Part shown: one piece after another, positions 1-64,000 of the stretch
Position numbering within the stretch: position 1 is the stretch's first letter
Layout: each line of letters starts with the position of its first letter
Assembly (NCBI RefSeq): GCF_000745005.1
Contig: NZ_JQNB01000001.1
Coordinates: forward strand, 1,977,501 to 2,041,500
Length of the DNA stretch: 64,000 nt
DNA from: Luteibacter sp. 9135
GTDB lineage: Bacteria > Pseudomonadota > Gammaproteobacteria > Xanthomonadales > Rhodanobacteraceae
Direction: 5' to 3'
Notes under the pieces: generated by a model
The model's input: the letters and a program-made list of their open reading frames with translations, nothing else
Told to the model about the DNA's origin: nothing
The model's database searches: none
Translations under genes and position numbers: made by a program

Positions 1-122
1 TCCTGCAGTTTCTTCTGCGGTGCCACCCAGTAATACAGCAGCACGCTGGCGCCCAGCGCCACGACGAGGATGCCGGCGATGCCACCGGCGCTGCGATCCT
101 TGAGCAGGTTGAGTGCGCTCAC
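1..122 (-). CDS. lptC: LptC, lipopolysaccharide export bitopic protein (5' part only)
   Basis: Only the first 40 or so codons lie in the window; the gene runs off the left edge. A GTG start overlaps the kdsC stop by four bases (GTGA). The peptide begins MSALNLLKDRSAGG and continues into one hydrophobic helix (about residues 11-32) ending in YYWVAPQKKLQ, which fits the single N-terminal membrane anchor of LptC. In the family, LptC joins the inner-membrane LptBFG extractor to periplasmic LptA. The call rests mainly on the kdsD-kdsC-lptC order known from gammaproteobacteria plus the anchor, since the periplasmic domain is not visible. Confidence 0.75.
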   Translation of the reverse strand, partial: MSALNLLKDRSAGGIAGILVVALGASVLLYYWVAPQKKLQ

Positions 123-667
123 TGCCAGCGATCCCGTTCGGCTTCGGCCTTGCCCTGGGCGGCAAGGATCATGTCGGCGACTTCGCGGGCGGCGCCGTAA
201 CCACCGGACAGGCGGGTACGCCAGTGGGCGCGCTCCGCCACCCAGGGATGGGCATTGGCCACGGCGACCGACAGCCCGGCGATACCCATGGCCGGCAGGT
301 CGGGGAGGTCGTCGCCGACGAAGGCGGCCTGCTCCGGCGTCAGGCGCAGGGCGCTGAGCAGCTCGTTGAGGCAGGCGCGCTTGTCCTTCTGGCCCTGGTA
401 GACGTGCGGGATGCCCAGTTCCTCGGCGCGCAGGGAGACCGGATGGCTGATCCGCGCGGTGATGATCGCGACCTTGACGCCGTTTTCCTGCAGGCGCTTC
501 AGACCGAGGCCGTCATGCACGTGGAAAACCTTGGTCTCGCGACCGTCCTCGCCGTACCAGAGGCGACCGTCGGTCAGCGTGCCATCCACGTCGAAGACGA
601 CGATGCGCACGCGGGCCGCACGTTCGGCGATATCGGCGGGAATGTCGGTGTAATGCGTATAGGCCAT
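119..667 (-). CDS. kdsC: KdsC, 3-deoxy-D-manno-octulosonate 8-phosphate phosphatase
   Basis: 182-residue HAD-superfamily phosphatase of the small C0 (capless) type. It removes phosphate from KDO-8-P, the third step of the KDO branch of lipopolysaccharide synthesis, in the cytoplasm. Visible motifs: motif I DVDGTLTDG with D26 and D28, motif II Thr70 in IITAR, Lys94 in QGQKDK, and motif III GDDLPDLP with D119, D120 and D123. Length matches the family (about 180-190). It follows kdsD after 54 bp and overlaps lptC, so the three genes read as one operon. Confidence 0.95.
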   Translation of the reverse strand: MAYTHYTDIPADIAERAARVRIVVFDVDGTLTDGRLWYGEDGRETKVFHVHDGLGLKRLQENGVKVAIITARISHPVSLRAEELGIPHVYQGQKDKRACLNELLSALRLTPEQAAFVGDDLPDLPAMGIAGLSVAVANAHPWVAERAHWRTRLSGGYGAAREVADMILAAQGKAEAERDRWQ

Positions 668-721
668 GGGATCGATATGGGGACGAAAGGGCGCGTCGGG
701 GAGCCGCGCCGGGTCCGGTCG

Positions 722-1735
722 TCAGACGACGCGGGCGCGAAGCAGGTCGTGGATGTTCAGCGCGCCGACCACCTTGCCGGAGGGGTCGGTGACCAGCAGC
801 GCGTTGATCTGGTGTTTTTCCATCAGCTGGGCCGCCTCGACGGCCAGCTTGTCCGAGCCGATGGTCTTCGGGCCGCGGGTCATCAGTTCGCCCACGGTGG
901 CGCCGCGCAGGTCCACATCGTCGTCGTCGAGCGCACGGCGAAGATCGCCGTCGGTGAACACGCCGAGCAGGTGGCCCTCGCCGTCGATCACCGCAGTCAT
1001 GCCCAGGTGCTTGCGGGTCATTTCCACCAGCGCCTCGCTGACCGAGGCATCCACGCCGATGCGCGGCACGTCGTCACCGGTGTGCATGACGTCGGCGATG
1101 TGCAGCAAGAGCCGGCGCCCGAGGCTGCCGGCCGGATGCGAACGGGCGAAGTCGTCCGAGGTGAAGCCTCGCGCCTCGAGCAGGGCCACGGCCAGGGCAT
1201 CGCCCATAACCAGGGCGGCGGTGGTGCTGGAGGTCGGTGCGAGCCCGTGGGGACACGCCTCGGACGGCACGTTGGCGTCGATGTTGACCTCGGCCTGCCG
1301 CGCCAGCGACGACCGCGGGTTACCGGTGATGGCGATCAGCGGAATGCCCTGGCGCTTGACCGCGGGAAGGATGAAGAGCAATTCGTCCGTTTCCCCGGAA
1401 TAGGAGATGCCCAGCAGGATGTCATCCGGCTGGATCATGCCGAGGTCACCGTGGCTGGCCTCGGCGGGGTGGACGAAGAACGACGGAGTGCCCGTGGAGG
1501 CCAGCGTGGCGGCGATCTTGCGGGCCACGTGGCCGGACTTGCCCATGCCGGACACCACGACACGTCCCTTGCAGGCCAGGATCATCCGGCACGCCTCGAC
1601 AAAGGTGGCGTCGATCTTCGTTTCCAGCGCCCGGATGGCCGCGGCTTCCGTGACGATCACCGTACGGGCGCTGCGCACGACAGCTTCGACGTTCACGGCG
1701 GAATGATCGGTGGGCGGGGCGGTGCGGGCGTTCAT
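722..1735 (-). CDS. kdsD: KdsD, D-arabinose 5-phosphate isomerase
   Basis: 337 residues: an N-terminal SIS sugar-isomerase domain (about 40-175, with SGMGKSGHVARK and ISYSGETDE) followed by two CBS repeats (about 205-335). It interconverts ribulose 5-phosphate and arabinose 5-phosphate, the first committed step to KDO. The frame stays open far upstream on the strand opposite murA, so the start is chosen at the ATG giving MNARTAPPTD, which restores the usual family length (E. coli 328). First gene of the kdsD-kdsC-lptC run, divergent from ibaG. Confidence 0.95.
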   Translation of the reverse strand: MNARTAPPTDHSAVNVEAVVRSARTVIVTEAAAIRALETKIDATFVEACRMILACKGRVVVSGMGKSGHVARKIAATLASTGTPSFFVHPAEASHGDLGMIQPDDILLGISYSGETDELLFILPAVKRQGIPLIAITGNPRSSLARQAEVNIDANVPSEACPHGLAPTSSTTAALVMGDALAVALLEARGFTSDDFARSHPAGSLGRRLLLHIADVMHTGDDVPRIGVDASVSEALVEMTRKHLGMTAVIDGEGHLLGVFTDGDLRRALDDDDVDLRGATVGELMTRGPKTIGSDKLAVEAAQLMEKHQINALLVTDPSGKVVGALNIHDLLRARVV

Positions 1736-1906
1736 GCGGCCTCGGGAGTCCGGGTGGTGGCTTCTGACCCGGGATGTCCATTTCTGCGACACCGGATTTC
1801 CATTACCATTACATATTCTCATTTTATCGGCGCCGCCATCGACCGGTGGTTCAGGGTCCGTTTCGGAACCCTCCCGGGCGCGGCACATCCCCTCATCGGA
1901 GAACCC

Positions 1907-2146
1907 ATGGACGCTGCGCGCATCCAGGCATTGATCGAAGCCGGCCTGCCCGGTGCCAGGGTCGCCGTTCACGGCGACGACGGCGTTCATTTCGAAGCCG
2001 AAGTCGTCTCGGACCAGTTCGCCGGCAAGCTGCCGCTGGCCCGTCACCGCCTCGTCTACGCGACGCTGGGCGACCTCATGGGCGGTGCCATTCACGCCCT
2101 GGGCCTCAAAACCCTCACTCCCGACGAAGCCGCCGGCCGCCGCTGA
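1907..2146 (+). CDS. ibaG: BolA/IbaG family protein
   Basis: 79-residue protein of the BolA fold. Seen: MDAARIQALIEAGLPGA at the N-terminus and the segment LARHRLVYATLGDLMGG, which carries the family R-H-R-x-V-Y pattern. BolA proteins partner monothiol glutaredoxins in Fe-S and redox handling; IbaG is the paralogue usually encoded just before murA, as here. There is a GGAG ribosome site just upstream of the ATG. The Cys or His that ligates iron in some BolA/glutaredoxin complexes was not assigned. The longer open frame extending upstream is antisense to kdsD and kdsC and is not real. Confidence 0.85.
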   Translation: MDAARIQALIEAGLPGARVAVHGDDGVHFEAEVVSDQFAGKLPLARHRLVYATLGDLMGGAIHALGLKTLTPDEAAGRR

Positions 2147-3463
<1,317 letters not shown>

Positions 3464-3496
3464 TCATCGGCGTCTCCGCGCAGCACCCTCATGACC

Positions 3497-3527
3497 GTAG
3501 GAGCGCACGCTGCGCGCGACATCTTTT
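3497..3527 (+). repeat. REP element, left arm of an inverted pair after murA
   Basis: GTAGGAGCGCAC core followed by GCTGCGCGCGACATCTTTT. It faces a near-perfect inverted copy at 3591-3621; by eye the two 31-nt arms differ at two positions. With 63 bp between them the arms could fold into a long hairpin sitting between convergent murA and the DUF3108 gene, where it may act as a bidirectional transcription or mRNA end. The CGCGACATCTTTT tail differs from the GCGAACCCTC tail of most other REPs in this window. Confidence 0.85.
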
Positions 3528-3590
3528 CGCGACGCACCACATGTGACGCGACATTTTCGACGTGACGCGCAGGATTCGGCGCACAGCCTC

Positions 3591-3621
3591 AAAAGATATC
3601 GCGCACAGCGTGCGCTCCTAC
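3591..3621 (-). repeat. REP element, right arm of the inverted pair after murA
   Basis: Reverse-strand copy reading GTAGGAGCGCACGCTGTGC and on to ATCTTTT. It pairs with 3497-3527 and ends 10 bp before the stop codon of the convergent DUF3108 gene. Confidence 0.85.
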
Positions 3622-3631
3622 AGGTCGAGGG

Positions 3632-4330
3632 TTATTTGCCCTCGAATCGCACCAGCTCCAGCGTCAGGTCGCCACCGTCCTTCTGCGCCAGCTTGACCGG
3701 CACCGGATATTTCGCCGGCGCATACCAGGCGTTGAAGCCGCGGTCGGCGTCGGTCCGGTCGACGCGCACGGTGTCGAACGTGCCCGCGGGCACCTTCACT
3801 TTCTCCTTTCCCGACACCTTGAACTGCTGGTTCTCCACTTCCTGCTTCACCGCGACGGGGAAGCTGGCCTGCTGCTTGCCATCGCGCAATGCCACGCCCA
3901 GGGCCAGGGGCAGCGTATTGCGCTCGATCATGCCCTGCGCCGCCGGGTAGCTGAAACTCTTGCTGTTGTCCTTGACTTGCACGGTGTTGCCCTGCACGGT
4001 CATGTCGCGGGTCTTCTGCTTGAAGGACGCATCCAGCTGGTAGTGGTAGCTGACCACCTGAGGCACGGAGCCAGCCCAGGTGAACCGCGAGGTTTCCGTC
4101 GAATTGGCCCCCAGCGCCGCGGCCAGGCCCGCCGTACCCTTGGTGATGTTCGTGTATTCGTACTGGCCGTTGCCGGCCGCTTTCAGCACGATGGTGGCCT
4201 CGCCAAGCGGACTGCCGCCCTGCAGGACGTTATAGGTAGCGGTGAAGGACTGCGGCACGCTCGCGGCGAACGCGGCGGCGGGCAGGGCGAGGGCCAGCGC
4301 GAAGCCGGCGCGGATCAGTGGGGTCTTCAT
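3632..4330 (-). CDS. DUF3108 family exported protein
   Basis: 232 residues with a Sec signal peptide (MKTPLIRAGFALALALPAAA, cleavage probably after AFAA). The mature part is a beta-rich domain of about 200 residues beginning FTATYNVLQGGSPLG, typical of DUF3108, including VPAGTFDTVRV and AWYAPAKYPVPVK. Biochemical role is not known; the protein should be periplasmic or outer-membrane associated. The start is placed at the ATG that begins the signal peptide rather than the longer open frame. It lies downstream of purN on the same strand, separated by a REP-rich gap. Confidence 0.85.
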   Translation of the reverse strand: MKTPLIRAGFALALALPAAAFAASVPQSFTATYNVLQGGSPLGEATIVLKAAGNGQYEYTNITKGTAGLAAALGANSTETSRFTWAGSVPQVVSYHYQLDASFKQKTRDMTVQGNTVQVKDNSKSFSYPAAQGMIERNTLPLALGVALRDGKQQASFPVAVKQEVENQQFKVSGKEKVKVPAGTFDTVRVDRTDADRGFNAWYAPAKYPVPVKLAQKDGGDLTLELVRFEGK

Positions 4331-4437
4331 GGTTCCGATTCTAGCCACGGCGGCTGAATGCGCGTCGACGCGCCCACCCGGCGAACCACAAGGCGCCCGA
4401 CGCCCCATGGCCGCGCCCGACGCGCCGGTTGGGGGGG

Positions 4438-4467
4438 GTAGGAGCGCACGCACGTGCGCGAACCCTC
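4438..4467 (+). repeat. REP element
   Basis: GTAGGAGCGCACGCACGTGC followed by GCGAACCCTC. The inner GCGCAC-GCAC-GTGCGC palindrome gives the hairpin. It continues into a type Y extension (GAGGCCATGC, then CACAC, then GGCGTTTCC). Confidence 0.85.
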
Positions 4468-4621
4468 CATATCACCTACCGCGAACGAGGCCATGCCCCA
4501 CACCCAAGCCGGCGTTTCCGACCGCAAAACAAAGCCGATTGCTCTTGTGTTGTGGCCTTTGCTCTTGGCGAAAAACGCCCGCATCTCCCTACGCAAGGCT
4601 TCATTCGCCACAGGCCAAGGT

Positions 4622-4651
4622 GAGGGTTCGCGCACGTGCGTGCGCTCCTAC
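4622..4651 (-). repeat. REP element
   Basis: Reverse-strand GTAGGAGCGCACGCACGTGC plus GCGAACCCTC, identical through the 30-nt core to 4438-4467, with an extension reading GCGAATGAAGCC. Forms an inverted pair with that copy. Confidence 0.85.
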
Positions 4652-4716
4652 GCCAAGTGCCGGGGATACGGGGTTATACGGCTGGGGAGACGGGTTAGTC
4701 GACCAGGAATATGGGG

Positions 4717-5358
4717 TTAGACGGCCAGGGCAGCTGGAGTAAGCGGCGATGTCAGCAGCTGCCCGTCGAAGACGGGCGCGCCTTGCCAGCGCAGGCGGCC
4801 GGCGGCGATGGCGCGGACGACGGCAGGTAGCAGCGCGTGCTCTTCCACCAGCAGGCGCTCGGCCAGGGAGGCTTCGGTGTCGTCCGGGCGCACGTCGATA
4901 CGTGCCTGCGCCACCACCGGGCCACCGTCCAACTCCGCCGTGACGAAGTGCACGCTGGCGCCGTGCTCGGCGTCGCCCGCGTCAAGGCACTGGCGATGCG
5001 TGTGCAGGCCGCGGTGTTTCGGCAGCAGGGAAGGGTGGATGTTGATCGCGCGGCCCTCCCAGGCAGCGACCACGGTAGCGTCGATGATCCGCATGTAGCC
5101 GGCCAGCACCAGCAGGTCGGCGCCACTGTCCGCCACGTGGCCGAACAGGGCGCGGTCGAAATCGGGGCGGGTGGGGTAGTCGCGCGGATTGAGCGCGAGC
5201 GTGGGAATGTCCGCCTCACGCGCCACGGTCAACGCCCCAGCGCCGGCCTTGTCGCTGCCCACCAGGACGAACGTCACCGGAAGCCGCGCGGCGATCAGCG
5301 CGGCGAGGTTGCTGCCGCGCCCGGAAGCGAGCGCGGCGACACGCAGGGGGCGATCCAC
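4717..5358 (-). CDS. purN: PurN, phosphoribosylglycinamide formyltransferase
   Basis: 213 residues. Transfers a formyl group from 10-formyltetrahydrofolate to GAR in purine synthesis. Seen: substrate loop ASGRGSN near the start, and the catalytic set Asn106 and His108 in INIHPSLLPKHRG and Asp144 in AELDGGP, matching E. coli numbering. The start is a GTG giving VDRPLRVAALASGRG, seven bases after the purM stop; the longer frame into purM is rejected because family proteins begin here. It is coupled to purM. Confidence 0.95.
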   Translation of the reverse strand: MDRPLRVAALASGRGSNLAALIAARLPVTFVLVGSDKAGAGALTVAREADIPTLALNPRDYPTRPDFDRALFGHVADSGADLLVLAGYMRIIDATVVAAWEGRAINIHPSLLPKHRGLHTHRQCLDAGDAEHGASVHFVTAELDGGPVVAQARIDVRPDDTEASLAERLLVEEHALLPAVVRAIAAGRLRWQGAPVFDGQLLTSPLTPAALAV

Positions 5359-5365
5359 GGGCGCT

Positions 5366-6403
5366 TCAGGCGATGTGGACACGCTCGTCGCCGCTGGCAG
5401 CCACCACCGAGCCGATCGTCCAGGTATCGAGGCCATGACCGGCGAGCACCGCTTTCGCCGCGTCCACCTGGTCGACCGCGAGCAGCACGGTGAAGCCGAT
5501 GCCGCAGTTGAACGTGCGCCACATTTCCTCGCGGGTAACGTTGCCTTCGCGCTGCAGCCACTGGAACACGGGTGGCAGCGGCCACGAGGCGGCGTCGATC
5601 GACAGACCGAGGCCGTCGGGTACGACGCGGATGATGTTTTCCTTGAGGCCGCCGCCGGTGATGTGGGCCATGCCGTGCACGGCCACCTTGGCGATCAGTT
5701 CGAGCATCGGCTTGACGTAGATGGTGGTCGGGGCCATCAGGGCATCCACCAGGGTCGTGCCGCCGATGTCGCTGTCCAGCGGCGAGCCCGCGCGTTCCAG
5801 GATGCGCCGGATCAGCGAGTAGCCGTTGGAGTGCGGGCCCGACGAGGCCACGCCGAGGATGACGTCGCCGGCCACGATGGACGAGCCATCGTTCATCGCG
5901 GATTTCTCCACGGCACCGACCGTGAAGCCGGCCAGATCGTATTCGCCCGGCGGGTACATGTCCGGCATCTCGGCGGTTTCGCCACCGATCAGCGCGCAGC
6001 CGGCCAGTTCGCATCCGCGGGCGATGCCGCCGACCACGGACGCTGCGGTGTCCACGTCGAGCTTGCCGGTGGCGAAATAGTCGAGGAAGAACAGCGGCTC
6101 GGCGCCCTGTACCAGCACATCGTTGACGCACATGCCCACCAAGTCGATACCGATGGTGTCGTGGCGACCGAGCTGGTGGGCGAGCTTGAGCTTGGTGCCC
6201 ACGCCATCGGTGCCGGAGACCAGCACCGGCTCCTTGTAGCGTCCGGAGAGGTCGAACAGGCCGCCGAAGCCGCCCAGCCCGCCCATGACCTCGGGGCGGA
6301 AGGTCCGCTTGACCATCGGCTTGATGCGCTCGACGAGCGCGTTGCCGGCATCGATATCGACGCCAGCGTCGCGGTAGGTGAGGGAGCCCTGGTCGGAGGA
6401 CAT
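5366..6403 (-). CDS. purM: PurM, phosphoribosylformylglycinamidine cyclo-ligase
   Basis: 345 residues, the same length as the E. coli enzyme. ATP-dependent ring closure of FGAM to AIR in purine synthesis. Seen: N-terminal [15 protein letters not shown]-site segment [13 protein letters not shown] (Asp66), [10 protein letters not shown], and the C-terminal GGGLKENI and FNCGIGF segments. The start is the ATG giving [16 protein letters not shown]. Divergent from the DUF2066 operon, the usual arrangement in Xanthomonas relatives. Confidence 0.97.
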
Positions 6404-6538
6404 AAGCGGTTCCGGCGCGTATTGGAAACCGCGAATGATAACAGCAAGCGGGCGCCCGGCCTGGCCTGCACGCGCTTTGGATGGACGGCGTGCCAAGGTT
6501 TGGGCAGACTTCCGTCTTCACAAAGCGACGCCACGACC

Positions 6539-7525
6539 ATGCGCCCAGCCCGTCTCCTCGTCTTCCTGACGCTCCTCGTCGTGGCCTGCATCGGCCCCGC
6601 AGTGGCGCAGACCTCCATTTATACGGTGACCGTGCCCGTCGCCGACACCAGTGCGGCGGTACGCGACCAGGCCTTCGCCAACGGGCTGACCCAGGTCCTG
6701 GCGCGAGCGTCCAACGGGGCGGACCCCCGCGGCAAGCCGGGCTATGCCCAGGCGATGAAGCAGCCCGGCGGCCTGGTGCAGCAGTACCAGTACGCCCGCA
6801 CCGGCGGCGCCAACGGCGCCCCGCTCAGCCTGGATATCGTGTTCGATCCCGGTGCGATCCGCCGCGTGCTGGCGGTGGGCGACGCGGCCGTCGCCGCGCC
6901 CAAGGCCCCGGTACTGGTGGTGGCACGCGATGCCAGCGGCAAGCTGCTCAGCCAGCAGGACCTCCTGCCCCTGGCGCAGATGGCCGACACGCGTGGCTAC
7001 CAGATCCTGGTGCCCAAGCCCGACGCGGTGCCCGACGTCAAGGCTCTGGCCAGCGGCGATCCCGCCACGGTCGCCAACGCGGCCCGGCAGTACAACACCG
7101 GCGTCGTCCTGGTCGGCAACATCGGTGACGACCAGACCGACTGGACCCTGGTCTCGGCCGGCAAGACCACCAGTTGGAAGGACAGCGGCGAAGCCCGTGC
7201 GGCCCTGCTGAACAATGGTGCCAACGCCATGGCCGACAAGCTGGATCGCCAGTTCGCCGCGACGCAGGGTGGCAGCACCTCGGGCAAGGTCTGGGTGTCG
7301 GGCCTGCATTCGGCGTCCGACTACGCCGGGTTGCTGGCGACGTTCCAGAACGATCCCTCGATCAAGACCGTGGCGCCGATCGCCGCCAGTGCCGACGGCG
7401 TGCTGTTCACCGTCAATGCCGCCGCCCCGCTGGCCCGCCTGGTCGCCGGCTACGCGTCGGCTGGCCATGTGCTGGCTGCCGATCCCCACGACGGCGCCGA
7501 TCTCGCCGTGCGCTGGGTGCCCTGA
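6539..7525 (+). CDS. DUF2066 family exported protein
   Basis: 328 residues with a Sec signal peptide (MRPARLLVFLTLLVVACIG, processing near PAVAQ). The mature protein begins TSIYTVTVPVADTS, the DUF2066 entry motif. Function unknown; predicted periplasmic. The open frame extends far upstream antisense to purM, so the start is set by the signal peptide. First gene of a tight operon with the AI-2E-type permease and hda (four-base gap to the permease), a linkage I recall from other Xanthomonadales. Confidence 0.85.
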   Translation: MRPARLLVFLTLLVVACIGPAVAQTSIYTVTVPVADTSAAVRDQAFANGLTQVLARASNGADPRGKPGYAQAMKQPGGLVQQYQYARTGGANGAPLSLDIVFDPGAIRRVLAVGDAAVAAPKAPVLVVARDASGKLLSQQDLLPLAQMADTRGYQILVPKPDAVPDVKALASGDPATVANAARQYNTGVVLVGNIGDDQTDWTLVSAGKTTSWKDSGEARAALLNNGANAMADKLDRQFAATQGGSTSGKVWVSGLHSASDYAGLLATFQNDPSIKTVAPIAASADGVLFTVNAAAPLARLVAGYASAGHVLAADPHDGADLAVRWVP

Positions 7526-7529
7526 CGCC

Positions 7530-8696
7530 ATGACGCACGACACCTCACGCCGCTGGCAGATGCTCGCGATCATCGCGGTCATCGCCTTCCTCATCTGGCT
7601 GCTCGCCCCGGTGCTGATGCCGTTCGCCATCGCCGGCATGCTGGCCTACCTGGGTGACCCCCTGGCCGATCGCCTGCAGCGGCTGGGCATGGGTCGCGGC
7701 TGGGCGGTCAGCATCGTGTTCACCGTCATCACCCTGGTCTTCGTCGGTGTGCTGCTCCTGCTGGTGCCGTTGATCGAGCACCAGTTCGAAAACCTGTCCG
7801 AGAATCTGCCGCGCTACGTGGACTGGGTGCGCACCACGGCGCTGCCGTGGATCCAGGTGCGCCTGCATCTGGACGCCAACGTCTTCGATACCGACCGCCT
7901 GCTGGCGACCATCCGCGAACACATCGGCTCGGTCGGCAGCATGGCCGCTGCGGCGATGACCAAGCTCACGCAGTCGGGCATGGGCGTGGTGATGTGGTTG
8001 ACCAATCTCGTGCTGATCCCGGTCGTGGCGTTCTATCTGCTGCGCGACTGGGACACCATGATCGCGCACATTCAGCGCCTGCTGCCCCGTTCGATCGAGC
8101 CCACCGTCGTGCGCCTGGCGCGTGAGTCCGACCAGGTGCTGGGCGCGTTCGTCCGCGGCCAGCTGCTGGTGATGCTTGCCTTGGGCGTGTTCTACGGCCT
8201 CGGGCTGACCCTGGTCGGCATCTCGATCGGTCCGCTGATCGGCATGGTCGCCGGCCTGCTCAGCTTCGTGCCCTACCTCGGCTTCATGATCGGCTTCGTC
8301 GCCGCCCTGATCGCCGCGCTGGTGCAGTACGGCGACTGGACCCACGTGATCCTCGTCGGCGTGGTGTTCACCGTAGGCCAGCTGCTGGAAGGCTACGTGC
8401 TGGTGCCGCGCCTGGTCGGCGGCAAGATCGGCCTGCACCCGGTCGCGGTGATCTTCGCCGTACTGGCTGGCGGTCACCTGTTCGGCTTCCTCGGGGTGCT
8501 GCTGGCCCTGCCCGCCGCCTCGGTGGTTGTCGTGCTGCTGCGCTACGTATTCGCGCGTTATCGCGAGAGCGACCTCTACATGGAGCCCGCACCGCCGGCA
8601 TCGGCGGCGCACAAGCTCGATGTGGACGTGGATGTCGACGTGCGCGTGCGACCGCGGCCGGACGATCCCCTGCCGCCGGTCGACCGCGCTCCATGA
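7530..8696 (+). CDS. AI-2E family (PerM-type) membrane permease
   Basis: 388 residues with about eight membrane helices and the soluble mid-domain (about 75-150) typical of the PF01594 family, often annotated AI-2 export. Actual substrates vary, and some members are Na+/H+ antiporters, so no substrate is assigned. Conserved parts seen: LVPLIEHQF, FVPYLGFMIG, and EGYVLVPRLVGGKIGLHP. The C-terminus is a charged tail with alternating Asp-Val (KLDVDVDVDVRVRPRP). It starts four bases after the DUF2066 stop and overlaps hda by four bases. Confidence 0.85.
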   Translation: MTHDTSRRWQMLAIIAVIAFLIWLLAPVLMPFAIAGMLAYLGDPLADRLQRLGMGRGWAVSIVFTVITLVFVGVLLLLVPLIEHQFENLSENLPRYVDWVRTTALPWIQVRLHLDANVFDTDRLLATIREHIGSVGSMAAAAMTKLTQSGMGVVMWLTNLVLIPVVAFYLLRDWDTMIAHIQRLLPRSIEPTVVRLARESDQVLGAFVRGQLLVMLALGVFYGLGLTLVGISIGPLIGMVAGLLSFVPYLGFMIGFVAALIAALVQYGDWTHVILVGVVFTVGQLLEGYVLVPRLVGGKIGLHPVAVIFAVLAGGHLFGFLGVLLALPAASVVVVLLRYVFARYRESDLYMEPAPPASAAHKLDVDVDVDVRVRPRPDDPLPPVDRAP

Positions 8697-9388
8697 GCAC
8701 CCAGCTTCCCCTCGCCTTGCGCTGGCCGCGGCGCCAGCGCTTCGAGCACTTCCACGCGGGCGATAACGCGGCAGCCGTGGAAGCCGTTCGTGCGGCGGCG
8801 GTCGATGCATCGGCACCCTGGGTGTTCGTGGCGGGGCCGCCGGGCAGCGGGCGCACGCACCTGCTGATCGCGGCATGCCAGGCTGCCATCGACGCGGGTC
8901 GCACCGCGCAGTACCTGCCGCTGGCTGGCTTGCGCGGGCCACGGGCCGCCGCCATCCGCGGCATGGCCGGCAGCGATGTGCTGGCCATCGACGATATCGA
9001 TTCGATCGCGGGCGAGGCCGATGCCGAGCACGCCTTGTTCGACACGTTCAATGGCTATCGTGCCGAAGGCTGCACGCTGCTGTTTTCGGCCCTGGGTGCG
9101 CCGGTGTCCCTGGACATCGCGTTGCCCGACCTTCGCTCGCGGCTCGGGTCGCTGACCCAGGCCCTGCTCAAGCCACTAGCCGATGCCCAACGCCGCGCGG
9201 TGCTGCGCGAACAGGCCGGCGCCCGTGGCATCGAACTGGACGACGTGGTGCTGGACTGGCTGTTCGCACACCACGCCCGCGACCTGGGCACCTTGCTCGA
9301 CCTGCTGGATACCCTCGACCGCGCGTCACTCGCCGCACAGCGGCGGGTGACAGTGCCGTTCCTGCGCAATCTGCTGAAGAACGACTAG
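8693..9388 (+). CDS. hda: Hda, DnaA regulatory inactivator
   Basis: 231 residues, a DnaA-type AAA+ domain without a DNA-binding domain IV. With the beta clamp it stimulates ATP hydrolysis by DnaA after initiation. Seen: an N-terminal clamp-binding peptide QLPLAL, a modified Walker A GPPGSGRTH in which the usual Lys is Arg54 (E. coli Hda also has Arg), and Walker B VLAIDDIDSI. The ATGA overlap with the permease indicates translational coupling. Confidence 0.92.
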   Translation: MSTQLPLALRWPRRQRFEHFHAGDNAAAVEAVRAAAVDASAPWVFVAGPPGSGRTHLLIAACQAAIDAGRTAQYLPLAGLRGPRAAAIRGMAGSDVLAIDDIDSIAGEADAEHALFDTFNGYRAEGCTLLFSALGAPVSLDIALPDLRSRLGSLTQALLKPLADAQRRAVLREQAGARGIELDDVVLDWLFAHHARDLGTLLDLLDTLDRASLAAQRRVTVPFLRNLLKND

Positions 9389-10410
9389 AGATCGATCTGG
9401 CCGATCAGCTCGCGGTTGGCGGGCGCGTTCTCCCTCACGCCGTACACCTTCAGCTGCTTCGAGTCGGGCCAATGCTCGACGATCAGGTACGTACGCTGCG
9501 AGGCCGAGCCGCTGAGGAACACCGGAATGTCGTCGGGACCACCCCTGTCGTAGCGACCCATGCGTTCGTGAAGGTGACCTGCGAATATGGCAGCCACCTT
9601 GTGTCGCTTCAGCAGCCTCTGCAGGTCGTTCGACGACGAGGTGCGCAGCTTGCCGGGCTGGTGGGTATGGACCAGAATCAGGTCGCTCACGCGCGGGTTG
9701 CTGTAGTCGGGCAGGTGGGTCTGCAGCCACGGCACGCTGGACGTCACCCGGTAGTGATAGCTGTAGGGACCGAAGCCCCAGTCCATGCTGGCCGAATACT
9801 CGGGAAAGTTATTCAGCTGCAGCTGGATGACGCGGTCCCAGCCATCGGCCTTGAAGGCATACGACCAGCTGCCCTGCTTGAGAATGCCACCCGAGGGGTA
9901 GGGCGTCGCCAGCATGTCGAAGCCGAGCACGTTGCTTCGGATCCGATGCGAGTGCACGTGGTGGGCCAGGTTGTCCAGGGCCTCCATGGCGCAGTAAAGC
10001 AGTTTGCACACGGCGTTGGTCAGGTTGTTCTGGTAGTCGTGATTGCCCAGGCCGTAATACAGCTCGTTGCCCAGGGTCGCGAACAATTCGCTGATCTTCT
10101 GCTGCTCGGATCGTTTGCTCTGCGAGGTGATGTCGCCGTTGACGATCACGGGGATCGACTGCCCTGGATACTGGCGGCGAAACGCATCGATGCTCCGGTA
10201 CTGTTCGCGGATCAACGACTCCGCCAGGGCCTTGTCGGCCTTGTCCGAATGTTCGCCCGCATCGGTGGCGGGGGTCCATGGGTATTGTGGGTCCGAGGTG
10301 ACCACCATGATCCGTGGCTGTTCCGCATGGGCCGCGGCGACGGCAAGGAGCGCCGTCGCCAGCCATGAGGCGCGTGCTCCCGCCGCGCGGAACGGGTTGC
10401 ATTTTTTCAT
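9385..10410 (-). CDS. Exported calcineurin-like metallophosphoesterase (copy 1)
   Basis: 341 residues with a Sec signal peptide (after MKKCNPFRAA, hydrophobic core WLATALLAVAAAHA). Metal-binding blocks of the calcineurin superfamily: TSDPQYPW (the first block lacks the classic D-x-H), VNGDIT, GLGNHDYQNN, LVHTHQPG and AGHLHERMGRY. Substrate unknown; extracytoplasmic. It lies 32 bp downstream of a paralogue sharing GLGNHDYQNN, the AGHLH block and GSASQRTYLIVEH, so this is a tandem duplication. Four-base convergent overlap with hda. Confidence 0.8.
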   Translation of the reverse strand: MKKCNPFRAAGARASWLATALLAVAAAHAEQPRIMVVTSDPQYPWTPATDAGEHSDKADKALAESLIREQYRSIDAFRRQYPGQSIPVIVNGDITSQSKRSEQQKISELFATLGNELYYGLGNHDYQNNLTNAVCKLLYCAMEALDNLAHHVHSHRIRSNVLGFDMLATPYPSGGILKQGSWSYAFKADGWDRVIQLQLNNFPEYSASMDWGFGPYSYHYRVTSSVPWLQTHLPDYSNPRVSDLILVHTHQPGKLRTSSSNDLQRLLKRHKVAAIFAGHLHERMGRYDRGGPDDIPVFLSGSASQRTYLIVEHWPDSKQLKVYGVRENAPANRELIGQIDL

Positions 10411-10442
10411 GACGACGTCCTTGTTCGTTGCGTGTGTCGGGG

Positions 10443-11471
10443 TCAGACGGTGTCGACGTCGACGGTAGCGATGAGTTCGCGTCCTTCCGGATCGTTGTTG
10501 CGCACGGCGAAGACGCGCAGCACCCTGGCCACGGTGTCGTGCTCCACGATGAGATAGGTGCGCTGGCTGGCGGACCCACTCAGGAAGACCGGCACGCCGT
10601 TGATGCTTCCATATCGACCCAACCGGAAATGCAGGTGGCCCGCGAAGACCGCGGCGACGTGGCCGGCGGCCAGTGCCTCGCCGAAACCTTCCGAGTAGCC
10701 ATCCGCGGAATGCACATGCGCTATACCGAAATCGTAAGCCCTGTCGGCTGGCGTGCCGTACCTGGGCACGCTGAGATGAGTGTCCAGCACGTTCTTCAGC
10801 CAGGGTAGCGACGACCCGATGTCGAAGCGCGACGGACGGAGACCCTCGGTGGACGCGAAGGAGACCTCGTAGGTCGGGTAGTTGTTCAGTTGCACCTGGA
10901 GCACTCGCTCCCACCCCGGCGTGTTGACGGCGTAGGCGAGGCTGCCCTCATAGCGATTACCGGGAAAACCGGGTCGGACGCTGAAATCGAATGACACCTT
11001 GTCGGGCTTTGTCATGACGTGCTGCACGAGCCCCAGCACGCTGTCGCGCGCGCAGCCGTTGTTGTAGCAGCCCGATCCATCCTCTTGAAGAATGTTGTTC
11101 TGGTAGTCGTGGTTACCCAGTCCCAGATAGACGTTGTCGCCCAGGATGCCCAGCAGTTCATCCATGACCGCGCGTTGCCAGCCGTGCCCATAGGCGGTGA
11201 GATCGCCATTGATGAAGACGGGGATGGTCTGGTCGGGCCGCCTGGCGCGGTACGCGGCGATGCTGCGGTATTGCTCCTCGATCATTTGCCGTGAGCGGAT
11301 CTTGCGCACCTCATCGGCTTCACCCGGCGTGTCCGTCCAGGGATACTGGGGGTCCGAGGTGACGATCATGGTCTCGACCGTCGCATGCGCGGAGGGCCCA
11401 TGAAGCAAAGCGGTCAGGCCCGCTGCGAACGCGAACGCGAACCGGGTGCATGATAAGGGAATAGGGAACAT
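10443..11471 (-). CDS. Exported calcineurin-like metallophosphoesterase (copy 2)
   Basis: 342 residues with signal peptide MFPIPLSCTRFAFAFAAG, cleavage near AHA. Same motif series as its neighbour: TSDPQYPW, INGDLT, GLGNHDYQNN, AHVHSAD, AGHLHFRLGRYG, then GSASQRTYLIVEHD. An insertion DGSGCYNNGC with two Cys could form a disulfide. Substrate unknown. Upstream of copy 1 in the same direction; the 32-bp gap suggests cotranscription. The chosen ATG begins the signal peptide. Confidence 0.8.
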   Translation of the reverse strand: MFPIPLSCTRFAFAFAAGLTALLHGPSAHATVETMIVTSDPQYPWTDTPGEADEVRKIRSRQMIEEQYRSIAAYRARRPDQTIPVFINGDLTAYGHGWQRAVMDELLGILGDNVYLGLGNHDYQNNILQEDGSGCYNNGCARDSVLGLVQHVMTKPDKVSFDFSVRPGFPGNRYEGSLAYAVNTPGWERVLQVQLNNYPTYEVSFASTEGLRPSRFDIGSSLPWLKNVLDTHLSVPRYGTPADRAYDFGIAHVHSADGYSEGFGEALAAGHVAAVFAGHLHFRLGRYGSINGVPVFLSGSASQRTYLIVEHDTVARVLRVFAVRNNDPEGRELIATVDVDTV

Positions 11472-11568
11472 GCTGAAGTCCTTGTCGGTAGAGGCTTGCG
11501 AACGTCCGGTTCGCGACGACAAGGTACGCTGCCGAAGACGCCAGGGTCTGTCAGGCAACGAGAAGCTA

Positions 11569-11590
11569 CGGCGAGGGATTACCCTCGCCG
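11569..11590. terminator. Hairpin downstream of suhB (weak terminator candidate)
   Basis: Perfect 9-bp stem CGGCGAGGG / CCCTCGCCG around an ATTA loop, 10 bp past the suhB stop and between it and the upstream end of the metallophosphoesterase pair. No T-tract follows on either strand, so intrinsic termination is uncertain. Confidence 0.4.
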
Positions 11591-11599
11591 CGTGTCGGA

Positions 11600-12403
11600 T
11601 TATTCCCCGAGCAGGCGAGCCGTAGCGTTCGCCTTGATGACTTCGGTCATCGCGGCGGCCACCTTATGGTTACCGGCGATGATGTTGCCGCTCTCGGGCA
11701 GGCCTTCACGGCCGGCGAAGTCGCCGTAGACGCCACCGGCTTCGCGGACCAGCAGCGCGCCCGCGGCGATGTCCCACACGTTGAGGCCCGGCTCGAAGAA
11801 GCCGTCCATCCGGCCGGCGGCCACGTAGGCCAGATCGAGCGCGGCGGATCCCATGCGGCGGATGTCTTCGGCTTCCTTGAGCAAGGCCGAGGTCATGGCC
11901 AGCTGCGGCTCGAGGTGGTTACGCGCGCGGTAGGGATAACCCGTGGCGAGCAAGGCGCCGGCGATGCCTTCGCGCTTGCCGACCCGGATGCGGCGGTCGT
12001 TGAGGTAGGCGCCATCGCCCTTGCTGGCGGTGAACAGTTCATCGCGCAGGGGATCGAACACCACGCCGTAGACCGGCTCGCCCTTTTCAACCAGCGCGAT
12101 GGACACGCAGAAGTGGGGGATGCCGCGCAGGTAATTGTGGGTGCCGTCCAGGGGATCGATGACCCACACCAGCGGGCCCTTGCCGATCTGCCCGGATTCC
12201 TCGCCGAGGATGGCGTGGGTGGGGTAGGCGCGGCGCAGTTCCTTGATGATTTCGGCTTCGGCGAGGCGATCCACCTCGGAGGCGAAATCCATCCGCTGCT
12301 TTTCGACGACCGCGAGGCCTTCGAGGCGATTCATGTAGCGCAGGATGATGTTTCCTGCGGAGCGCGCGGCACGCGACGCGACGTTGACGGCGGGTCTTGG
12401 CAT
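11600..12403 (-). CDS. suhB: SuhB, inositol-1-monophosphatase family protein
   Basis: 267 residues, the E. coli length. Mg2+-dependent phosphatase fold; in enterobacteria SuhB is also a partner of the ribosomal RNA antitermination complex. Seen: metal-ligand motifs [17 protein letters not shown] and [15 protein letters not shown]. The ATG giving [17 protein letters not shown] was chosen over a longer frame. Divergent from trmJ, the conserved gammaproteobacterial arrangement. Confidence 0.93.
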
Positions 12404-12537
12404 GGATATCGACTTGGTAAAAGAACGGGGGAGGGCGGTCGGGCCGCCTCGGTCGACGAGTCTATCACCCGCATGCCCCATGCCCAAGTCATTGCCGTTG
12501 TAGACTTTCCGGCCCTTGTCCAGCCTGCCCGTCGCCC

Positions 12538-13314
12538 ATGGCCCTTTCCGAACTCAACGATCGCTTCCGCTTCGTCCTGGTCCGCACCTCGCACTCGGGC
12601 AACATCGGCTCGGCGGCGCGTGCCATGCGTACCATGGGTTTCGACCGGCTCACGCTGGTGGCGCCGCATCGCTTTCCCGATCCCGAGGCCACCGCTCTGG
12701 CGGCCGGCGCCGACGACGTGCTCGGGCAGGCGGCCATCCACGACGACCTGGTGGCGGGCCTGGCCGGTGCCACGTTTTCGCTGGGGCTGTCGGCACGCCG
12801 CCGCGGCGTCAACCTGCCCGAGCTCGACCCTCGCGAAGGCGCCGCCCAGGCGATCGCCGCGGCACGCCGCGGTGAGCAGGTGGCCCTGGTCTTCGGCAAC
12901 GAGCGGACGGGCCTGGAGAACGACGAGCTGGCACGTTGCCATGCCATGGTGCGTATCCCCAGCGTCGACGATTTCAGTTCTCTGAACCTTTCACAGGCGG
13001 TGCAGGTGGTGGCCTATGAGCTGCGCACGGCGCTGCTGGCGGATGAGGCGCCGGTCGTCGTGCCGCCGAGCCTCGATGCGGATGCGGCCCCCGCCGACGC
13101 CGAACAACTCGAGCGCTTCTTCACGCACCTGGGCGAGATGCTCGACGACATCGAGTTCCACAAGGGACGCTCGCCCACCACGATCATGCTCAAGCTGCGC
13201 AAGCTGTTCCTGCGTGCGCGGCCGGAGTTGCGTGAGCTGCGCATCCTGCACGGCATCCTCGCCGATGCACAGCGCATGGCTTCGCTGGCGCACGGCAGGG
13301 ATGGCGCCGGCTAA
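12538..13314 (+). CDS. trmJ: TrmJ, tRNA (cytidine/uridine-2'-O-)-methyltransferase
   Basis: 258 residues, SPOUT methyltransferase. In the family it methylates the ribose of tRNA position 32 using S-adenosylmethionine as a dimer. Seen: N-terminal [18 protein letters not shown], and the knot motifs [14 protein letters not shown] and [16 protein letters not shown]. The C-terminal helical extension (about 170-258) is the TrmJ-type tail. Divergent from suhB across about 134 bp. Confidence 0.92.
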
Positions 13315-13328
13315 AAGAACGGCGCCGG

Positions 13329-13937
13329 CTAGAACAGGTCGCGCGCGAAACCCAGCAACGCGCGGCTGAAGCTGGCCGAAGCCACGACGATCGCCAGCGT
13401 GCTCGTCCATACCGCCACCAGCAAGGCACCGTCGCGCTCCACTAGTGCAAAGGCGAACGCGATCAGCATGCCGCCGAAGACGTAGTTAGTGAAGGGGATG
13501 GGCAGGGCCAGCAGGATACCGATCAGGATCATGACGGCGCCCGACACGAGGGTGAACGGGCGCCGGGTCAGCCGTTGCAGGCGCGGCTGGCACATTCTCT
13601 CCAGGCGCCGGGTCACCGGTTCGATGCGGTCGAGGAACCGCAGCAGTCCGTCTCGGGAAAGCGTGCGGCGCCGCAGGAAGCCGGGTATCCATGGATGCTC
13701 CAGGCCGACCAGCATCTCCAGTCCCAGCGCCACCACCAGTACGCCCATGACCCCGCCGATGCCCAGCGGCACCGGGATGAAATTGGGAATGGCCAGCAGG
13801 AGCAGCAGGAACCCGAAGGCGCGCCGCTTCAGCGGCTCGAGCAGGTTGTCCAGCGTAATCCGCTCACCGGGTGCGGCATGCAGGGCGGCACGCAGCAGGG
13901 CGGCAGTCTTTTCTTCGCGGGGTTCGGCGACGGTCAT
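13329..13937 (-). CDS. ExoD family membrane protein
   Basis: 202 residues. A cytosolic N-terminus with the ExoD-type segment ITLDNLLEPLKRRAFGFLLLLLA, then about four hydrophobic helices (LLLLAIPNFIPVPLG, GVMGVLVVALGLEML, LVSGAVMILIGILLALP, YVFGGMLIAFAFALV). ExoD proteins were named for an exopolysaccharide phenotype in rhizobia, but their molecular function is unclear. Convergent with trmJ, 14 bp apart. Confidence 0.8.
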   Translation of the reverse strand: MTVAEPREEKTAALLRAALHAAPGERITLDNLLEPLKRRAFGFLLLLLAIPNFIPVPLGIGGVMGVLVVALGLEMLVGLEHPWIPGFLRRRTLSRDGLLRFLDRIEPVTRRLERMCQPRLQRLTRRPFTLVSGAVMILIGILLALPIPFTNYVFGGMLIAFAFALVERDGALLVAVWTSTLAIVVASASFSRALLGFARDLF

Positions 13938-13997
13938 GCCAGGACTGTCGCGGGTCGGGTTTGAACCCGTGCTTTACGTGGCGTCCCGCATGGGGTC

Positions 13998-15320
13998 TCA
14001 GTCCGCGCCAGCGGACGGCTCGTTGCCCGCGGGGCCGACCAGCACCTTGTCGATACGGGCGCCGTCCATGTCCATCACCTCGAAGCGGTTGCCTTGCCAG
14101 ACGAACGACTCGCCGGCCCGGGGGATATGCCCGAATTGCGTGGTCATCATGCCGGCGACGGTGCGGAAGTCGTGGTCTTCCTCGTTGGGCAGCTGGTCGT
14201 TCTGCAGCAGCTCGCGCAGGTCATCGGCCGGCAGGCTACCGTCGATCAGCCAGCTGCCGTCGTCGCGCCGCACGATGGGGCCTTCGTGTTCGTCGTCATC
14301 CGATGCGGGGGCAGTGGCGCCGATCACGGCGGTCAGCAGGTCGTTCAGCGTCACCAGGCCCTCGATATCGCCGTACTCGTCCACGGCCAGGGCCAGCTGC
14401 GTATCCGCGTCGCGAAACGCCTCCAGCAAGTCGAGCGCCCGCGCGGTGGACGGTACGAAAAGCGGTTTGACCACCCGCGCGAACAGGTCGAACTCACCCC
14501 GCTCGAAGCCGGCCACCAGCGATTTCACCTCGACGGTGCCGATCACCTCGCGCTCGTCGCCGCGGTAAACCGGATAGCGGGAAAACTGCGATTCGCGCAG
14601 CACCTCGAGGTTGTCGTCCCGCGAGGCCGCCACGTCCAGCCAGGCGATCCGCATCCGCGGGGTCATCACCGAGCCCACGGCGCGATCGCCCAGCCGCAGC
14701 ACGCGGTTGACCATGTTGCGCTCGTCGCTGTCGAGGATGCCCTGCTCGGCGCTCTCCGCCACCAGCAGCCGGATCTCTTCTTCGGTGGCGGCCGACGAGG
14801 TGCCGGCCCGGTTCAGTCGCAGCAGGTGCAGGATGCCGCTGGACAGGTGGTTGAGCAGCCAGACCATGGGCAGGGTGATCCGCGAGATCACCAGCATCGG
14901 CACGGCGATCTGGCAGGCGATGCGTTCCGGCGCGGTCAGGGCGGCGCGCTTGGGCACCAGCTCGCCGATCACGATCTGCACCAGCGACATGTAGATGAAG
15001 CCGGTCAGCCAGCCGGCGATGCGTGCGTACGGCTCGAGCCAGGTCGGGCCGCCCCCGTGCAGGAGCTGGGCGAAGTGCTCGCCCAGCCGGTCGCCCGCGA
15101 TGGCGCCGGTCACCAGGATGATGAGGGTCATACCCACCTGCACCGTGGACAGGAAGCGCTCCGGGGACTCGGCCAGCTGCAGTGCCACCCGGGCGCGACG
15201 GCTATCGCGCGACATGGCCTTCAGCCGACTCTTCCGCGAGGCGACCACCGACATCTCCGACAAGGCGAAGAAGGCGTTACCCAGGGAGAGCACGAGGACG
15301 AGCAGGAGTTCGGTGAGCAT
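13998..15320 (-). CDS. HlyC/CorC (CNNM) family membrane protein
   Basis: 440 residues: an N-terminal CNNM/DUF21 membrane domain with about four helices (1-180), a pair of CBS domains (about 205-325), and a C-terminal CorC_HlyC transporter-associated domain (about 345-430, with VAGMMTTQFGHIPRAGESF). Family members handle Mg2+ or Co2+ efflux; the haemolysin label is historical. Starts MLTELLLVLVLSLGNAFFAL. Divergent from the phosphate genes. Confidence 0.88.
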   Translation of the reverse strand: MLTELLLVLVLSLGNAFFALSEMSVVASRKSRLKAMSRDSRRARVALQLAESPERFLSTVQVGMTLIILVTGAIAGDRLGEHFAQLLHGGGPTWLEPYARIAGWLTGFIYMSLVQIVIGELVPKRAALTAPERIACQIAVPMLVISRITLPMVWLLNHLSSGILHLLRLNRAGTSSAATEEEIRLLVAESAEQGILDSDERNMVNRVLRLGDRAVGSVMTPRMRIAWLDVAASRDDNLEVLRESQFSRYPVYRGDEREVIGTVEVKSLVAGFERGEFDLFARVVKPLFVPSTARALDLLEAFRDADTQLALAVDEYGDIEGLVTLNDLLTAVIGATAPASDDDEHEGPIVRRDDGSWLIDGSLPADDLRELLQNDQLPNEEDHDFRTVAGMMTTQFGHIPRAGESFVWQGNRFEVMDMDGARIDKVLVGPAGNEPSAGAD

Positions 15321-15432
15321 CGGTGGCTTATATAGCAGACCTGCATGCTTACGGTCGTGGACGATAGAGGCATACCCCGCGCCGCTCCGGTAACATTAGC
15401 GTCACATTTCCCCCGTTCCCCCAGGCGACGCC

Positions 15433-16062
15433 ATGTTTTCTCTCCAGACGATCTTCGGCAAGGGCGACAAGTTCTATGGTCTGCTCGAGGCCAGCGCGGA
15501 AGCCGCGCGCGAAAGCGCCCGGGCCATGCACGAGCTGGTCACCCAGACCGACCGCACCCCGGTGATGGCCGCCTTCAGCACGGCGCGCGCCCGGGAGAAG
15601 GCCCTGCACGGGCAGATCGGCGAGGAACTGGTCAACACCTTCGTCACCGCGCTGGACCGTGAAGACATCGAGGCGCTGAATTCCGCCCTCTACAAGATCC
15701 CCAAGACCATAGAGAAGTTCGCCGAGCGCTACGTGATCGTCGCCGAACGCCTGGGCGGCATCGACTTCGGCCAGCGTGCGGTGTTGCTGGAGCGCTCCGC
15801 CGAGGTGGTGGTGCAGATGATCGGCCAGCTGCGCCACGGCCTGAAGATCGACCCGGTGAAGAAACTGCGCGACCAGCTCCAGGCGCTGGAGTCGGAAGCC
15901 GACCGCCTGCTGCTCGACCCCTACCGCACCCTGTACGCCGAGGGCTCCGATCCGCTCAAGGCCATCCTTGCCAAGGATCTGTTCGAGCTGGTGGAGAAGG
16001 CGGTCGACAAGTGCCGCGATGTCGGCAACGTCGTCTATTCCATCGTGCTCAAGAACTCCTGA
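15433..16062 (+). CDS. DUF47/TIGR00153 phosphate transport regulator (PhoU-like)
   Basis: 209 residues, all-helical PhoU-like protein of the DUF47 family that usually precedes a Pit permease and modulates it. Seen: FSLQTIFGKGDKFYGLLEASAE at the N-terminus, a long helical middle (VQMIGQLRHGLKIDPVKKL) and the C-terminal DLFELVEKAVDKCRDVGNVV, typical of the family. Thirteen bases before the pit start, so one transcription unit. Confidence 0.92.
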   Translation: MFSLQTIFGKGDKFYGLLEASAEAARESARAMHELVTQTDRTPVMAAFSTARAREKALHGQIGEELVNTFVTALDREDIEALNSALYKIPKTIEKFAERYVIVAERLGGIDFGQRAVLLERSAEVVVQMIGQLRHGLKIDPVKKLRDQLQALESEADRLLLDPYRTLYAEGSDPLKAILAKDLFELVEKAVDKCRDVGNVVYSIVLKNS

Positions 16063-16075
16063 CGGCGGCCGCCCC

Positions 16076-17200
16076 ATGAGCATGGTTATCGCGGTCGTCC
16101 TGATCGCCCTGGCGTTCACGTATATCAACGGCTTCCACGATACGGCGAACTCCATCGCCACCGTGGTGGCCACCAAGGTGCTGACCCCGGGCCAGGCGGT
16201 GCTGCTGGCCGCCGTCACCAACCTGGCGGGCGCGCTGTGGGGCACCGCCGTGGCTGCGACCATCGCGTCCGGACTGGTCGACACGGGGGTGGTGGACGTC
16301 GGCTCGCACCTGCTGATCAGCGCGCTGCTGGGCGCCACCATCTGGAACCTCATCACGTGGTGGCTGGGCCTGCCGTCCAGCTCCAGCCATGCGCTGGTGG
16401 GTGGCCTGTGCGGCGCCGCGCTGGCCGCGTCCGACGGCAACCTGCACGCGATCATCTGGTGGCAGGGTGGCGCGCACTGGTGGCTGGGCAAGGGCGTCGT
16501 GCCCAAGGTGATCGTGCCGATGATCGTCTCGCCGTTCCTGGGTTTCGTCATCGGCTTCCTGTTGATGGGCGCGCTGTACGCCCTGCTGGGCTTCTTTTCC
16601 CGGCAGAAGGGTCGCCTGCACCGCTTCGGTCGCACGCCCTTCGTCAACAGCTTCTTCGGCAAGGCGCAGATCCTCTCCGCCAGCGCCATGGGCCTGTCGC
16701 ACGGCATGAACGACGCGCAGAAGAGCATGGGCATCATCGCCCTGGCGCTGGCGGGTGCCACCGCCGCCGGCCAGTTCGACCACCTGCCCACCGTGCTGCA
16801 TTTCCTGCGCATCCCGCACGACCCCGCGGCGGCCGGTGGCTTTCCGATCCCAGTCTGGGTGAAGGTGGTCTGCGCCCTGACCATGGCCGGCGGTACCGCG
16901 GGCGGCGGCTGGCGGATCATCAAGACGCTGGGCCACAAGATGGTGAAGCTGCACCCGATCAACGGATTCGCGGCGGAAGGCAGCTCGGCGGCCGTGATCC
17001 TCACCGCCTCGATGCTTGGCGTGCCGGTGTCCACGACCCACAACGTTTCCGCGTCGATCATGGGCGTCGGTGCCGCCAAGCGGTTCAACGCCATCCGCTG
17101 GTCGGTGGTGGAGCGCATGGTCTGGGCGTGGATTCTGACCCTGCCGATTACTGCGGTGCTGGGGTATGTGCTGGTCAAGCTGGGGCGGTTGTTCTACTGA
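16076..17200 (+). CDS. pit: Pit-type inorganic phosphate transporter
   Basis: 374 residues, about ten membrane helices. Low-affinity phosphate uptake as a metal-phosphate/H+ symporter in the inner membrane. The two inverted PHO4 signature repeats are seen: INGFHDTANSIATVV near the start with PSSSSHALVGGL, and GLSHGMNDAQKSMG with VPVSTTHNVSASIMG in the second half. Short for the family (E. coli PitA is about 499) but matching the compact type paired with DUF47. Start ATG gives MSMVIAVVLIALAF. Confidence 0.93.
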   Translation: MSMVIAVVLIALAFTYINGFHDTANSIATVVATKVLTPGQAVLLAAVTNLAGALWGTAVAATIASGLVDTGVVDVGSHLLISALLGATIWNLITWWLGLPSSSSHALVGGLCGAALAASDGNLHAIIWWQGGAHWWLGKGVVPKVIVPMIVSPFLGFVIGFLLMGALYALLGFFSRQKGRLHRFGRTPFVNSFFGKAQILSASAMGLSHGMNDAQKSMGIIALALAGATAAGQFDHLPTVLHFLRIPHDPAAAGGFPIPVWVKVVCALTMAGGTAGGGWRIIKTLGHKMVKLHPINGFAAEGSSAAVILTASMLGVPVSTTHNVSASIMGVGAAKRFNAIRWSVVERMVWAWILTLPITAVLGYVLVKLGRLFY

Positions 17201-17279
17201 GACGCTGTGTGTTTCTGGGTTTTCAAGGGCTCGCCTTCGGCATCGCATTTGGCCTTGGAGCCTTGGGGCTCTAGGGCAA

Positions 17280-17515
17280 GAGCCGGCGGCTAGCCCCCTC
17301 GGTGCCACGCCTGCGGCGACCCGCTGAGGAAGGGCCGCTGTCGCGGCCGTATTCTTATGGCCCTTCGGGCCCGGGTCGGGCTTCGAACGGGGATTTCCGA
17401 CTCGACATCCTGTCTCGCGGAAATGGCCGGCCGTCCTGGCCGGCCCCCTACGGGCCTTGTCCGTTCGAAGCCCTCGCCTGCGGCTACCGGCCCCGAGGGG
17501 GCTACCCGCCGGCTC
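17280..17515 (+). repeat. Structured repeat arm A (about 235-bp family)
   Basis: Begins GAGCCGGCGG and ends CCGCCGGCTC. It differs from arms B and C in the outer stem (TAGCCCCC with GGGGGCTA instead of TGCCACCC with GGGTGGCA), with both sides changed so pairing is kept. The inner stem reads ATTTCCG / CGGAAAT where arm C has ATTTTCG / CGAAAAT. The loop CCCTACGGG replaces CCCTTCGGG. Confidence 0.85.
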
Positions 17516-17592
17516 TTCCAACGACTGAGGCAGGTTGTGACGCGAGCGGTCGCAGACGTGCAGGGTATGGCGTCGCCGCTTCGTTGGTTTTT

Positions 17593-17614
17593 CGCCCACA
17601 TCGTGGGCTCCTAC
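17593..17614 (-). repeat. REP element in locus 1 (left)
   Basis: Reverse-strand GTAGGAGCCCACGATGTGGG followed by CG. The palindrome is GCCCAC-GAT-GTGGGC: both sides of the stem differ from the GCGCAC/GTGCGC version, a compensated change. It leads into spacer X. Confidence 0.85.
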
Positions 17615-17712
17615 GCGGGAGCGCATGGCGTTTCTGCGGGATGTGGCGTTTTCCACGCGTCATGTGCCGGGCAGCTCGTGGCGCCCTCAATGCGCGATGT
17701 GTTGGTTGTTGT

Positions 17713-17741
17713 AGGAGCCGACGATGTCGGCGAACCCTCAA
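17713..17741 (+). repeat. REP element in locus 1 (right)
   Basis: GTAGGAGCCGACGATGTCGG then CGAACCCTC. Stem GCCGAC/GTCGGC, again compensated relative to other REPs. It leads into spacer Y (GCGAATGAAGCCATGC and onward). Confidence 0.85.
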
Positions 17742-17848
17742 CCCTTCCAATGCGAATGAAGCCATGCGCAACACGCAAGCAAGCGTCCCCAGCAACGAAG
17801 CGAAACCAGGCTCTTCGCTCTCCCCACACGCAACCTCAGTGCTGGAAA

Positions 17849-18083
17849 GAGCCGGCGGGTGCCACCCTCGTGGCCGGTAGCCGCAGGCGAGGGCTTCGAA
17901 CGGACAAGGCCCGAAGGGGGCCGGCCAGGACGGCCGGCCGTTTTCGCGAGACAGGAAGTCGAGTCGAAAACCCCCGTTCGAAGCCCGACCCGGCCCGAAG
18001 GGCAATCAATAAACGGCCGCGGACGCGGCCCTTCATTGACGGGTCGCCGCAGGCGTGGCCACGAGGGTGGCACCCGCCGGCTC
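17849..18083 (-). repeat. Structured repeat arm B (about 235-bp family)
   Basis: Inverted relative to arm A. Read on the reverse strand it follows arm C through the outer stem (TGCCACCC with GGGTGGCA), but its inner stem is GTTTTCG / CGAAAAC, another paired change. It ends 58 bp before the stop of the convergent gene at 18141. Confidence 0.85.
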
Positions 18084-18140
18084 TTGCTCCACGGCCAAAG
18101 GTTTTTGCTCGGAAGTCAGGTCGCCTACGGGTACAAGCGC

Positions 18141-18545
18141 TTAAAGCGCGTCCGCTTCCCCGTTCACCACCTGCTCCAGCTGGTCACCCGTGGTGCCCAG
18201 TTCCTCGACGATGCGCGTTAGTTCGCGTTCGTCCAGGTAGTCGTAGGGCCGGTTCTCGCACAGGTGCAGGTAGGGCGAACCGTCGAGGTCGGCTTCGGCG
18301 AGGTAGCCGGTGCGCTGTTCCCAGTTGAAGCGCAGGCAGCGACGTGCATCCACACCGGACAACGGGCCGATCGGGGTGGACAGGCGCAGGAAGCGCTGGC
18401 CGTCGGCGTCTTCCAGCTCGGCCAGGTAGATGCCCTGGTGACGGCCATCCGGCAGTTCCAGGTCGAAGCTGATGAGGTAGGGCTCGTTGTGGCGCAGCTT
18501 GTGGATGCCGCCGACGTGGGAGCGAACTGCTTCGAAGTGCCGCAT
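18141..18545 (-). CDS. Conserved hypothetical protein, 134 aa
   Basis: I do not recognise a named family with certainty. Acidic soluble protein with an alternating strand/helix pattern: LISFDLELPDGRHQGIYLAEL, then FLRLSTPIGPLSG, GYLAEADLDGSPYLHLCENRPYDYLDERELTRIVEEL. The layout (beta sheet flanked by helices, small-residue turns) recalls CesT/YbjN-like folds, but that is only an impression. No signal peptide or membrane helix. Its stop lies beside repeat locus 1. Divergent from the Atl-type gene. Confidence 0.6.
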   Translation of the reverse strand: MRHFEAVRSHVGGIHKLRHNEPYLISFDLELPDGRHQGIYLAELEDADGQRFLRLSTPIGPLSGVDARRCLRFNWEQRTGYLAEADLDGSPYLHLCENRPYDYLDERELTRIVEELGTTGDQLEQVVNGEADAL

Positions 18546-18605
18546 GGTTGCCTTGTCGATCTGTCCTTGGGGATACCGATGGTACGCTCAACCTCCCCGG
18601 GGAAC

Positions 18606-18983
18606 ATGCACGAAACGACCATGACCGATGAACGGGACGACCACGCGGCACGCACCCTTCGGGCGGCACGGATCATCGCGGCGGTCGCGGCCATTCCACG
18701 CGGACGAGTGGCCAGTTACGGCGCGATCGCGGCCCGTGCCGGCTACCCGGGCAGGGCGCGGATGATCGGCCGCGTGCTTGGCGAGGCGCCCGACCGGGCC
18801 ACGCTGCCCTGGCATCGTGTGCTGCGCGCCGACGGCCGCATCGGCATTCCACCGGGCACGCGCGGCTTCCGCGAACAGTGCCGCCTGCTGAAGGCCGAGG
18901 GCGTCACCGTGAAGGACGGGCGGGTTCCAATGAGTGCCTTTGGCCTGGACCATGACCTGGACCGGGCCCTCTGGGGTGGCTGA
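18606..18983 (+). CDS. Alkyltransferase-like (ATL) DNA-damage recognition protein
   Basis: 125 residues resembling the C-terminal DNA-binding domain of O6-methylguanine-DNA methyltransferase: IPRGRVASYGAIAARAGYPGRARMIGRVLG, then LPWHRVLRADGRIG. Where the methyltransferase has the acceptor Cys in PCHRV, this protein has Trp (PWHRV), the hallmark of ATL proteins such as E. coli YbaZ. ATLs flip and bind O6-alkylguanine and pass it to nucleotide excision repair without repairing it. A second in-frame ATG at 18621 is an equally possible start; neither has a strong ribosome site. Confidence 0.85.
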   Translation: MHETTMTDERDDHAARTLRAARIIAAVAAIPRGRVASYGAIAARAGYPGRARMIGRVLGEAPDRATLPWHRVLRADGRIGIPPGTRGFREQCRLLKAEGVTVKDGRVPMSAFGLDHDLDRALWGG

Positions 18984-18989
18984 GTCGTC

Positions 18990-19289
18990 TCAGCGGTAGG
19001 TGGTGTCGACCACCTTCCAGTGCGCGGCGGGATCGCGCCGCAGCGCGTGGTCGAGCAGGGCGGCATGGATATCGGCCAGCGCCTGCGGATCGTCGAGTAC
19101 ATGGACCGTCGCCGCCAGCGGGTGACCCGGCGGACAATTGGGACGGTGGTCCCGCATCAGGCATGTGGCCTCGGTGACAGCACCGGTGAAGGCGATGCGC
19201 CCGCCGTCGGCACGGGCGCCAGGCGTGAACGCCAGCAGGCAAATGGCCAGGGCGGCCGGTAAGGCACGGGCGGCAATCGGATGGTCCAT
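18990..19289 (-). CDS. Small exported hypothetical protein, 99 aa
   Basis: Signal peptide MDHPIAARALPAALAICLLA, cleavage probably after GARA. The mature part of about 70 residues begins DGGRIAFTGAVTEATCLM and holds two Cys (in EATCLMRD and RPNCPPG), likely disulfide-bonded in the periplasm. The opening strand with a conserved Cys is reminiscent of fimbrial-type N-termini (FxGxVxxxxC), but the protein is too short for a pilin and no usher or chaperone is near. Start chosen by the signal peptide and a GAGGAG site seven bases upstream. Convergent with the ATL gene, six bases apart. Confidence 0.6.
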   Translation of the reverse strand: MDHPIAARALPAALAICLLAFTPGARADGGRIAFTGAVTEATCLMRDHRPNCPPGHPLAATVHVLDDPQALADIHAALLDHALRRDPAAHWKVVDTTYR

Positions 19290-19467
19290 GGGGCGCTCCT
19301 CGTGGAGACACAGGGCCGGGGTGCGTCGCGGGGCGACCGGCCTGGTGTCATTAGCTGCCCGTTCGCGTGCCGGGACTATCACCTTCCTCCTGTAACGGCG
19401 TAGGCCTACCTCAGCTTTAGCTGCCACCAACAGCCGATCGGGCACGTCCGTTTGTTAGCATGTAGGG

Positions 19468-21285
19468 ATGCAGTCCCAGGCCCTCGATCTCCTCAGCACC
19501 GTTTTCGGTTACCCCGGATTCCGCGGCCAGCAACAAGCCATCGTCGAGGAGGTCGCCGGCGGTGGCGACGCCCTCGTGCTCATGCCCACGGGTGGCGGCA
19601 AGTCGCTGTGTTTCCAGATTCCCGCCCTCATGCGCCCAGGCACCGGCATCGTGGTGTCCCCCCTGATCGCGTTGATGCAGGATCAGGTCGACGCGCTCAC
19701 CGAGGCGGGTGTGCGCGCCCGCTATCTCAATTCCAGTCTCGACGCCGCCACCCAGCGCGAGGTGGAAGAGCTGCTGCTCGCCGGCGAGCTGGACATGCTC
19801 TACGTCGCGCCGGAGCGTCTGATCACCGGGCGCTTCCTCGGCCTGCTCGATCGCATCCCCATCGCCCTGTTCGCCATTGACGAGGCGCACTGCGTATCGC
19901 AGTGGGGGCACGACTTCCGCCCCGAATACCGCGAACTGGCCATCCTGCACGAGCGTTTCCCCGAGGTGCCGCGCATCGCGCTCACCGCCACGGCGGACGA
20001 GCGCACCCGCGAGGAAATCGTCGACCGCCTGGGCCTGCACGAAGCCCGCCGCTTCGTGTCCAGCTTCGACCGCCCCAACATCCGCTACCGCGTGGCACCG
20101 CGCCAGAATGCGCGTCGCCAGCTGCTCGACTTCCTCGATGCGCATCGTGGCGAGGCCGGTGTCATCTATTGCCTCAGCCGACGCAAGGTGGACGAAACCG
20201 CCGCGTGGCTGGCCGAAGCCGGTGTGGACGCGCTGCCCTACCACGCGGGCCTGGATGGCGATGTCCGCATGCGTCACCAGCAGCGCTTCCTGCGCGAGGA
20301 CGGCATCGTCATGGTCGCCACGGTGGCCTTCGGCATGGGCATCGACAAGCCCGACGTGCGCTTCGTCGCCCATCTCGACCTGCCGCGCAGCATGGAGGGC
20401 TACTACCAGGAAACCGGGCGCGCGGGCCGCGACGGCCTGCCGGCGGAAGCGTGGATGATCTACGGCCTGGGCGATGTCGTGACCATGAGCCAGATGATCT
20501 CCCAGTCCGACTCCGGCGACGACCGCAAGCGCATCGAGCGACTCAAGCTCGATTCGCTGCTGGGCTACGCCGAGGCCACGCGTTGCCGTCGCCAGCTGTT
20601 GCTCGAGGCCTTCGCCGAGGTCTATCCGGAGCCCTGCGGCAATTGCGACAACTGCCTGGTGCCGCCGAAGACCTGGGACGCCACCACGGCGGCGCAGAAG
20701 GCGATGTCCTGCATCTATCGCAGTGGCCAGCGTTACGGGGCGGGGCACCTCATCGAGATCCTGCGCGGTGAGGCCGGCGAGCGCGTGCGCGACCTGGGTC
20801 ACGACAAGCTCAGCGTCTTCGGCATCGGTGCCGACATGGACGCCACACAATGGCGGTCGGTGTTCCGCCAGTTGCTGGCGGCCGGCCTGGTCGAGGCCGA
20901 CCCGGAAGGCTTCGGTACCCTGCGCCTGTCGAAGGAGAGCGGCCCGGTGCTGCGCAGCGAGCGCCAGGTGTGGCTTCGCGAAGATGCCCGGCCGGCGAAG
21001 GGCCGTCGCTCCGGTTCGCGGCCGTCGCCTGCCGTGGCCGGCGGCTCGCTGGGTATCGAGGACATCGAGATGCCCTTGTGGAACGAGTTGCGCCGCGTCC
21101 GCGCGGAACTGGCCAAGGCGCACGGCGTGCCGGCCTATGTCATCTTCCACGACGCCACGCTGCTGGCCATGCTGCGCGCGCTGCCGGAAAACGAAGACGA
21201 ACTGGGCTCGATCAGTGGCGTGGGCGAGAACAAGCTCAAGCGTTACGGCAAGGATTTCCTGGCCGTTCTGAACGCACCCGCCTGA
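19468..21285 (+). CDS. recQ: RecQ, ATP-dependent 3'-5' DNA helicase
   Basis: 605 residues, full length. Helicase core with Walker A MPTGGGKS (Lys45), DEAH box at 138-141 followed by [13 protein letters not shown] (aromatic-rich loop), and motif [12 protein letters not shown]; then the RQC zinc site ([17 protein letters not shown]) and a C-terminal HRDC domain (about 525-605). Acts in recombination and stalled-fork processing. Starts 22 bp after a putative GTG on the opposite strand; no operon partner. Confidence 0.97.
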
Positions 21286-21319
21286 CGTCCCTGCACGGCA
21301 CATCCGACATCGTCCCACG

Positions 21320-21337
21320 CTTGAGCTTATGCTCAAG
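21320..21337 (+). terminator. Small hairpin downstream of recQ (weak terminator candidate)
   Basis: Perfect 7-bp stem CTTGAGC / GCTCAAG with a TTAT loop, 35 bp after the recQ stop. No T-tract directly follows, so its role in termination is uncertain. The rest of the 225-bp gap shows nothing I can name. Confidence 0.35.
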
Positions 21338-21510
21338 TGTGCGCCACGCCTGAAAAAAAATGCCGTGCGAGTGCTTGCGTGCCACCCTCGGCATCCCCAA
21401 CTCCAGGGGGATTGCCCGACATCGCTACGTTCGCCAGTTCGACGTGACCAGACGAGGGTGCATGCCGTGATCCACGAGATCACGGCCAACGACGACTCAG
21501 GGAGCCGCCC

Positions 21511-23169
21511 ATGCACGACGCCACGCCACTCATCGCCACCATCGTCGGTGGCCTCGTCCTCGCCTTCCTCTTCGGCGCCGTTGCGCACCGGTTGCGCCTG
21601 CCCGTGCTGGCGGGCTACCTGCTGGCCGGCGTCGTCGCCGGGCCATTCACGCCGGGGTATGTCGCCGATGCGGGTATCGCGCAGGAGCTTGCCGACCTCG
21701 GCGTCATCCTGCTGATGTTCGGCGTGGGCCTGCACTTCTCGCTGAAGGATCTGCTGGCGGTCAAGGCGATCTCCATTCCCGGCGCCGCGGTGCAGATGGG
21801 CGTGGCCACCGGCCTGGGCATGTTGCTCGGCTGGGGACTGGGCTGGCCGGTGGCGCAGGGCTTCGTGTTCGGACTGGCGTTGTCCGTGGCCAGCACGGTG
21901 GTGTTGCTGCGGGCCATGGAGGAGCGTCGGCTACTGGATACCGATCGTGGCCGCATCGCCGTGGGCTGGCTGATCGTCGAAGACCTGGCCATGGTGCTGG
22001 CCCTGGTGCTGCTGCCGGCCATCGGCGGCTTCCTGGGCTCGGAGCAGGGCAACAATCCGCCCAGCATGGCGGCCCTGGCCGAGACGGTGGCCTGGACCAT
22101 CGGCAAGGTGGTGGTGTTCGTGGCGATCATGCTGATCGTCGGCAAGCGTGTGATCCCTTGGACGCTACAGGCTGTCTCCAGCACGGGTTCGCGCGAGCTG
22201 TTCCGACTGGCGGTGCTGGCCATCGCGCTCGGCGTGGCCTTCGGTGCCGCGCACCTGTTCGACGTGTCGTTCGAACTCGGGGCCTTCTTTGCCGGCATGA
22301 TGATGGGCGAATCGAAGCTGTCGCAGCAGGCTGCGGAAGAAACGCTGCCGTTGCGCGACGCCTTCGCGGTGCTGTTCTTCGTCTCCATCGGCATGCTGTT
22401 CAACCCGCATATTCTGGTCGAGCACCCGTGGATCGTGCTGGCGGCCTGCCTGATCATCATCGTCGGTAAGTCCGTGGCGGCGTTCGGCATCGTGCTGGCC
22501 TTCGGCCGTCCGCCGAAAACCGCGCTGACCATCGCCACCAGTCTTGCCCAGATCGGCGAGTTCTCGTTCATCCTCGCCGGCCTGGGCGTGTCGCTGAAGC
22601 TGCTCAGCGAAGAGGCCCGCGACATCCTGCTGGCCGCGGCCATCGTCTCCATCCTGATCAATCCGCTGCTGTTCGGTGCGCTGGATCGCTGGATCACCCG
22701 CCACGACAACGACGCACCGGACGAGCACGCCGATCCCGCCCTCGCGGGGCACACCGTGCTGGTCGGCTTCGGTCGGGTAGGGCGTCGTGTGTTCTCCGAA
22801 TTGCAGGCCACCGGGGCACGCACGCTGGTTATCGAGACCGACGAAGACGCGGTGCGCGAGTTGCGCGAGCAGCATGGTGCGGAAATCCTCATCGGCAACG
22901 CGGCCGCGGCGCTCGTGCTGGCCGAGGCCAACCTCGCCGGTGCGCGTGCCCTTATCGTCGCCGTGTCCGATCCGTTCGAAGCCGGCCAGATCGTGCGTGC
23001 CGCCCGCGCCCTGCGCCCCGACCTGCCGATCGTGGCGCGTGCGCATTCGCAAGAATGTGTGGCCCATCTCGACGGCCTGGGTGCCACGCAGGTGATCTAC
23101 GGCGAGCAGGAGGTGGCGCGCAGCATGTTCGCCGCAGCCGCGCCGCCGCAGCCCTCGTCGGGACACTGA
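21511..23169 (+). CDS. CPA2 family cation:proton antiporter (KefB/YbaL type)
   Basis: 552 residues. N-terminal membrane domain of about 12 helices (1-385), starting MHDATPLIATIVGGLVLAF, with LGVILLMFGVGLHFSLKDLL and FELGAFFAGMMMGES typical of the family. C-terminal TrkA-N nucleotide-binding domain (about 410-530) with the Rossmann pattern VLVGFGRVGRRV. Predicted K+ or Na+/H+ exchange at the inner membrane, gated by bound nucleotide. No KefF/KefG accessory gene beside it. Stands alone between recQ and the GH15 gene. Confidence 0.88.
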   Translation: MHDATPLIATIVGGLVLAFLFGAVAHRLRLPVLAGYLLAGVVAGPFTPGYVADAGIAQELADLGVILLMFGVGLHFSLKDLLAVKAISIPGAAVQMGVATGLGMLLGWGLGWPVAQGFVFGLALSVASTVVLLRAMEERRLLDTDRGRIAVGWLIVEDLAMVLALVLLPAIGGFLGSEQGNNPPSMAALAETVAWTIGKVVVFVAIMLIVGKRVIPWTLQAVSSTGSRELFRLAVLAIALGVAFGAAHLFDVSFELGAFFAGMMMGESKLSQQAAEETLPLRDAFAVLFFVSIGMLFNPHILVEHPWIVLAACLIIIVGKSVAAFGIVLAFGRPPKTALTIATSLAQIGEFSFILAGLGVSLKLLSEEARDILLAAAIVSILINPLLFGALDRWITRHDNDAPDEHADPALAGHTVLVGFGRVGRRVFSELQATGARTLVIETDEDAVRELREQHGAEILIGNAAAALVLAEANLAGARALIVAVSDPFEAGQIVRAARALRPDLPIVARAHSQECVAHLDGLGATQVIYGEQEVARSMFAAAAPPQPSSGH

Positions 23170-23256
23170 GCGGGCGCGTCTCGTTCGTCCGGATACGTCG
23201 TTCTAACGCGCCTCTGGCTACCGTTGATGGGACTACCCGCCCGCAACGAGGACACG

Positions 23257-25083
23257 ATGGCATCCCGGATCGAAGATTACGCGATGCTCGGCAATTGCCG
23301 AAGCGCCGCGCTGGTGGCCATGGATGGATCGATCGACTGGCTGTGCCTGCCACGGTTCGACTCCGCCGCCTGTTTTGCCGCCCTGCTGGGCCATGAGGGC
23401 AACGGCCGCTGGCGCATCGCTCCGGCCGATCCCGATGCCACGGTGAGGCGTGGCTACGTCGACGGCTCCCTGATCCTCGAGACCGAGTGGCGCACCGCCA
23501 CGGGCGTGGCGCGTGTCATCGATTTCATGCCCTTCGCGGGCGAGCAGGTCGGGGTCACGCGTATCGTCGAAGGCGTAGAAGGGCGCGTCGATTTCGAAGC
23601 CTCGCTGACCATCCGTTTCGACTACGGCAGCGCCGTGCCCTGGGTGACCCGCGTGGACGGCCAGACGCTGACGGCCGTCGCCGGGCCCGACATGCTGGTG
23701 GTACGCAGTCCCGTCGCCGTCGAAGGCGAGGGTATGCACAGCGTGGCGCGTTTCGCGGTGAGCAAAGGCGATTCCGTGCCGTTCGTGATGGCATGGGGTG
23801 CCTCCCATCTGGCCCCACCCGAAGCGATCGATCCCTACGATGCCTTGGTCAAGTCGCTGGCTTTCTGGGAAGACTGGTCCGGCCGCTGCAACGACAGCGG
23901 CGAATGGAGCGACATCGTCCGTCGCTCGCTCGTGGTCCTCAAGGGTCTAAGCTACCTACCCACCGGCGGCATCATCGCCGCGCCCACCACCTCGTTGCCG
24001 GAGCAACTGGGCGGCGAGCGCAACTGGGACTATCGCTACTGCTGGGCACGCGACGCCACGTTCGTCCTCTCCGCCTTCGTCAACGCGGGGTATCACGACG
24101 AAGCAACCGCCTGGCGCGACTGGGTACGCCGCGCCGTGGCCGGTTCGCCCGACCAGCTACAGGTGCTTTACGGCATCGCCGGCGAGCGCCGGCTCGAAGA
24201 ATACGAACTGGACTGGCTGGAAGGGTACGAAGGTGCCAAGCCGGTCCGCGTGGGCAACGCGGCCTCGCGGCAGTTCCAGCTCGACATCTACGGCGAACTG
24301 GTCGGCGCGTTCTCCCATGCCGTGAAGAACGGCGTGGCGCTGGAGCCCGAAGCCGACGATGTGCAGGGCGTGTTCCTGGAGCACCTTGCCAGCATCTGGC
24401 GCAAGCCGGACGAAGGCATCTGGGAGATCCGCGGCGAATCGCGCCACTTCGTGCACTCCAAAGTCATGGCGTGGCTGGCTTTCCAGCGCGCTTCAGAGCA
24501 GAACCGCGAAGGTCGCGACCCCGCGTTCGCCGCGCGCTGGCGGACGATCGCGGACGAGGTCAAGACCGACATCCTCGCCAAGGGCGTGGACCCGGAACGC
24601 GGCTGTTTCGTGCAGTCGTACGGTTCGAAGGAAATGGACGCCAGCCTGCTGATCGTCACGCTGACCGATTTCCTGCCGCCGGACGACCCGCGCATCGTCG
24701 CCACCGTCAAGGCGGTGGAAGAAGACCTCCTGGTGGATGGTTTCGTCCTGCGTTACGACACGAGCAGCGGCGTGGACGGCCTGCCGCCGGGTGAAGGCCA
24801 GTTCCTTCCCTGCAGCTTCTGGCTGGTCGAGAACTACGTGCTGCAAGGGCGCCTGGACGAGGCCCGCGAGTTGTTCGTCCGCCTGATCGGCCTGGCCAAC
24901 GACCTCGGTTTGCTTGCGGAGGAGTACGATCCACGGTCGAAACGGCTGCTGGGCAATTTCCCACAGGCCTTTTCGCACGTCGCCCTGGTCAATGCCGCCT
25001 TCAGCCTGGCGCATGGCTCCAGTGCGACGGCAGACATCCACGCCACCCCAGACGCCCACCATCCCCAAGGAGTCCGTGCATGA
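23257..25083 (+). CDS. Glycoside hydrolase family 15 protein (glucoamylase/trehalase type)
   Basis: 608 residues, no signal peptide, so cytoplasmic. N-terminal beta-sandwich then an (alpha/alpha)6 barrel. Seen: the bacterial GH15 start [32 protein letters not shown] (read here in two parts), [15 protein letters not shown], and general acid/base regions around DWLEGYEGA and [12 protein letters not shown]. In bacteria such enzymes hydrolyse trehalose or short maltodextrins; which is not decidable here. The ATG with GAGGA upstream was chosen. The stop overlaps the zwf start by four bases, linking glucose release to the pentose phosphate entry step. Confidence 0.85.
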
Positions 25084-26933
25084 GCCCCGCCCCCACGAAG
25101 CGCGTCACCTCCCGCGCTCACCCGGCCGACCCGTGTACCGTCGTGATCTTCGGCGCCGCCGGCGACCTCACCAGCCGCCTCGTCGTACCCGCGCTCTACA
25201 ACATGCGCCGCACCGGGCTGCTGTCCGATAACTTCTCGATCATCGGTTTCAACCACGGCAAGATGACCGACAACGCGTGGCGCAAGGGCCTGCGTACCTC
25301 CCTCGAAAAGTACGTGGCCAACGGCGGCGGCAAGCTGGATGAAGAGGCCTGGGGCTGGCTCAGCGCGCAGATGACCTACCACGCCGGCGACTTCGACGAC
25401 CTCACCGCCTTCCAGAGCCTGGCGGTGAAGTTGCGCGAGACCGAGCGCCGCCGCGGCACGCAGGGCAACGTCCTGTTCTACCTGGCTACGCCCGAGCGTT
25501 TCTTCGGCGACGTGATCGAACAGCTGCACGAAGCCGGTCTGGTCGAGGAGGGCAGCACCGAGGGTGCGGCCTGGCGCCGCGTCATCATCGAAAAGCCGTT
25601 CGGCCACGACCTTGCCTCGGCCCATGCGCTGAACGAGCGGATCCTCAAGGTGCTGCGCGAAGACCAGATCTACCGCATCGATCATTTCCTCGGCAAGGAA
25701 ACCGTGCAGAACATCATGGCGTTTCGTTTCGCCAACGGTTTGTTCGAGCCGATCTGGAACCGCGACCGCATCGACCACGTGCAGATCACCGTGGCCGAGA
25801 CGGTAGGCGTGGAGCGGCGTGGCTCGTTTTACGAGCAGACCGGCGCGTTGCGTGACATGGTGCCCAACCACCTGTTCCAGCTGCTGGCCATGGTCGCCAT
25901 GGAACCGCCCACGTCCTTCGATGCCGAGGCCGTGCGCACACGCAAGGCGGAGACCATCGAGGCCATTCGGCCGATCCAGCCCGAGGATGCCGTACGTGGC
26001 CAGTACGGCCCGGGCGCGGTCAACAACGAACTGGCCACTTCCTACCGCGAGGAGCCCGATGTGGCGCCGGACTCGGTCACCGAGACGTTCGTCGCACTGA
26101 AGTTGTCGATCGACACCTGGCGCTGGTCCGGCGTGCCGTTCTACCTGCGCACCGGCAAGCACATGGGCCGACGCACCACGGAGATCGCCATCCGCTTCAA
26201 GTCGGCGCCGTTCGCCCCGTTCCGGGGCACCGGCATGGACGCGTTCGGTCCGGACTGGCTGGTCTTGCAGATTCAGCCCGACGAAGGCATCTCGCTGCAG
26301 TTCGACGTGAAGCGTCCGGGCCCGCGCGTGGAACTCGCGCCGGTGCGCATGGACTTCAAGTACGCCGACTGGTTCCGCGCCGAGCCCAACGTGGGCTACG
26401 AAACCCTGCTGTACGACTGCATGACCGGCGACGCCACGCTGTTCCAGCGTGCGGACATGGTCGAGGCGTGCTGGCGCGCGGTGCAGCCCATCCTCGACGA
26501 CTGGGCCCAGCGCACGCCGGCCGACTTCCCGAATTACGCCTCGGGCAGCGCGGGTCCGGCTTCGTCGGACACGTTGCTGGCGATGGGCGGCCGTTCCTGG
26601 CGACCGCTCAATTCCGCCGCGGAACTGAATGCGCGGCGCACGGCCAAGCCGCGCAGCGACGTGCTGCCGTCGTCGACGAAGTCGGCCGGTGGCCGTGCCT
26701 CGACCAAGCGTGCCGCTGCGAAAAAGGCACTGCGCGCGACGTCGGTGAAGAAGGCTGTCGGGAAGGCGGTGGCGGTGAAGAAGACCGCGGTAAAGAAGAC
26801 CGCGGTAAAGAAAGCAGCGGTAACGAAAGCCACCGTGAAAAAGACTGCGGTGAAGAAAGCCGCGACGAAGAAAGTCGCCGCCCCACGCAAGCCGTCAACG
26901 AAAAAGTCAGCCTCCCGCCGCACGCGCGCGTAG
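25080..26933 (+). CDS. zwf: Glucose-6-phosphate 1-dehydrogenase with a Lys/Ala-rich C-terminal tail
   Basis: 617 residues against about 490 for the family. Residues about 18-510 are a complete enzyme: NAD(P) site [11 protein letters not shown], substrate motif RIDHFLGKE, then [14 protein letters not shown]. It oxidises glucose 6-phosphate to the lactone. Residues about 520-617 form a basic tail of repeated [10 protein letters not shown] units, about 24 Lys and 9 Arg with one acidic residue, like histone H1 or AlgP-type tails. The tail is in the same frame with normal codon usage and ends on a TAG lying inside a REP. Coupled to GH15 by an ATGA overlap. Confidence 0.95.
26637..26930 (+). repeat. 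Repetitive coding segment for the basic tail of Zwf
   Basis: Short in-frame direct repeats of the type AAGAAGACCGCGGTA encode the [15 protein letters not shown] series. Such repeats change length readily by slippage, so tail length may vary between strains. This is part of the zwf coding sequence, not a separate gene. Confidence 0.8.
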
Positions 26934-26958
26934 GAGCCCACGATGTGGGCGAACCCTC
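26930..26958 (+). repeat. REP element overlapping the zwf stop codon
   Basis: GTAGGAGCCCACGATGTGGG then CGAACCCTC. The TAG of the GTAGGAG core (26931-26933) is the zwf stop. Stem GCCCAC/GTGGGC. Pairs in inverted orientation with 27106-27133 across about 150 bp. Confidence 0.85.
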
Positions 26959-27105
26959 ACCGCGACTATCGCGAGTGAGGGCGCCCATGGCTATGGCCGG
27001 ATGTTGCGTTCGGTGACACCGGCGTCAGGGAAGAGCGGCTTCGTTTTGCGTTTGGAAACGCCTTTGTCGGTGTGGGGTCCGGCTTCTTTCGGCAGATACA
27101 GGTTT

Positions 27106-27133
27106 AGGGTTCGCGCACATCGTGCGCTCCTAC
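27106..27133 (-). repeat. REP element between zwf and the DUF3300 gene
   Basis: Reverse-strand GTAGGAGCGCACGATGTGCG then CGAACCCT. Its extension, read on the reverse strand (GAAGCCGG, CCCCACACCG, AGGCGTTTCC, CGAAGCCG), resembles spacer Y of the composites. Confidence 0.85.
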
Positions 27134-27168
27134 GCCCGCGGTCGTTCGGCGTTCCGGGTTCTCATCCT

Positions 27169-29055
27169 TCAACCATCGTGTTTGTCGTGGTCGTCGTGGT
27201 GGGGTGGGGCGTGGTTCTCGTGCTGTTGCTGACGCGGTGCCGGTCGCTCGTGCGCCTGGTCGTTGCGGGGCTGAGATTGTGACGGCGGGCGCTGCTCGGG
27301 TCGCGGCTGGGAACGGGCCATCGACGGCTGGGCCGTGCGGTTTTCCTCGCGCTCCGCTGGCATGCGCGATGGCTGCGTACGTTCTTGCTGCATGCGCTCG
27401 GGCTGCATATGCTCGGGCTGTGCGCGCGCCGAGGGCTCGCGCTGTGTTTCGGGGCGCGCTTCGGGCTGGGCACGCGTGGCCGCCTGCTCCTGGGTGGCAC
27501 GGCTGGCGTCGAAATTGTGGGCACGCTCTCCCACCTCGTGCACGTTGGCTACTCGGGGGTCCTGCACCTGCTGACGGTTGGCCTGCGGCGGCACGTGCGC
27601 GATGGTCGGATTTTGCTGGGCCGCCCGCGCGGCACGGTTGTCCTGTGCCTCGCGCAGGGCGGCGCGTTCTTCCCCGGCGTTGGCGGCATGTGCCGCGGCG
27701 AACGCGGCCGCCGGCGGCTGACCGGGGCGCGTTCCGCCCGGAAGCATAGCGCGAGGGTCCGCACCCGGCACCGTTCGTTGCTGCTGAGGCACCGCGGGCC
27801 GCGCGTCGGCCGCCGTCGGGCGCGCCATCGCGGCCGTGAAGTTGGGCCGCTGCATATGCTCGAAATCCGGGCGTTGCCGCGCCTGCGCTGCCTGCACCTG
27901 TGCCGCCGGTGCCGCCTGCGGGGCATTGCGCATCGCCAGGTTGCCGTTGTCGTGGCGGTTGTCCACATTGCCGAAGTCGTGCCGGTTGTCGACGCGGTTA
28001 TCGACATTGCCGTTGTCGTGCCGGTTGTCGATGTTGACCGACCGGTTGACGTAGTTGTTGTTCACGGTGCGGTTGATGGTGGTGCGATTCACCACATACG
28101 GGTGGTTGTCGTAGACGACAGCGGGGCGACCGCCGTAACCGCCGCCGTAGCCGCCATCGCGCGGCCCGCCGCCCCACGAGGTGTTCCACTCGTTCCATCC
28201 GCCGTGCGGACGGTCGTAGTGTGCGTGCGAGGCGAACAACTGGCCGACCAGGATGCCCGCGCCGAACGACACCAGCCCCGTGGCGACCACGTCGCCGGTG
28301 GTGGCGGGCGCCTGGTACCAGTGCGTTCGGTACACCGTCGAGTACACGGGTTCGCCGTAGACCACGTCGGGATCGTAGTGCGGCACGTAGACGACATCCG
28401 ACTGGGCCGGTTCGATCACGATCGTGCGGGTGGGCGCGGGAACGATCGAGGTCTCCGTGGTGGTCGTGGTGTATGTCCGCGGGGGCGGCGCCTGGTCGAT
28501 CCTCACCACCTGCTGCTTGCTGCTCTTGAGCGTGCCGCGCGTGCATGCGCGCTCGCGCATCGCCTGGATGGCGTTGAGCACGTCGGTCGGTTCGTTCGCA
28601 TAGGCGTCGCCCAGGGCCGCGGTCCAGTCGCGGTTGGTCGACAACTGGTCGAGCACGGCGGGAAAGGCAATCAGCGACTTCACGCTCGGGTCCCAGGGCT
28701 GGGCATCCGCCGCATCGATCAGGGCGCCGCCGGTCAGGTTGCGGTTGTCGCCCAGGAAGCTGCGGGCGGCATCGACCTGGTCCGGATGCGTCGAGCCGGC
28801 CAGCGTCAGGGCGACCAGCTTGTCGGGGAACAGGGCGATGGGCGACACCAGCGCGTAGAGCTGGTCGGCGGTCGGCGGGACATAGCCGGGCTCCTGAGCG
28901 GTGCTGGCGTCGCTTGCGGGGCCGGCCGCCGGGGCCGGAGCATTGGCGGGGTTGTCGGCCTCGGCCGGCGGCGTGCGGTTGCACGCGCCAAGTACCGCGG
29001 CCAGCGATGCGGAAAGAAGGGTGGTGCGGACCACATGCAGGCTCACGCGTTTCAT
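27169..29055 (-). CDS. DUF3300 family lipoprotein with low-complexity C-terminal half
   Basis: 628 residues. Lipobox VLGAC (Cys25) after a short signal peptide, so probably an outer-membrane or periplasmic lipoprotein. Residues about 55-270 are the DUF3300 domain (ADQLYALVSPIALFPDKLVALTL, PWDPSVKSLIAFP, VVYVPHYDPDVVYG). One hydrophobic Gly/Ala stretch follows, then Gly-rich and Asn/Asp/His-rich repeats (RHDNGNVDNR units), and a long Gln/Pro/Arg/Glu-rich tail ending in HHDDHDKHDG, which may bind metal. Function unknown. The start is set by the lipobox; the longer open frame upstream is not supported. Divergent from the receptor operon. Confidence 0.8.
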   Translation of the reverse strand: MKRVSLHVVRTTLLSASLAAVLGACNRTPPAEADNPANAPAPAAGPASDASTAQEPGYVPPTADQLYALVSPIALFPDKLVALTLAGSTHPDQVDAARSFLGDNRNLTGGALIDAADAQPWDPSVKSLIAFPAVLDQLSTNRDWTAALGDAYANEPTDVLNAIQAMRERACTRGTLKSSKQQVVRIDQAPPPRTYTTTTTETSIVPAPTRTIVIEPAQSDVVYVPHYDPDVVYGEPVYSTVYRTHWYQAPATTGDVVATGLVSFGAGILVGQLFASHAHYDRPHGGWNEWNTSWGGGPRDGGYGGGYGGRPAVVYDNHPYVVNRTTINRTVNNNYVNRSVNIDNRHDNGNVDNRVDNRHDFGNVDNRHDNGNLAMRNAPQAAPAAQVQAAQARQRPDFEHMQRPNFTAAMARPTAADARPAVPQQQRTVPGADPRAMLPGGTRPGQPPAAAFAAAHAANAGEERAALREAQDNRAARAAQQNPTIAHVPPQANRQQVQDPRVANVHEVGERAHNFDASRATQEQAATRAQPEARPETQREPSARAQPEHMQPERMQQERTQPSRMPAEREENRTAQPSMARSQPRPEQRPPSQSQPRNDQAHERPAPRQQQHENHAPPHHDDHDKHDG

Positions 29056-29536
29056 GGTGGAGCTCCTTGCAGACATCAGGGGCGGAGAAGTGATTCGCCC
29101 GCAGATTCGTTCCCTGCGGGTGACTGGTGGCTGTCTGTGGACCCCTGCGACGCCTTGCGGCGCAAAGTCGTTCATCCCCGCGTCGGACTTCGCGAGAAGC
29201 TGCGACGTGAGGCGATGTTCTTGCGTGAAACCCCGGCGTTCGTGCGTTCCCGAAGCGTAGGAAATGCAGGCGCCGGTTCGCGAGCCGGCACGGTTCTGGT
29301 TGCAGTGCAGCAAAACACCGAGCCCGCTCCACCCGGCAGGTTTGCCGGTAATGCATGCCCCGTAAGCGCGCGCATCGGCGCCGTTCCTTGCAGTACGCCA
29401 TACGAATGAATTCACATGGATCGATCTAAGCGGCCTATCTTTTTTCCGCAGTGCAGTAAAAGGTCGCTTACATAATTCCTGCGAATACATGCAGTTGTAT
29501 TTACTTGTATGACTTTAGATCGAGTTAAAAAATCGG

Positions 29537-29565
29537 TTGACAACGTTGTCAGGCACCCCTAAAAA
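29537..29565 (+). promoter_or_regulatory. Sigma70-like promoter of the receptor/mannosidase operon
   Basis: TTGACA at 29537-29542, 17-bp spacer, then TAAAAA at 29560-29565 (four of six matches to TATAAT). The -35 box lies inside the palindromic operator, so a bound repressor would block RNA polymerase. The start site would then fall near 29572, giving a leader of about 230 nt. Confidence 0.55.
29538..29551. promoter_or_regulatory. LacI-type palindromic operator
   Basis: TGACAACGTTGTCA is a perfect 14-bp palindrome with the central CG typical of LacI-family sites. Related palindromes have been reported for N-acetylglucosamine regulators in Shewanella and Xanthomonas (recalled, not checked). 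It overlaps the -35 box of the receptor operon. No LacI-family gene lies in this window, so the regulator is encoded elsewhere. Confidence 0.65.
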
Positions 29566-29799
29566 TCCGCTTCGTAACATCGCTGCAATCGCGACGTAAG
29601 CGCGATACGCATGGCCGGAGGCCACCGCGATGGCCGCAGGCTTCAGGGCAAAGAACACACCAGCGCATCGACGGCGAACAACGCAGGCACCCGCCCGCGC
29701 GATGCGTCACGTTGCGCGAAGAACAGCACGCGACGTCAGGGGGCGAAGGCGCAAGGCGCAGATTCCCGGGCGGCGTTACCATCCCCGCAGGAGATCGAT

Positions 29800-32442
29800 G
29801 TGAACCCCCGCATCAGCGCACTTTCCATGGCCATCCTCACTGGCCTCCTCGCCGCCGGCAGCGTATCCGCCCAGGACGCATCCAGCCCCGCTCCCTCGAC
29901 CGGTACGACCCAGCCCACCGCGGCCAAGCCAGCCGATGCCAACGCCAAGCCGCAGGATGCCGCCAACCTCACCGGCGTCACCGTCACCGGCATCCGCGCC
30001 AGCCTGCAGAAATCGCTGGACCTCAAGCGCAATGCCGACTCCATCGTCGACGCCATCTCGGCCGAAGACGTGGGCAAGTTCCCGGACACCAACGTGGCCG
30101 AGTCGTTGTCGCACCTGCCGGGCATCAGCGTCGATCGCAACTTCGGTGAAGGCGACAAGGTCAGCATCCTGGGCACCGACCCCGCGCTGAACCGCCTGCT
30201 GCTCAACGGTCAGACCGTGGCGTCCACCAACTGGACGTCCGATCCGAACAACCCCGACAGCCGCTCGTTCAACTACAGCCTGCTCACCTCGGAAATCATC
30301 GGTAACGCCCAGGTCTACAAGACCCCGCAGGCGAACATCGACGAGGGCTCGATCGGCGGCACCGTCATCGTCAACACGCGCCGTCCGCTGGACCTGAAGG
30401 CCAACACCCTCACCGGCACCGTCAGCTACGGTTACAACGACCGCGCTGACAAGGGCAAGCCGAACGCGTCGGTGCTGTACAGCTGGAAGAACCAGGACAA
30501 CACGTTCGGCGTGCTGGGCTCGCTCATGCATTCGGACAAGATCATCGACCGCCAGGGTACCGAGGTGTTCGGTTACCAGCGGGTCAACGATCCGACCGAT
30601 ACCAACCCGGATCACCAGTTCAACCCGGCCGTGGTGCCGACCAACCAGCAGGGCGTGTACCCGACGGCGGTCAACACCGCGTGGTTCCAGCAGCGTCGCA
30701 AGCGCGACGGTGTTTCCACCGGCCTGCAGTGGAAGCCGAACGACGCGTTCGAGCTGAACTTCACCGGCCTGTACGTCACCGAGAAGTTCAACAACTTCAA
30801 CCAGAGCCACTACGGCGAATGGTCCGGCTCGGCCGCCGACGCCACAGCGCTGGGCTTCCAGAACGGCGTGGCCACCACCGGTAGCTACGGCCCGGGCACC
30901 TCGACCTACCTCGACGGCTACGAGCGCGACTCGACGGTCAACACCGGTGTCGCCAACCTGCGTGCCGACTGGTTCGGTGACGGCTGGACGGCCTCGAGCC
31001 AGGTCGGCTACACCGGTTCCACCGGCGGTTCCGACGGCATCTGGAACATGCAGTTCCAGAATTTCGGGGGCTTCAACTACAACCTCGATGGCCAGCATCC
31101 GCAGATCAACTACAACAGCCCGGACAACGCGTCGGCCGCGCTGGCGCACGGCGCCGGCTACAGCTATGCGCCCAGCTACGATCGCGAGCGCTATTTCCAG
31201 GCCGATTTCTCGCACGACGTGGCCTGGGGCCCGCTGAACCAGATCTCGGTGGGTATCAAGGCCACCAACCACCTGGACGGCCAGGATGCGTACAACGCCA
31301 GCATCCCGAGCACCGCCTACGCCGGTACGTCGCTGGCCAACCTGGCCGATGGCGGCACGCCGAGCGGTTACCTCGACGGCCTGAACTCGGCCGGCAACAT
31401 GGGTGACTGGACCACGATCAACCCGGGCCTGATGAAGGCCTATGTCTCCAGCCTGGTCACCAGCACCGCGCTCGATCCGAAGGCCACCTACAGCATCGCC
31501 GAGCAGAACCGCGCCTTCTACATCCAGGGCGACTTTGCCGGCGACGGCTACCGCGGCAACATCGGCGCGCGTTACTTCCGCACGCGTGACACCGTCAACG
31601 GCTACAACAGCATCGGCAACAACAGCTACACGCCGGTGAACAAGCGCAGCGCGTATCACGACTGGCTGCCGTCGTTCAACATCGCCTACGACGCCGCCGA
31701 GGACGTGACCCTGCGTTTCGCCGCCGCCAAGACGATCGCCCGTCCGCGCTACCAGCAGATGACCCCTTACGTGGCGCTGGATGACCGCAGCCTCACCGGC
31801 TCGGCGGGCAACACCGACCTGCAGCCGTACAAGTCGACCAACTACGACGCCTCCGCCGAGTGGTACTTCTCGGAGAACAGCGTGCTGTCGGCCGAGCTGT
31901 TCTTCCGCCGCATCTCCGGTTACATCCTCAACACCAACGTGGCGCAGACGCAGTACAACCTGACCGAACAGCGCGACGACGTGTACCAGATGCAGGTGCC
32001 GGTCAACGCCGGCGTGGCCAAGGTCAAGGGCCTGTCGCTCACCTACCAGCAGAACTTCGCCTATGGCTTCGGCATGCTGGCCAACTACACCTACTCCGAC
32101 GCCGACACCAGCAACGACTTCCCGCTGCCGTACAACTCCAAGAACTCGTTCAACCTGTCGCCGTTCTTCGAGCAGGGCCCGTGGAGCGCGCGCCTGACCT
32201 ACAGCTGGCGCTCGTCGTATTTCACCTCGATCGCACAGCTGCAGTCGCAGCAGATCACGGGTATCTTCCGTCAGCTGGACGCCACGGTGGGTTACCAGGT
32301 CAACGACCACATCCGCCTTTCGCTCGATGCCACCAACCTGCTGGACGAGACGTACATGGTCTATAACAACACGCCCGCGCAGCCGCTCAATGCCTACAAG
32401 AACGGCCGCACCTACATGATGACCATGGGCTTCAAGCTGTGA
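29800..32442 (+). CDS. TonB-dependent receptor (Xanthomonas/Caulobacter carbohydrate type)
   Basis: 880 residues with signal peptide (NPRISALSMAILTGLLAA, cleavage near VSAQD). Plug domain entry SLQKSLDLKRNADSIVDAIS and AEDVGKFPDTNVAESLSHLP are typical of the TIGR01782 subgroup; the rest is the 22-strand barrel, ending in aromatic-alternating TYMMTMGFKL. It would import an oligosaccharide across the outer membrane with TonB energy. Start: GTG preceded by AGGAG six bases away, which gives a clean signal peptide; the upstream ATG at 29611 would not. First gene of the mannosidase operon, overlapping the next gene. Confidence 0.92.
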   Translation: MNPRISALSMAILTGLLAAGSVSAQDASSPAPSTGTTQPTAAKPADANAKPQDAANLTGVTVTGIRASLQKSLDLKRNADSIVDAISAEDVGKFPDTNVAESLSHLPGISVDRNFGEGDKVSILGTDPALNRLLLNGQTVASTNWTSDPNNPDSRSFNYSLLTSEIIGNAQVYKTPQANIDEGSIGGTVIVNTRRPLDLKANTLTGTVSYGYNDRADKGKPNASVLYSWKNQDNTFGVLGSLMHSDKIIDRQGTEVFGYQRVNDPTDTNPDHQFNPAVVPTNQQGVYPTAVNTAWFQQRRKRDGVSTGLQWKPNDAFELNFTGLYVTEKFNNFNQSHYGEWSGSAADATALGFQNGVATTGSYGPGTSTYLDGYERDSTVNTGVANLRADWFGDGWTASSQVGYTGSTGGSDGIWNMQFQNFGGFNYNLDGQHPQINYNSPDNASAALAHGAGYSYAPSYDRERYFQADFSHDVAWGPLNQISVGIKATNHLDGQDAYNASIPSTAYAGTSLANLADGGTPSGYLDGLNSAGNMGDWTTINPGLMKAYVSSLVTSTALDPKATYSIAEQNRAFYIQGDFAGDGYRGNIGARYFRTRDTVNGYNSIGNNSYTPVNKRSAYHDWLPSFNIAYDAAEDVTLRFAAAKTIARPRYQQMTPYVALDDRSLTGSAGNTDLQPYKSTNYDASAEWYFSENSVLSAELFFRRISGYILNTNVAQTQYNLTEQRDDVYQMQVPVNAGVAKVKGLSLTYQQNFAYGFGMLANYTYSDADTSNDFPLPYNSKNSFNLSPFFEQGPWSARLTYSWRSSYFTSIAQLQSQQITGIFRQLDATVGYQVNDHIRLSLDATNLLDETYMVYNNTPAQPLNAYKNGRTYMMTMGFKL

Positions 32443-35147
32443 TGCCCCGCGGTTGTCTGGTGCTAGTGGCCTGGCTCGTTGCCGGCGCCGCCAGCGCGAC
32501 CACGCCGACGGAGAGGGACCTCTCCGCCGGCTGGCGCTTCCGCCTCGCTCCCGAGGCCAAACCAGCAACCGCCCCAATGGCCCATGTAGGAGCGGACGAT
32601 GTCCGCGATCCCGCCGCCACACTGGCCCACCTGAAACAATGCAAGACCTCCTGCGAGCGCCTGCACGACTGGCAACCCGCCACCGTCCCCGGCGCCGTGC
32701 AGACCGACCTGCTGGCCACGAAGCAGATTCCCGATCCGTTCTGGCGTGACAACGAAGCCCGCCTGCAATGGATCGGACTCTCCGACTGGGATTACCGGCT
32801 GGACTTCGACGTCGACGTGGCCACGCTCCGGCGGGGTCACGTCGATCTGGTTTTCGACGGCCTCGACACCTATGCCGAGGTCAGCCTCAACGGCAAGAAG
32901 TTGCTGTCCGCGGACAACATGTTCCGCCGCTGGCGTGTGCCGGTGAAGGACACGCTGCACGCCGGCACCAACACGCTCACGGTGCACCTGGAATCGCCGA
33001 TCGCACGCATGCAACCGTGGCTGCTGAAGCAGCCGTACGCGTTACCGGGCGAATTCGATTCCTCCTTCGGCGACGAGCCGAAGGGCAAGCAGACCTCCAA
33101 CTACGTACGCAAGGCCAACTACCAGTATGGCTGGGACTGGGGCCCGCGCTACGTCACCCTGGGCATCTGGCGCCCCGTGCACCTGCAATCCTGGGACACC
33201 CTGCGCGTCGCCGATTTCCACATCGCGCAGACCCAGGTCGACGCCACAGCGGCGAAGCTGGACAGCCAGTTCGACCTGCGTGTCGACAAGGCCATGGCGG
33301 CCACGCTGAAGGTGCAGTGGGCCGCGCCCGACGGCAAGACCGGTACGGCCCAGCAGGACGTGACCCTGAAAGCTGGCGAGAACCACGTCGGTGTGCCGCT
33401 GACCATCGATCGTCCGCAGCGCTGGTGGCCGGTCGGTTACGGCGATCCCAACCTCTATCGATTCCACGCCACGGTGGAAGCCACCGGCGCGACGCTGGCC
33501 GAGGCCGATCGCGAGACCGGATTGCGCACGGTGGAACTGCGCCGCGACAAGGATCAGTGGGGCAGGGGCTTCGCCTTCGTGGTCAACGGGGTGCCCGTGT
33601 TCGCCAAGGGCGCCAACCTGATCCCCTATGATGCGTTCCCTTCGCGGGTATCCAGCGCGCGGCTGGAGGCGATCCTGCGCTCGGCGAAGGATGCCAACAT
33701 GAACATGCTGCGCATGTGGGGCGGCGGTACCTACCAGGATGATGCGTTCTACGCGGCCGCCGATCGCATGGGCCTGATGATCTGGCAGGACTTCATGTTC
33801 GGTGGTGCCGTCACGCCGTACGACACGGCCTTCCGCGAAAGCAGCCGCATCGAGGCGGAGGAACAGGTCACGCGCTTGCGCGACCATCCGTCCATCGTGC
33901 TGTGGGCCGGCAACAACGAAGTGCAGACCGGCTGGGAGGAATGGCCCGATCGCATCGATTTCCAGAAGTTCGTCAACGGCGACGAGGTGAAGAAGGTCGA
34001 GGCCGGCATGCGCACGCTGTTCGGCAGCACGCTGCGCAAGGTGGTGGCTGACCTTTCGCCCCAGGTGCCGTACTGGGCCAGTTCGCCCAGCACCGACTTC
34101 GAAGGCCCGGCCAACGTCCAGAACGATGGCGACATGCATTACTGGAAGGTGTGGTCCGGCTCCGAGCCGATCTCGCACTACCTCGACATCACGCCGCGTT
34201 TCCAGTCGGAGTACGGCCTGCAGTCGTTCCCGGTCATGGCCACCATCAAGGCGTTCGCCGAGCCGGGCGACATGCAGCCGGAATCGACCGTGATGCGCGC
34301 GCACCAGAAGTTCGCCAACGGCGACGGCAACCAGCGTCTGCTGCTGTACATCCGCCAGGAATACGGCGAACCGAAGGATTTTCCCTCGTTCGTCTATCTC
34401 AGTCAGGTGATGCAGGCCGAAGGCATCGAACTGGCTGCCGAGCATCTGCGCAGCGCGCGCCCGCAGAACATGGGCACCTTGTACTGGCAGTTGAACGATG
34501 TATGGCCCGGTGCCTCGTGGGCCAGCGTGGATTACTTCAACCGCTGGAAGGCATTGCAGTTCCACGCCAAACGCTTCTACGCGCCGGTCGATGTGGTGCC
34601 GCTGCGCCGCGACGGCACCACCCAGGTGTTTGCCGTATCCGATCGCACCACCGATTTCGACGCCACGCTGCGCACCCGCGTTTACGACATGGCCGGCAAG
34701 ATGCTGCGGGAAAGCAGCCAGCCGGTGCGTGCCGCGGCGCTGTCCAGCACCAAGGCGCTGACGGCGGACGACGCTACCCTGCTCAAGGGCGCCGATCCGC
34801 GCAAGACGGTCGTCGCCTTCGACCTGCTGGAGCAGGGCAAGGTGGTCGCCCATCACCTGCTGTACTTCGGCGCGGCGCGCACGCTGGCCCTGCCGGCGCC
34901 GGCACTGACCACCGCGGTGCGTGACGACGGCCACGGGCTCGTGGTGACGGTTACCGCGAAGCGTCTCGCTCGCGCGGTCTGGGTGGACACCGGTGACCTC
35001 GACCTGCGCCTGTCCGACAACGCGTTCGACCTGCTGCCGGGCGAAAGCGTGGACATCGCGGTCGAGGGCGCCACCGATATCGACGCCCTTCGCCGCGCGA
35101 TCACGGTACGCTCGCTCGTCGATGCCCTGAAGGAGACCACGCCGTGA
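32442..35147 (+). CDS. Glycoside hydrolase family 2 beta-mannosidase, exported
   Basis: 901 residues with Sec signal peptide [21 protein letters not shown]2 layout: sugar-binding domain ([10 protein letters not shown]; then [20 protein letters not shown]), Ig-like domain and TIM barrel. Predicted acid/base Glu493 in [14 protein letters not shown] and nucleophile Glu590 in FQSEYGLQS, matching the beta-mannosidase subgroup. Removes the beta-linked mannose at the base of N-glycan cores or mannooligosaccharides. The ATG overlaps the receptor stop (TGATG). Odd feature: a REP at 32586-32607 is read in frame as VGADDVRD near residue 50. Confidence 0.9.
32586..32607 (+). repeat. REP element inside the GH2 coding sequence
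   Basis: GTAGGAGCGGACGATGTCCG with stem GCGGAC/GTCCGC. It lies in frame in the mannosidase gene, read as V-G-A-D-D-V-R in the frame where TAG is split between codons, so it adds no stop. It sits in the variable linker between the start of the first domain and the [12 protein letters not shown] motif. Confidence 0.85.
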
Positions 35148-36580
35148 ATCCCTCCCGTCGCAACCTCATGAAATGGCTGTCGCTGGCGCCGGGCGCCGCG
35201 ATGGTTGGTGGTGTCAGCCTGGGTGCGTCCGCGGCCTCGCGCTTCACCAGCCAGCGGCCGGCGGTGGGCAAGCGCAAGTTCACCAGCCCCGCCGTGGAGG
35301 CGCTGATCGCCTCGACGAAGAAGAAGATCGCCGACCCCGAGCTGGCCTGGCTGTTCGAGAACTGCTTCCCGAACACCCTGGACACCACGGTGGAGGTGGG
35401 CCGCCTGGACGGCTACGAGGATACCTTCGTGGTAACCGGTGACATCGACGCGATGTGGCTGCGCGATTCGTCTGCCCAGGTCTGGCCGTACCTGCCGCTG
35501 GCCGCGAAGGACGAAGCCCTGCGCAAGCTGTTCCGCGGGCTGATCCGCCGCCAGGCCCGTTGCATCGCGATCGATCCGTACGCCAACGCGTTCCTGCCCG
35601 ACCCCAAGGGCAAGAGCAAGCTCGAATGGGCGCAGGCCGACATGACCGACATGCGTCCCGGCGTAGCCGAGCGCAAATGGGAAATCGACTCGCTGTGCTA
35701 TCCGGTGCGCCTCGCCCACGGTTATTGGCAGACCACCGGTGACCGCGAGCCCTTCGACGACGCCTGGCGTGCCGCCACGCGCGGCATCGTCACCACGTTC
35801 CGCGAGCAGCAGCGCAAGGACGGCGCCGGCCCGTATCACTTCCAGCGCCCGTCGCCCAACCCGACCGAGAGCCAGTTCCTGCACGGCTACGGGCAGCCGA
35901 CGCGCCCGGTGGGCATGATCCACGCCATGTTCCGTCCGTCGGACGACGCCACGTTGTACCCGTTCAATATTCCCGGCAACCTGTTCGCGGTGGTTACCCT
36001 GCGTCGCCTCGCCCAGATGCACGGCACCCTGTTCGGCGACCAGGCATTCGCCAGCGAAGCCAGCGCGCTGGCCGACGAGATCGAGGCGGCGGTGGAGCGC
36101 CACGGCGTGATGCACGACGGCCAGGACGATTTCTGGGCCTACGAGGTGGATGGCTACGGCAACCAGCTCTTCATGGACGACGCCAACGTGCCCAGCCTGC
36201 TCGCGCTGCCTTACCTGGAAACCACGACATACGATGCGCGTTATGCGCGCACGCGCCAGCGCGTGTGGAGCACGGCCAATCCCTATTTCTTCAAGGGCAA
36301 GGCCGGCGAAGGCATCGGTGGCCCGCACGAGGGCCTGCGCATGATCTGGCCCATGTCGATCATGATGAAAGCCTTCACCACGGACGACACGGCGGAGATC
36401 CGCCAGTGCCTGCACTGGCTGAAGACCACCCACGCCGGCAGCGGGTTCATGCACGAGGCCTTCGATCAGGACGATCCGAAACAGTTCACGCGCTCATGGT
36501 TCGCCTGGGCCAACACCCTTTTTGGCGAGCTGGTCGTCCACCTGGCCGACAAGCATCCCGACACCCTGCGTCGCGTCTGA
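35144..36580 (+). CDS. Glycoside hydrolase family 125 exo-alpha-1,6-mannosidase
   Basis: 478 residues. The N-terminus [14 protein letters not shown] matches a Tat signal (S-R-R-x-L-x-K), so the enzyme is probably exported folded. The rest is a GH125 (formerly DUF1237) alpha/alpha barrel: [31 protein letters not shown], and the C-terminal [19 protein letters not shown] with conserved acids. The family cleaves alpha-1,6-mannose from the non-reducing end with inversion. GTG start overlapping the GH2 stop by four bases. Confidence 0.9.
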
Positions 36581-36604
36581 CGCGACACCCCGCTGGAGCG
36601 ATTC

Positions 36605-39040
36605 ATGGTTACCCGTCGACGTTTTCTGCAAGGGGTGGCCGCCGCCACCGCCATCGGTCAGCTAGGTTCCCTCACCGCGATGGCCGGTGGCGTGCAGCAA
36701 GGCCTGAAAGCCCCGTCATCCGGTGGCGCCGCCGCCAGTGACAGCATCCTGCGCTACGTCGATGTCTTCGTCGGCACGGGCGGTCACGGTCACACCTATC
36801 CCGGTGCGACGCGGCCCTTCGGCATGGTCCAGCTCAGCCCCGACACGAACAACGCCCAGTGGGACGGATCATCCGGCTACCACCAGGGTGACGGCTCGAT
36901 CATGGGCTTCTCGCACACGCACCTGTCCGGCACGGGCGCGGCCGATATGCTCGACTTCCTGGTCATGCCCTCGATGGGTCCCGTGCTGCTGCAGCCGGGC
37001 GACCGCGACTTCGACGGCGTGAACTACGTCTCCCGTTTCGACGCCGCAAAGCGGGGCAACGGCAAGCCCGAGAAAGGCTACCGCAGCGGCGTGAAGGGTT
37101 ACCGCTCGCACTACACCGGCGAGCAGGCGCATCCGGGCTACTACCGCGCGAAGCTCACCCGTTTCGACATCCTGGCCGAGCTGACCGCCACGCTGCGCGC
37201 GGGCATGCATCGCTATACCTTCGGCAAGGACGGCGACGCCCACGTGCTGCTGGACATGGCCCACGGCTATACGGATGCGATGGACCAGCCGGCCAGGGTC
37301 AGCGACGTGCAGCTGAGCGTGGTCGGCAACGACACGCTGGTCGGTGGTCGTCGGGTCTGGCAATGGGCCTCCGGTCGCGTGATCTACTTCGCCATGAAGC
37401 TGTCGCGTCCCGCCACGCATGTCACCTTGTACGACAACGACAAGGCCCTGCCCGCGGGCACCGCCACCGCCAAGGGCGACAACCTCAAGGCCGCGCTGCA
37501 CTTCGACAAGGCGTCGTCGGCACCGCTGCTGGTGAAGGTGGGTATCTCGGGCGTGGACATCGATGGCGCCATGCGCAACCTCGACAGCGAGATGCCGGGT
37601 TGGGATTTCGACGGCATCCGCGCCGCGGCCGAAGCCGAGTGGATCCAGGAACTGTCGAAGATCACCATCGAATCCGGTTCCGACAAGATCAAGCGCACCT
37701 TCTACAGCTCGCTCTACCACACCATGCTGGCGCCCACGGTGTTCAGCGATGCGGACGGCCGCTACCGCGGCATGGACAAGGCGGTGCACACGCTGCCGGA
37801 CGGTCGCCATAACTACAGCACCTACTCGCTGTGGGATACCTACCGCGCCGAGCATCCGCTGTTCACGCTGTACCAGTCCGAACGCGTGCCCGACCTGGTC
37901 GACGGCCTGGTCCGGCTTGCCGTGGAAAGCCCCAGTGGCGCGCCGGTGTGGCCGTTGCAGGGCATCGAGACGGTCTGCATGATCGGCTACCACTCCGCGG
38001 TGGTGGTGGCCGAAGCCCAGGCCAAGGGCTTCAAGGGTATCGACTACGAGAAAGCCTGGCCGGTGTTCCGCCGTCGCGCCATGCAGGACGATTACTTTGG
38101 TCTGCCGTATTACCGCAAGCTCGGCTTCGTGCCCAGCGACAAGGAAGCCGAGGCCGCCAGCAAGACGCTGGAATACGCGTATGACGACTGGGCCGTGGCG
38201 CACATGGCCGAGGCCCTGGGTCACACCGACGACGCGGCGCTGCTGCGCAAGCGCTCGCAGAACTACGCCCACGTGTTCGACAAGGACATGCAGTTCGTGC
38301 GCCCGCGTGCCGAGGACGGCACCTGGGTGCAGCCGTTCGATCCGATCGCCATCGGCCATTCCAAGCGGTGGCGCGATTTCACCGAATCGAACGCCTGGCA
38401 GGCCACGTTCCTCAACCAGCACGATGTGTACAACTACATGACGCTGTTCGGTGGCAGCCAGGCATTCGAGACGAAGCTGGATGCCCTGTTCAACGCCGAT
38501 CCCACGCTGCCGGCAGACGCGCCGCCCGACATTGCCGGCATGGTGGGCCAGTATGCGTTCGGCAACGAGCCGGGCCACCACATGCCCTACCTGTACGCGT
38601 ACACCGGCGCGCATTACAAGACGCAGGCGCGCGTGCGCATGCTGCTGGAAACGATGTACCTGCCAGAGCCAGATGGCCTGCCCGGCAACGAGGACTGCGG
38701 CCAGATGAGCGCGTGGTACGTCATGAGCGCGATGGGCCTGTATGCGGTCGACCCGGTCAGCACCCACTACGTGTTCGGCAGCCCGCTGCTGGACCGTGCG
38801 GAAGTGCAGGTGGGCGGCGGCCGCACGCTGGTGATCGAGGCGAAGGACAACGGACCGGGTCGTCCCTATATCCAGTCGGTCACCTGGAACGGCCAGCCCT
38901 GGACGAAGAGCTGGATCGCGCACAAGGACCTGGAAGCCGGTGGCACGCTGGCGTTCGTGATGGGCGACCAGCCCAACACGGCGTTCGGCAAGGCCCAGGC
39001 CGACCGTCCGCCGTCGTTCGGAAGCGCGCCCGCCGCCTGA
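36605..39040 (+). CDS. Glycoside hydrolase family 92 alpha-mannosidase
   Basis: 811 residues. Tat-like signal TRRRFLQGVAAATAIG with a twin-arginine motif. GH92 signatures: YVDVFVGTGGHGHTYPGATR, SGYHQGDGSIMGFSHTHLSG, GNEPGHHMPYLY and NEDCGQMSAWYVMSAMGLY. Members are Ca2+-dependent inverting exo-alpha-mannosidases (1,2; 1,3; 1,4 or 1,6); linkage cannot be told here. Last gene of the receptor-GH2-GH125-GH92 unit, 24 bp after GH125. Confidence 0.93.
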   Translation: MVTRRRFLQGVAAATAIGQLGSLTAMAGGVQQGLKAPSSGGAAASDSILRYVDVFVGTGGHGHTYPGATRPFGMVQLSPDTNNAQWDGSSGYHQGDGSIMGFSHTHLSGTGAADMLDFLVMPSMGPVLLQPGDRDFDGVNYVSRFDAAKRGNGKPEKGYRSGVKGYRSHYTGEQAHPGYYRAKLTRFDILAELTATLRAGMHRYTFGKDGDAHVLLDMAHGYTDAMDQPARVSDVQLSVVGNDTLVGGRRVWQWASGRVIYFAMKLSRPATHVTLYDNDKALPAGTATAKGDNLKAALHFDKASSAPLLVKVGISGVDIDGAMRNLDSEMPGWDFDGIRAAAEAEWIQELSKITIESGSDKIKRTFYSSLYHTMLAPTVFSDADGRYRGMDKAVHTLPDGRHNYSTYSLWDTYRAEHPLFTLYQSERVPDLVDGLVRLAVESPSGAPVWPLQGIETVCMIGYHSAVVVAEAQAKGFKGIDYEKAWPVFRRRAMQDDYFGLPYYRKLGFVPSDKEAEAASKTLEYAYDDWAVAHMAEALGHTDDAALLRKRSQNYAHVFDKDMQFVRPRAEDGTWVQPFDPIAIGHSKRWRDFTESNAWQATFLNQHDVYNYMTLFGGSQAFETKLDALFNADPTLPADAPPDIAGMVGQYAFGNEPGHHMPYLYAYTGAHYKTQARVRMLLETMYLPEPDGLPGNEDCGQMSAWYVMSAMGLYAVDPVSTHYVFGSPLLDRAEVQVGGGRTLVIEAKDNGPGRPYIQSVTWNGQPWTKSWIAHKDLEAGGTLAFVMGDQPNTAFGKAQADRPPSFGSAPAA

Positions 39041-39131
39041 GGGCGGCACCGCTCCCGTTTCACGGCGGCTAGACCCTGTTAGCGACACTCTCCACCCGCC
39101 GGCGGACGCCGGTGGGCAGGGGTGACGCAAC

Positions 39132-39566
39132 ATGTCTTACGTCGGGCGCATGTACTTCAGGTTGTTCGTGCCGAGCCTGCTGGCCCTCGGCGCGGGCGCG
39201 CTGGCGGCCGGTGTGACCAAGGCGGCACAGCAGATGCCCGGCCCCTTCGGCCTGGCCTCCCTGTATTCCAACCTCCCGGGCTGGCTGCTCGGTCTCGGCA
39301 CCGTCGTGGCTGCGGCCCTGGCCGCCTTTCAGCTGGTGCGCCTTCGTCTATGGGAGCGCGGCGTGCTGGGCGCGTGTTATGTATGCGGCTGCCTGCTGGG
39401 TTCGCCGCGCGCGGCACGGCGCGGGTTGGGTACGACGCGGAAGTGCATGGGCTGCGGCAAGGTGCATGGCACCAATCACCGACTGATGTCGACCGTGGTA
39501 CCGCTGGCGGCGGCCGTGAAGGACGGCGCCGGCGCGCCGGTCAGGAGCGTACGTTCGTCACCGTGA
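39132..39566 (+). CDS. Small membrane protein with CxxC pairs, 144 aa
   Basis: Not recognised. Two hydrophobic helices (about 9-28 and 50-70) followed by a cytoplasmic tail with Cys82, Cys85, Cys87 and Cys105, Cys108 in CYVCGCLLG and CMGCGKVHG, which could bind zinc. The tail is basic. It begins MSYVGRMYFRLFVPS. Its last 26 bases overlap the convergent small gene at 39541-39750. Confidence 0.5.
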   Translation: MSYVGRMYFRLFVPSLLALGAGALAAGVTKAAQQMPGPFGLASLYSNLPGWLLGLGTVVAAALAAFQLVRLRLWERGVLGACYVCGCLLGSPRAARRGLGTTRKCMGCGKVHGTNHRLMSTVVPLAAAVKDGAGAPVRSVRSSP

Positions 39567-39750
39567 TGCGGTGACCGATGCACTCCAGCAGTTCGCGCAA
39601 TGCCTCGGCACTCTCGATCGTGGTGTCCGCCTCGAGCGACAGCCACAACGTGTCGCCCGAAAGACCATGGATCTTTTCGTTGAACTGGATCTCGATGGCG
39701 ACCTTGCCACCGGGCTGGACCACCGATACCTCGAAATTGCGTGACTGCAC
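39541..39750 (-). CDS. Small hypothetical protein, 69 aa
   Basis: Not recognised. GTG start with GGGGA nine bases upstream. The sequence MQSRNFEVSVVQPGGKVAIE followed by ADTTIESAEALRELLECIG has a strand-strand-helix pattern and a balanced composition unlike the arginine-rich shadow frames around it. Convergent with the CxxC membrane protein, overlapping by 26 bp. Confidence 0.5.
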   Translation of the reverse strand: MQSRNFEVSVVQPGGKVAIEIQFNEKIHGLSGDTLWLSLEADTTIESAEALRELLECIGHRITVTNVRS

Positions 39751-39910
39751 GTGTTGGCTTCCCCTGGTGGACTGGCTGACTGTCGGTATGCCGGCATTTT
39801 ACCGGGCTGGCCGGGGAAATGCTGTCCGTATCGGGTGATGCGTGAACCACGGCACGTTCACCCGGCCGCTACGGGCCGACCGGTTACAAGGACAGCACGA
39901 GGAGAAGCCT

Positions 39911-40201
39911 ATGCTGCAACTGAATCCGCCGCTGCCCATGAACACGCCCAAAGGCGAGGGTTTTGCCCATTTCCTGATCGATTACGGCCCCGAATCCGAC
40001 CTTTACTGGACGGTGTTCATCACGGACACGGGGGAGATATGGACCTTTGCCAACCGCGAGGTGCGGGCGTCCAAAAACATCACCATCGGCCGTACCGCGC
40101 CTTCCGCGCCGACGCCCCGCCAGGCCCCGCCCGCGCGCCGCCCGGCCGAGGCACGCGAGTCCGGCGTGCTGCCTTTCGCCGTGGCCGACGCCCCGGCCTG
40201 A
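39911..40201 (+). CDS. Small hypothetical protein, 96 aa
   Basis: Not recognised. GAGGAG six bases before the ATG gives MLQLNPPLPMNTPKGEG. The folded part (about 15-60) includes FAHFLIDYGPESDLYWTVF and TFANREVRASKNITIGR; the C-terminal third is Pro/Ala/Arg-rich and probably disordered. A start 23 codons upstream (GTG at 39842) is less likely. It lies before the ATP-grasp gene but 83 bp away. Confidence 0.6.
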   Translation: MLQLNPPLPMNTPKGEGFAHFLIDYGPESDLYWTVFITDTGEIWTFANREVRASKNITIGRTAPSAPTPRQAPPARRPAEARESGVLPFAVADAPA

Positions 40202-40284
40202 CCTGCCTCGTCCGCTCGGTATAGGTCGTCTGGCGATCTGTGCCTGACAGGAGCGGGGTGGCACATTGGTCCCCAAGGAGCGCC

Positions 40285-41559
40285 ATGCCGGCGTCATCCT
40301 CCCCGGGAGGCCAGATGCAGACGGAGCCGCGGTTACCGGTGATCGTGATGGGACGTGGACCGACCGCGCTGGGCATCCTCCGCAGTCTGGACCTTGCGGG
40401 TATTTCCGCCTACGTGGCCTGCCCGCCCGACGATCTGGTCACCCGATCGCGTCATTTCCAGGCCGTACCGGGATGCCTGGACTGGGACGGCTCGCCGGGC
40501 CCGCAAGCGTTCGAAGCCCTGGCTGACTGCGCCCTGGCGCGCGCCGTGATCATCGCCGGCGCGGACGATGCGGCCCTGTGGCTGGCCGAGTTGCCGCACA
40601 CGGCCCTGGGCTGGCGCTTTCCCGTCAGCACCGCCAGCCGCGAGGTGCAACGCCTGTTGCAGGACAAGTCGGCGTTCGCCGGTTACCTAAAGGCGATCCA
40701 CGTACCGCACCCGCGCACCTTCCGGCTGACCCACGCCGGCGACATCGACGTCATTCCGTTCGATACGCTCGGACGAGTCTTCCTCAAGCCGGTGAACTCG
40801 CAGAAGTTCAGCGATGTCACCGGCGTCAAAGGCTTATGGGTCGAGGGCGCCGACGCGCTGCGCGAGGCGTGGGCGCGTTTCCACGCGCAGGGCTTCCGGG
40901 TCATCGCGCAGGAATACGTACCCGGACCGCCCAGCGAACACTTCTTCATCGACGGCTTCCGCGATGGGCAGGGTGGCTATGCGGGCCTGTTCGCGCGACA
41001 GCGCCGGCGGATGTCGCCGCCGGACTTCGGCAACAGTTCCTGCTCACGCGCCGTACCGCTGTCGGCCGTGCCGGAGGCGGTGGACAGCATTCGCCGCGTG
41101 CTGGACGGGCTGGATTACCGGGGTATCTTCAGCGCCGAGTTCAAGCGCGATCCGCGCGACGGCGCATGCCGCATGATCGAGGTGAATACGCGCGCCTGGA
41201 CCTATGTGGAGTTCGCCGCGCGTTGCGGCGTCAACGTCTGCGCCATGGCCTGGGCAGATGCCCAGTGCCTGCCCGTGACACGCGCCGCATCCGACTACAG
41301 CACCGGCGGCAGCTGCATCGACCTGTACCACGACATCGCCAGCGTGCGTTGCTCGCCCGCGGCGCGGCATCCCGGCTGGATACGCCTGGTGATCGAATGG
41401 CTGCGCGCCGACCTGCACGTGTTCCGCCGGGACGATCCCGCGCCCGCCTGGCATTTCATCCAGGGCCTGCTGCGTAAACGCTTCGGTGGGTCAGTCCGCC
41501 CGACCCAGCGGCGCGGCGACGTCTTCGAGGGAGCGTCGCTCGGCGGAGATACCAAGTAG
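40285..41559 (+). CDS. ATP-grasp superfamily ligase of unknown substrate
   Basis: 424 residues. An N-terminal Rossmann-like region (PVIVMGRGPTALGILRSLD) is followed by an ATP-grasp fold: Lys in LLQDKSAFAGYLKAIHVPHP, FLKPVNSQKFSD, and metal-binding FSAEFKRD with MIEVNTRAWTY. It resembles the COG3919 predicted ATP-grasp group, some of which ligate amino acids or sugars to cell-wall or capsule components. The substrate is not deducible. The ATG has AAGGAG four bases upstream. The 3' end overlaps the convergent MFS gene by 69 bp. Confidence 0.75.
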   Translation: MPASSSPGGQMQTEPRLPVIVMGRGPTALGILRSLDLAGISAYVACPPDDLVTRSRHFQAVPGCLDWDGSPGPQAFEALADCALARAVIIAGADDAALWLAELPHTALGWRFPVSTASREVQRLLQDKSAFAGYLKAIHVPHPRTFRLTHAGDIDVIPFDTLGRVFLKPVNSQKFSDVTGVKGLWVEGADALREAWARFHAQGFRVIAQEYVPGPPSEHFFIDGFRDGQGGYAGLFARQRRRMSPPDFGNSSCSRAVPLSAVPEAVDSIRRVLDGLDYRGIFSAEFKRDPRDGACRMIEVNTRAWTYVEFAARCGVNVCAMAWADAQCLPVTRAASDYSTGGSCIDLYHDIASVRCSPAARHPGWIRLVIEWLRADLHVFRRDDPAPAWHFIQGLLRKRFGGSVRPTQRRGDVFEGASLGGDTK

Positions 41560-42933
41560 GCCCGCTGCCAGTGCGCCGACCAGCATCAGCGACGCGCCGA
41601 GCACGTAGCCCCAGCCGATCGCGGCGCGCTCGCCGCTGCCGATGAGGTGACCGAACAGCCACGGGCCGGCCACGCCGCCCAGCGCCGTGCCGAACGCATA
41701 GAAGAGGGCGATGGCCAGCGCGCGCAGCTCCAGCGGAAAGCTTTCGCTCACGGTGAGGTACGCGGAACTGGCGGCCGCCGACGCGAAGAAGAACACCACA
41801 CTCCACGCCATCGTCTGCGTGCGCGCATCCAGGTAGCCGTGGACGAAGAGCCACGCCGTGACGAACAGCAGCAGGCCCGACAAGGTGTACGTCGCGACGA
41901 TCATCGGTCGCCGTCCCAGTGTGTCGAACAGCCGCCCGAGCAACAGCGGGCCGAGAAAATTGCCCGCCGCGAACGGCAACAGGTAAAGGCCCACATCGGC
42001 GTCGCTGACGCCGTAGAAGCGCCCCAGCACCAGCGCATAGGTAAAGAAGATGGCGTTATAGAAAAACGCCTGCGTGGCCATCAGCACCAGCCCGAGCACC
42101 GTCCGCTTCGGATAGACGCGGAAAAGGGTGGTAGCCACGTCGCCCATCGACAGCCCGCGTGGACGGAGGCGCAGACGGGGCAGCGGCTTGTCCGGCGGCG
42201 GCGCGTCCAGCCGGCGCTCGATGTCGGCCACCACGGCCTCGGCCTCGGCGACCCGGCCATGTAGCATCAGCCAGCGCGGGCTTTCCGGAATCCACCGCCG
42301 CAGGAAGAGGATGCCCAGGCCCAGCAAGGCGCCCAGCCCGAAGGTAAGTCGCCAGCCAAGCTCCGCGGAAACCCAGCCCGTGTCGAGCAGCCCCACGGCG
42401 GCCAGCGCGCCCATGGCCGCGCCGATCCAGAAACTGCCGTTGATGACCAGATCGGTATGGCCACGGTAGCGCGCGGGGATCAGCTCCTGGATCGCCGAAT
42501 TGATCGCCGCGTACTCACCACCGATGCCCGCGCCGGTGAGCGCGCGGAAGATCACGAACGTGAGGAAGTTGGGCGAGAAGGCGGTGGCCGCGGTCGCCAC
42601 GAGGTAGAGCCCCAGGGTGATCGTGAACAGCTTCTTCCGTCCCAGACGGTCGGTCAGCCAGCCGAAGAACAGCGCGCCGACGACGGCGCCGACGAGGTAA
42701 AGGCTGCCTGCCAGCCCGACCTGGCCATCGGTCAGGTGCATCACCGGGCTGGACTTGAGCGCACCGGCGATCGAGCCGGTGATGGTGACCTCCATCCCGT
42801 CGAGCACCCAGGTGATGCCCAGAGCGACCGCCACCAGTGTGTGGAAGCGACCCCAGCGCAGGCGGTCCAGTCGCGCGGGGACGTCGGTATCGACCAGGCC
42901 GTCGTCGACGGCCCCGTGCGTTGCGCTTGTCAT
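41491..42933 (-). CDS. Major facilitator superfamily transporter (sugar/aromatic acid type)
   Basis: 480 residues, 12 helices. MFS signature GWLTDRLGRKKLFTITLG in the first loop, the second-half version GRLFDTLGRRP, and RYRGHTD with RWIPESPRWLMLHGR, as in the sugar porter and aromatic acid:H+ symporter branches. Substrate not assignable. The start codon is one base after the crcB stop. Its 3' end overlaps the ATP-grasp gene. Confidence 0.82.
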   Translation of the reverse strand: MTSATHGAVDDGLVDTDVPARLDRLRWGRFHTLVAVALGITWVLDGMEVTITGSIAGALKSSPVMHLTDGQVGLAGSLYLVGAVVGALFFGWLTDRLGRKKLFTITLGLYLVATAATAFSPNFLTFVIFRALTGAGIGGEYAAINSAIQELIPARYRGHTDLVINGSFWIGAAMGALAAVGLLDTGWVSAELGWRLTFGLGALLGLGILFLRRWIPESPRWLMLHGRVAEAEAVVADIERRLDAPPPDKPLPRLRLRPRGLSMGDVATTLFRVYPKRTVLGLVLMATQAFFYNAIFFTYALVLGRFYGVSDADVGLYLLPFAAGNFLGPLLLGRLFDTLGRRPMIVATYTLSGLLLFVTAWLFVHGYLDARTQTMAWSVVFFFASAAASSAYLTVSESFPLELRALAIALFYAFGTALGGVAGPWLFGHLIGSGERAAIGWGYVLGASLMLVGALAAGLLGISAERRSLEDVAAPLGRAD

Positions 42934-42934
42934 G

Positions 42935-43324
42935 TCAGGCGTGCCTCAGCAGGGCGCGGGCGATCATCAGCCCGGTAATGGTCAGGCCGATGGAACCGAC
43001 CACGTTCACGGCCACGTTCGCGGCAAACCACCCGTACTGCTGGCGCAACAACAGCCCCGCGGACTCGGCGGAGAAGGTCGAAAAGGTGGTCAGGCCGCCG
43101 AGGAAACCGGTGGCGACCAGCAGGCGCGCTTCGGCCGGCAAGGTCTGGAAATGGTCGAACACCCCCAGCGTGACGCCCATCAGCAGGGCGCCGGCCAGGT
43201 TGACGCACAGCGTGCCCAGCGGTACGTCGGGAAACAGCGGATTGAGCGCCAGCGCCAGCCACCAGCGCAACAGGCTGCCCACGGCGCCGCCTATACCCAC
43301 GGCCAGGAAACCGGTGTAAGCCAC
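42935..43324 (-). CDS. crcB: CrcB (Fluc) fluoride channel
   Basis: 129 residues with four membrane helices. Seen: GAVGSLLRWWLALA, NLAGALLMGV and the conserved pore segment GFLGGLTTFSTFS. A dual-topology dimer of this protein lets fluoride leave the cell. No fluoride riboswitch was found in the 110 bp upstream. Directly followed by the MFS gene, one base apart. Confidence 0.93.
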   Translation of the reverse strand: MAYTGFLAVGIGGAVGSLLRWWLALALNPLFPDVPLGTLCVNLAGALLMGVTLGVFDHFQTLPAEARLLVATGFLGGLTTFSTFSAESAGLLLRQQYGWFAANVAVNVVGSIGLTITGLMIARALLRHA

Positions 43325-43438
43325 ATCACCCCCCGCTACGTTAGGACACCCCGATTATGGGTGCCTTTGCCGCGGAAGGGGGAGGGCCGCAGTACCTTGC
43401 CGGTATACTCGCAAGTCCCTGCACGTATTGGCTGCCGA

Positions 43439-44707
43439 ATGAATCCCGCGCCGCGCGATCCGAGGCGTTACCTGCCGTTCCTGCTCGCGGCCCTCTCGAT
43501 GATCGGGCCGTTCTCGATCGACGCCATCTTCCCCGGCTTCCCCGATATCGGCCGCGATTTCCATGTCGGCGACGTGGCGTTGCAGCAGCTGCTCAGCGTC
43601 TACCTGTTGGCCTACGCGGTAATGAGCCTCTTCCACGGCGCGTTGTCGGATGCGTACGGGCGCAAGCCGGTCATCGTGATCTCGATGGCGATCTACACCG
43701 TGGCCTCGGTCGGTGCCGCCATGGCTCCGAGCTTCGCGTTCCTGCTGGGTTGCCGCGTGTTGCAGGGCCTGTGCGGTGGCGCGGGCATCGTGGTCGGGCG
43801 TGCCGTCGTACGCGACAGCATGCACGGCGAGGAAGCCCAGCGAATGATGTCGAAGGTGATGATGATCTTCGGTGTGGCCCCCGCCATCGCACCCATCGTC
43901 GGCGCATGGCTGCTGGGTATCGACGGCTGGCGCGGCATCTTCTGGGCCCTGACCGGCTTCACCACGCTGCTGACGCTGGGCGTGGCGTATTTTCTCGTCG
44001 AATCGCACCCCGTCGAGCACCGCACCGTGTTCCGGCCGCGACCGCTGCTGCGCGGCTACGCCGCCATCCTCGGCGACCTGCCGTTCTGGCCGCTGGCTAT
44101 TGCCGCATCGGTCAACTTCTCAGGCCTGTTCCTGTACATCGCCTCCGCGCCCCACCTCATCCGCGATCTGCTCGGCCTGGGCGCGAGCGGTTTCCCCTGG
44201 CTGTTCGTGCCGGTGGTCAGCGGCATGGTCGTCGGCGCATTCATTTCCGGCCGCGTGGCCGGCCGTGTGAGCGCGGCGCGCACCGTGTCGTGGGGCTACG
44301 TGTCGATGCTCTCGTCCTGCGCGATCAACCTGGTCCTCGCGCTGACGCTGGATCACCCGCGCGTGCCATGGTCGACGCTGCCGCTGGCGCTCTACGGTTG
44401 CGGCGTGCAGCTGGCCTTCCCGACGCTGACGCTGTTGCTGCTGGACCGCTTCCCTGATCAGCGCGGCGGCGTGTCCTCGGTGCAGGCGTTCGGCAGCCTG
44501 ATCCTCACGGCGCTGGTCGCCGGCGTGCTCTCACCGGCGCTGTCGGTCAGCATGCTGACGCTGGCCATGGGGGCGACGTCGATCTGCCTGATCGGGTTGG
44601 CGGCGTGGCTTTGGTACGCGTCGCTGGAGCGGAGGCGGCTGGCGCTTGCGAAAGCGTGCGCGGCGTCGTCAGTGGTGTCGCAGATCGAGCGGAATGAGCC
44701 GGGGTGA
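43439..44707 (+). CDS. Bcr/CflA family multidrug efflux transporter
   Basis: 422 residues, 12 helices. Drug:H+ antiporter (DHA1) features: GPFSIDAIFPGFPDIGRDF (the D-x-Y-LP region of helix 1), GALSDAYGRKPVIV, and the helix-5 antiporter motif region GVAPAIAPIVGAWLL. Members export chloramphenicol, bicyclomycin or Cys-related compounds; substrate unknown here. The frame extends upstream but the ATG giving MNPAPRDPRRYLPFLLAALS fits. TATACT lies 29 bp upstream, without a matching -35. Confidence 0.87.
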   Translation: MNPAPRDPRRYLPFLLAALSMIGPFSIDAIFPGFPDIGRDFHVGDVALQQLLSVYLLAYAVMSLFHGALSDAYGRKPVIVISMAIYTVASVGAAMAPSFAFLLGCRVLQGLCGGAGIVVGRAVVRDSMHGEEAQRMMSKVMMIFGVAPAIAPIVGAWLLGIDGWRGIFWALTGFTTLLTLGVAYFLVESHPVEHRTVFRPRPLLRGYAAILGDLPFWPLAIAASVNFSGLFLYIASAPHLIRDLLGLGASGFPWLFVPVVSGMVVGAFISGRVAGRVSAARTVSWGYVSMLSSCAINLVLALTLDHPRVPWSTLPLALYGCGVQLAFPTLTLLLLDRFPDQRGGVSSVQAFGSLILTALVAGVLSPALSVSMLTLAMGATSICLIGLAAWLWYASLERRRLALAKACAASSVVSQIERNEPG

Positions 44708-44735
44708 GGGGGCCCTTTGCGGCTGGCAGGCGATA

Positions 44736-45215
44736 TCAGCCCGTCGGCAACCCACGCTCCACAAGAAACGCCCGCGCTTCCATCGCATCCTGCTCGAACC
44801 ACGCACGCGTCGATCCCAGGCGATAGGTATAGCCCCACCGATCCATGTCTTCCATGATCCTCGCGCTGCCCACCGAGGGCAGCTGCCCGCCAAGCACGAT
44901 CTGCAGGTAGCAGGTCGCGTCCTCTTCCTCGATGGAATCGGTGGCGTCGGTATGCACGAGCGCACGCTTCTCCGCCGGCAGCACGATCAGGTGGCAGGCT
45001 TCGTGGAGAAGGGAGTGGACCGGAGTGTCGGTGCGGGCGTAGACCGTCGTGCCGATGATGCCGGCTTCGGTGTCGCCCCAATAACTGCCGGGAATGGCTT
45101 CGCCGTCGGCGACCTCGATGAGGGTAAGGCCGAAACCGATCAGGAGTTGCCGTGGTCCGTCAAAACCGATGTCGCCGACGCGGAGGACCGCGTCGGCGGG
45201 ATCGGACGAACTCAT
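44736..45215 (-). CDS. Hypothetical protein with HEXXH-type motif, downstream of minE
   Basis: 159 residues, acidic, no signal peptide. It contains [13 protein letters not shown], an HExxH zinc-metallopeptidase-like motif, followed by a conserved acidic stretch ([22 protein letters not shown]) that could give the third ligand. Peptidase activity is an inference only. It overlaps minE by four bases (ATGA), so it is translated with the min operon. Confidence 0.65.
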
Positions 45216-45475
45216 ATCGCGGACTTGCCGTCCGGCAGGGCCACGGAGAGTTCGAGCACTTCATGGCCGCTGTCGCGCTCGAGCGTGACGTTGACCGCCT
45301 CGACATCGACGTTGACGTACTTGCGGATGACTTCGAGCAGCTCGTTGCGCAGCAGCGGCAGGTAGTCGGGACCGCCGCGCGTCGAGCGCTCCTGTGCGAC
45401 GATGATGCGCAGGCGTTCCTTCGCGACGCCGGCACTCGCCTCGGGTTTACGCTTCAGGAAATCGAGGATACCCAT
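45212..45475 (-). CDS. minE: MinE, cell division topological specificity factor
   Basis: 87 residues. N-terminal membrane and MinD-contact segment [10 protein letters not shown] with [13 protein letters not shown] (the anti-MinCD helix), then the topological domain [17 protein letters not shown]. Stimulates MinD ATPase and drives pole-to-pole oscillation. The ATG at 45475 is preferred over the TTG two codons earlier because GGAGG lies seven bases upstream and MGILDFL is the family start. Two bases after the minD stop. Confidence 0.95.
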
Positions 45476-45477
45476 GC

Positions 45478-46290
45478 TCAACCTCCGAACACGCGCTTGA
45501 GGAAGCCCTTCTTGACCGGCTCGAGGAAGCGAAGCGGACGCTCTTCGCCGAGGATACGCGCCACGGTGTCCTTGTAGGCGGCACCGGCGTTCGAGTTGTC
45601 GTCGAGGATCACCGGTACGCCGGCATTGGAAGCGGCCAGCACGTTCTCCGATTCCGGGATGACGCCCACGACGTTGATGCCGAGGATGTCCTCGACGTCC
45701 TTCACGCTGAGCATCTCGCCGGCTTCGACGCGATTGGGGTTGTAGCGGGTGAGCAACAGGTGCTGCTTGATCGGGGCTTCGCCCTTTTCCGCACGGCGCG
45801 TCTTGCTCGACAGCAGGCCGAGGATGCGATCGGAGTCGCGCACCGAGGAGACCTCGGGGTTGACCACGACCACGGCATGGTCGGCGAAGTACATCGCCAG
45901 GTGGGCACCTTTCTCGATGCCTGCCGGAGAGTCGCAGACGACGAAGTCGAAGTTTTCCTTCGCCAGTTCGTCGAGCACCTTTTCCACGCCTTCCTGGGTC
46001 AGCGCATCCTTGTCGCGGGTCTGCGAGGCGGCCAGCACGAAGAGGTTCTCGTGGCGCTTGTCCTTGATCAGCGACTGCTTGAGCGTGGCCTCGCCGTGCA
46101 CGACGTTGACGAAGTCGTACACCACGCGGCGTTCGCAGCCCATGATGAGGTCGAGGTTGCGCAGGCCGACGTCGAAGTCGATGACCGCGACTTTCTTGCC
46201 CTGCATGGCGAGGCCGGTGGCGAGGGAAGCACTGGTGGTGGTCTTGCCGACTCCGCCCTTGCCGGAGGTGACGACGATAATTTCTGTCAA
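45478..46290 (-). CDS. minD: MinD, septum-site determining ATPase
   Basis: 270 residues, equal to E. coli MinD. Deviant Walker A GKGGVGKT (10-17, with Lys11 and Lys16), switch [17 protein letters not shown] and the C-terminal amphipathic helix [12 protein letters not shown] for membrane binding. The start is TTG, coding [13 protein letters not shown], with GGAG 11 bases upstream; no ATG fits, and the longer frame is wrong. Confidence 0.97.
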
Positions 46291-46324
46291 GAGATGTCTC
46301 CGAATGTTACTGCGACGGACGGCA

Positions 46325-47101
46325 TCAGAGCCGCGCGACCATGAGTTTTCCACTGTCGAGCCAGCATTGCACGGGCTGGCCCTCGAATTCTTTGGGCATG
46401 TCTTCGAACACGCGGTAGTGCCCGGCGATGGCGACCAGTTCGGCGCGGAAATCGGAGCAGAAGATGCGTGCCGATTCGTCGCCCTGGGCACCGGCCATGG
46501 CCCGTCCGCGCAGGCTGCCGTAGACATGGATGGAGCCGTCCGCGATCACTTCCGCGCCGTTGGCCACGGCGGCGGTGACCACGAGGTCGCGATCGCGCGC
46601 GTAGACCTGCTGGCCGGAGCGGACCGCGCTGCCCGTGTGGTGCTGCGCGGTGATCGCGCCAGTGGCATCGGCGTCGTTGTCGTCGAGCGGCGCGCGGGCG
46701 GCTTCCACGCGGCCGGGCGCGGGCGGCGCGACCTGCACCGCGGCATCGCCGGAGGCCGGTTCGTACTGCGCACGGAACTTGGCGATCAGCGGCAGGTTCA
46801 TGCGTTCGGCGAGGGCCTCGGTCTCGGCGGTGCCGTAGGCGATGCCCACCGGCAGCATACCCGCACTGCGGATGGCCTCGAGCAGGGCATCGACCATGCC
46901 GTCGTCGGGCAGCTTGGGTAGGTGCGAGAGGTCGAGCACCACCGCGGCGCGGTTGAACATCTGCGGCGCGGCGCGCACGCGGCGTTCCAGTTCCTCGACC
47001 AGGGCCGCGGCATCGACGCGGCGCAGGCGCACGCAGGCGATGCCGACCTGGCCGAAGCGCAGGTCGCAGGCGCTGTCGAGGGTTTCGGCGCGGGCGTTCA
47101 T
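46325..47101 (-). CDS. minC: MinC, septum-site determining inhibitor
   Basis: 258 residues. N-terminal FtsZ-inhibiting domain (about 1-110), a Pro/Ala/Asp linker (about 128-160), and a C-terminal beta-helix domain (SGQQVYARDRDLVVTAAVAN, DGSIHVYGSLRGRAMAG) that binds MinD and dimerises. Blocks division at poles. Its ATG overlaps the stop of the upstream acetyltransferase (ATGA). Confidence 0.94.
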   Translation of the reverse strand: MNARAETLDSACDLRFGQVGIACVRLRRVDAAALVEELERRVRAAPQMFNRAAVVLDLSHLPKLPDDGMVDALLEAIRSAGMLPVGIAYGTAETEALAERMNLPLIAKFRAQYEPASGDAAVQVAPPAPGRVEAARAPLDDNDADATGAITAQHHTGSAVRSGQQVYARDRDLVVTAAVANGAEVIADGSIHVYGSLRGRAMAGAQGDESARIFCSDFRAELVAIAGHYRVFEDMPKEFEGQPVQCWLDSGKLMVARL

Positions 47102-47691
47102 GCGTTCACCTGCGCGACGGCCGGCGGCTCGCGCTCGCTCAGCCAAGGCACGGCGGGCAGGCCGTCCTGTTCGAGATAGCGCTCGCGCACGAAGGGAAAA
47201 CTGGGCAGCTCGCGGGCCAGCAGGCTGACCTTCGGGCCGTCGTGGCCCATCTTTTGCTGGCCCACTTCCTGGAAGCCCATCGTGCCGTGGAACAGCACGG
47301 TCTGGTCATTGCGGGGTTCCAGGAAAACTTCACAGGTCAGGAGCGGCACACGTACCTCGGCGTAACTCTGCACATCGCAGTAGAAGATGCGGCCCAGGCC
47401 ATGGCCGCGCAGCTCGGAAGCGATCACGATGCGATCGATATACACGAAGCTTTCGTAATGGGCCTGGAACCAGCGGAAGTTGGGACTGGCGTAGTCGGCG
47501 TCCTGGCGCATGGCGATGAGGAAGCCGACGATGCGGCTGTCCTGTTCGGCCACGCGGAAATAGTGCGCGACGTCGTAGAGGTGCCGCAGGCGGGACATGT
47601 CCGTGGCGAGGATGCCGGTGCCTGCCTCGTTATTGAGCGCCAGCACGGCATCCAGGTCGTGCTCGCGCACGTCGCGGATGGCAAGGGCCAT
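47098..47691 (-). CDS. GNAT family N-acetyltransferase leading the min operon
   Basis: 197 residues. Acetyl-CoA fold: VLALNNEAGTGI near the start, YIDRIVIASELRGHGLGRIFY with the R-x-x-G-x-G-R pyrophosphate loop, and LLTCEVFLEPRNDQTVLFHG. Substrate unknown. Overlaps minC by four bases, so it is cotranscribed with division genes; this link may be regulatory or just positional. Followed upstream by a 222-bp divergent promoter region. Confidence 0.8.
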   Translation of the reverse strand: MALAIRDVREHDLDAVLALNNEAGTGILATDMSRLRHLYDVAHYFRVAEQDSRIVGFLIAMRQDADYASPNFRWFQAHYESFVYIDRIVIASELRGHGLGRIFYCDVQSYAEVRVPLLTCEVFLEPRNDQTVLFHGTMGFQEVGQQKMGHDGPKVSLLARELPSFPFVRERYLEQDGLPAVPWLSEREPPAVAQVNA

Positions 47692-47913
47692 TCGTTGCTC
47701 CGCTTGAGTGTTCTTGGAAAGCGACCCCCGGGTCGCGGATGACCCGCATTATGGCATGGGGAGCGTCGGTAGGCGCTGTATGCATGCCAGTCGCGACGGC
47801 CCGGCGCCCGCTGTTAACCGCTAGTTAAAAAGCTCGCCCGGTGTCCGGCCGGTCTGGTCCCCGTGCCATCCGTCAGGTTACGGCCTTGTCCCGTGCCGCC
47901 CTATGATGCGGTC

Positions 47914-49173
47914 ATGTCCAAGCTCCAGTTCAACCACGTGCGGCTGCTGCGCTACGCCACCTACCTGGCATACCTGTGCGCCGGGCTGCCGTTGTCGATC
48001 CAGCGCGCCGGCAACCAGCCGGGCCAGATCGGCGACATGGCCCTGCTGGCCTGGATCGCCTGCTACCTGGTGTTCGGTGTGGTCTATGGCCTGCTGACCC
48101 GCCAGCTGGGCTCCCGGGTGGACGGTTTCACCCGCGTGGCGGTGCTGTTGATCCTCACGGGCACCGCGCTGGCGGTAGGCGGGCTCAGCAAGAGCGGTGT
48201 CAGCGCCCTGCTGCTGGTCATCGTGGCCGCGGTGGTGCCGTGGATCATCAGCCTGCCGCTGGCCATGGCCTGGATGGTGCTGGCGCACGTGGCGCTGATC
48301 CCGCTGTTCTATGCGGCCGTCGGCTGGCCCCTGGTGGCCTCGGTGATGCAGGCGGTGCTGTATTTCGGGTTCTCGGCGCTGATGTTCATCGCTTCCCTGA
48401 TCGCCAGCCAGCAGGCCGACGAGCGCGAGGAACTGCGCCAGCTCAACGCGGAACTGCGTGCCACCCGTGCCCTGCTGGCCGAATCCACCCGCATCGCCGA
48501 GCGCATGCGCATCGCGCGCGACCTGCACGACCTGGTCGGCCACCACCTGACCGCGCTCAGCCTGAACCTGGAGGTGGCCAGCCACCTCACCAACGACACG
48601 GCCCGCGAGCACGTGCTGAAGGCGCAGAAGACTGCGAAGCAGCTGCTGGCCGACGTACGCGAGGTGGTCAGCGAACTGCGCCAGGACGATGCCATCGACC
48701 TTACCCAGGCGCTGCGCAGCCTGACCGAGGGCGTGCCCGGGCTGACGGTGCACCTGAGCGTGCCGCCGCGCTTCGGCGTCGAGGACCCCCGACGGGCCCA
48801 GATGCTGCTGCGCTGCGCGCAGGAAATTCTCACCAATACGGTGCGCCATGCCCATGCGCGCAACCTCTGGCTGGTGTTCCGCCATACCGGACCCGACGAG
48901 TTGTGCCTGGACGCGCGCGACGACGGGCGCGGCAATCATCCGTTCCATCCGGGCAACGGCCTGAACGGCATGCGCGAGCGGCTCGCCGAGTTCGGTGGCA
49001 CGCTCCGTTTCGGTGCCGATCCTGCGGGCGGGTTCGCCCTCACGGCGCGCCTGCCCCTGGGCGAGGAGCCCGCGCTGGCCCATGCGCCGACGCGTCACAC
49101 GCTGGAGGTCCCGGATGACGCCGAGGCCGTCCCGCGTGCCACACTTTCCGTTCCTTCCGAGGGCCATCCATGA
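47914..49173 (+). CDS. Sensor histidine kinase (HisKA_3 type)
   Basis: 419 residues. About six N-terminal membrane helices (15-165) form the sensor, with no periplasmic domain of size. Dimerisation/phosphoacceptor His205 in ARDLHDLVGHHLTALSLNLE; HATPase motifs EILTNTVRHAHA (N box), DDGRG and GNGLNGMRERL. Such kinases resemble DesK, which senses membrane state, but the signal is unknown. Overlaps its response regulator by four bases. Start ATG gives MSKLQFNHVRLLRY. Confidence 0.87.
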   Translation: MSKLQFNHVRLLRYATYLAYLCAGLPLSIQRAGNQPGQIGDMALLAWIACYLVFGVVYGLLTRQLGSRVDGFTRVAVLLILTGTALAVGGLSKSGVSALLLVIVAAVVPWIISLPLAMAWMVLAHVALIPLFYAAVGWPLVASVMQAVLYFGFSALMFIASLIASQQADEREELRQLNAELRATRALLAESTRIAERMRIARDLHDLVGHHLTALSLNLEVASHLTNDTAREHVLKAQKTAKQLLADVREVVSELRQDDAIDLTQALRSLTEGVPGLTVHLSVPPRFGVEDPRRAQMLLRCAQEILTNTVRHAHARNLWLVFRHTGPDELCLDARDDGRGNHPFHPGNGLNGMRERLAEFGGTLRFGADPAGGFALTARLPLGEEPALAHAPTRHTLEVPDDAEAVPRATLSVPSEGHP

Positions 49174-49811
49174 TTTCCGTCTGCCTCGTCGACGATCAGA
49201 ACCTGGTACGCCAGGGCATCCGCTCCTTGCTGGACCTGGCCGGGGACATCCGTGTCGTCGCCGAATGCGCCGATGGCGCCCAGGCGGTGCAGATGATTCC
49301 CCAGGTTCGCCCCGACGTGGTGCTGCTCGACCTGCGGATGCCCAACATGAGCGGGCTGGACGTGCTGCAGACCCTCGGCGCGCGCAACGAGCTGCCGCCA
49401 ACCATCATCCTGACCACCTTCGATGACGACCAGTTGGTGCTCTCGGGCCTCAAGGCCGGCGCGCGGGGTTACCTGCTGAAGGACGTCTCGCTCGACCAGC
49501 TGGTGGAGGCCGTGCGGACGGTGTCGGCCGGCGGCTCGCTGGTGGCACCGATGGTCACCCAGCGCCTGCTGGCGGGGGTGGGCCGGATACAGAACCAGTT
49601 CTCCAGCCTGGAACAGCCCGACCCGCTCACCGAGCGCGAAACAGAGATCCTGCGCCTCCTTTCGGGGGGCTACAGCAACAAGGAGATCGCCAATTCGCTG
49701 CGGGTGGCGGAGGGCACGGTGAAGAATCACGTGTCCAACATCCTGTCCAAACTGGGCGTCCGCGACCGCACCCGTGCAGTGCTGAAGGCCCTGGAAATGG
49801 GCATCGTCTGA
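49170..49811 (+). CDS. NarL/FixJ family response regulator
   Basis: 213 residues. Receiver domain (1-120) with acidic pair in LVDDQ and phospho-acceptor Asp54 in LLDLRMPNMSG, Thr/Lys switch in LTTFDDD and LKAGARGYLLKD. LuxR-type HTH at about 148-205 (LTEREREILRLL-like LTERETEILRLLSGGYSNKE). Partner of the kinase just upstream. Target genes unknown. A 6-bp stem hairpin GGCCGG-TTT-CCGGCC follows at 49839-49853, without T-tract. Confidence 0.92.
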   Translation: MISVCLVDDQNLVRQGIRSLLDLAGDIRVVAECADGAQAVQMIPQVRPDVVLLDLRMPNMSGLDVLQTLGARNELPPTIILTTFDDDQLVLSGLKAGARGYLLKDVSLDQLVEAVRTVSAGGSLVAPMVTQRLLAGVGRIQNQFSSLEQPDPLTERETEILRLLSGGYSNKEIANSLRVAEGTVKNHVSNILSKLGVRDRTRAVLKALEMGIV

Positions 49812-50039
49812 CCCTGTCCGGGCGCAAGTGCGGTGGCTGGCCGGTTTCCGGCCGAAAATCCGCTTGTGCAGGCTTGCGAAAAAGGGCAGGGGACCCAATG
49901 GCGTTCCCCGCCGGGAGGAGCTACCATCGGCTCTTTCGGCACTGGCTAACCCCAAGCCACGGGCCGATTCTTCAGGGGTGACCATGCGGCAACCGTCCGT
50001 GTGCGGAGCCTGTTCGTAAGACGTTCGGAGAACCGTGGA

Positions 50040-51419
50040 ATGACGCGTCTGTTAGAATTTATCGTTGCCCTCGTCATCGTCGCCATTTTGGGCGTCGTTG
50101 CCGGTGTGGCTATGCCCTCGACGGGACACGTCGAGCGCGAAATGCTGATCAGCAAGGACTTGCGCCAGGTTTACGACGTCTTCAGCAACTTCCGTCGATT
50201 CCCGGACTACACAGCCCTTCGCTCCCTCGATCCCAAGGTCCAGTTCGAACTTTCCGGCAAGGCCTATGGCCCGGGCGCAAAGATCTCCTGGAAGGCCGGC
50301 GATCCCAAGATGGGTGACGGCTCGCTCGAAGTCGCCTCCATCGATCCGGATTTCTCCAAGATCTCCGATGCCGGCAAGGGCACCATTGTCTGGAACGTCG
50401 ACAACGGCTGGCGCGGTAACGACAAGAAGTTCACCATCAACCTCGAGCGCACTGGCCGCAGCCAGAAGCTCGTGAAGGTGAAGTGGGCCTACGACGTCGA
50501 TTACGGCTTCAACCTGGTCAACCGCTTCTCCAATCTCTACATCCACGGCGATCCGGACGCGCTAATCCAGTTCAGCCTGTCCAACCTGCAGAACCTGATG
50601 GCGGCGATCCCGAACATCGACTACAGCAAGATGATCCCGGCCATCGCCGAGCAGCCTGCCAAGCCGATCCTGTTCGTCTCCACCACCGCTCCGCGCACCC
50701 TCGACGACGTCGATGCGGCGTCGGACAAGGCGATGGGCGAGCTGCAGGCCGCGGCGAAGAAGCTGGGCGTGAACATCGTCGGCCCGCGCATCACCTTCAC
50801 CACGAACTGGGGCGACCAGAACTACAACTTCGACGTGGCCGCCGAGATCGACGCCACCACGCTGAAGATCAACGGTCAGGACGTGCAGCTCACCGCCGCG
50901 CAGCGTCCGGCACTCGACACCACGGCTCCGGCCGAGGCATCGACCGCCGCCGCTCCCGCCGCGGGCGACACCGCCGCCGCACCGGGCAGCAAGGACAAGC
51001 TGGGTCGCGTGATCGTGGACGGCAATGTCAAGGCCGTGCTCGCCTTCGGTGGCAAGGCCCTCAAGGCCGAGTGGAACGGTACCGGCGCAGGCCTGCCGCA
51101 GACCCGCCAGATGCTGGAAGCCTACTCGCAGACCCACGGCTACAAGTTCGACGACGTGTCGTTCCGCGCCTATGACATCCAGGTCAAGGCTCCGGTCAAC
51201 AACAAGGGCACGGTCGAGGGTTACGACGAGCAGAAGTTCGAGGTCTACCTGCCGCTGCAGGGCGACAACCTGCCGGACCAGACCCCCGAGCAGGAAGCCG
51301 GCCTGAAGCAGCCGGGCCTGGACGAATCGGCTCCCGCCGGTTCGTCCTCGGCTCCCGCCCCGGCCAGCACCGCCGCGGCCCCGGCCGAAGCCGGCACCGC
51401 GCCGACGATGGCCAAGTAA
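50040..51419 (+). CDS. SRPBCC (START/polyketide-cyclase-like) domain protein, membrane-anchored
   Basis: 459 residues. One N-terminal helix (about 5-25, RLLEFIVALVIVAILGVVAG) then an SRPBCC-type domain (about 30-190: KDLRQVYDVFSNFRRFPDY, GAKISWKAGDPKMGDGSLEV). A second region (about 210-425) has GyrI/SOUL-like strands interrupted by an Ala/Pro/Thr linker (about 298-325), and the protein ends in an Ala/Pro/Ser-rich tail. Probably extracytoplasmic lipid or small-molecule binding; ligand unknown. The ATG after CGGAG is used. Terminator follows. Confidence 0.75.
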   Translation: MTRLLEFIVALVIVAILGVVAGVAMPSTGHVEREMLISKDLRQVYDVFSNFRRFPDYTALRSLDPKVQFELSGKAYGPGAKISWKAGDPKMGDGSLEVASIDPDFSKISDAGKGTIVWNVDNGWRGNDKKFTINLERTGRSQKLVKVKWAYDVDYGFNLVNRFSNLYIHGDPDALIQFSLSNLQNLMAAIPNIDYSKMIPAIAEQPAKPILFVSTTAPRTLDDVDAASDKAMGELQAAAKKLGVNIVGPRITFTTNWGDQNYNFDVAAEIDATTLKINGQDVQLTAAQRPALDTTAPAEASTAAAPAAGDTAAAPGSKDKLGRVIVDGNVKAVLAFGGKALKAEWNGTGAGLPQTRQMLEAYSQTHGYKFDDVSFRAYDIQVKAPVNNKGTVEGYDEQKFEVYLPLQGDNLPDQTPEQEAGLKQPGLDESAPAGSSSAPAPASTAAAPAEAGTAPTMAK

Positions 51420-51442
51420 GCCTCTGGCTTGCAGGTCACACG

Positions 51443-51474
51443 AAAAACCCCGCTGGAGACAGCGGGGTTTTTTT
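51443..51474 (+). terminator. Rho-independent terminator after the SRPBCC gene
   Basis: Stem CCCCGCT / AGCGGGG with a six-base loop, flanked by AAAAA on the left and TTTTTTT on the right, so it can act on both strands. 24 bp after the stop and just before composite repeat locus 2. Confidence 0.93.
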
Positions 51475-51497
51475 ATGGGCCTTGGGCTGTGGAGCAA

Positions 51498-51732
51498 GAG
51501 CCGGCGGGTGCCACCCTCGGGGCCACGCCTGCGGCGACCCGTCAAGGAAAGCCGCTCCGCGGCCATGTATTGATTGCCCTTCGGGCCGGGTCGGGCTTCG
51601 AACGGGGATTTTCGATTCGCCATCCATGGCTCAGCGAAAATGGCCGGCCGTCCTGGCCGGCCCCCTTCGGGCCTTTTCCGTTCGAAGCCCTCGCCTGCGG
51701 CTACCGGCCCCGAGGGTGGCACCCGCCGGCTC
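51498..51732 (+). repeat. Structured repeat arm C (best-formed copy)
   Basis: Predicted folding, numbered on this copy. P1: 51498-51524 with 51706-51732, 27 bp perfect. P2: 51551-51563, GCCGC-TCC-GCGGC. P3: 51576-51586, GCCC-TTCG-GGC. P4: 51593-51605 with 51678-51690, 13 bp perfect (GGGCTTCGAACGG with its complement). Inside P4: P5, ATTTTCG (51608-51614) with CGAAAAT (51635-51641), capped by GCCATCCATGGC (51619-51630); P6, 51642-51662, GGCCGGCC-GTCCT-GGCCGGCC; P7 near 51659-51673, CCCTTCGGG. Base pairing was read by eye. Confidence 0.85.
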
Positions 51733-51841
51733 TTTCCAACGGTGAGGTTGCGTGTGGGAAGAGCTAAGAGCCGGGTTTCGCTTCGTGGGTGGGAACGCTC
51801 GCTTGCCTGCTTTGCATGGCATCGGTCGCCTTAGGTATGTC

Positions 51842-51871
51842 GAGGGTTCGCGCACGTGCGTGCGCTCCTAC
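51842..51871 (-). repeat. REP element in locus 2 (left)
   Basis: Reverse-strand GTAGGAGCGCACGCACGTGC then GCGAACCCTC, the same core as 4438-4467. Leads into spacer Y' (GCGACCGATGCCATGC and on to CACACGCAACCTCA). Confidence 0.85.
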
Positions 51872-51925
51872 CCCCCAGACGGCGGATCAGGCATTGGATA
51901 TGCCAGAACCTGCCCTACCCCTTGG

Positions 51926-51949
51926 GTAGGAGCGCACGATGTGCGCGAA
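51926..51949 (+). repeat. REP element in locus 2 (right)
   Basis: GTAGGAGCGCACGATGTGCG then CGAA. Leads into spacer X', which corresponds to spacer X of locus 1 on the other strand. Confidence 0.85.
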
Positions 51950-52024
51950 AAGCCAACAAAGCGGCGACGCCACACCCTACACGTCTGCGACCGCTCGCGT
52001 CACAACCCACCTCAGTCTTGGAAA

Positions 52025-52262
52025 GAGCCGGCGGGTAGCCCCCTCGGGGCCGGTAGCCGCAGGCGAGGGCTTCGAACGGACAAGGCCCAAAGGGGGCCGG
52101 CCCGGACGGCCGGCCATTTTCGCTGAGCCATGGATGGCGAATCGAAAATCCCCGTTCGAAGCCCGACCCGGCCCGAAGGGCAATATATAGACGGCCGCGG
52201 AGCGGCCTTTCCTCAGCGGGTCGCCGTAGGCGTGGCCACGAGGGGGGGCTACCCGCTGGCTC
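52025..52262 (-). repeat. Structured repeat arm D
   Basis: Inverted copy, ending with GGCTC. On the reverse strand the outer stem is the TAGCCCCC type of arm A on its 3' side, with two extra C on the 5' side; inner stems P5 and cap are as in arm C. The P7 loop is CCCTTTGGG, the one copy that does not keep a TNCG loop. Confidence 0.85.
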
Positions 52263-52385
52263 TTGCTCCAGGCGTCAACGCTCGAAAGCCAAACGCGATG
52301 CCGAAGGCGAGCACCCCCCATCGCGCGATGCTACAACACGTAGCAGGGGTGGTTGCGACCGCCCCGCCGTGCGTTAATTGTGGGA

Positions 52386-53321
52386 ATGATCGAGACCGAC
52401 CGACTGACCCGTTGTTATGGACCGCTGATCGCGGTGGATGCGCTGTCGTTGCGGGCGGAGCCGGGGCAGGTGCTGGGCTTGCTGGGCCCCAACGGCGCGG
52501 GAAAGTCCACCGCCATGCGCATGATCGCCGGCTTCCTTGCGCCCACCTCCGGCACCGCGCGCGTCTGCGGCTACGACGTGCGGCGGGAGCCGCTATCGGC
52601 CAAGCGGGCGCTGGGTTACCTGCCGGAAGGCGCGCCCAGCTACGGCGAGATGACCGTCCGTGAGTTCCTCACCTTCATGGTGCGCGTCCGCGGGCTGGAC
52701 CGGGAACTGGCCTACCGCCGGTTCGACGAGGTGGTGGCGCGCCTGGAACTGGAAGACGTGCTCGAACAGACCATCGGCACGCTGTCCAAGGGGCTGCGTC
52801 GCCGCGTGGGCCTGGCGCAGGCGATCCTGCACGATCCGCCCGTGCTGATGCTCGACGAACCCACCGACGGCCTGGACCCTAACCAGAAACATTCCGTGCG
52901 CATGCTGATCGACGCCATGGCGCGCGAGCGCACCATCCTCATCTCCACCCACCTGCTGGAAGAAGTGCACGCCCTGTGCAACCGCGTGGCGATCATCGCC
53001 AACGGCAAGCTACTGGCCGATGCCACGCCCGCCGAGCTGGAGGCGCGCTCGCGGTACCACGGGGCGGTGTCGTTCAGCGCGCAGGGCAGTGCGGTGTCGC
53101 GCGAGATGCTGGCGCGCATTCCCGGCGTGGCGACGGTGGAGGTCGATCCGCTGGACGGCCGTGTCACTGTGTTTCCCCGGGAGGGCCGGCCGATCCTCGA
53201 GGAGGTGCAGGCCCTGCTGCGCACCCAGAACCTGCAGGTGTCCGAGATCCAGCTGGAGCAGGGTCGCCTGGACGAAGTGTTCCGGCAGATCACCACGCAG
53301 CCGCGCGGAGGCCACGCATGA
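52386..53321 (+). CDS. ABC transporter ATP-binding protein (GldA/NatA-like)
   Basis: 311 residues. Walker A GPNGAGKST, signature LSKGLRRRVGLAQ, Walker B VLMLDEPTDGLDPNQ and the switch His in ISTHLLEEV. Residues about 225-311 are the DUF4162-type C-terminal domain of ABC-2 exporters. With the next two genes it matches the GldA-GldF-GldG-like set found in many non-gliding bacteria. Substrate unknown. First gene of the operon; the ATG giving MIETDRLTRCYG is used. Confidence 0.9.
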   Translation: MIETDRLTRCYGPLIAVDALSLRAEPGQVLGLLGPNGAGKSTAMRMIAGFLAPTSGTARVCGYDVRREPLSAKRALGYLPEGAPSYGEMTVREFLTFMVRVRGLDRELAYRRFDEVVARLELEDVLEQTIGTLSKGLRRRVGLAQAILHDPPVLMLDEPTDGLDPNQKHSVRMLIDAMARERTILISTHLLEEVHALCNRVAIIANGKLLADATPAELEARSRYHGAVSFSAQGSAVSREMLARIPGVATVEVDPLDGRVTVFPREGRPILEEVQALLRTQNLQVSEIQLEQGRLDEVFRQITTQPRGGHA

Positions 53322-54052
53322 ACGGTGTGATGGCGATCGCCCGCCGTGAACTGTGGAGCTATTTCGTGACGCCCGTGGCCTATGTGTTCATGGTCATCTT
53401 CCTGGTGCTGGCGGGTACGCTTACCTTCTACACCGGCGATTTCTACGACCGTGGTCTGGCCGACCTGCAACCGTTCTTCGACATGCACCCATGGCTTTAC
53501 CTGGTGCTGGTGCCCGCGGTGACGATGGCCATGTGGGCGGAAGAACGGGCCTCGGGCACGCTGGAACTGCTGTTCTCGCTGCCGGTGTCCATCTCGCAGG
53601 CCGTGCTGGGCAAGTTCCTGGCGGCCTGGGGCTTCATCGGGATCTGCCTGGTGCTCACGTTCCCCATCTGGATCACCGTGAACTACCTGGGCGATCCGGA
53701 CAACGGCGTGATCCTGGCCGGCTACGTGGGCAGCTGGCTGATGGCCGGCGCGTTCATCGCCATCGGTACCTGCATGTCCACCATCACGCGCAGCCAGATC
53801 ATCGCCTTCATCCTCACCGCGTCGGTCTGCTTCCTGCTGTTGCTGGTGGGCCAGCCGCAGGTGCTGGATTTCTTCCAGGATGCGGTGCCGCCCAAGCTGG
53901 TCGGCGCGATGGGCCAGCTGAGCATGGCGCGGCACGCCAATGCCATCGCGCGTGGCGTGCTAGACCTGCGCGACCTGGTGTATTTCTTCGCCACCATCGT
54001 GGCCTGGCTGGGCGCCAGCGTGGTGATGCTCGACCTGAAGAGGACGCGCTGA
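53318..54052 (+). CDS. ABC-2 type permease (GldF-like)
   Basis: 244 residues, six membrane helices: RRELWSYFVTPVAYVFMVIF at the start and WAEERASGTLELLFSLPVS, the ABC-2 coupling segment. Forms the membrane channel for the ATPase encoded just upstream (four-base overlap). Confidence 0.9.
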   Translation: MNGVMAIARRELWSYFVTPVAYVFMVIFLVLAGTLTFYTGDFYDRGLADLQPFFDMHPWLYLVLVPAVTMAMWAEERASGTLELLFSLPVSISQAVLGKFLAAWGFIGICLVLTFPIWITVNYLGDPDNGVILAGYVGSWLMAGAFIAIGTCMSTITRSQIIAFILTASVCFLLLLVGQPQVLDFFQDAVPPKLVGAMGQLSMARHANAIARGVLDLRDLVYFFATIVAWLGASVVMLDLKRTR

Positions 54053-54053
54053 G

Positions 54054-55907
54054 ATGGCCCGCCGCTTCCGTATCACCCGTTCGCTGCGCCTTCGCGCCGC
54101 CCTGGTCGCCATCGCGGCGCTGTTCCTCATCGCCATCGCGATCAGTGCGTTGTCGCTGCGCACCGCGCGCGTCGACCTCACGTCCGATCGCATCTACACG
54201 CTGACGCCGGGCACGTTGCAGATCGTCGATGCGCTGACCAAACCGTTGACCGTCACCCTGTATTTTTCCGACCACGCCACGCGCGACCTGCCGCAGCTTC
54301 GCAGCTACGAGCAGCGGGTGCAGGAGATGCTGCGCGAGATCGCCGTGCGTGCGCACGGTCGCGTGCGCTTCCGGGTGATCGACCCGGTGCCGTATTCCGA
54401 CGACGAGGATGCCGCCGAAGGCTATGGCCTCACGCCGGCCAGCGGCGGCAGCAACGGCGAGCGGGTGTTCTTCGGCCTGGTGGGCATGGACGGCTCCGGC
54501 GAGGTGGCACCCCAGGCCATTCCGTTCTTCGACCCCGCTCGCGAGGCGTTCGTCGAATACGACATCGCCAAGCTGCTCTACGAGCTGGGCATGCCGCGCA
54601 AGCCGCGGCTGGCCGTGGTCAGCTCCTTGCCGGTGGAAGGCAACCCGGTGATCGGTGAAGCCGCCTGGACGGTGTTCCGGCAGCTCGACCAGATCGCCGA
54701 AGTGACCACGCTGGACCCGGACGGCCTGACCCACATCGATCCGTCGATCGAGGTGCTGCTGCTGGTGCATCCCAAGCGATTGTCGGACGACGCGCAATAC
54801 GCGATCGACCAATACGTATTGCGTGGCGGCCACCTGGTGGTGTTTGTCGATCCGGACTCGGAAATGGACAGTGCGCCGCTGATCGACTCGCACGGCATCG
54901 TGGACGATCACGACTCCGACCTGCATCGCCTGTTCGCCGCGTGGGGAGTGGTGTACGACCCGAGCCAGGTGGTCCTGGACCGCTCGCAGGCGCTGACCAT
55001 CGACCTCAACGGCAACAGCATCGGGCACCCGGCGATGCTCGGCCTGGGTGCGCAGGACCTCAACCACGACGATGTGGTGACAGCCAGCCTGCAGCGGGTG
55101 AATTTCTCGACCGCCGGCCACTTCGAACTGGCCCAGGAGACGAAGGCGCGGCTGGTGCCGCTGGTGCAGTCTTCCGACGAAGCCACGGTGGTGCCCGCCC
55201 AGCGGGTGCGCGACTCGGCCAACGATCCGTCCAGCCTGATGGAGAACTACGAGCCGACCCACGATCGTTACGTGCTGGCGGCTCGGCTGCGCGACACGTT
55301 CCACTCCGCGTTCCCCGAGCGCGCGGGCAAGGGCCACCTCGCCCAGGCGGGAGGCCCGGGCGAGATCGTGCTGGTGGCCGACACCGACCTGCTCTCCGAT
55401 CGCCTATGGATCGATGTGCAGCCCCTGCTGGGCCAGCAGCAGCTCACGCCGTTCGCCAACAACGGCGATTTCGTCTCCAACATCGTCGACAACCTCAGCG
55501 GATCCACGGCGCTGTTGTCGATCCGCGGCAGGGTCAATGCGCAGCGTCCGTTCACGCGTGTGCGCGCCCTGCAGGCCGCCGCCGATCGCAAGTTCCTGAC
55601 CAAGAAACGCGAACTGGAAAACGAGCTCTACGAAACCCAGCGCCGCCTGGCCGAACTGCAACCGGCCAAGGGCGCCACGGGCGGCACGGCCACGGCCGAG
55701 CAGCGCCGCGAGGTGGAGCAGTACCTACAGCGCAAGCTGGCCATCGGCAAGGAACTGCGTGACGTGCAGCACCAGCTCAACGCCGAGATCGACGCGCTGG
55801 GGCTGCGCCTGAAGTTCATCAACATCGTGCTGGTACCCGGCCTGGTCGCGCTGATCGGGCTGATCTACGGCTGGCGGCGCACGCGCCGTGCCCGCCGCGC
55901 GACCTGA
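54054..55907 (+). CDS. GldG-like auxiliary ABC protein
   Basis: 617 residues. N-terminal membrane helix (about 12-35), a large extracytoplasmic region with VDLTSDRIYTLTPGTLQIVD, the GldG/DUF4350-type GATase-like fold and LLLVHPKRLSDDAQYAIDQY, a coiled coil (about 512-590, KKRELENELYETQRRLAEL), and a second membrane helix near the C-terminus (VLVPGLVALIGLIYGW). Works with the two preceding genes, one base from the permease stop. Cargo unknown. Confidence 0.85.
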   Translation: MARRFRITRSLRLRAALVAIAALFLIAIAISALSLRTARVDLTSDRIYTLTPGTLQIVDALTKPLTVTLYFSDHATRDLPQLRSYEQRVQEMLREIAVRAHGRVRFRVIDPVPYSDDEDAAEGYGLTPASGGSNGERVFFGLVGMDGSGEVAPQAIPFFDPAREAFVEYDIAKLLYELGMPRKPRLAVVSSLPVEGNPVIGEAAWTVFRQLDQIAEVTTLDPDGLTHIDPSIEVLLLVHPKRLSDDAQYAIDQYVLRGGHLVVFVDPDSEMDSAPLIDSHGIVDDHDSDLHRLFAAWGVVYDPSQVVLDRSQALTIDLNGNSIGHPAMLGLGAQDLNHDDVVTASLQRVNFSTAGHFELAQETKARLVPLVQSSDEATVVPAQRVRDSANDPSSLMENYEPTHDRYVLAARLRDTFHSAFPERAGKGHLAQAGGPGEIVLVADTDLLSDRLWIDVQPLLGQQQLTPFANNGDFVSNIVDNLSGSTALLSIRGRVNAQRPFTRVRALQAAADRKFLTKKRELENELYETQRRLAELQPAKGATGGTATAEQRREVEQYLQRKLAIGKELRDVQHQLNAEIDALGLRLKFINIVLVPGLVALIGLIYGWRRTRRARRAT

Positions 55908-55909
55908 CG

Positions 55910-56761
55910 GTGGCCGGCACGATCCTGAAGTGGGTGGTGCCCTGGGAGTTTTCCTGGGTGTTCCTGATCGTCTTCGTCGGCACGGCGCTTGCCTATGCGC
56001 GCGGTTGCCGGTGCCTGCGGGTGCCGCTGGCGCGCCGGGCCGCGTTCTGGGCCGGCATGGCGATGATCTATCTGTCGCTGCACACCTATTTCGATTATTT
56101 CGCGGAGCACGAGTTCTTCATGCACCGCATCCAGCAGGTGCTGCTGCACCACCTGGCGCCGTTGCTGGTCATCGCGTCCTATCCGGGGACGATCCTTCGT
56201 GCCGGTTTGCCGCTGGCGTGGCGTGTTCGCCTGCGTCGCGCGCAAGGCGGCGTGGTCTGGCGCGCGCTGGGCGCAGTACTGCTGCAGCCCGCGGTCGTGA
56301 CCCTTGGCTTCGTCGCGTTGATCCTGGTCTGGCTGGTGCCCGACCTGCAGACGCTGGCCATGCTGGACTGGCGGATCTACCGCGCCATGAACTGGTCGAT
56401 GGTGGTGTCGGGGCTGGCGTACTGGTGGCTGGTGCTGGACCACCGCCCGAAGCCGCCCGGGCGGATGTCGCCGGGCTGGCGGGTGCTGTCGCCGGGCATC
56501 ACCATGACGCCGCAGATCGTCGCCGGCGCCATCGTCACCTTCTCGAAAACCGACCTCTATCCCATCTTCGAGATATGCGGGCGCGCGTTCACGCTCAACG
56601 TGCTGACCGGGCAGCTGATCGGTGGTGTCATCATGTGGGTGCCCGCGGCCATGATCGAATCCGCGGGCGGCCTGCTGGCCTTGCGCCAGTGGCTGCGGCT
56701 GTCACGCAACGGGCGCCTGCCACGCAGGGCGCCCGTGCGCCGTGCCAGGGTGGCTCAGTAG
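55910..56761 (+). CDS. CtaG-like (caa3 type) cytochrome c oxidase assembly protein
   Basis: 283 residues, about seven membrane helices, GTG start two bases after the GldG-like stop. Seen: LSLHTYFDYFAEHEFFMHRIQQVLLHHLAPLLVI (read in pieces; the His-rich EHEFFMHRIQ and HHLAP are the family marks) and SPGITMTPQIVAGAIV. Family members assist copper-site assembly in caa3 oxidase. No oxidase subunit gene lies in the window, so the link is by family alone. Confidence 0.82.
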   Translation: MAGTILKWVVPWEFSWVFLIVFVGTALAYARGCRCLRVPLARRAAFWAGMAMIYLSLHTYFDYFAEHEFFMHRIQQVLLHHLAPLLVIASYPGTILRAGLPLAWRVRLRRAQGGVVWRALGAVLLQPAVVTLGFVALILVWLVPDLQTLAMLDWRIYRAMNWSMVVSGLAYWWLVLDHRPKPPGRMSPGWRVLSPGITMTPQIVAGAIVTFSKTDLYPIFEICGRAFTLNVLTGQLIGGVIMWVPAAMIESAGGLLALRQWLRLSRNGRLPRRAPVRRARVAQ

Positions 56762-57528
56762 ACTTTCGGCACCCTCTCCGCCTTGTCGGTGACCTTGTCC
56801 TTCTTCGGCTTGCCCTTCAGCGGCGGCAGGTGCACCTCCTCGCTGGGTACCTGCTTGTCGGGCACCTGGTCGAGCAGGTGGCGGATCAGATCCAGCCGCC
56901 CGGTCTTCTGGTCGTTGTAATCGGCCACGAACCACGGCGCATCGGCGGTGTGCGTGCGCTTGATCATGGTGTCGCGCAGGTCGCCCATCCGGGCGTACTT
57001 GTCGCGGCCTTCGAGATCCACCGGCGAGAGCTTCCAGCGCTTCAGCGGATCCTGCGCGCGCTCGGCGAAGCGTTCCTCCTGTTCTTCCTGGTCGACCGCC
57101 AGCCAGTACTTGAGCAGGATGATGCCGTCGTCGGTCAGCAGTTTCTCGAACGTCGGGCAGGCCTTCATGAAGGCGTCGTACTGGTCTTCTGTGCAAAAAC
57201 CCATGGCGGGTTCGACCACGGCGCGGTTGTACCAGCTGCGGTCGAACAGCACGAGTTCGCCGGCCGCGGGCAGGTGTTCCACGTAGCGCTGGAAGTACCA
57301 CTGGGTCTGCTCGTCCTGCGACGGCTTGCCGAGCGCCACGACGCGGGCGGCGCGGGTATCGAGCTTGTCGGTGATGGCCTTGATGGTGCCGCCCTTGCCG
57401 GCGGCATCGCGCCCTTCGAACAGCACGACCATGCGCTTGCCGCTACGGCGCAGCCAGCGGGTGAGGCCGACCAGTTCGACCTGCAGCGCTTCGAGGTCGT
57501 GTTCGTAGGCTTTCTTCTTCTTGCCCAT
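56755..57528 (-). CDS. ppk2: PPK2 family polyphosphate kinase
   Basis: 257 residues. Walker A EGRDAAGKGGTIK, lid and motif B LFDRSWYNRAVVEP, and KYWLAVDQEEQEERF. Uses polyphosphate to phosphorylate nucleoside di- or monophosphates (or the reverse); the class cannot be read with confidence. Basic N-terminus MGKKKKAYEHDLEALQVEL. The last seven bases overlap the convergent CtaG gene. Confidence 0.9.
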   Translation of the reverse strand: MGKKKKAYEHDLEALQVELVGLTRWLRRSGKRMVVLFEGRDAAGKGGTIKAITDKLDTRAARVVALGKPSQDEQTQWYFQRYVEHLPAAGELVLFDRSWYNRAVVEPAMGFCTEDQYDAFMKACPTFEKLLTDDGIILLKYWLAVDQEEQEERFAERAQDPLKRWKLSPVDLEGRDKYARMGDLRDTMIKRTHTADAPWFVADYNDQKTGRLDLIRHLLDQVPDKQVPSEEVHLPPLKGKPKKDKVTDKAERVPKVY

Positions 57529-57606
57529 CGTTAGCTTCCATCGGGGGTCGGGAAGCCGATTGTGCGGCACGCCATGTCGCCGCGGCGTGCCCGCAGGGCA
57601 GGGCGG

Positions 57607-58686
57607 TTACGCCGCCGTCAGGCTTTGCAGCTCGTCCGCCTGGGCTTCGCGGGTCAGCGTGTCGATCAGTTCGTCCATGTCGCCCTGCATCACCTCGGTG
57701 AGGCGGTAGAGCGTCAGGTTGACGCGATGGTCAGTGATCCGCCCCTGCGGGAAGTTGTAGGTGCGGATGCGCTGGCTGCGGTCGCCGGAGCCGACCTGCA
57801 GGCGTCGCGATTCGGCCTGGGCAGCGCTTTGCTTGCTGCGCTCGGCGTCCAGCAGACGTGCCTTGAGCAGGCTCATGGCGCGGGCGCGGTTCTTGTGCTG
57901 GCTGCGTTCGTCCTGGCATTCCACCACGGTACCGGTGGGGAGGTGGGTGATGCGGATAGCCGAGTCGGTCTTGTTGACGTGCTGGCCGCCGGCGCCGGAT
58001 GCGCGGAAGGTGTCGACCTTGAGGTCGCCGTCGCGGATGTCGATCTCGGCGATGTCGTCCTGTTCGGGAAGGATGGCCACGGTAGCTGCGGAGGTATGGA
58101 TGCGGCCCTGCGATTCGGTTTCCGGCACGCGCTGCACGCGGTGGGTGCCGGATTCGAACTTCAGTTTCGAATAGGCTCCACGGCCCTCGATGCGCGCCAC
58201 CACTTCCTTGTAGCCGCCATGCTCGCCCTCGTTCGCGTTGAGTATCTCGACATGCCAGCGCTGCCGCTCCGCGTAGCGGGCGTACATGCGGAAGAGGTCG
58301 CCGGCGAAGATCGCCGCCTCGTCGCCGCCGGTGCCGGCCCGCACTTCGAGGAACAGGTTGCCTTCGTCGCGCGGGTCCTTCGGCAGCAGCAGGATCTGCA
58401 ACTCGCCGTCCAGGTCCTCCAGGCGCGCCTGGATGCGTGCCACGTCGTCCACCGCCATGTCGCGCATTTCGGGATCGTCGAGCATGGCCCGTGTCTCGGC
58501 CAGCTCTCGCTCCGCCTCGTCGTGCTCGCGCAGGGAGGCGGCCACGGGCTCCAGCTGGGCGTATTCACGCGAAAGATCGCGGAAGCGCTGGTTGTCGGCG
58601 AGCGCGTCCGGCTGGGCGAGCAGGCGGCCGACCTCCTCGTGGCGTTCGGCGAGGGCTTCGAGCTTGCGACGGATGGAAGGGGTCAT
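57607..58686 (-). CDS. prfA: Peptide chain release factor 1
   Basis: 359 residues (E. coli 360). Reads UAA and UAG stop codons and releases the nascent chain. Seen: GGQ motif in [16 protein letters not shown], and the codon-recognition tripeptide PET in [14 protein letters not shown] (the P-x-T position of RF1). Thirty-four bases after hemA, the standard hemA-prfA order. Confidence 0.97.
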
Positions 58687-58720
58687 CGACGGTACGACGT
58701 GGGGCGAGGGCAATCACGCA

Positions 58721-59992
58721 TCATGCGGAAACGTCGTCGTCCGGGTCCAGTCCGTAGAGACGGCCGGCGGCGTGCAGCAGGTCCATGTCGCCGGACAGGG
58801 CGGCGTCACGCAGCCGCGCGCTGGGCGCATGTAGCAGCTTGTTGGTCAGCGTGTTGGCCAGGAAGGCCAGGGCTTCGTCCGCGGAGCGGCCCCTGGCCAG
58901 CATGGCCTGGGCCTTCGCCAGCACTTCGTCGCGCTGGGCCTCGGCGGCCATGCGCATGTCCACCGCCGGGTTGCGCAGGGTGAGGGCACGGCGCCAGGAC
59001 ATGTAGCGCTCCACCTGGAGGTCGATGATGGCGTCGGCCTCGCGTGCCGCCATTTCCCGGGAGCGGCGGTTTTCGTCGATGACCTGCTTGAGGTCGTCGA
59101 TGCCGTAAAGGTACACGTCGTCCAGCTGGGCCACTTCCGCCTCGATATCGCGTGGCACGGCGATATCCACCATGAACATCGGCCGGCGTCGGCGGGCGAC
59201 GATCGCGTCGGCCACCATCGAGCGGGTGACCACCGGCTGCCGCGAGGCCGTGGAGCTGATGACGATGTCCGCCTCGGCGAGATGGCGGGGCAGGTCGGCG
59301 AGGGAAATGGCGTAACCGCCATAGCGGCTGGCCAGTTCCTGGGCGTTTTCCGGGGTGCGGTTGGCCACGATCAGTCGGCGCACCTTCTTGTCGGTGAGGT
59401 GGCGGGCGGCCAGTTCGATCGTCTCTCCGGCGCCGATCAGCAGCACGCAGGCCTGGCGCAGGTCGGTGAACACCTGTTCGGCCAGGCGCACCGCCGTGTA
59501 GGCGACCGATACCGTGTGCGCGCCGATGCGGGTATCGGTGCGGACGCGCTTGGCCACGGCGAAGGTGTGCTGCAGCAGCCGCTCCATGGGCGCGCGCAGC
59601 GACTGCGCGGAGCGGGCCTGCTGGTAGGCGTCCTTCACCTGGCCGAGGATCTGCGGCTCGCCCAGCACCATGGAGTCCAGCCCTGTGGCCACGCGGAACA
59701 TGTGGCGGACGGCTTCGTGCTCGTCGTGGCGGTAGAGGAACTCGTCCAGCCGCTGCGGGGTCATACGGTGTTGCCGGGACAGCCACAGGCCCGGCGCGCC
59801 CTCGAAGCCCTCTGCCACGCTGCAATAAAGCTCGGTGCGGTTGCAGGTGGAGAGGATCATCGCCTCCTCCACCCCCGGTTGCCGGACGAGTTCGTCCAGC
59901 GCCTCCGGGGCCGCCGCGGCGTCGAATGCCACCTGCTCGCGCAGGCTGACCGGCGCGGTGAGGTGATTGAGCCCGAGGGCGATGAGTGGCAT
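58721..59992 (-). CDS. hemA: Glutamyl-tRNA reductase
   Basis: 423 residues. Reduces glutamyl-tRNA to glutamate-1-semialdehyde, the first step of C5 haem synthesis. Seen: GLNHLTAPVSLREQ, catalytic Cys in STCNRTELYC, NADPH domain LLIGAGETIELAARHL and the C-terminal dimerisation helix. Haem regulates it by proteolysis in other bacteria. Divergent from the TPR lipoprotein and lolB run. Confidence 0.96.
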   Translation of the reverse strand: MPLIALGLNHLTAPVSLREQVAFDAAAAPEALDELVRQPGVEEAMILSTCNRTELYCSVAEGFEGAPGLWLSRQHRMTPQRLDEFLYRHDEHEAVRHMFRVATGLDSMVLGEPQILGQVKDAYQQARSAQSLRAPMERLLQHTFAVAKRVRTDTRIGAHTVSVAYTAVRLAEQVFTDLRQACVLLIGAGETIELAARHLTDKKVRRLIVANRTPENAQELASRYGGYAISLADLPRHLAEADIVISSTASRQPVVTRSMVADAIVARRRRPMFMVDIAVPRDIEAEVAQLDDVYLYGIDDLKQVIDENRRSREMAAREADAIIDLQVERYMSWRRALTLRNPAVDMRMAAEAQRDEVLAKAQAMLARGRSADEALAFLANTLTNKLLHAPSARLRDAALSGDMDLLHAAGRLYGLDPDDDVSA

Positions 59993-60100
59993 GACGGGCT
60001 GCGGTCGGCTTCGGTGGCGTCGGCTAAGCTAAGGGCGCATTGTGCGCTCACAAGGGCCGGGCTTCATGCATCGGCGTGTAGGACGAATTCGGAGAGTAGT

Positions 60101-61852
60101 GTGCTGAGCGGTCGGTCCAAGTTCAAGCGAGTGCGGCATTTTGTGGCCCTGGGCACCCTCGCGGTGCTCGCCGGCTGTGCCACGACGCCCCCCGGCCCGG
60201 CCACCGCGCCCAGGGCCGTGCGTACGGGCGCGCAGCCGCTGGACCGGATGCAGGTGGCCATCGTGCCGCCGGAGCGCGACCTCCAGGCCCAGCTGATGGC
60301 GGGCGACTTCGCCCTGGCCGCCAACGATCTGAAGGCCGCCTCCGATGCCTATGGCCGCGCGGCCCCGCTCACCGACGACCCCCGCGTGGCCGCGCGCGCC
60401 ACGGAACTGGCCCTGGCCGTGCACGACCAGGACGCCGCGGCGCGGGGCCTGGCGCGCTGGGCCCGCCTGGGTGCCGGGCCGCTGGAGCTGGCCGAGACCC
60501 GCGCACGCATGGCGCTGGACCGCGGCGACACGGCCGAGGCCCAGCGCCAGTTGGAAATCATGGCGGGCACGGGCAGTCCCGAGGCCTGGCGCGAGATCGG
60601 TCGCACCCTGGCCTCCGGCCGCGATGCCGCGCAGGCCGGGCAGTTGCTCGAGCGCGTGGCCACGCCGCAGCGCCTGCCCAACGATTCCGCCGTCTGGCTG
60701 GCCATGGCCGAACTGGGCGAGACCCTCGGCCGGCACGACTACGCCAAGGCCATCGGCGACGGCGCGCAGGCGCGTTTCCACGACGGGGTGACCTACGGCT
60801 GGGCGGCGCAGCAGCACTTCCGCGCCGGCGACAAGGCGGGGGCGAAGGCCCTGTTCGCGAAGGCCGTGGCAAAGGATCCGGCTAACACGCGGCTTCGCCT
60901 GGCCTATGCCACGGTGCTGGCGCAGGGCGGCGACGAAAAAGGCGCCGCACGGGTGCTGGCCGGCGGCACGCAGGATGTCGATACCTACATGATGCGGATG
61001 ACCCTGGCCGCGCGTGCCCAGGACAAGAAGGCCGTGGCCGGGCTTTACGCGGAGATCCGCCGGCAGTCCGACGACGTGCAGGCAGCGAATGCGTTCACGC
61101 TGGGCCAGTTGGCCGAGTTGCTGGGACAGCAGGAAGACGCCCTCGACTGGTACGCCGCGGTCGGCGACGACGACCCGCGCATCTTCGACGCCTCCGTGCG
61201 CAGCGCGGTCATCCTCCATCTGCAAGGCAAGGACGACGATGCCCACGAGATCGTCGGCAGCCTGCAGACCCAATACGCCGACCGCCCCGACGCCCTGCGC
61301 AAGGCCTTCGCGCTGGACGGCGAGCTGTACATGGATGCCCGGCGCTACGCCGCCGCCGTGGATGCCTACGACAAGGCGTTGCGGGTGAAGCCGGACGATC
61401 CGGACATGCTCTACGCCCGCGGACTGGCCAATGCCGAAGCCGGGAAGGTGGACCAGGCGGTGGCCGATTTCCGCCAGGTGCTCACCCTTAAGCCGGGCGA
61501 CGTGGAGGCGAGCAACGCATTGGGATACACGTTGGCCGACAACGGTCGCGACCTTCCCGAGGCCCAGGCCCTGCTGCAGGTGGCGCGAGCCGCGCGCCCG
61601 GACGATCCCTCCGTGGCCGATTCCTGGGGCTGGCTGCAGTTCCGGCAAGGTCGCCTGGACCAGGCCGAAACCACGCTGCGCGGAGCCTGGGCCCGGCATA
61701 AGGACGGCGACGTCGGCCTGCACCTGGCCGAAGTGCTGTGGGCACGGGGTGCGCACGACGAAGCGCGCAAGCTGCTGGACGAGGTGCGTCGCATCGACCC
61801 GAAAAACGCCGCGCTGCCACGGGCCGAGCAGAAGCTGCGCCCGCAGGGGTAG
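60101..61852 (+). CDS. TPR repeat lipoprotein
   Basis: 583 residues. GTG start with GGAG six bases upstream; lipobox LAGC (Cys26) after a basic N-terminus, so a lipoprotein. About ten TPR-like repeats from residue 70 to 580, for example DALRKAFALDGELYMDARRY then AAVDAYDKALRVKPDDPDML. Role unknown; in related genomes such a gene sits between hemA and lolB-ispE, hinting at outer-membrane lipoprotein handling. Confidence 0.85.
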   Translation: MLSGRSKFKRVRHFVALGTLAVLAGCATTPPGPATAPRAVRTGAQPLDRMQVAIVPPERDLQAQLMAGDFALAANDLKAASDAYGRAAPLTDDPRVAARATELALAVHDQDAAARGLARWARLGAGPLELAETRARMALDRGDTAEAQRQLEIMAGTGSPEAWREIGRTLASGRDAAQAGQLLERVATPQRLPNDSAVWLAMAELGETLGRHDYAKAIGDGAQARFHDGVTYGWAAQQHFRAGDKAGAKALFAKAVAKDPANTRLRLAYATVLAQGGDEKGAARVLAGGTQDVDTYMMRMTLAARAQDKKAVAGLYAEIRRQSDDVQAANAFTLGQLAELLGQQEDALDWYAAVGDDDPRIFDASVRSAVILHLQGKDDDAHEIVGSLQTQYADRPDALRKAFALDGELYMDARRYAAAVDAYDKALRVKPDDPDMLYARGLANAEAGKVDQAVADFRQVLTLKPGDVEASNALGYTLADNGRDLPEAQALLQVARAARPDDPSVADSWGWLQFRQGRLDQAETTLRGAWARHKDGDVGLHLAEVLWARGAHDEARKLLDEVRRIDPKNAALPRAEQKLRPQG

Positions 61853-61917
61853 GGCGCCTGCCGGCGGCCTTCGCCGGGCGCCATCGCCTCGTCTTCCCTC
61901 CCTCGCCGGATCGATCC

Positions 61918-62532
61918 ATGCACCGTGTCGTCAGAACCTCCCTCGTTTCCCTCGCGCTGCTGCTTTCCGCCTGCGCGACCACCCATGCGCCGGTCCGCCA
62001 ACCGGGCGATGCCGCCACGCTGGGCCGGCAGGCGCAGCGTGAGCGCGACCTGGCCGATACCGATCACTGGACGTTGCAGGGCAAGCTGTCCGTCTCGGAC
62101 GGTAAGGACAGCAACTCCGGCACCCTTACCTGGCGACAGGACGGCGACCGCTACGAGTTCACCGTGCGCGGGCCGATCACGGGTCGCACCTTCCGCCTCA
62201 CCGGCGGCCCCGACGGTGCCGACCTGGAAGGCCTGGACGGTGGCACCCGGCACGGCACCGATGCCGAATCGCTCATGGCCGCGACCGTCGGCTGGCAGAT
62301 TCCCCTGCGTGAACTGAAGCGGTGGGCACTGGGCCTGCGTGCCGACACCGGCGCCGCGGACATCGCGTTCGGCGGGGATGGCCTGCCGTCCCGCCTGGTC
62401 CAGGACGGCTGGACGGTCGACTACAAGGCCTGGGACACGACGCGCCAGCCGGCCATGCCGTTGCGCGTGTTCGCCGAGAAAGCGCCCTACAAGGTGCGCC
62501 TGGCGATCGAGGACTGGTCGTTCGCGAAGTAG
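61918..62532 (+). CDS. lolB: LolB, outer-membrane lipoprotein insertion factor
   Basis: 204 residues. Lipobox LLLSAC (Cys19). Receives lipoproteins from LolA and inserts them into the outer membrane. Seen: WTLQGKLSVSDG, LTWRQDGDRYEFTVRGPI (protruding hydrophobic loop region is Arg-Gly-Pro here), and GWQIPLRELKRWALGLRAD. Located before ispE, its usual neighbour. Confidence 0.9.
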   Translation: MHRVVRTSLVSLALLLSACATTHAPVRQPGDAATLGRQAQRERDLADTDHWTLQGKLSVSDGKDSNSGTLTWRQDGDRYEFTVRGPITGRTFRLTGGPDGADLEGLDGGTRHGTDAESLMAATVGWQIPLRELKRWALGLRADTGAADIAFGGDGLPSRLVQDGWTVDYKAWDTTRQPAMPLRVFAEKAPYKVRLAIEDWSFAK

Positions 62533-62573
62533 GCGCCCGCTATACTCCGCGCCTTTCGCACCACGGCCCCGCG

Positions 62574-63962
62574 ATGAACTTCGATATATCTCCCGCCGTC
62601 GCGGACCATGCCGACCGTCTTTGCCAGATCGAACGCGCCGCGGTGCAGCTGTTCCGCGGGCATCCGGCCTGGCCGTCATATTCGGCGATGATGCTGCCGC
62701 GCGAGATCGTCCACGAGCTGATCGCACGCGGTCGGGCGTGGGTGGCGACGGTGGACGAGGAAGTGGTCGGGTTCGTCTGCCTCGACACCGACGGCACCCC
62801 GGACGCGATCGGCATCGCCGAGATCGATGTGCTGCCGGCGTTCGGTGGCCGGGGCATCGGCGCCGCACTGCTCGAGTACGCCTGCGCCTGGGCGCGCGAA
62901 GCGGGGTTCCGTCGGGTAGACCTGGGGACGCTGTCGGATGTGCCATGGAACGCGCCGTTCTATGCGAAGCACGGCTTCACCGTGGTCGACAAGCATGCTC
63001 CCGGCTTTGCCCGGGCGCTGGCGCGGGACCGTGAAAACGGCTTCCCCGACCACCTGCGGGTCTTCATGAGCCGTGAACTGGCGCCGCTGGGGCCCACCGA
63101 CTGGACCCGCTGGCCGGCGCCGGCCAAGCTCAACCTGTTCCTGCGCATCGTGGGCCGCCTGGACAATGGCTACCACGCCTTGCAGACGGTGTTCCGCCTG
63201 CTCGACTGGGGCGACGAGGTGCGCCTGCGCGTGCGGGCCGACGGTCTCGTCACCCGTCCCGTCGCGGTGCCCGGTGTTCCCGAGGACAGCGACCTGACCG
63301 TGCGCGCCGCCCGCCTGCTGGCCGCGGAAACCGGCTGTCCGCTCGGTGCGGAGATCGCCATCGCCAAGCGGATTCCCATGGGCGGCGGCCTGGGCGGCGG
63401 CAGCTCGGATGCGGCCAGCGTGCTGGTCGGCCTGAACGCCTTGTGGGGCACGGGACTGGACGAGGACGCCCTGGCGACGCTGGGCTTGCGCCTGGGGGCC
63501 GATGTGCCGGTCTTCGTCCGCGGGCGGTCGGCCTGGGCCGAGGGCGTGGGCGAGCGACTGACGACCTTGCGCCTGCCGCGGCGTTGGTACGTGGTGGTCG
63601 ATCCGGGCGAACACGTGCCCACGGCCGCGCTGTTCGCCGCGCCCGAATTGACACGCCATGCCCCGCAAGCGACAATTTCGGCCTTTGTTTCCGGGGAAGT
63701 TGCGGAGAACGCCTTCGAACCCGTGGTTCGTGCGCGGCATCCGCGCGTGGCGGCGGCACTGGACTGGCTGGGCGGCTTCGGCAGCGCGCGGCTTTCCGGC
63801 AGCGGTGGCTGCGTGTTCCTGGAAACGAGAACGCACGAGGCGGCGCTTGCCGTCGCTTCACGCTGTCCCGCGGGCTTTACGGTCCACGTGGCGGCAGGCA
63901 TCGATCCCTCGCCGCTGCAACTCATGCGGCAACGGATCGACGCCGCTGGACACAGGTCGTAA
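62574..63962 (+). CDS. ispE: Fused GNAT acetyltransferase and IspE kinase frame
   Basis: 462 residues in one frame with no stop between two domains. Residues 1-164: GNAT, with IAEIDVLPAFGGRGIGAALL (acetyl-CoA loop R-G-I-G) and NAPFYAKHGFTVVDK. Residues 165-462: IspE, the 4-diphosphocytidyl-2-C-methyl-D-erythritol kinase of the MEP isoprenoid route, with WPAPAKLNLFLRI, ATP loop PMGGGLGGGSSDAAS and GSARLSGSGGCVF. An in-frame ATG at 63066 (residue 165) would give a 298-residue IspE, near the usual length, with only a poor ribosome site. TATACT lies 28 bp upstream of the first ATG. Whether one fused protein or two products is made cannot be told. Confidence 0.85.
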   Translation: MNFDISPAVADHADRLCQIERAAVQLFRGHPAWPSYSAMMLPREIVHELIARGRAWVATVDEEVVGFVCLDTDGTPDAIGIAEIDVLPAFGGRGIGAALLEYACAWAREAGFRRVDLGTLSDVPWNAPFYAKHGFTVVDKHAPGFARALARDRENGFPDHLRVFMSRELAPLGPTDWTRWPAPAKLNLFLRIVGRLDNGYHALQTVFRLLDWGDEVRLRVRADGLVTRPVAVPGVPEDSDLTVRAARLLAAETGCPLGAEIAIAKRIPMGGGLGGGSSDAASVLVGLNALWGTGLDEDALATLGLRLGADVPVFVRGRSAWAEGVGERLTTLRLPRRWYVVVDPGEHVPTAALFAAPELTRHAPQATISAFVSGEVAENAFEPVVRARHPRVAAALDWLGGFGSARLSGSGGCVFLETRTHEAALAVASRCPAGFTVHVAAGIDPSPLQLMRQRIDAAGHRS

Positions 63963-64000
63963 GGACGGGAAGGGCCGCGGGCTGCGGCAGAGCCAGGCGG

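Follow-up and report, generated by a model that had tools for sequence, protein, structure and literature searches.

Repeats of the REP/REPIN kind are extragenic and palindromic, occur in inverted pairs and go together with RAYT (Y1) transposases; a REPIN unit is a short REP hairpin with a GTAG head that is moved by the RAYT. Among structured RNAs, the account of Weinberg 2010 (PMC2864571) presents TwoAYGGAY (RF01731) as a probable RNA that is probably not cis-regulatory, with examples from the human gut, gamma-Proteobacteria and Clostridiales, and Gardner & Eldai propose, from motif matches, that it binds CsrA (PMC4333381). SELEX gave RUACARGGAUGU as the consensus for CsrA, the GGA lying preferably in the loop of a hairpin (PMC4347634), and 5'-CANGGANG is given as an Rsm motif (PMC6849547). 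In the literature searched on CsrA sponges and repeats, on Luteibacter repeats and on TwoAYGGAY, we found no description of TwoAYGGAY as a dispersed or paired repeat, nor did the literature yield an experimental test of the 2014-15 CsrA proposal.

The repeat analyzed here was encountered in a 64,000-nucleotide stretch of DNA from Luteibacter sp. 9135 (the window), whose genome is a single contig of 4,485,268 bases. It has two neighboring hairpins with GGA loops, and it is dispersed through the genome, mostly as inverted pairs.

Inverted pairs in the window and in the genome

The first-pass annotation of the window reported four copies of a repeat of about 235 bp. All four are present at the places given, and they form two mirror-image pairs of one unit of about 240 bp. 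The second unit of each couple is inverted, so that the two units converge, across a spacer of 329 bp at site 1 and of 288 bp at site 2. The features are as follows, with strands given for the predicted RNA and cores defined by R1, a covariance model of the core domain.

17277..17517, minus (predicted RNA strand): unit of pair 1, A class outer stem (blastn and fold)
17374..17477, minus (RNA): core domain, left unit of pair 1 (R1 match, given by R1 on plus)
17518..17846, no strand: spacer of pair 1
17847..18086, plus (predicted RNA strand): unit of pair 1, G class, inverted (blastn)
17887..17990, plus (RNA): core domain, right unit of pair 1 (R1 match, given by R1 on minus)
51478..52371, no strand: composite element of site 2, comprising left unit, spacer, inverted right unit and outer flanks (the extra DNA is bordered by TG on either side; relative G018 lacks the element in the corresponding gene gap)
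51495..51734, minus (predicted RNA strand): unit, G class outer stem (blastn and fold)
51589..51694, minus (RNA): core domain with two GGA-loop hairpins, left unit of site 2 (R1 match, given by R1 on plus)
51609..51662, minus: TwoAYGGAY match below threshold, 33.0 bits against a gathering score of 43 (Rfam covariance model)
51735..52022, no strand: spacer between the site 2 units, with REP-like GTAGGAGCGCAC in both directions
52023..52265, plus (predicted RNA strand): unit, A class outer stem, inverted (blastn)
52063..52168, plus (RNA): core domain, right unit of site 2 (R1 match, given by R1 on minus)
52095..52148, plus: TwoAYGGAY match below threshold, 26.4 bits (Rfam covariance model)

Two blastn searches, each scoring 40 candidates out of 94 and 89, respectively, place the repeat at a minimum of 29 loci in this genome. 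These loci hold 50 near-full-length units, 42 of which make up 21 complete pairs. The R1 model, built on the strand as the first-pass annotation wrote it, which is opposite to the predicted RNA strand, identifies 52 cores in the same genome, including a core at 4292586 that belongs to none of the 29 loci.

In 20 of the 21 complete pairs, one unit carries the TGCCACCC outer stem and its partner the TAGCCCCC stem; the remaining pair (L065) is interrupted by other DNA at one end, and no class can be assigned to that end. The annotated three-pair difference between the outer stems TGCCACCC/GGGTGGCA and TAGCCCCC/GGGGGCTA therefore does not represent independent change in each copy: it is a single left-end/right-end difference that is inherited with the pair. 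Because nearly all complete pairs hold one end of each class, the composite, rather than the single unit, appears to be what gets copied. Among neighboring core pairs in the loci that we fetched, a few of them fetched twice, 40 of 44 are convergent, two are divergent and two are tandem, while 105 loci have one core only within the stretch fetched. Departures from the standard layout occur in relatives. The consensus for G001 (14 of 20 loci used) has a left unit that retains the outer stem without the core, two cores being present at three G001 loci. For G015 the consensus, drawn from 15 of the 20 loci L325-L344, has another large hairpin, ACCGGGTTGGCCCTTGGGGCC...GGCCCCAAGGGCCAACCCGG, in place of the left unit; it is conserved on the RNA 5' side, upstream of the remaining unit.

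REP-like sequences are found in both directions in 13 of the 21 spacers of complete pairs in Luteibacter sp. 9135. The outer flanks have peculiarities of their own: short microsatellite-like tandem repeats (GACCGCGA, TTGGAGCC) lie directly outside the outer stem (for example L089 at ~2798-2850, L066 and L061), and GGCTCGCCTTCGGCATCGCG recurs in many outer flanks, where it makes up a further inverted repeat around some composites.

No transposase gene of its own was found in the element. Long inserts in spacers and units were considered as a possible autonomous mobile copy; apart from a 0.54-kb insert in L083, they proved to be ordinary insertion sequences, identified by Pfam on three translations and otherwise judged by translation likeness. 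Inserts of L063 and L085 encode an IS110-type transposase and both sit in REP-like spacer sequence; integrase-core inserts, taken as IS3 type, are of two kinds (L077 and L082a; L067, L074 and L082b). The IS3-type copies at L067 (~1280-2522), L074 (~1285-2525) and L082 (~3855-5091) occupy about the same outer-stem position, as if it were a preferred target. The genome has a single match to a Y1 (RAYT-type) transposase (L143, C1:1697503-1697778, minus strand), which is flanked by REP-like GTAGGAGCGCACGATGTGCGCG.

The element comes and goes between related genomes. At site 2 the gene gap measures 967 bp in Luteibacter sp. 9135 versus 70 bp in G018; 21 of 22 relatives are readable at this site, with units in seven (G001, G003, G007, G010, G011 and G022, and remnants in G019) and none in 14. 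In G009 (L130), counted with these 14, the site 2 composite seems to have collapsed to a short palindrome of the outer arms only (GTGCGTCGCAAGAGCCGGCGGG... and its mirror). At site 1, also readable in 21 of 22 relatives, two (G010 and G011) have units, and those without comprise 16 with gaps of 1-82 bp and three with longer gaps. Because G018, the best match by flanking genes, is empty at both sites while others are filled, gain, loss and repeated targeting look the same in this comparison.

Gene contexts were assigned with a rough ORF caller. The 93 loci of relatives comprise 67 classified single-core entries, seven unclear ones and 19 multi-core loci set aside; among the 67, 30 lie between convergent genes (one place, L264 = L365, being counted twice here), 36 in tandem gaps and one between divergent genes. 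The 29 loci of Luteibacter sp. 9135 divide into 12 tandem, 11 convergent and six divergent, some of these calls being doubtful (at L062 and L066, for instance, the called ORF enters the element). A rule that the element lies behind genes is thus clear only in the relatives and not in Luteibacter sp. 9135. In the 36 tandem gaps, the GGA strand has the sense of the genes in 15 and the opposite sense in 21, and the idea of a sense-strand 3'-UTR element is unsupported.

Fold, covariation and strand

The units at 51495-51734 and 17277-17517 have minimum free energies of -171.5 and -166.7 kcal/mol (z of -11.1 and -9.6), and none of 200 shuffled sequences folds as well. In the lowest-energy fold of the whole composite, the two units pair with each other (238 bases) and not each alone, which we count against the reading as a CsrA-decoy RNA set out below.

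A nested fold with compensatory changes had been proposed for the unit from the four copies. This proposal is borne out by alignment A1, whose 41 cores come from Luteibacter and from one further genus in its family. RNAalifold finds changes on both sides in 24 of 33 predicted pairs, and a supplied structure has 25 of 34 pairs so changed. The cells changed on both sides number 194, compared with 49.2±6.0 in shuffled alignments and 16-28 in six slid structures. Paired cells amount to 94.5% versus 79.6±0.6 shuffled, and the covariation score is 0.395 versus 0.130±0.008, with 0 of 500 shuffles as high; a measure of further pair types gives no difference from shuffles (50 versus 49.8). The slides are the better control because related sequences can beat shuffles without structure, although the structure itself was partly derived from the A1 sequences. 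The reported change in the inner stem (H1) is also real: its pattern fitted 49 of the 50 near-full-length units of Luteibacter sp. 9135, with six perfectly matching arm pairs (47 units) and two mismatched units. Covariation therefore supports a structure that is maintained in a folded nucleic acid.

Only wobble pairs carry information on the strand, since Watson-Crick pairs are silent. On the strand used by the first-pass annotation we compared G·T with A·C, the latter corresponding to G·U on the other strand, and counted one event per genome or locus. The 50 units of Luteibacter sp. 9135 alone have no bias (28 to 28), whereas wider sets favor A·C. An alignment of 103 units, with only nine of those 50 and with four weak opposite-strand overlaps removed beforehand, gives 42 to 78 events, and its wobble cells are most unequal in the two GGA hairpins (1 to 8 and 2 to 18). 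In A2 (93 rows minus 10 duplicates, leaving 83 distinct cores) the events are 7 to 45, with a binomial P of 7e-8 that would apply only if events were independent, which copies from the same genome are not. In A3 (112 rows minus 12 duplicates, leaving 100 distinct cores), which has some loci in common with A2, they are 12 to 32 (P 0.004). Because R1 was built on the strand of the first-pass annotation, any alignment bias should run the opposite way.

Wobble occupies 58 of 2811 cells in A2, and other mismatches are commoner (77). Such scarcity of wobble, outnumbered by other mismatches, is unusual for a plain RNA, and maintenance at the DNA level consequently retains some plausibility. Our initial reading as single-stranded DNA, based on the scarcity of wobble and on the even split of 28 to 28, is nonetheless weakened because the wider sets gave a strand asymmetry. 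Of the two possibilities named in the first-pass annotation, folded RNA or single-stranded DNA, the former is favored, on the strand opposite to the one annotated, as suggested by the wobble pairs, the GGA loops and the TwoAYGGAY matches.

GGA hairpin loops and the relation to TwoAYGGAY

On the predicted RNA strand, GGA is present in loop 1 of 79 and in loop 2 of 74 of the 83 distinct A2 cores. In A3, which reaches other families, GGA occurs in 99 and 80 of the 100 distinct cores and CA(N)GGA in 94 and 64; 17 of the 20 cores that lack GGA in loop 2 come from G001, which contributes 19 distinct rows. Loop 1 reads ACAGGGATGT in seven of the 100 rows. The distance from GGA to GGA is 24-25 nt in 69 of 79 sequences measured, in five of which the script caught one place twice. 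The CA(N)GGA loops look like CsrA/RsmA-type sites. A CsrA gene is present in 39 of 41 genomes searched, with a single gene in each of 23 Luteibacter genomes. We put the chance that the repeat RNA would bind CsrA at about even. In other genera (L259, L294, L297, L305 and others) a hairpin of the type GGTTACTTTTCTTTGGGCACGCAAAGAAAAGTGAC often stands 3' of the core; none was seen in the Luteibacter copies read.

A simple count of sigma-70 hexamers on the RNA 5' side of 48 units of Luteibacter sp. 9135, with the units of L065 and L068 that have no end class left out, gave no promoter signal, the best matches being 7.0 and 6.9 of 12 compared with 7.3 and 7.1 in shuffled sequence. The absent promoter signal and the absent sense-strand bias both count against a CsrA-decoy RNA.

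Rfam at the gathering score has no match anywhere in the 64-kb window. With permissive filters, positions 49-107 of the TwoAYGGAY model align to both site 2 units on the predicted RNA strand (E of 0.0034 and 0.11); no match at site 1 was found among those listed at E up to 10. Throughout the Luteibacter sp. 9135 genome, each of the 19 TwoAYGGAY matches with E no higher than 0.1 lies within an R1 core and on the strand opposite to that of R1, and 33 of 52 cores are without such a match; the best score is 33.5 bits, under the cut-off of 43. The same search (E up to 0.1) was positive in 12 of 18 genomes and missed G001, G015, G018, G261, G304 and G471, although R1 matches exist there. The gathering score is reached in two of the 18, G084 and G248. 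All eight above-cutoff sites of G084 coincide with R1 matches on the opposite strand, and none of the 14 in G248 falls on the seven R1 matches listed (10 candidates scored by R1). Full-length alignments (1-168) occur in relatives and in other families, and none of 14 control genomes has a match. RF01731 belongs to clan CL00106, as does RsmW, whose own matches are weak, scoring 25.7-28.8 bits against a cut-off of 52 at three loci in other genera.

The two adjacent hairpins with GGA-type loops that characterize TwoAYGGAY are present in the repeat. The first-pass annotation did not recognize the family. To judge from these model matches, the core is divergently related to a named one, TwoAYGGAY, and is not an accepted member by threshold, with no copy in Luteibacter sp. 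9135 at the Rfam score. Its identity as a TwoAYGGAY-type RNA is very probable.

The distribution of the repeat is broad within the family. By blastn, with 12 candidates scored per genome, it occurs in 19 of 22 other Luteibacter genomes and in 23 of 61 genomes overall, Luteibacter sp. 9135 included. R1 finds it in 125 of 197 sampled genomes of the family and in 22 of 26 genera, with no match in Luteibacter G012 and G013, and 16 family genomes chosen for having matches carry 1 to 61 copies each. In a sample of the class, 19 of 369 genomes are positive, again counting Luteibacter sp. 9135, with rough E-values such that weak matches may be chance; the two-hairpin layout is also present at L289-L294, all outside the family (the weak L296 and L302 were left out). 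Phage and plasmid records gave no match in a distant blastn search with one unit, and viral contigs gave 0 matches to one exact pattern.

Explanations for the repeat

We propose, with about equal confidence for and against, that the repeat is an RNA element with two CsrA-type hairpins that has spread as an inverted pair and perhaps acts as a distributed CsrA decoy. During transcription across the element, the unit read in the GGA sense would fold and might present its two loops to a single CsrA/RsmA dimer. Given the mirror-image arrangement, transcripts entering from either direction would include one unit in this sense. The approximately fifty copies, with the element spreading as an inverted pair, could then form a scattered CsrA decoy or provide local docking sites for CsrA. 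That they constitute a genome-wide sponge is a tentative suggestion from sequence features, and we think it doubtful. It is similarly speculative that a mobile repeat, selfish or domesticated, scatters Csr/Rsm decoy hairpins family-wide and sporadically in other Gammaproteobacteria, the mirror pair working in whichever reading direction and the copy number setting the level of free CsrA.

Alternatively, the repeat could act at the level of DNA, as a very large repeat of REP/REPIN-like type. Its hairpins, when single-stranded, would be substrates of a host-encoded nuclease or transposase, and the conserved loops and stems would serve for recognition of the DNA, with any RNA role incidental. The retention of a convergent layout in different genera (40 of 44 neighboring core pairs), the presence or absence at the same gene gaps, a divergent-gene position in just one of 67 entries from relatives (six of 29 being called so in Luteibacter sp. 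9135), the REP-like sequences both ways in 13 of 21 spacers together with one Y1 transposase gene, and the rarity of wobble on both strands are all consistent with such an element. Its mobilizing protein is presumed, however, and it fits poorly with a wobble asymmetry by strand that peaks in the two GGA hairpins, at 8 to 1 and 18 to 2 cells, and with the match to an RNA family on the GGA strand. Moreover, in the 14-locus consensus of G001 the composite is repeated though its left unit has no core, and thus spread does not require both ends to carry one. We judge this explanation unlikely, yet by no means negligible. 

Hairpin copying, also raised by the first-pass annotation, would make the repeat a neutral selfish palindrome in which template switching at hairpins keeps the arms complementary, with no selection on the fold. 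The six arm pairs of stem H1, mismatched in only two of 49 fitted units, speak for such a process, as does site 2 of G009, where the collapsed palindrome consists only of outer arms, and the rarity of mismatches of all kinds is compatible with template-guided correction. Template switching does not account for the conserved loop GGA (79 and 74 of 83) beside covarying stems, for the 24-25 nt spacing (69 of 79), for strand-biased wobble or for matches in 22 of 26 sampled genera of the family, and we regard it as improbable. That the units are stand-alone Csr/Rsm-type small RNA genes like RsmX/Y/Z, every one with a promoter of its own, is very improbable: the predicted RNA begins at the spacer side in both units and the shared spacer could hold divergent promoters, but the promoter-like signal does not exceed that of shuffles, and some fifty copies are unlike RsmX/Y/Z-type genes.

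Several genomes each offer dozens of natural variants of the repeat, which, with its favored strand, its nearly fixed spacing and its copy numbers of 1 to about 60, makes the CsrA proposal directly testable. If the decoy reading is true, dispersed repeats can serve as regulatory sponges, a role for which we found no description in the literature searched.

The hairpin pair itself is already known; what is new is its copy number, its inverted pairing and its presence or absence between species. Like TwoAYGGAY, the repeat has two neighboring GGA-loop hairpins on the same strand. Unlike TwoAYGGAY, it scores below the Rfam cut-off, its fold includes a 27-bp outer stem, a side arm and a third, short hairpin, and a genome carries about fifty copies, most of them in inverted pairs. 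With the sponge RNAs CsrB/CsrC and RsmX/Y/Z/W it shares GGA in hairpin loops, whereas it differs from them in being dispersed, in having two sites per unit core and in the promoter signal, which was not found. Like REP and REPIN sequences, it is extragenic, palindromic and arranged in inverted pairs, with REP-like sequence in the spacer; in contrast to them, its unit is about ten times longer and adopts a multi-branched fold, and its link to a RAYT is putative.
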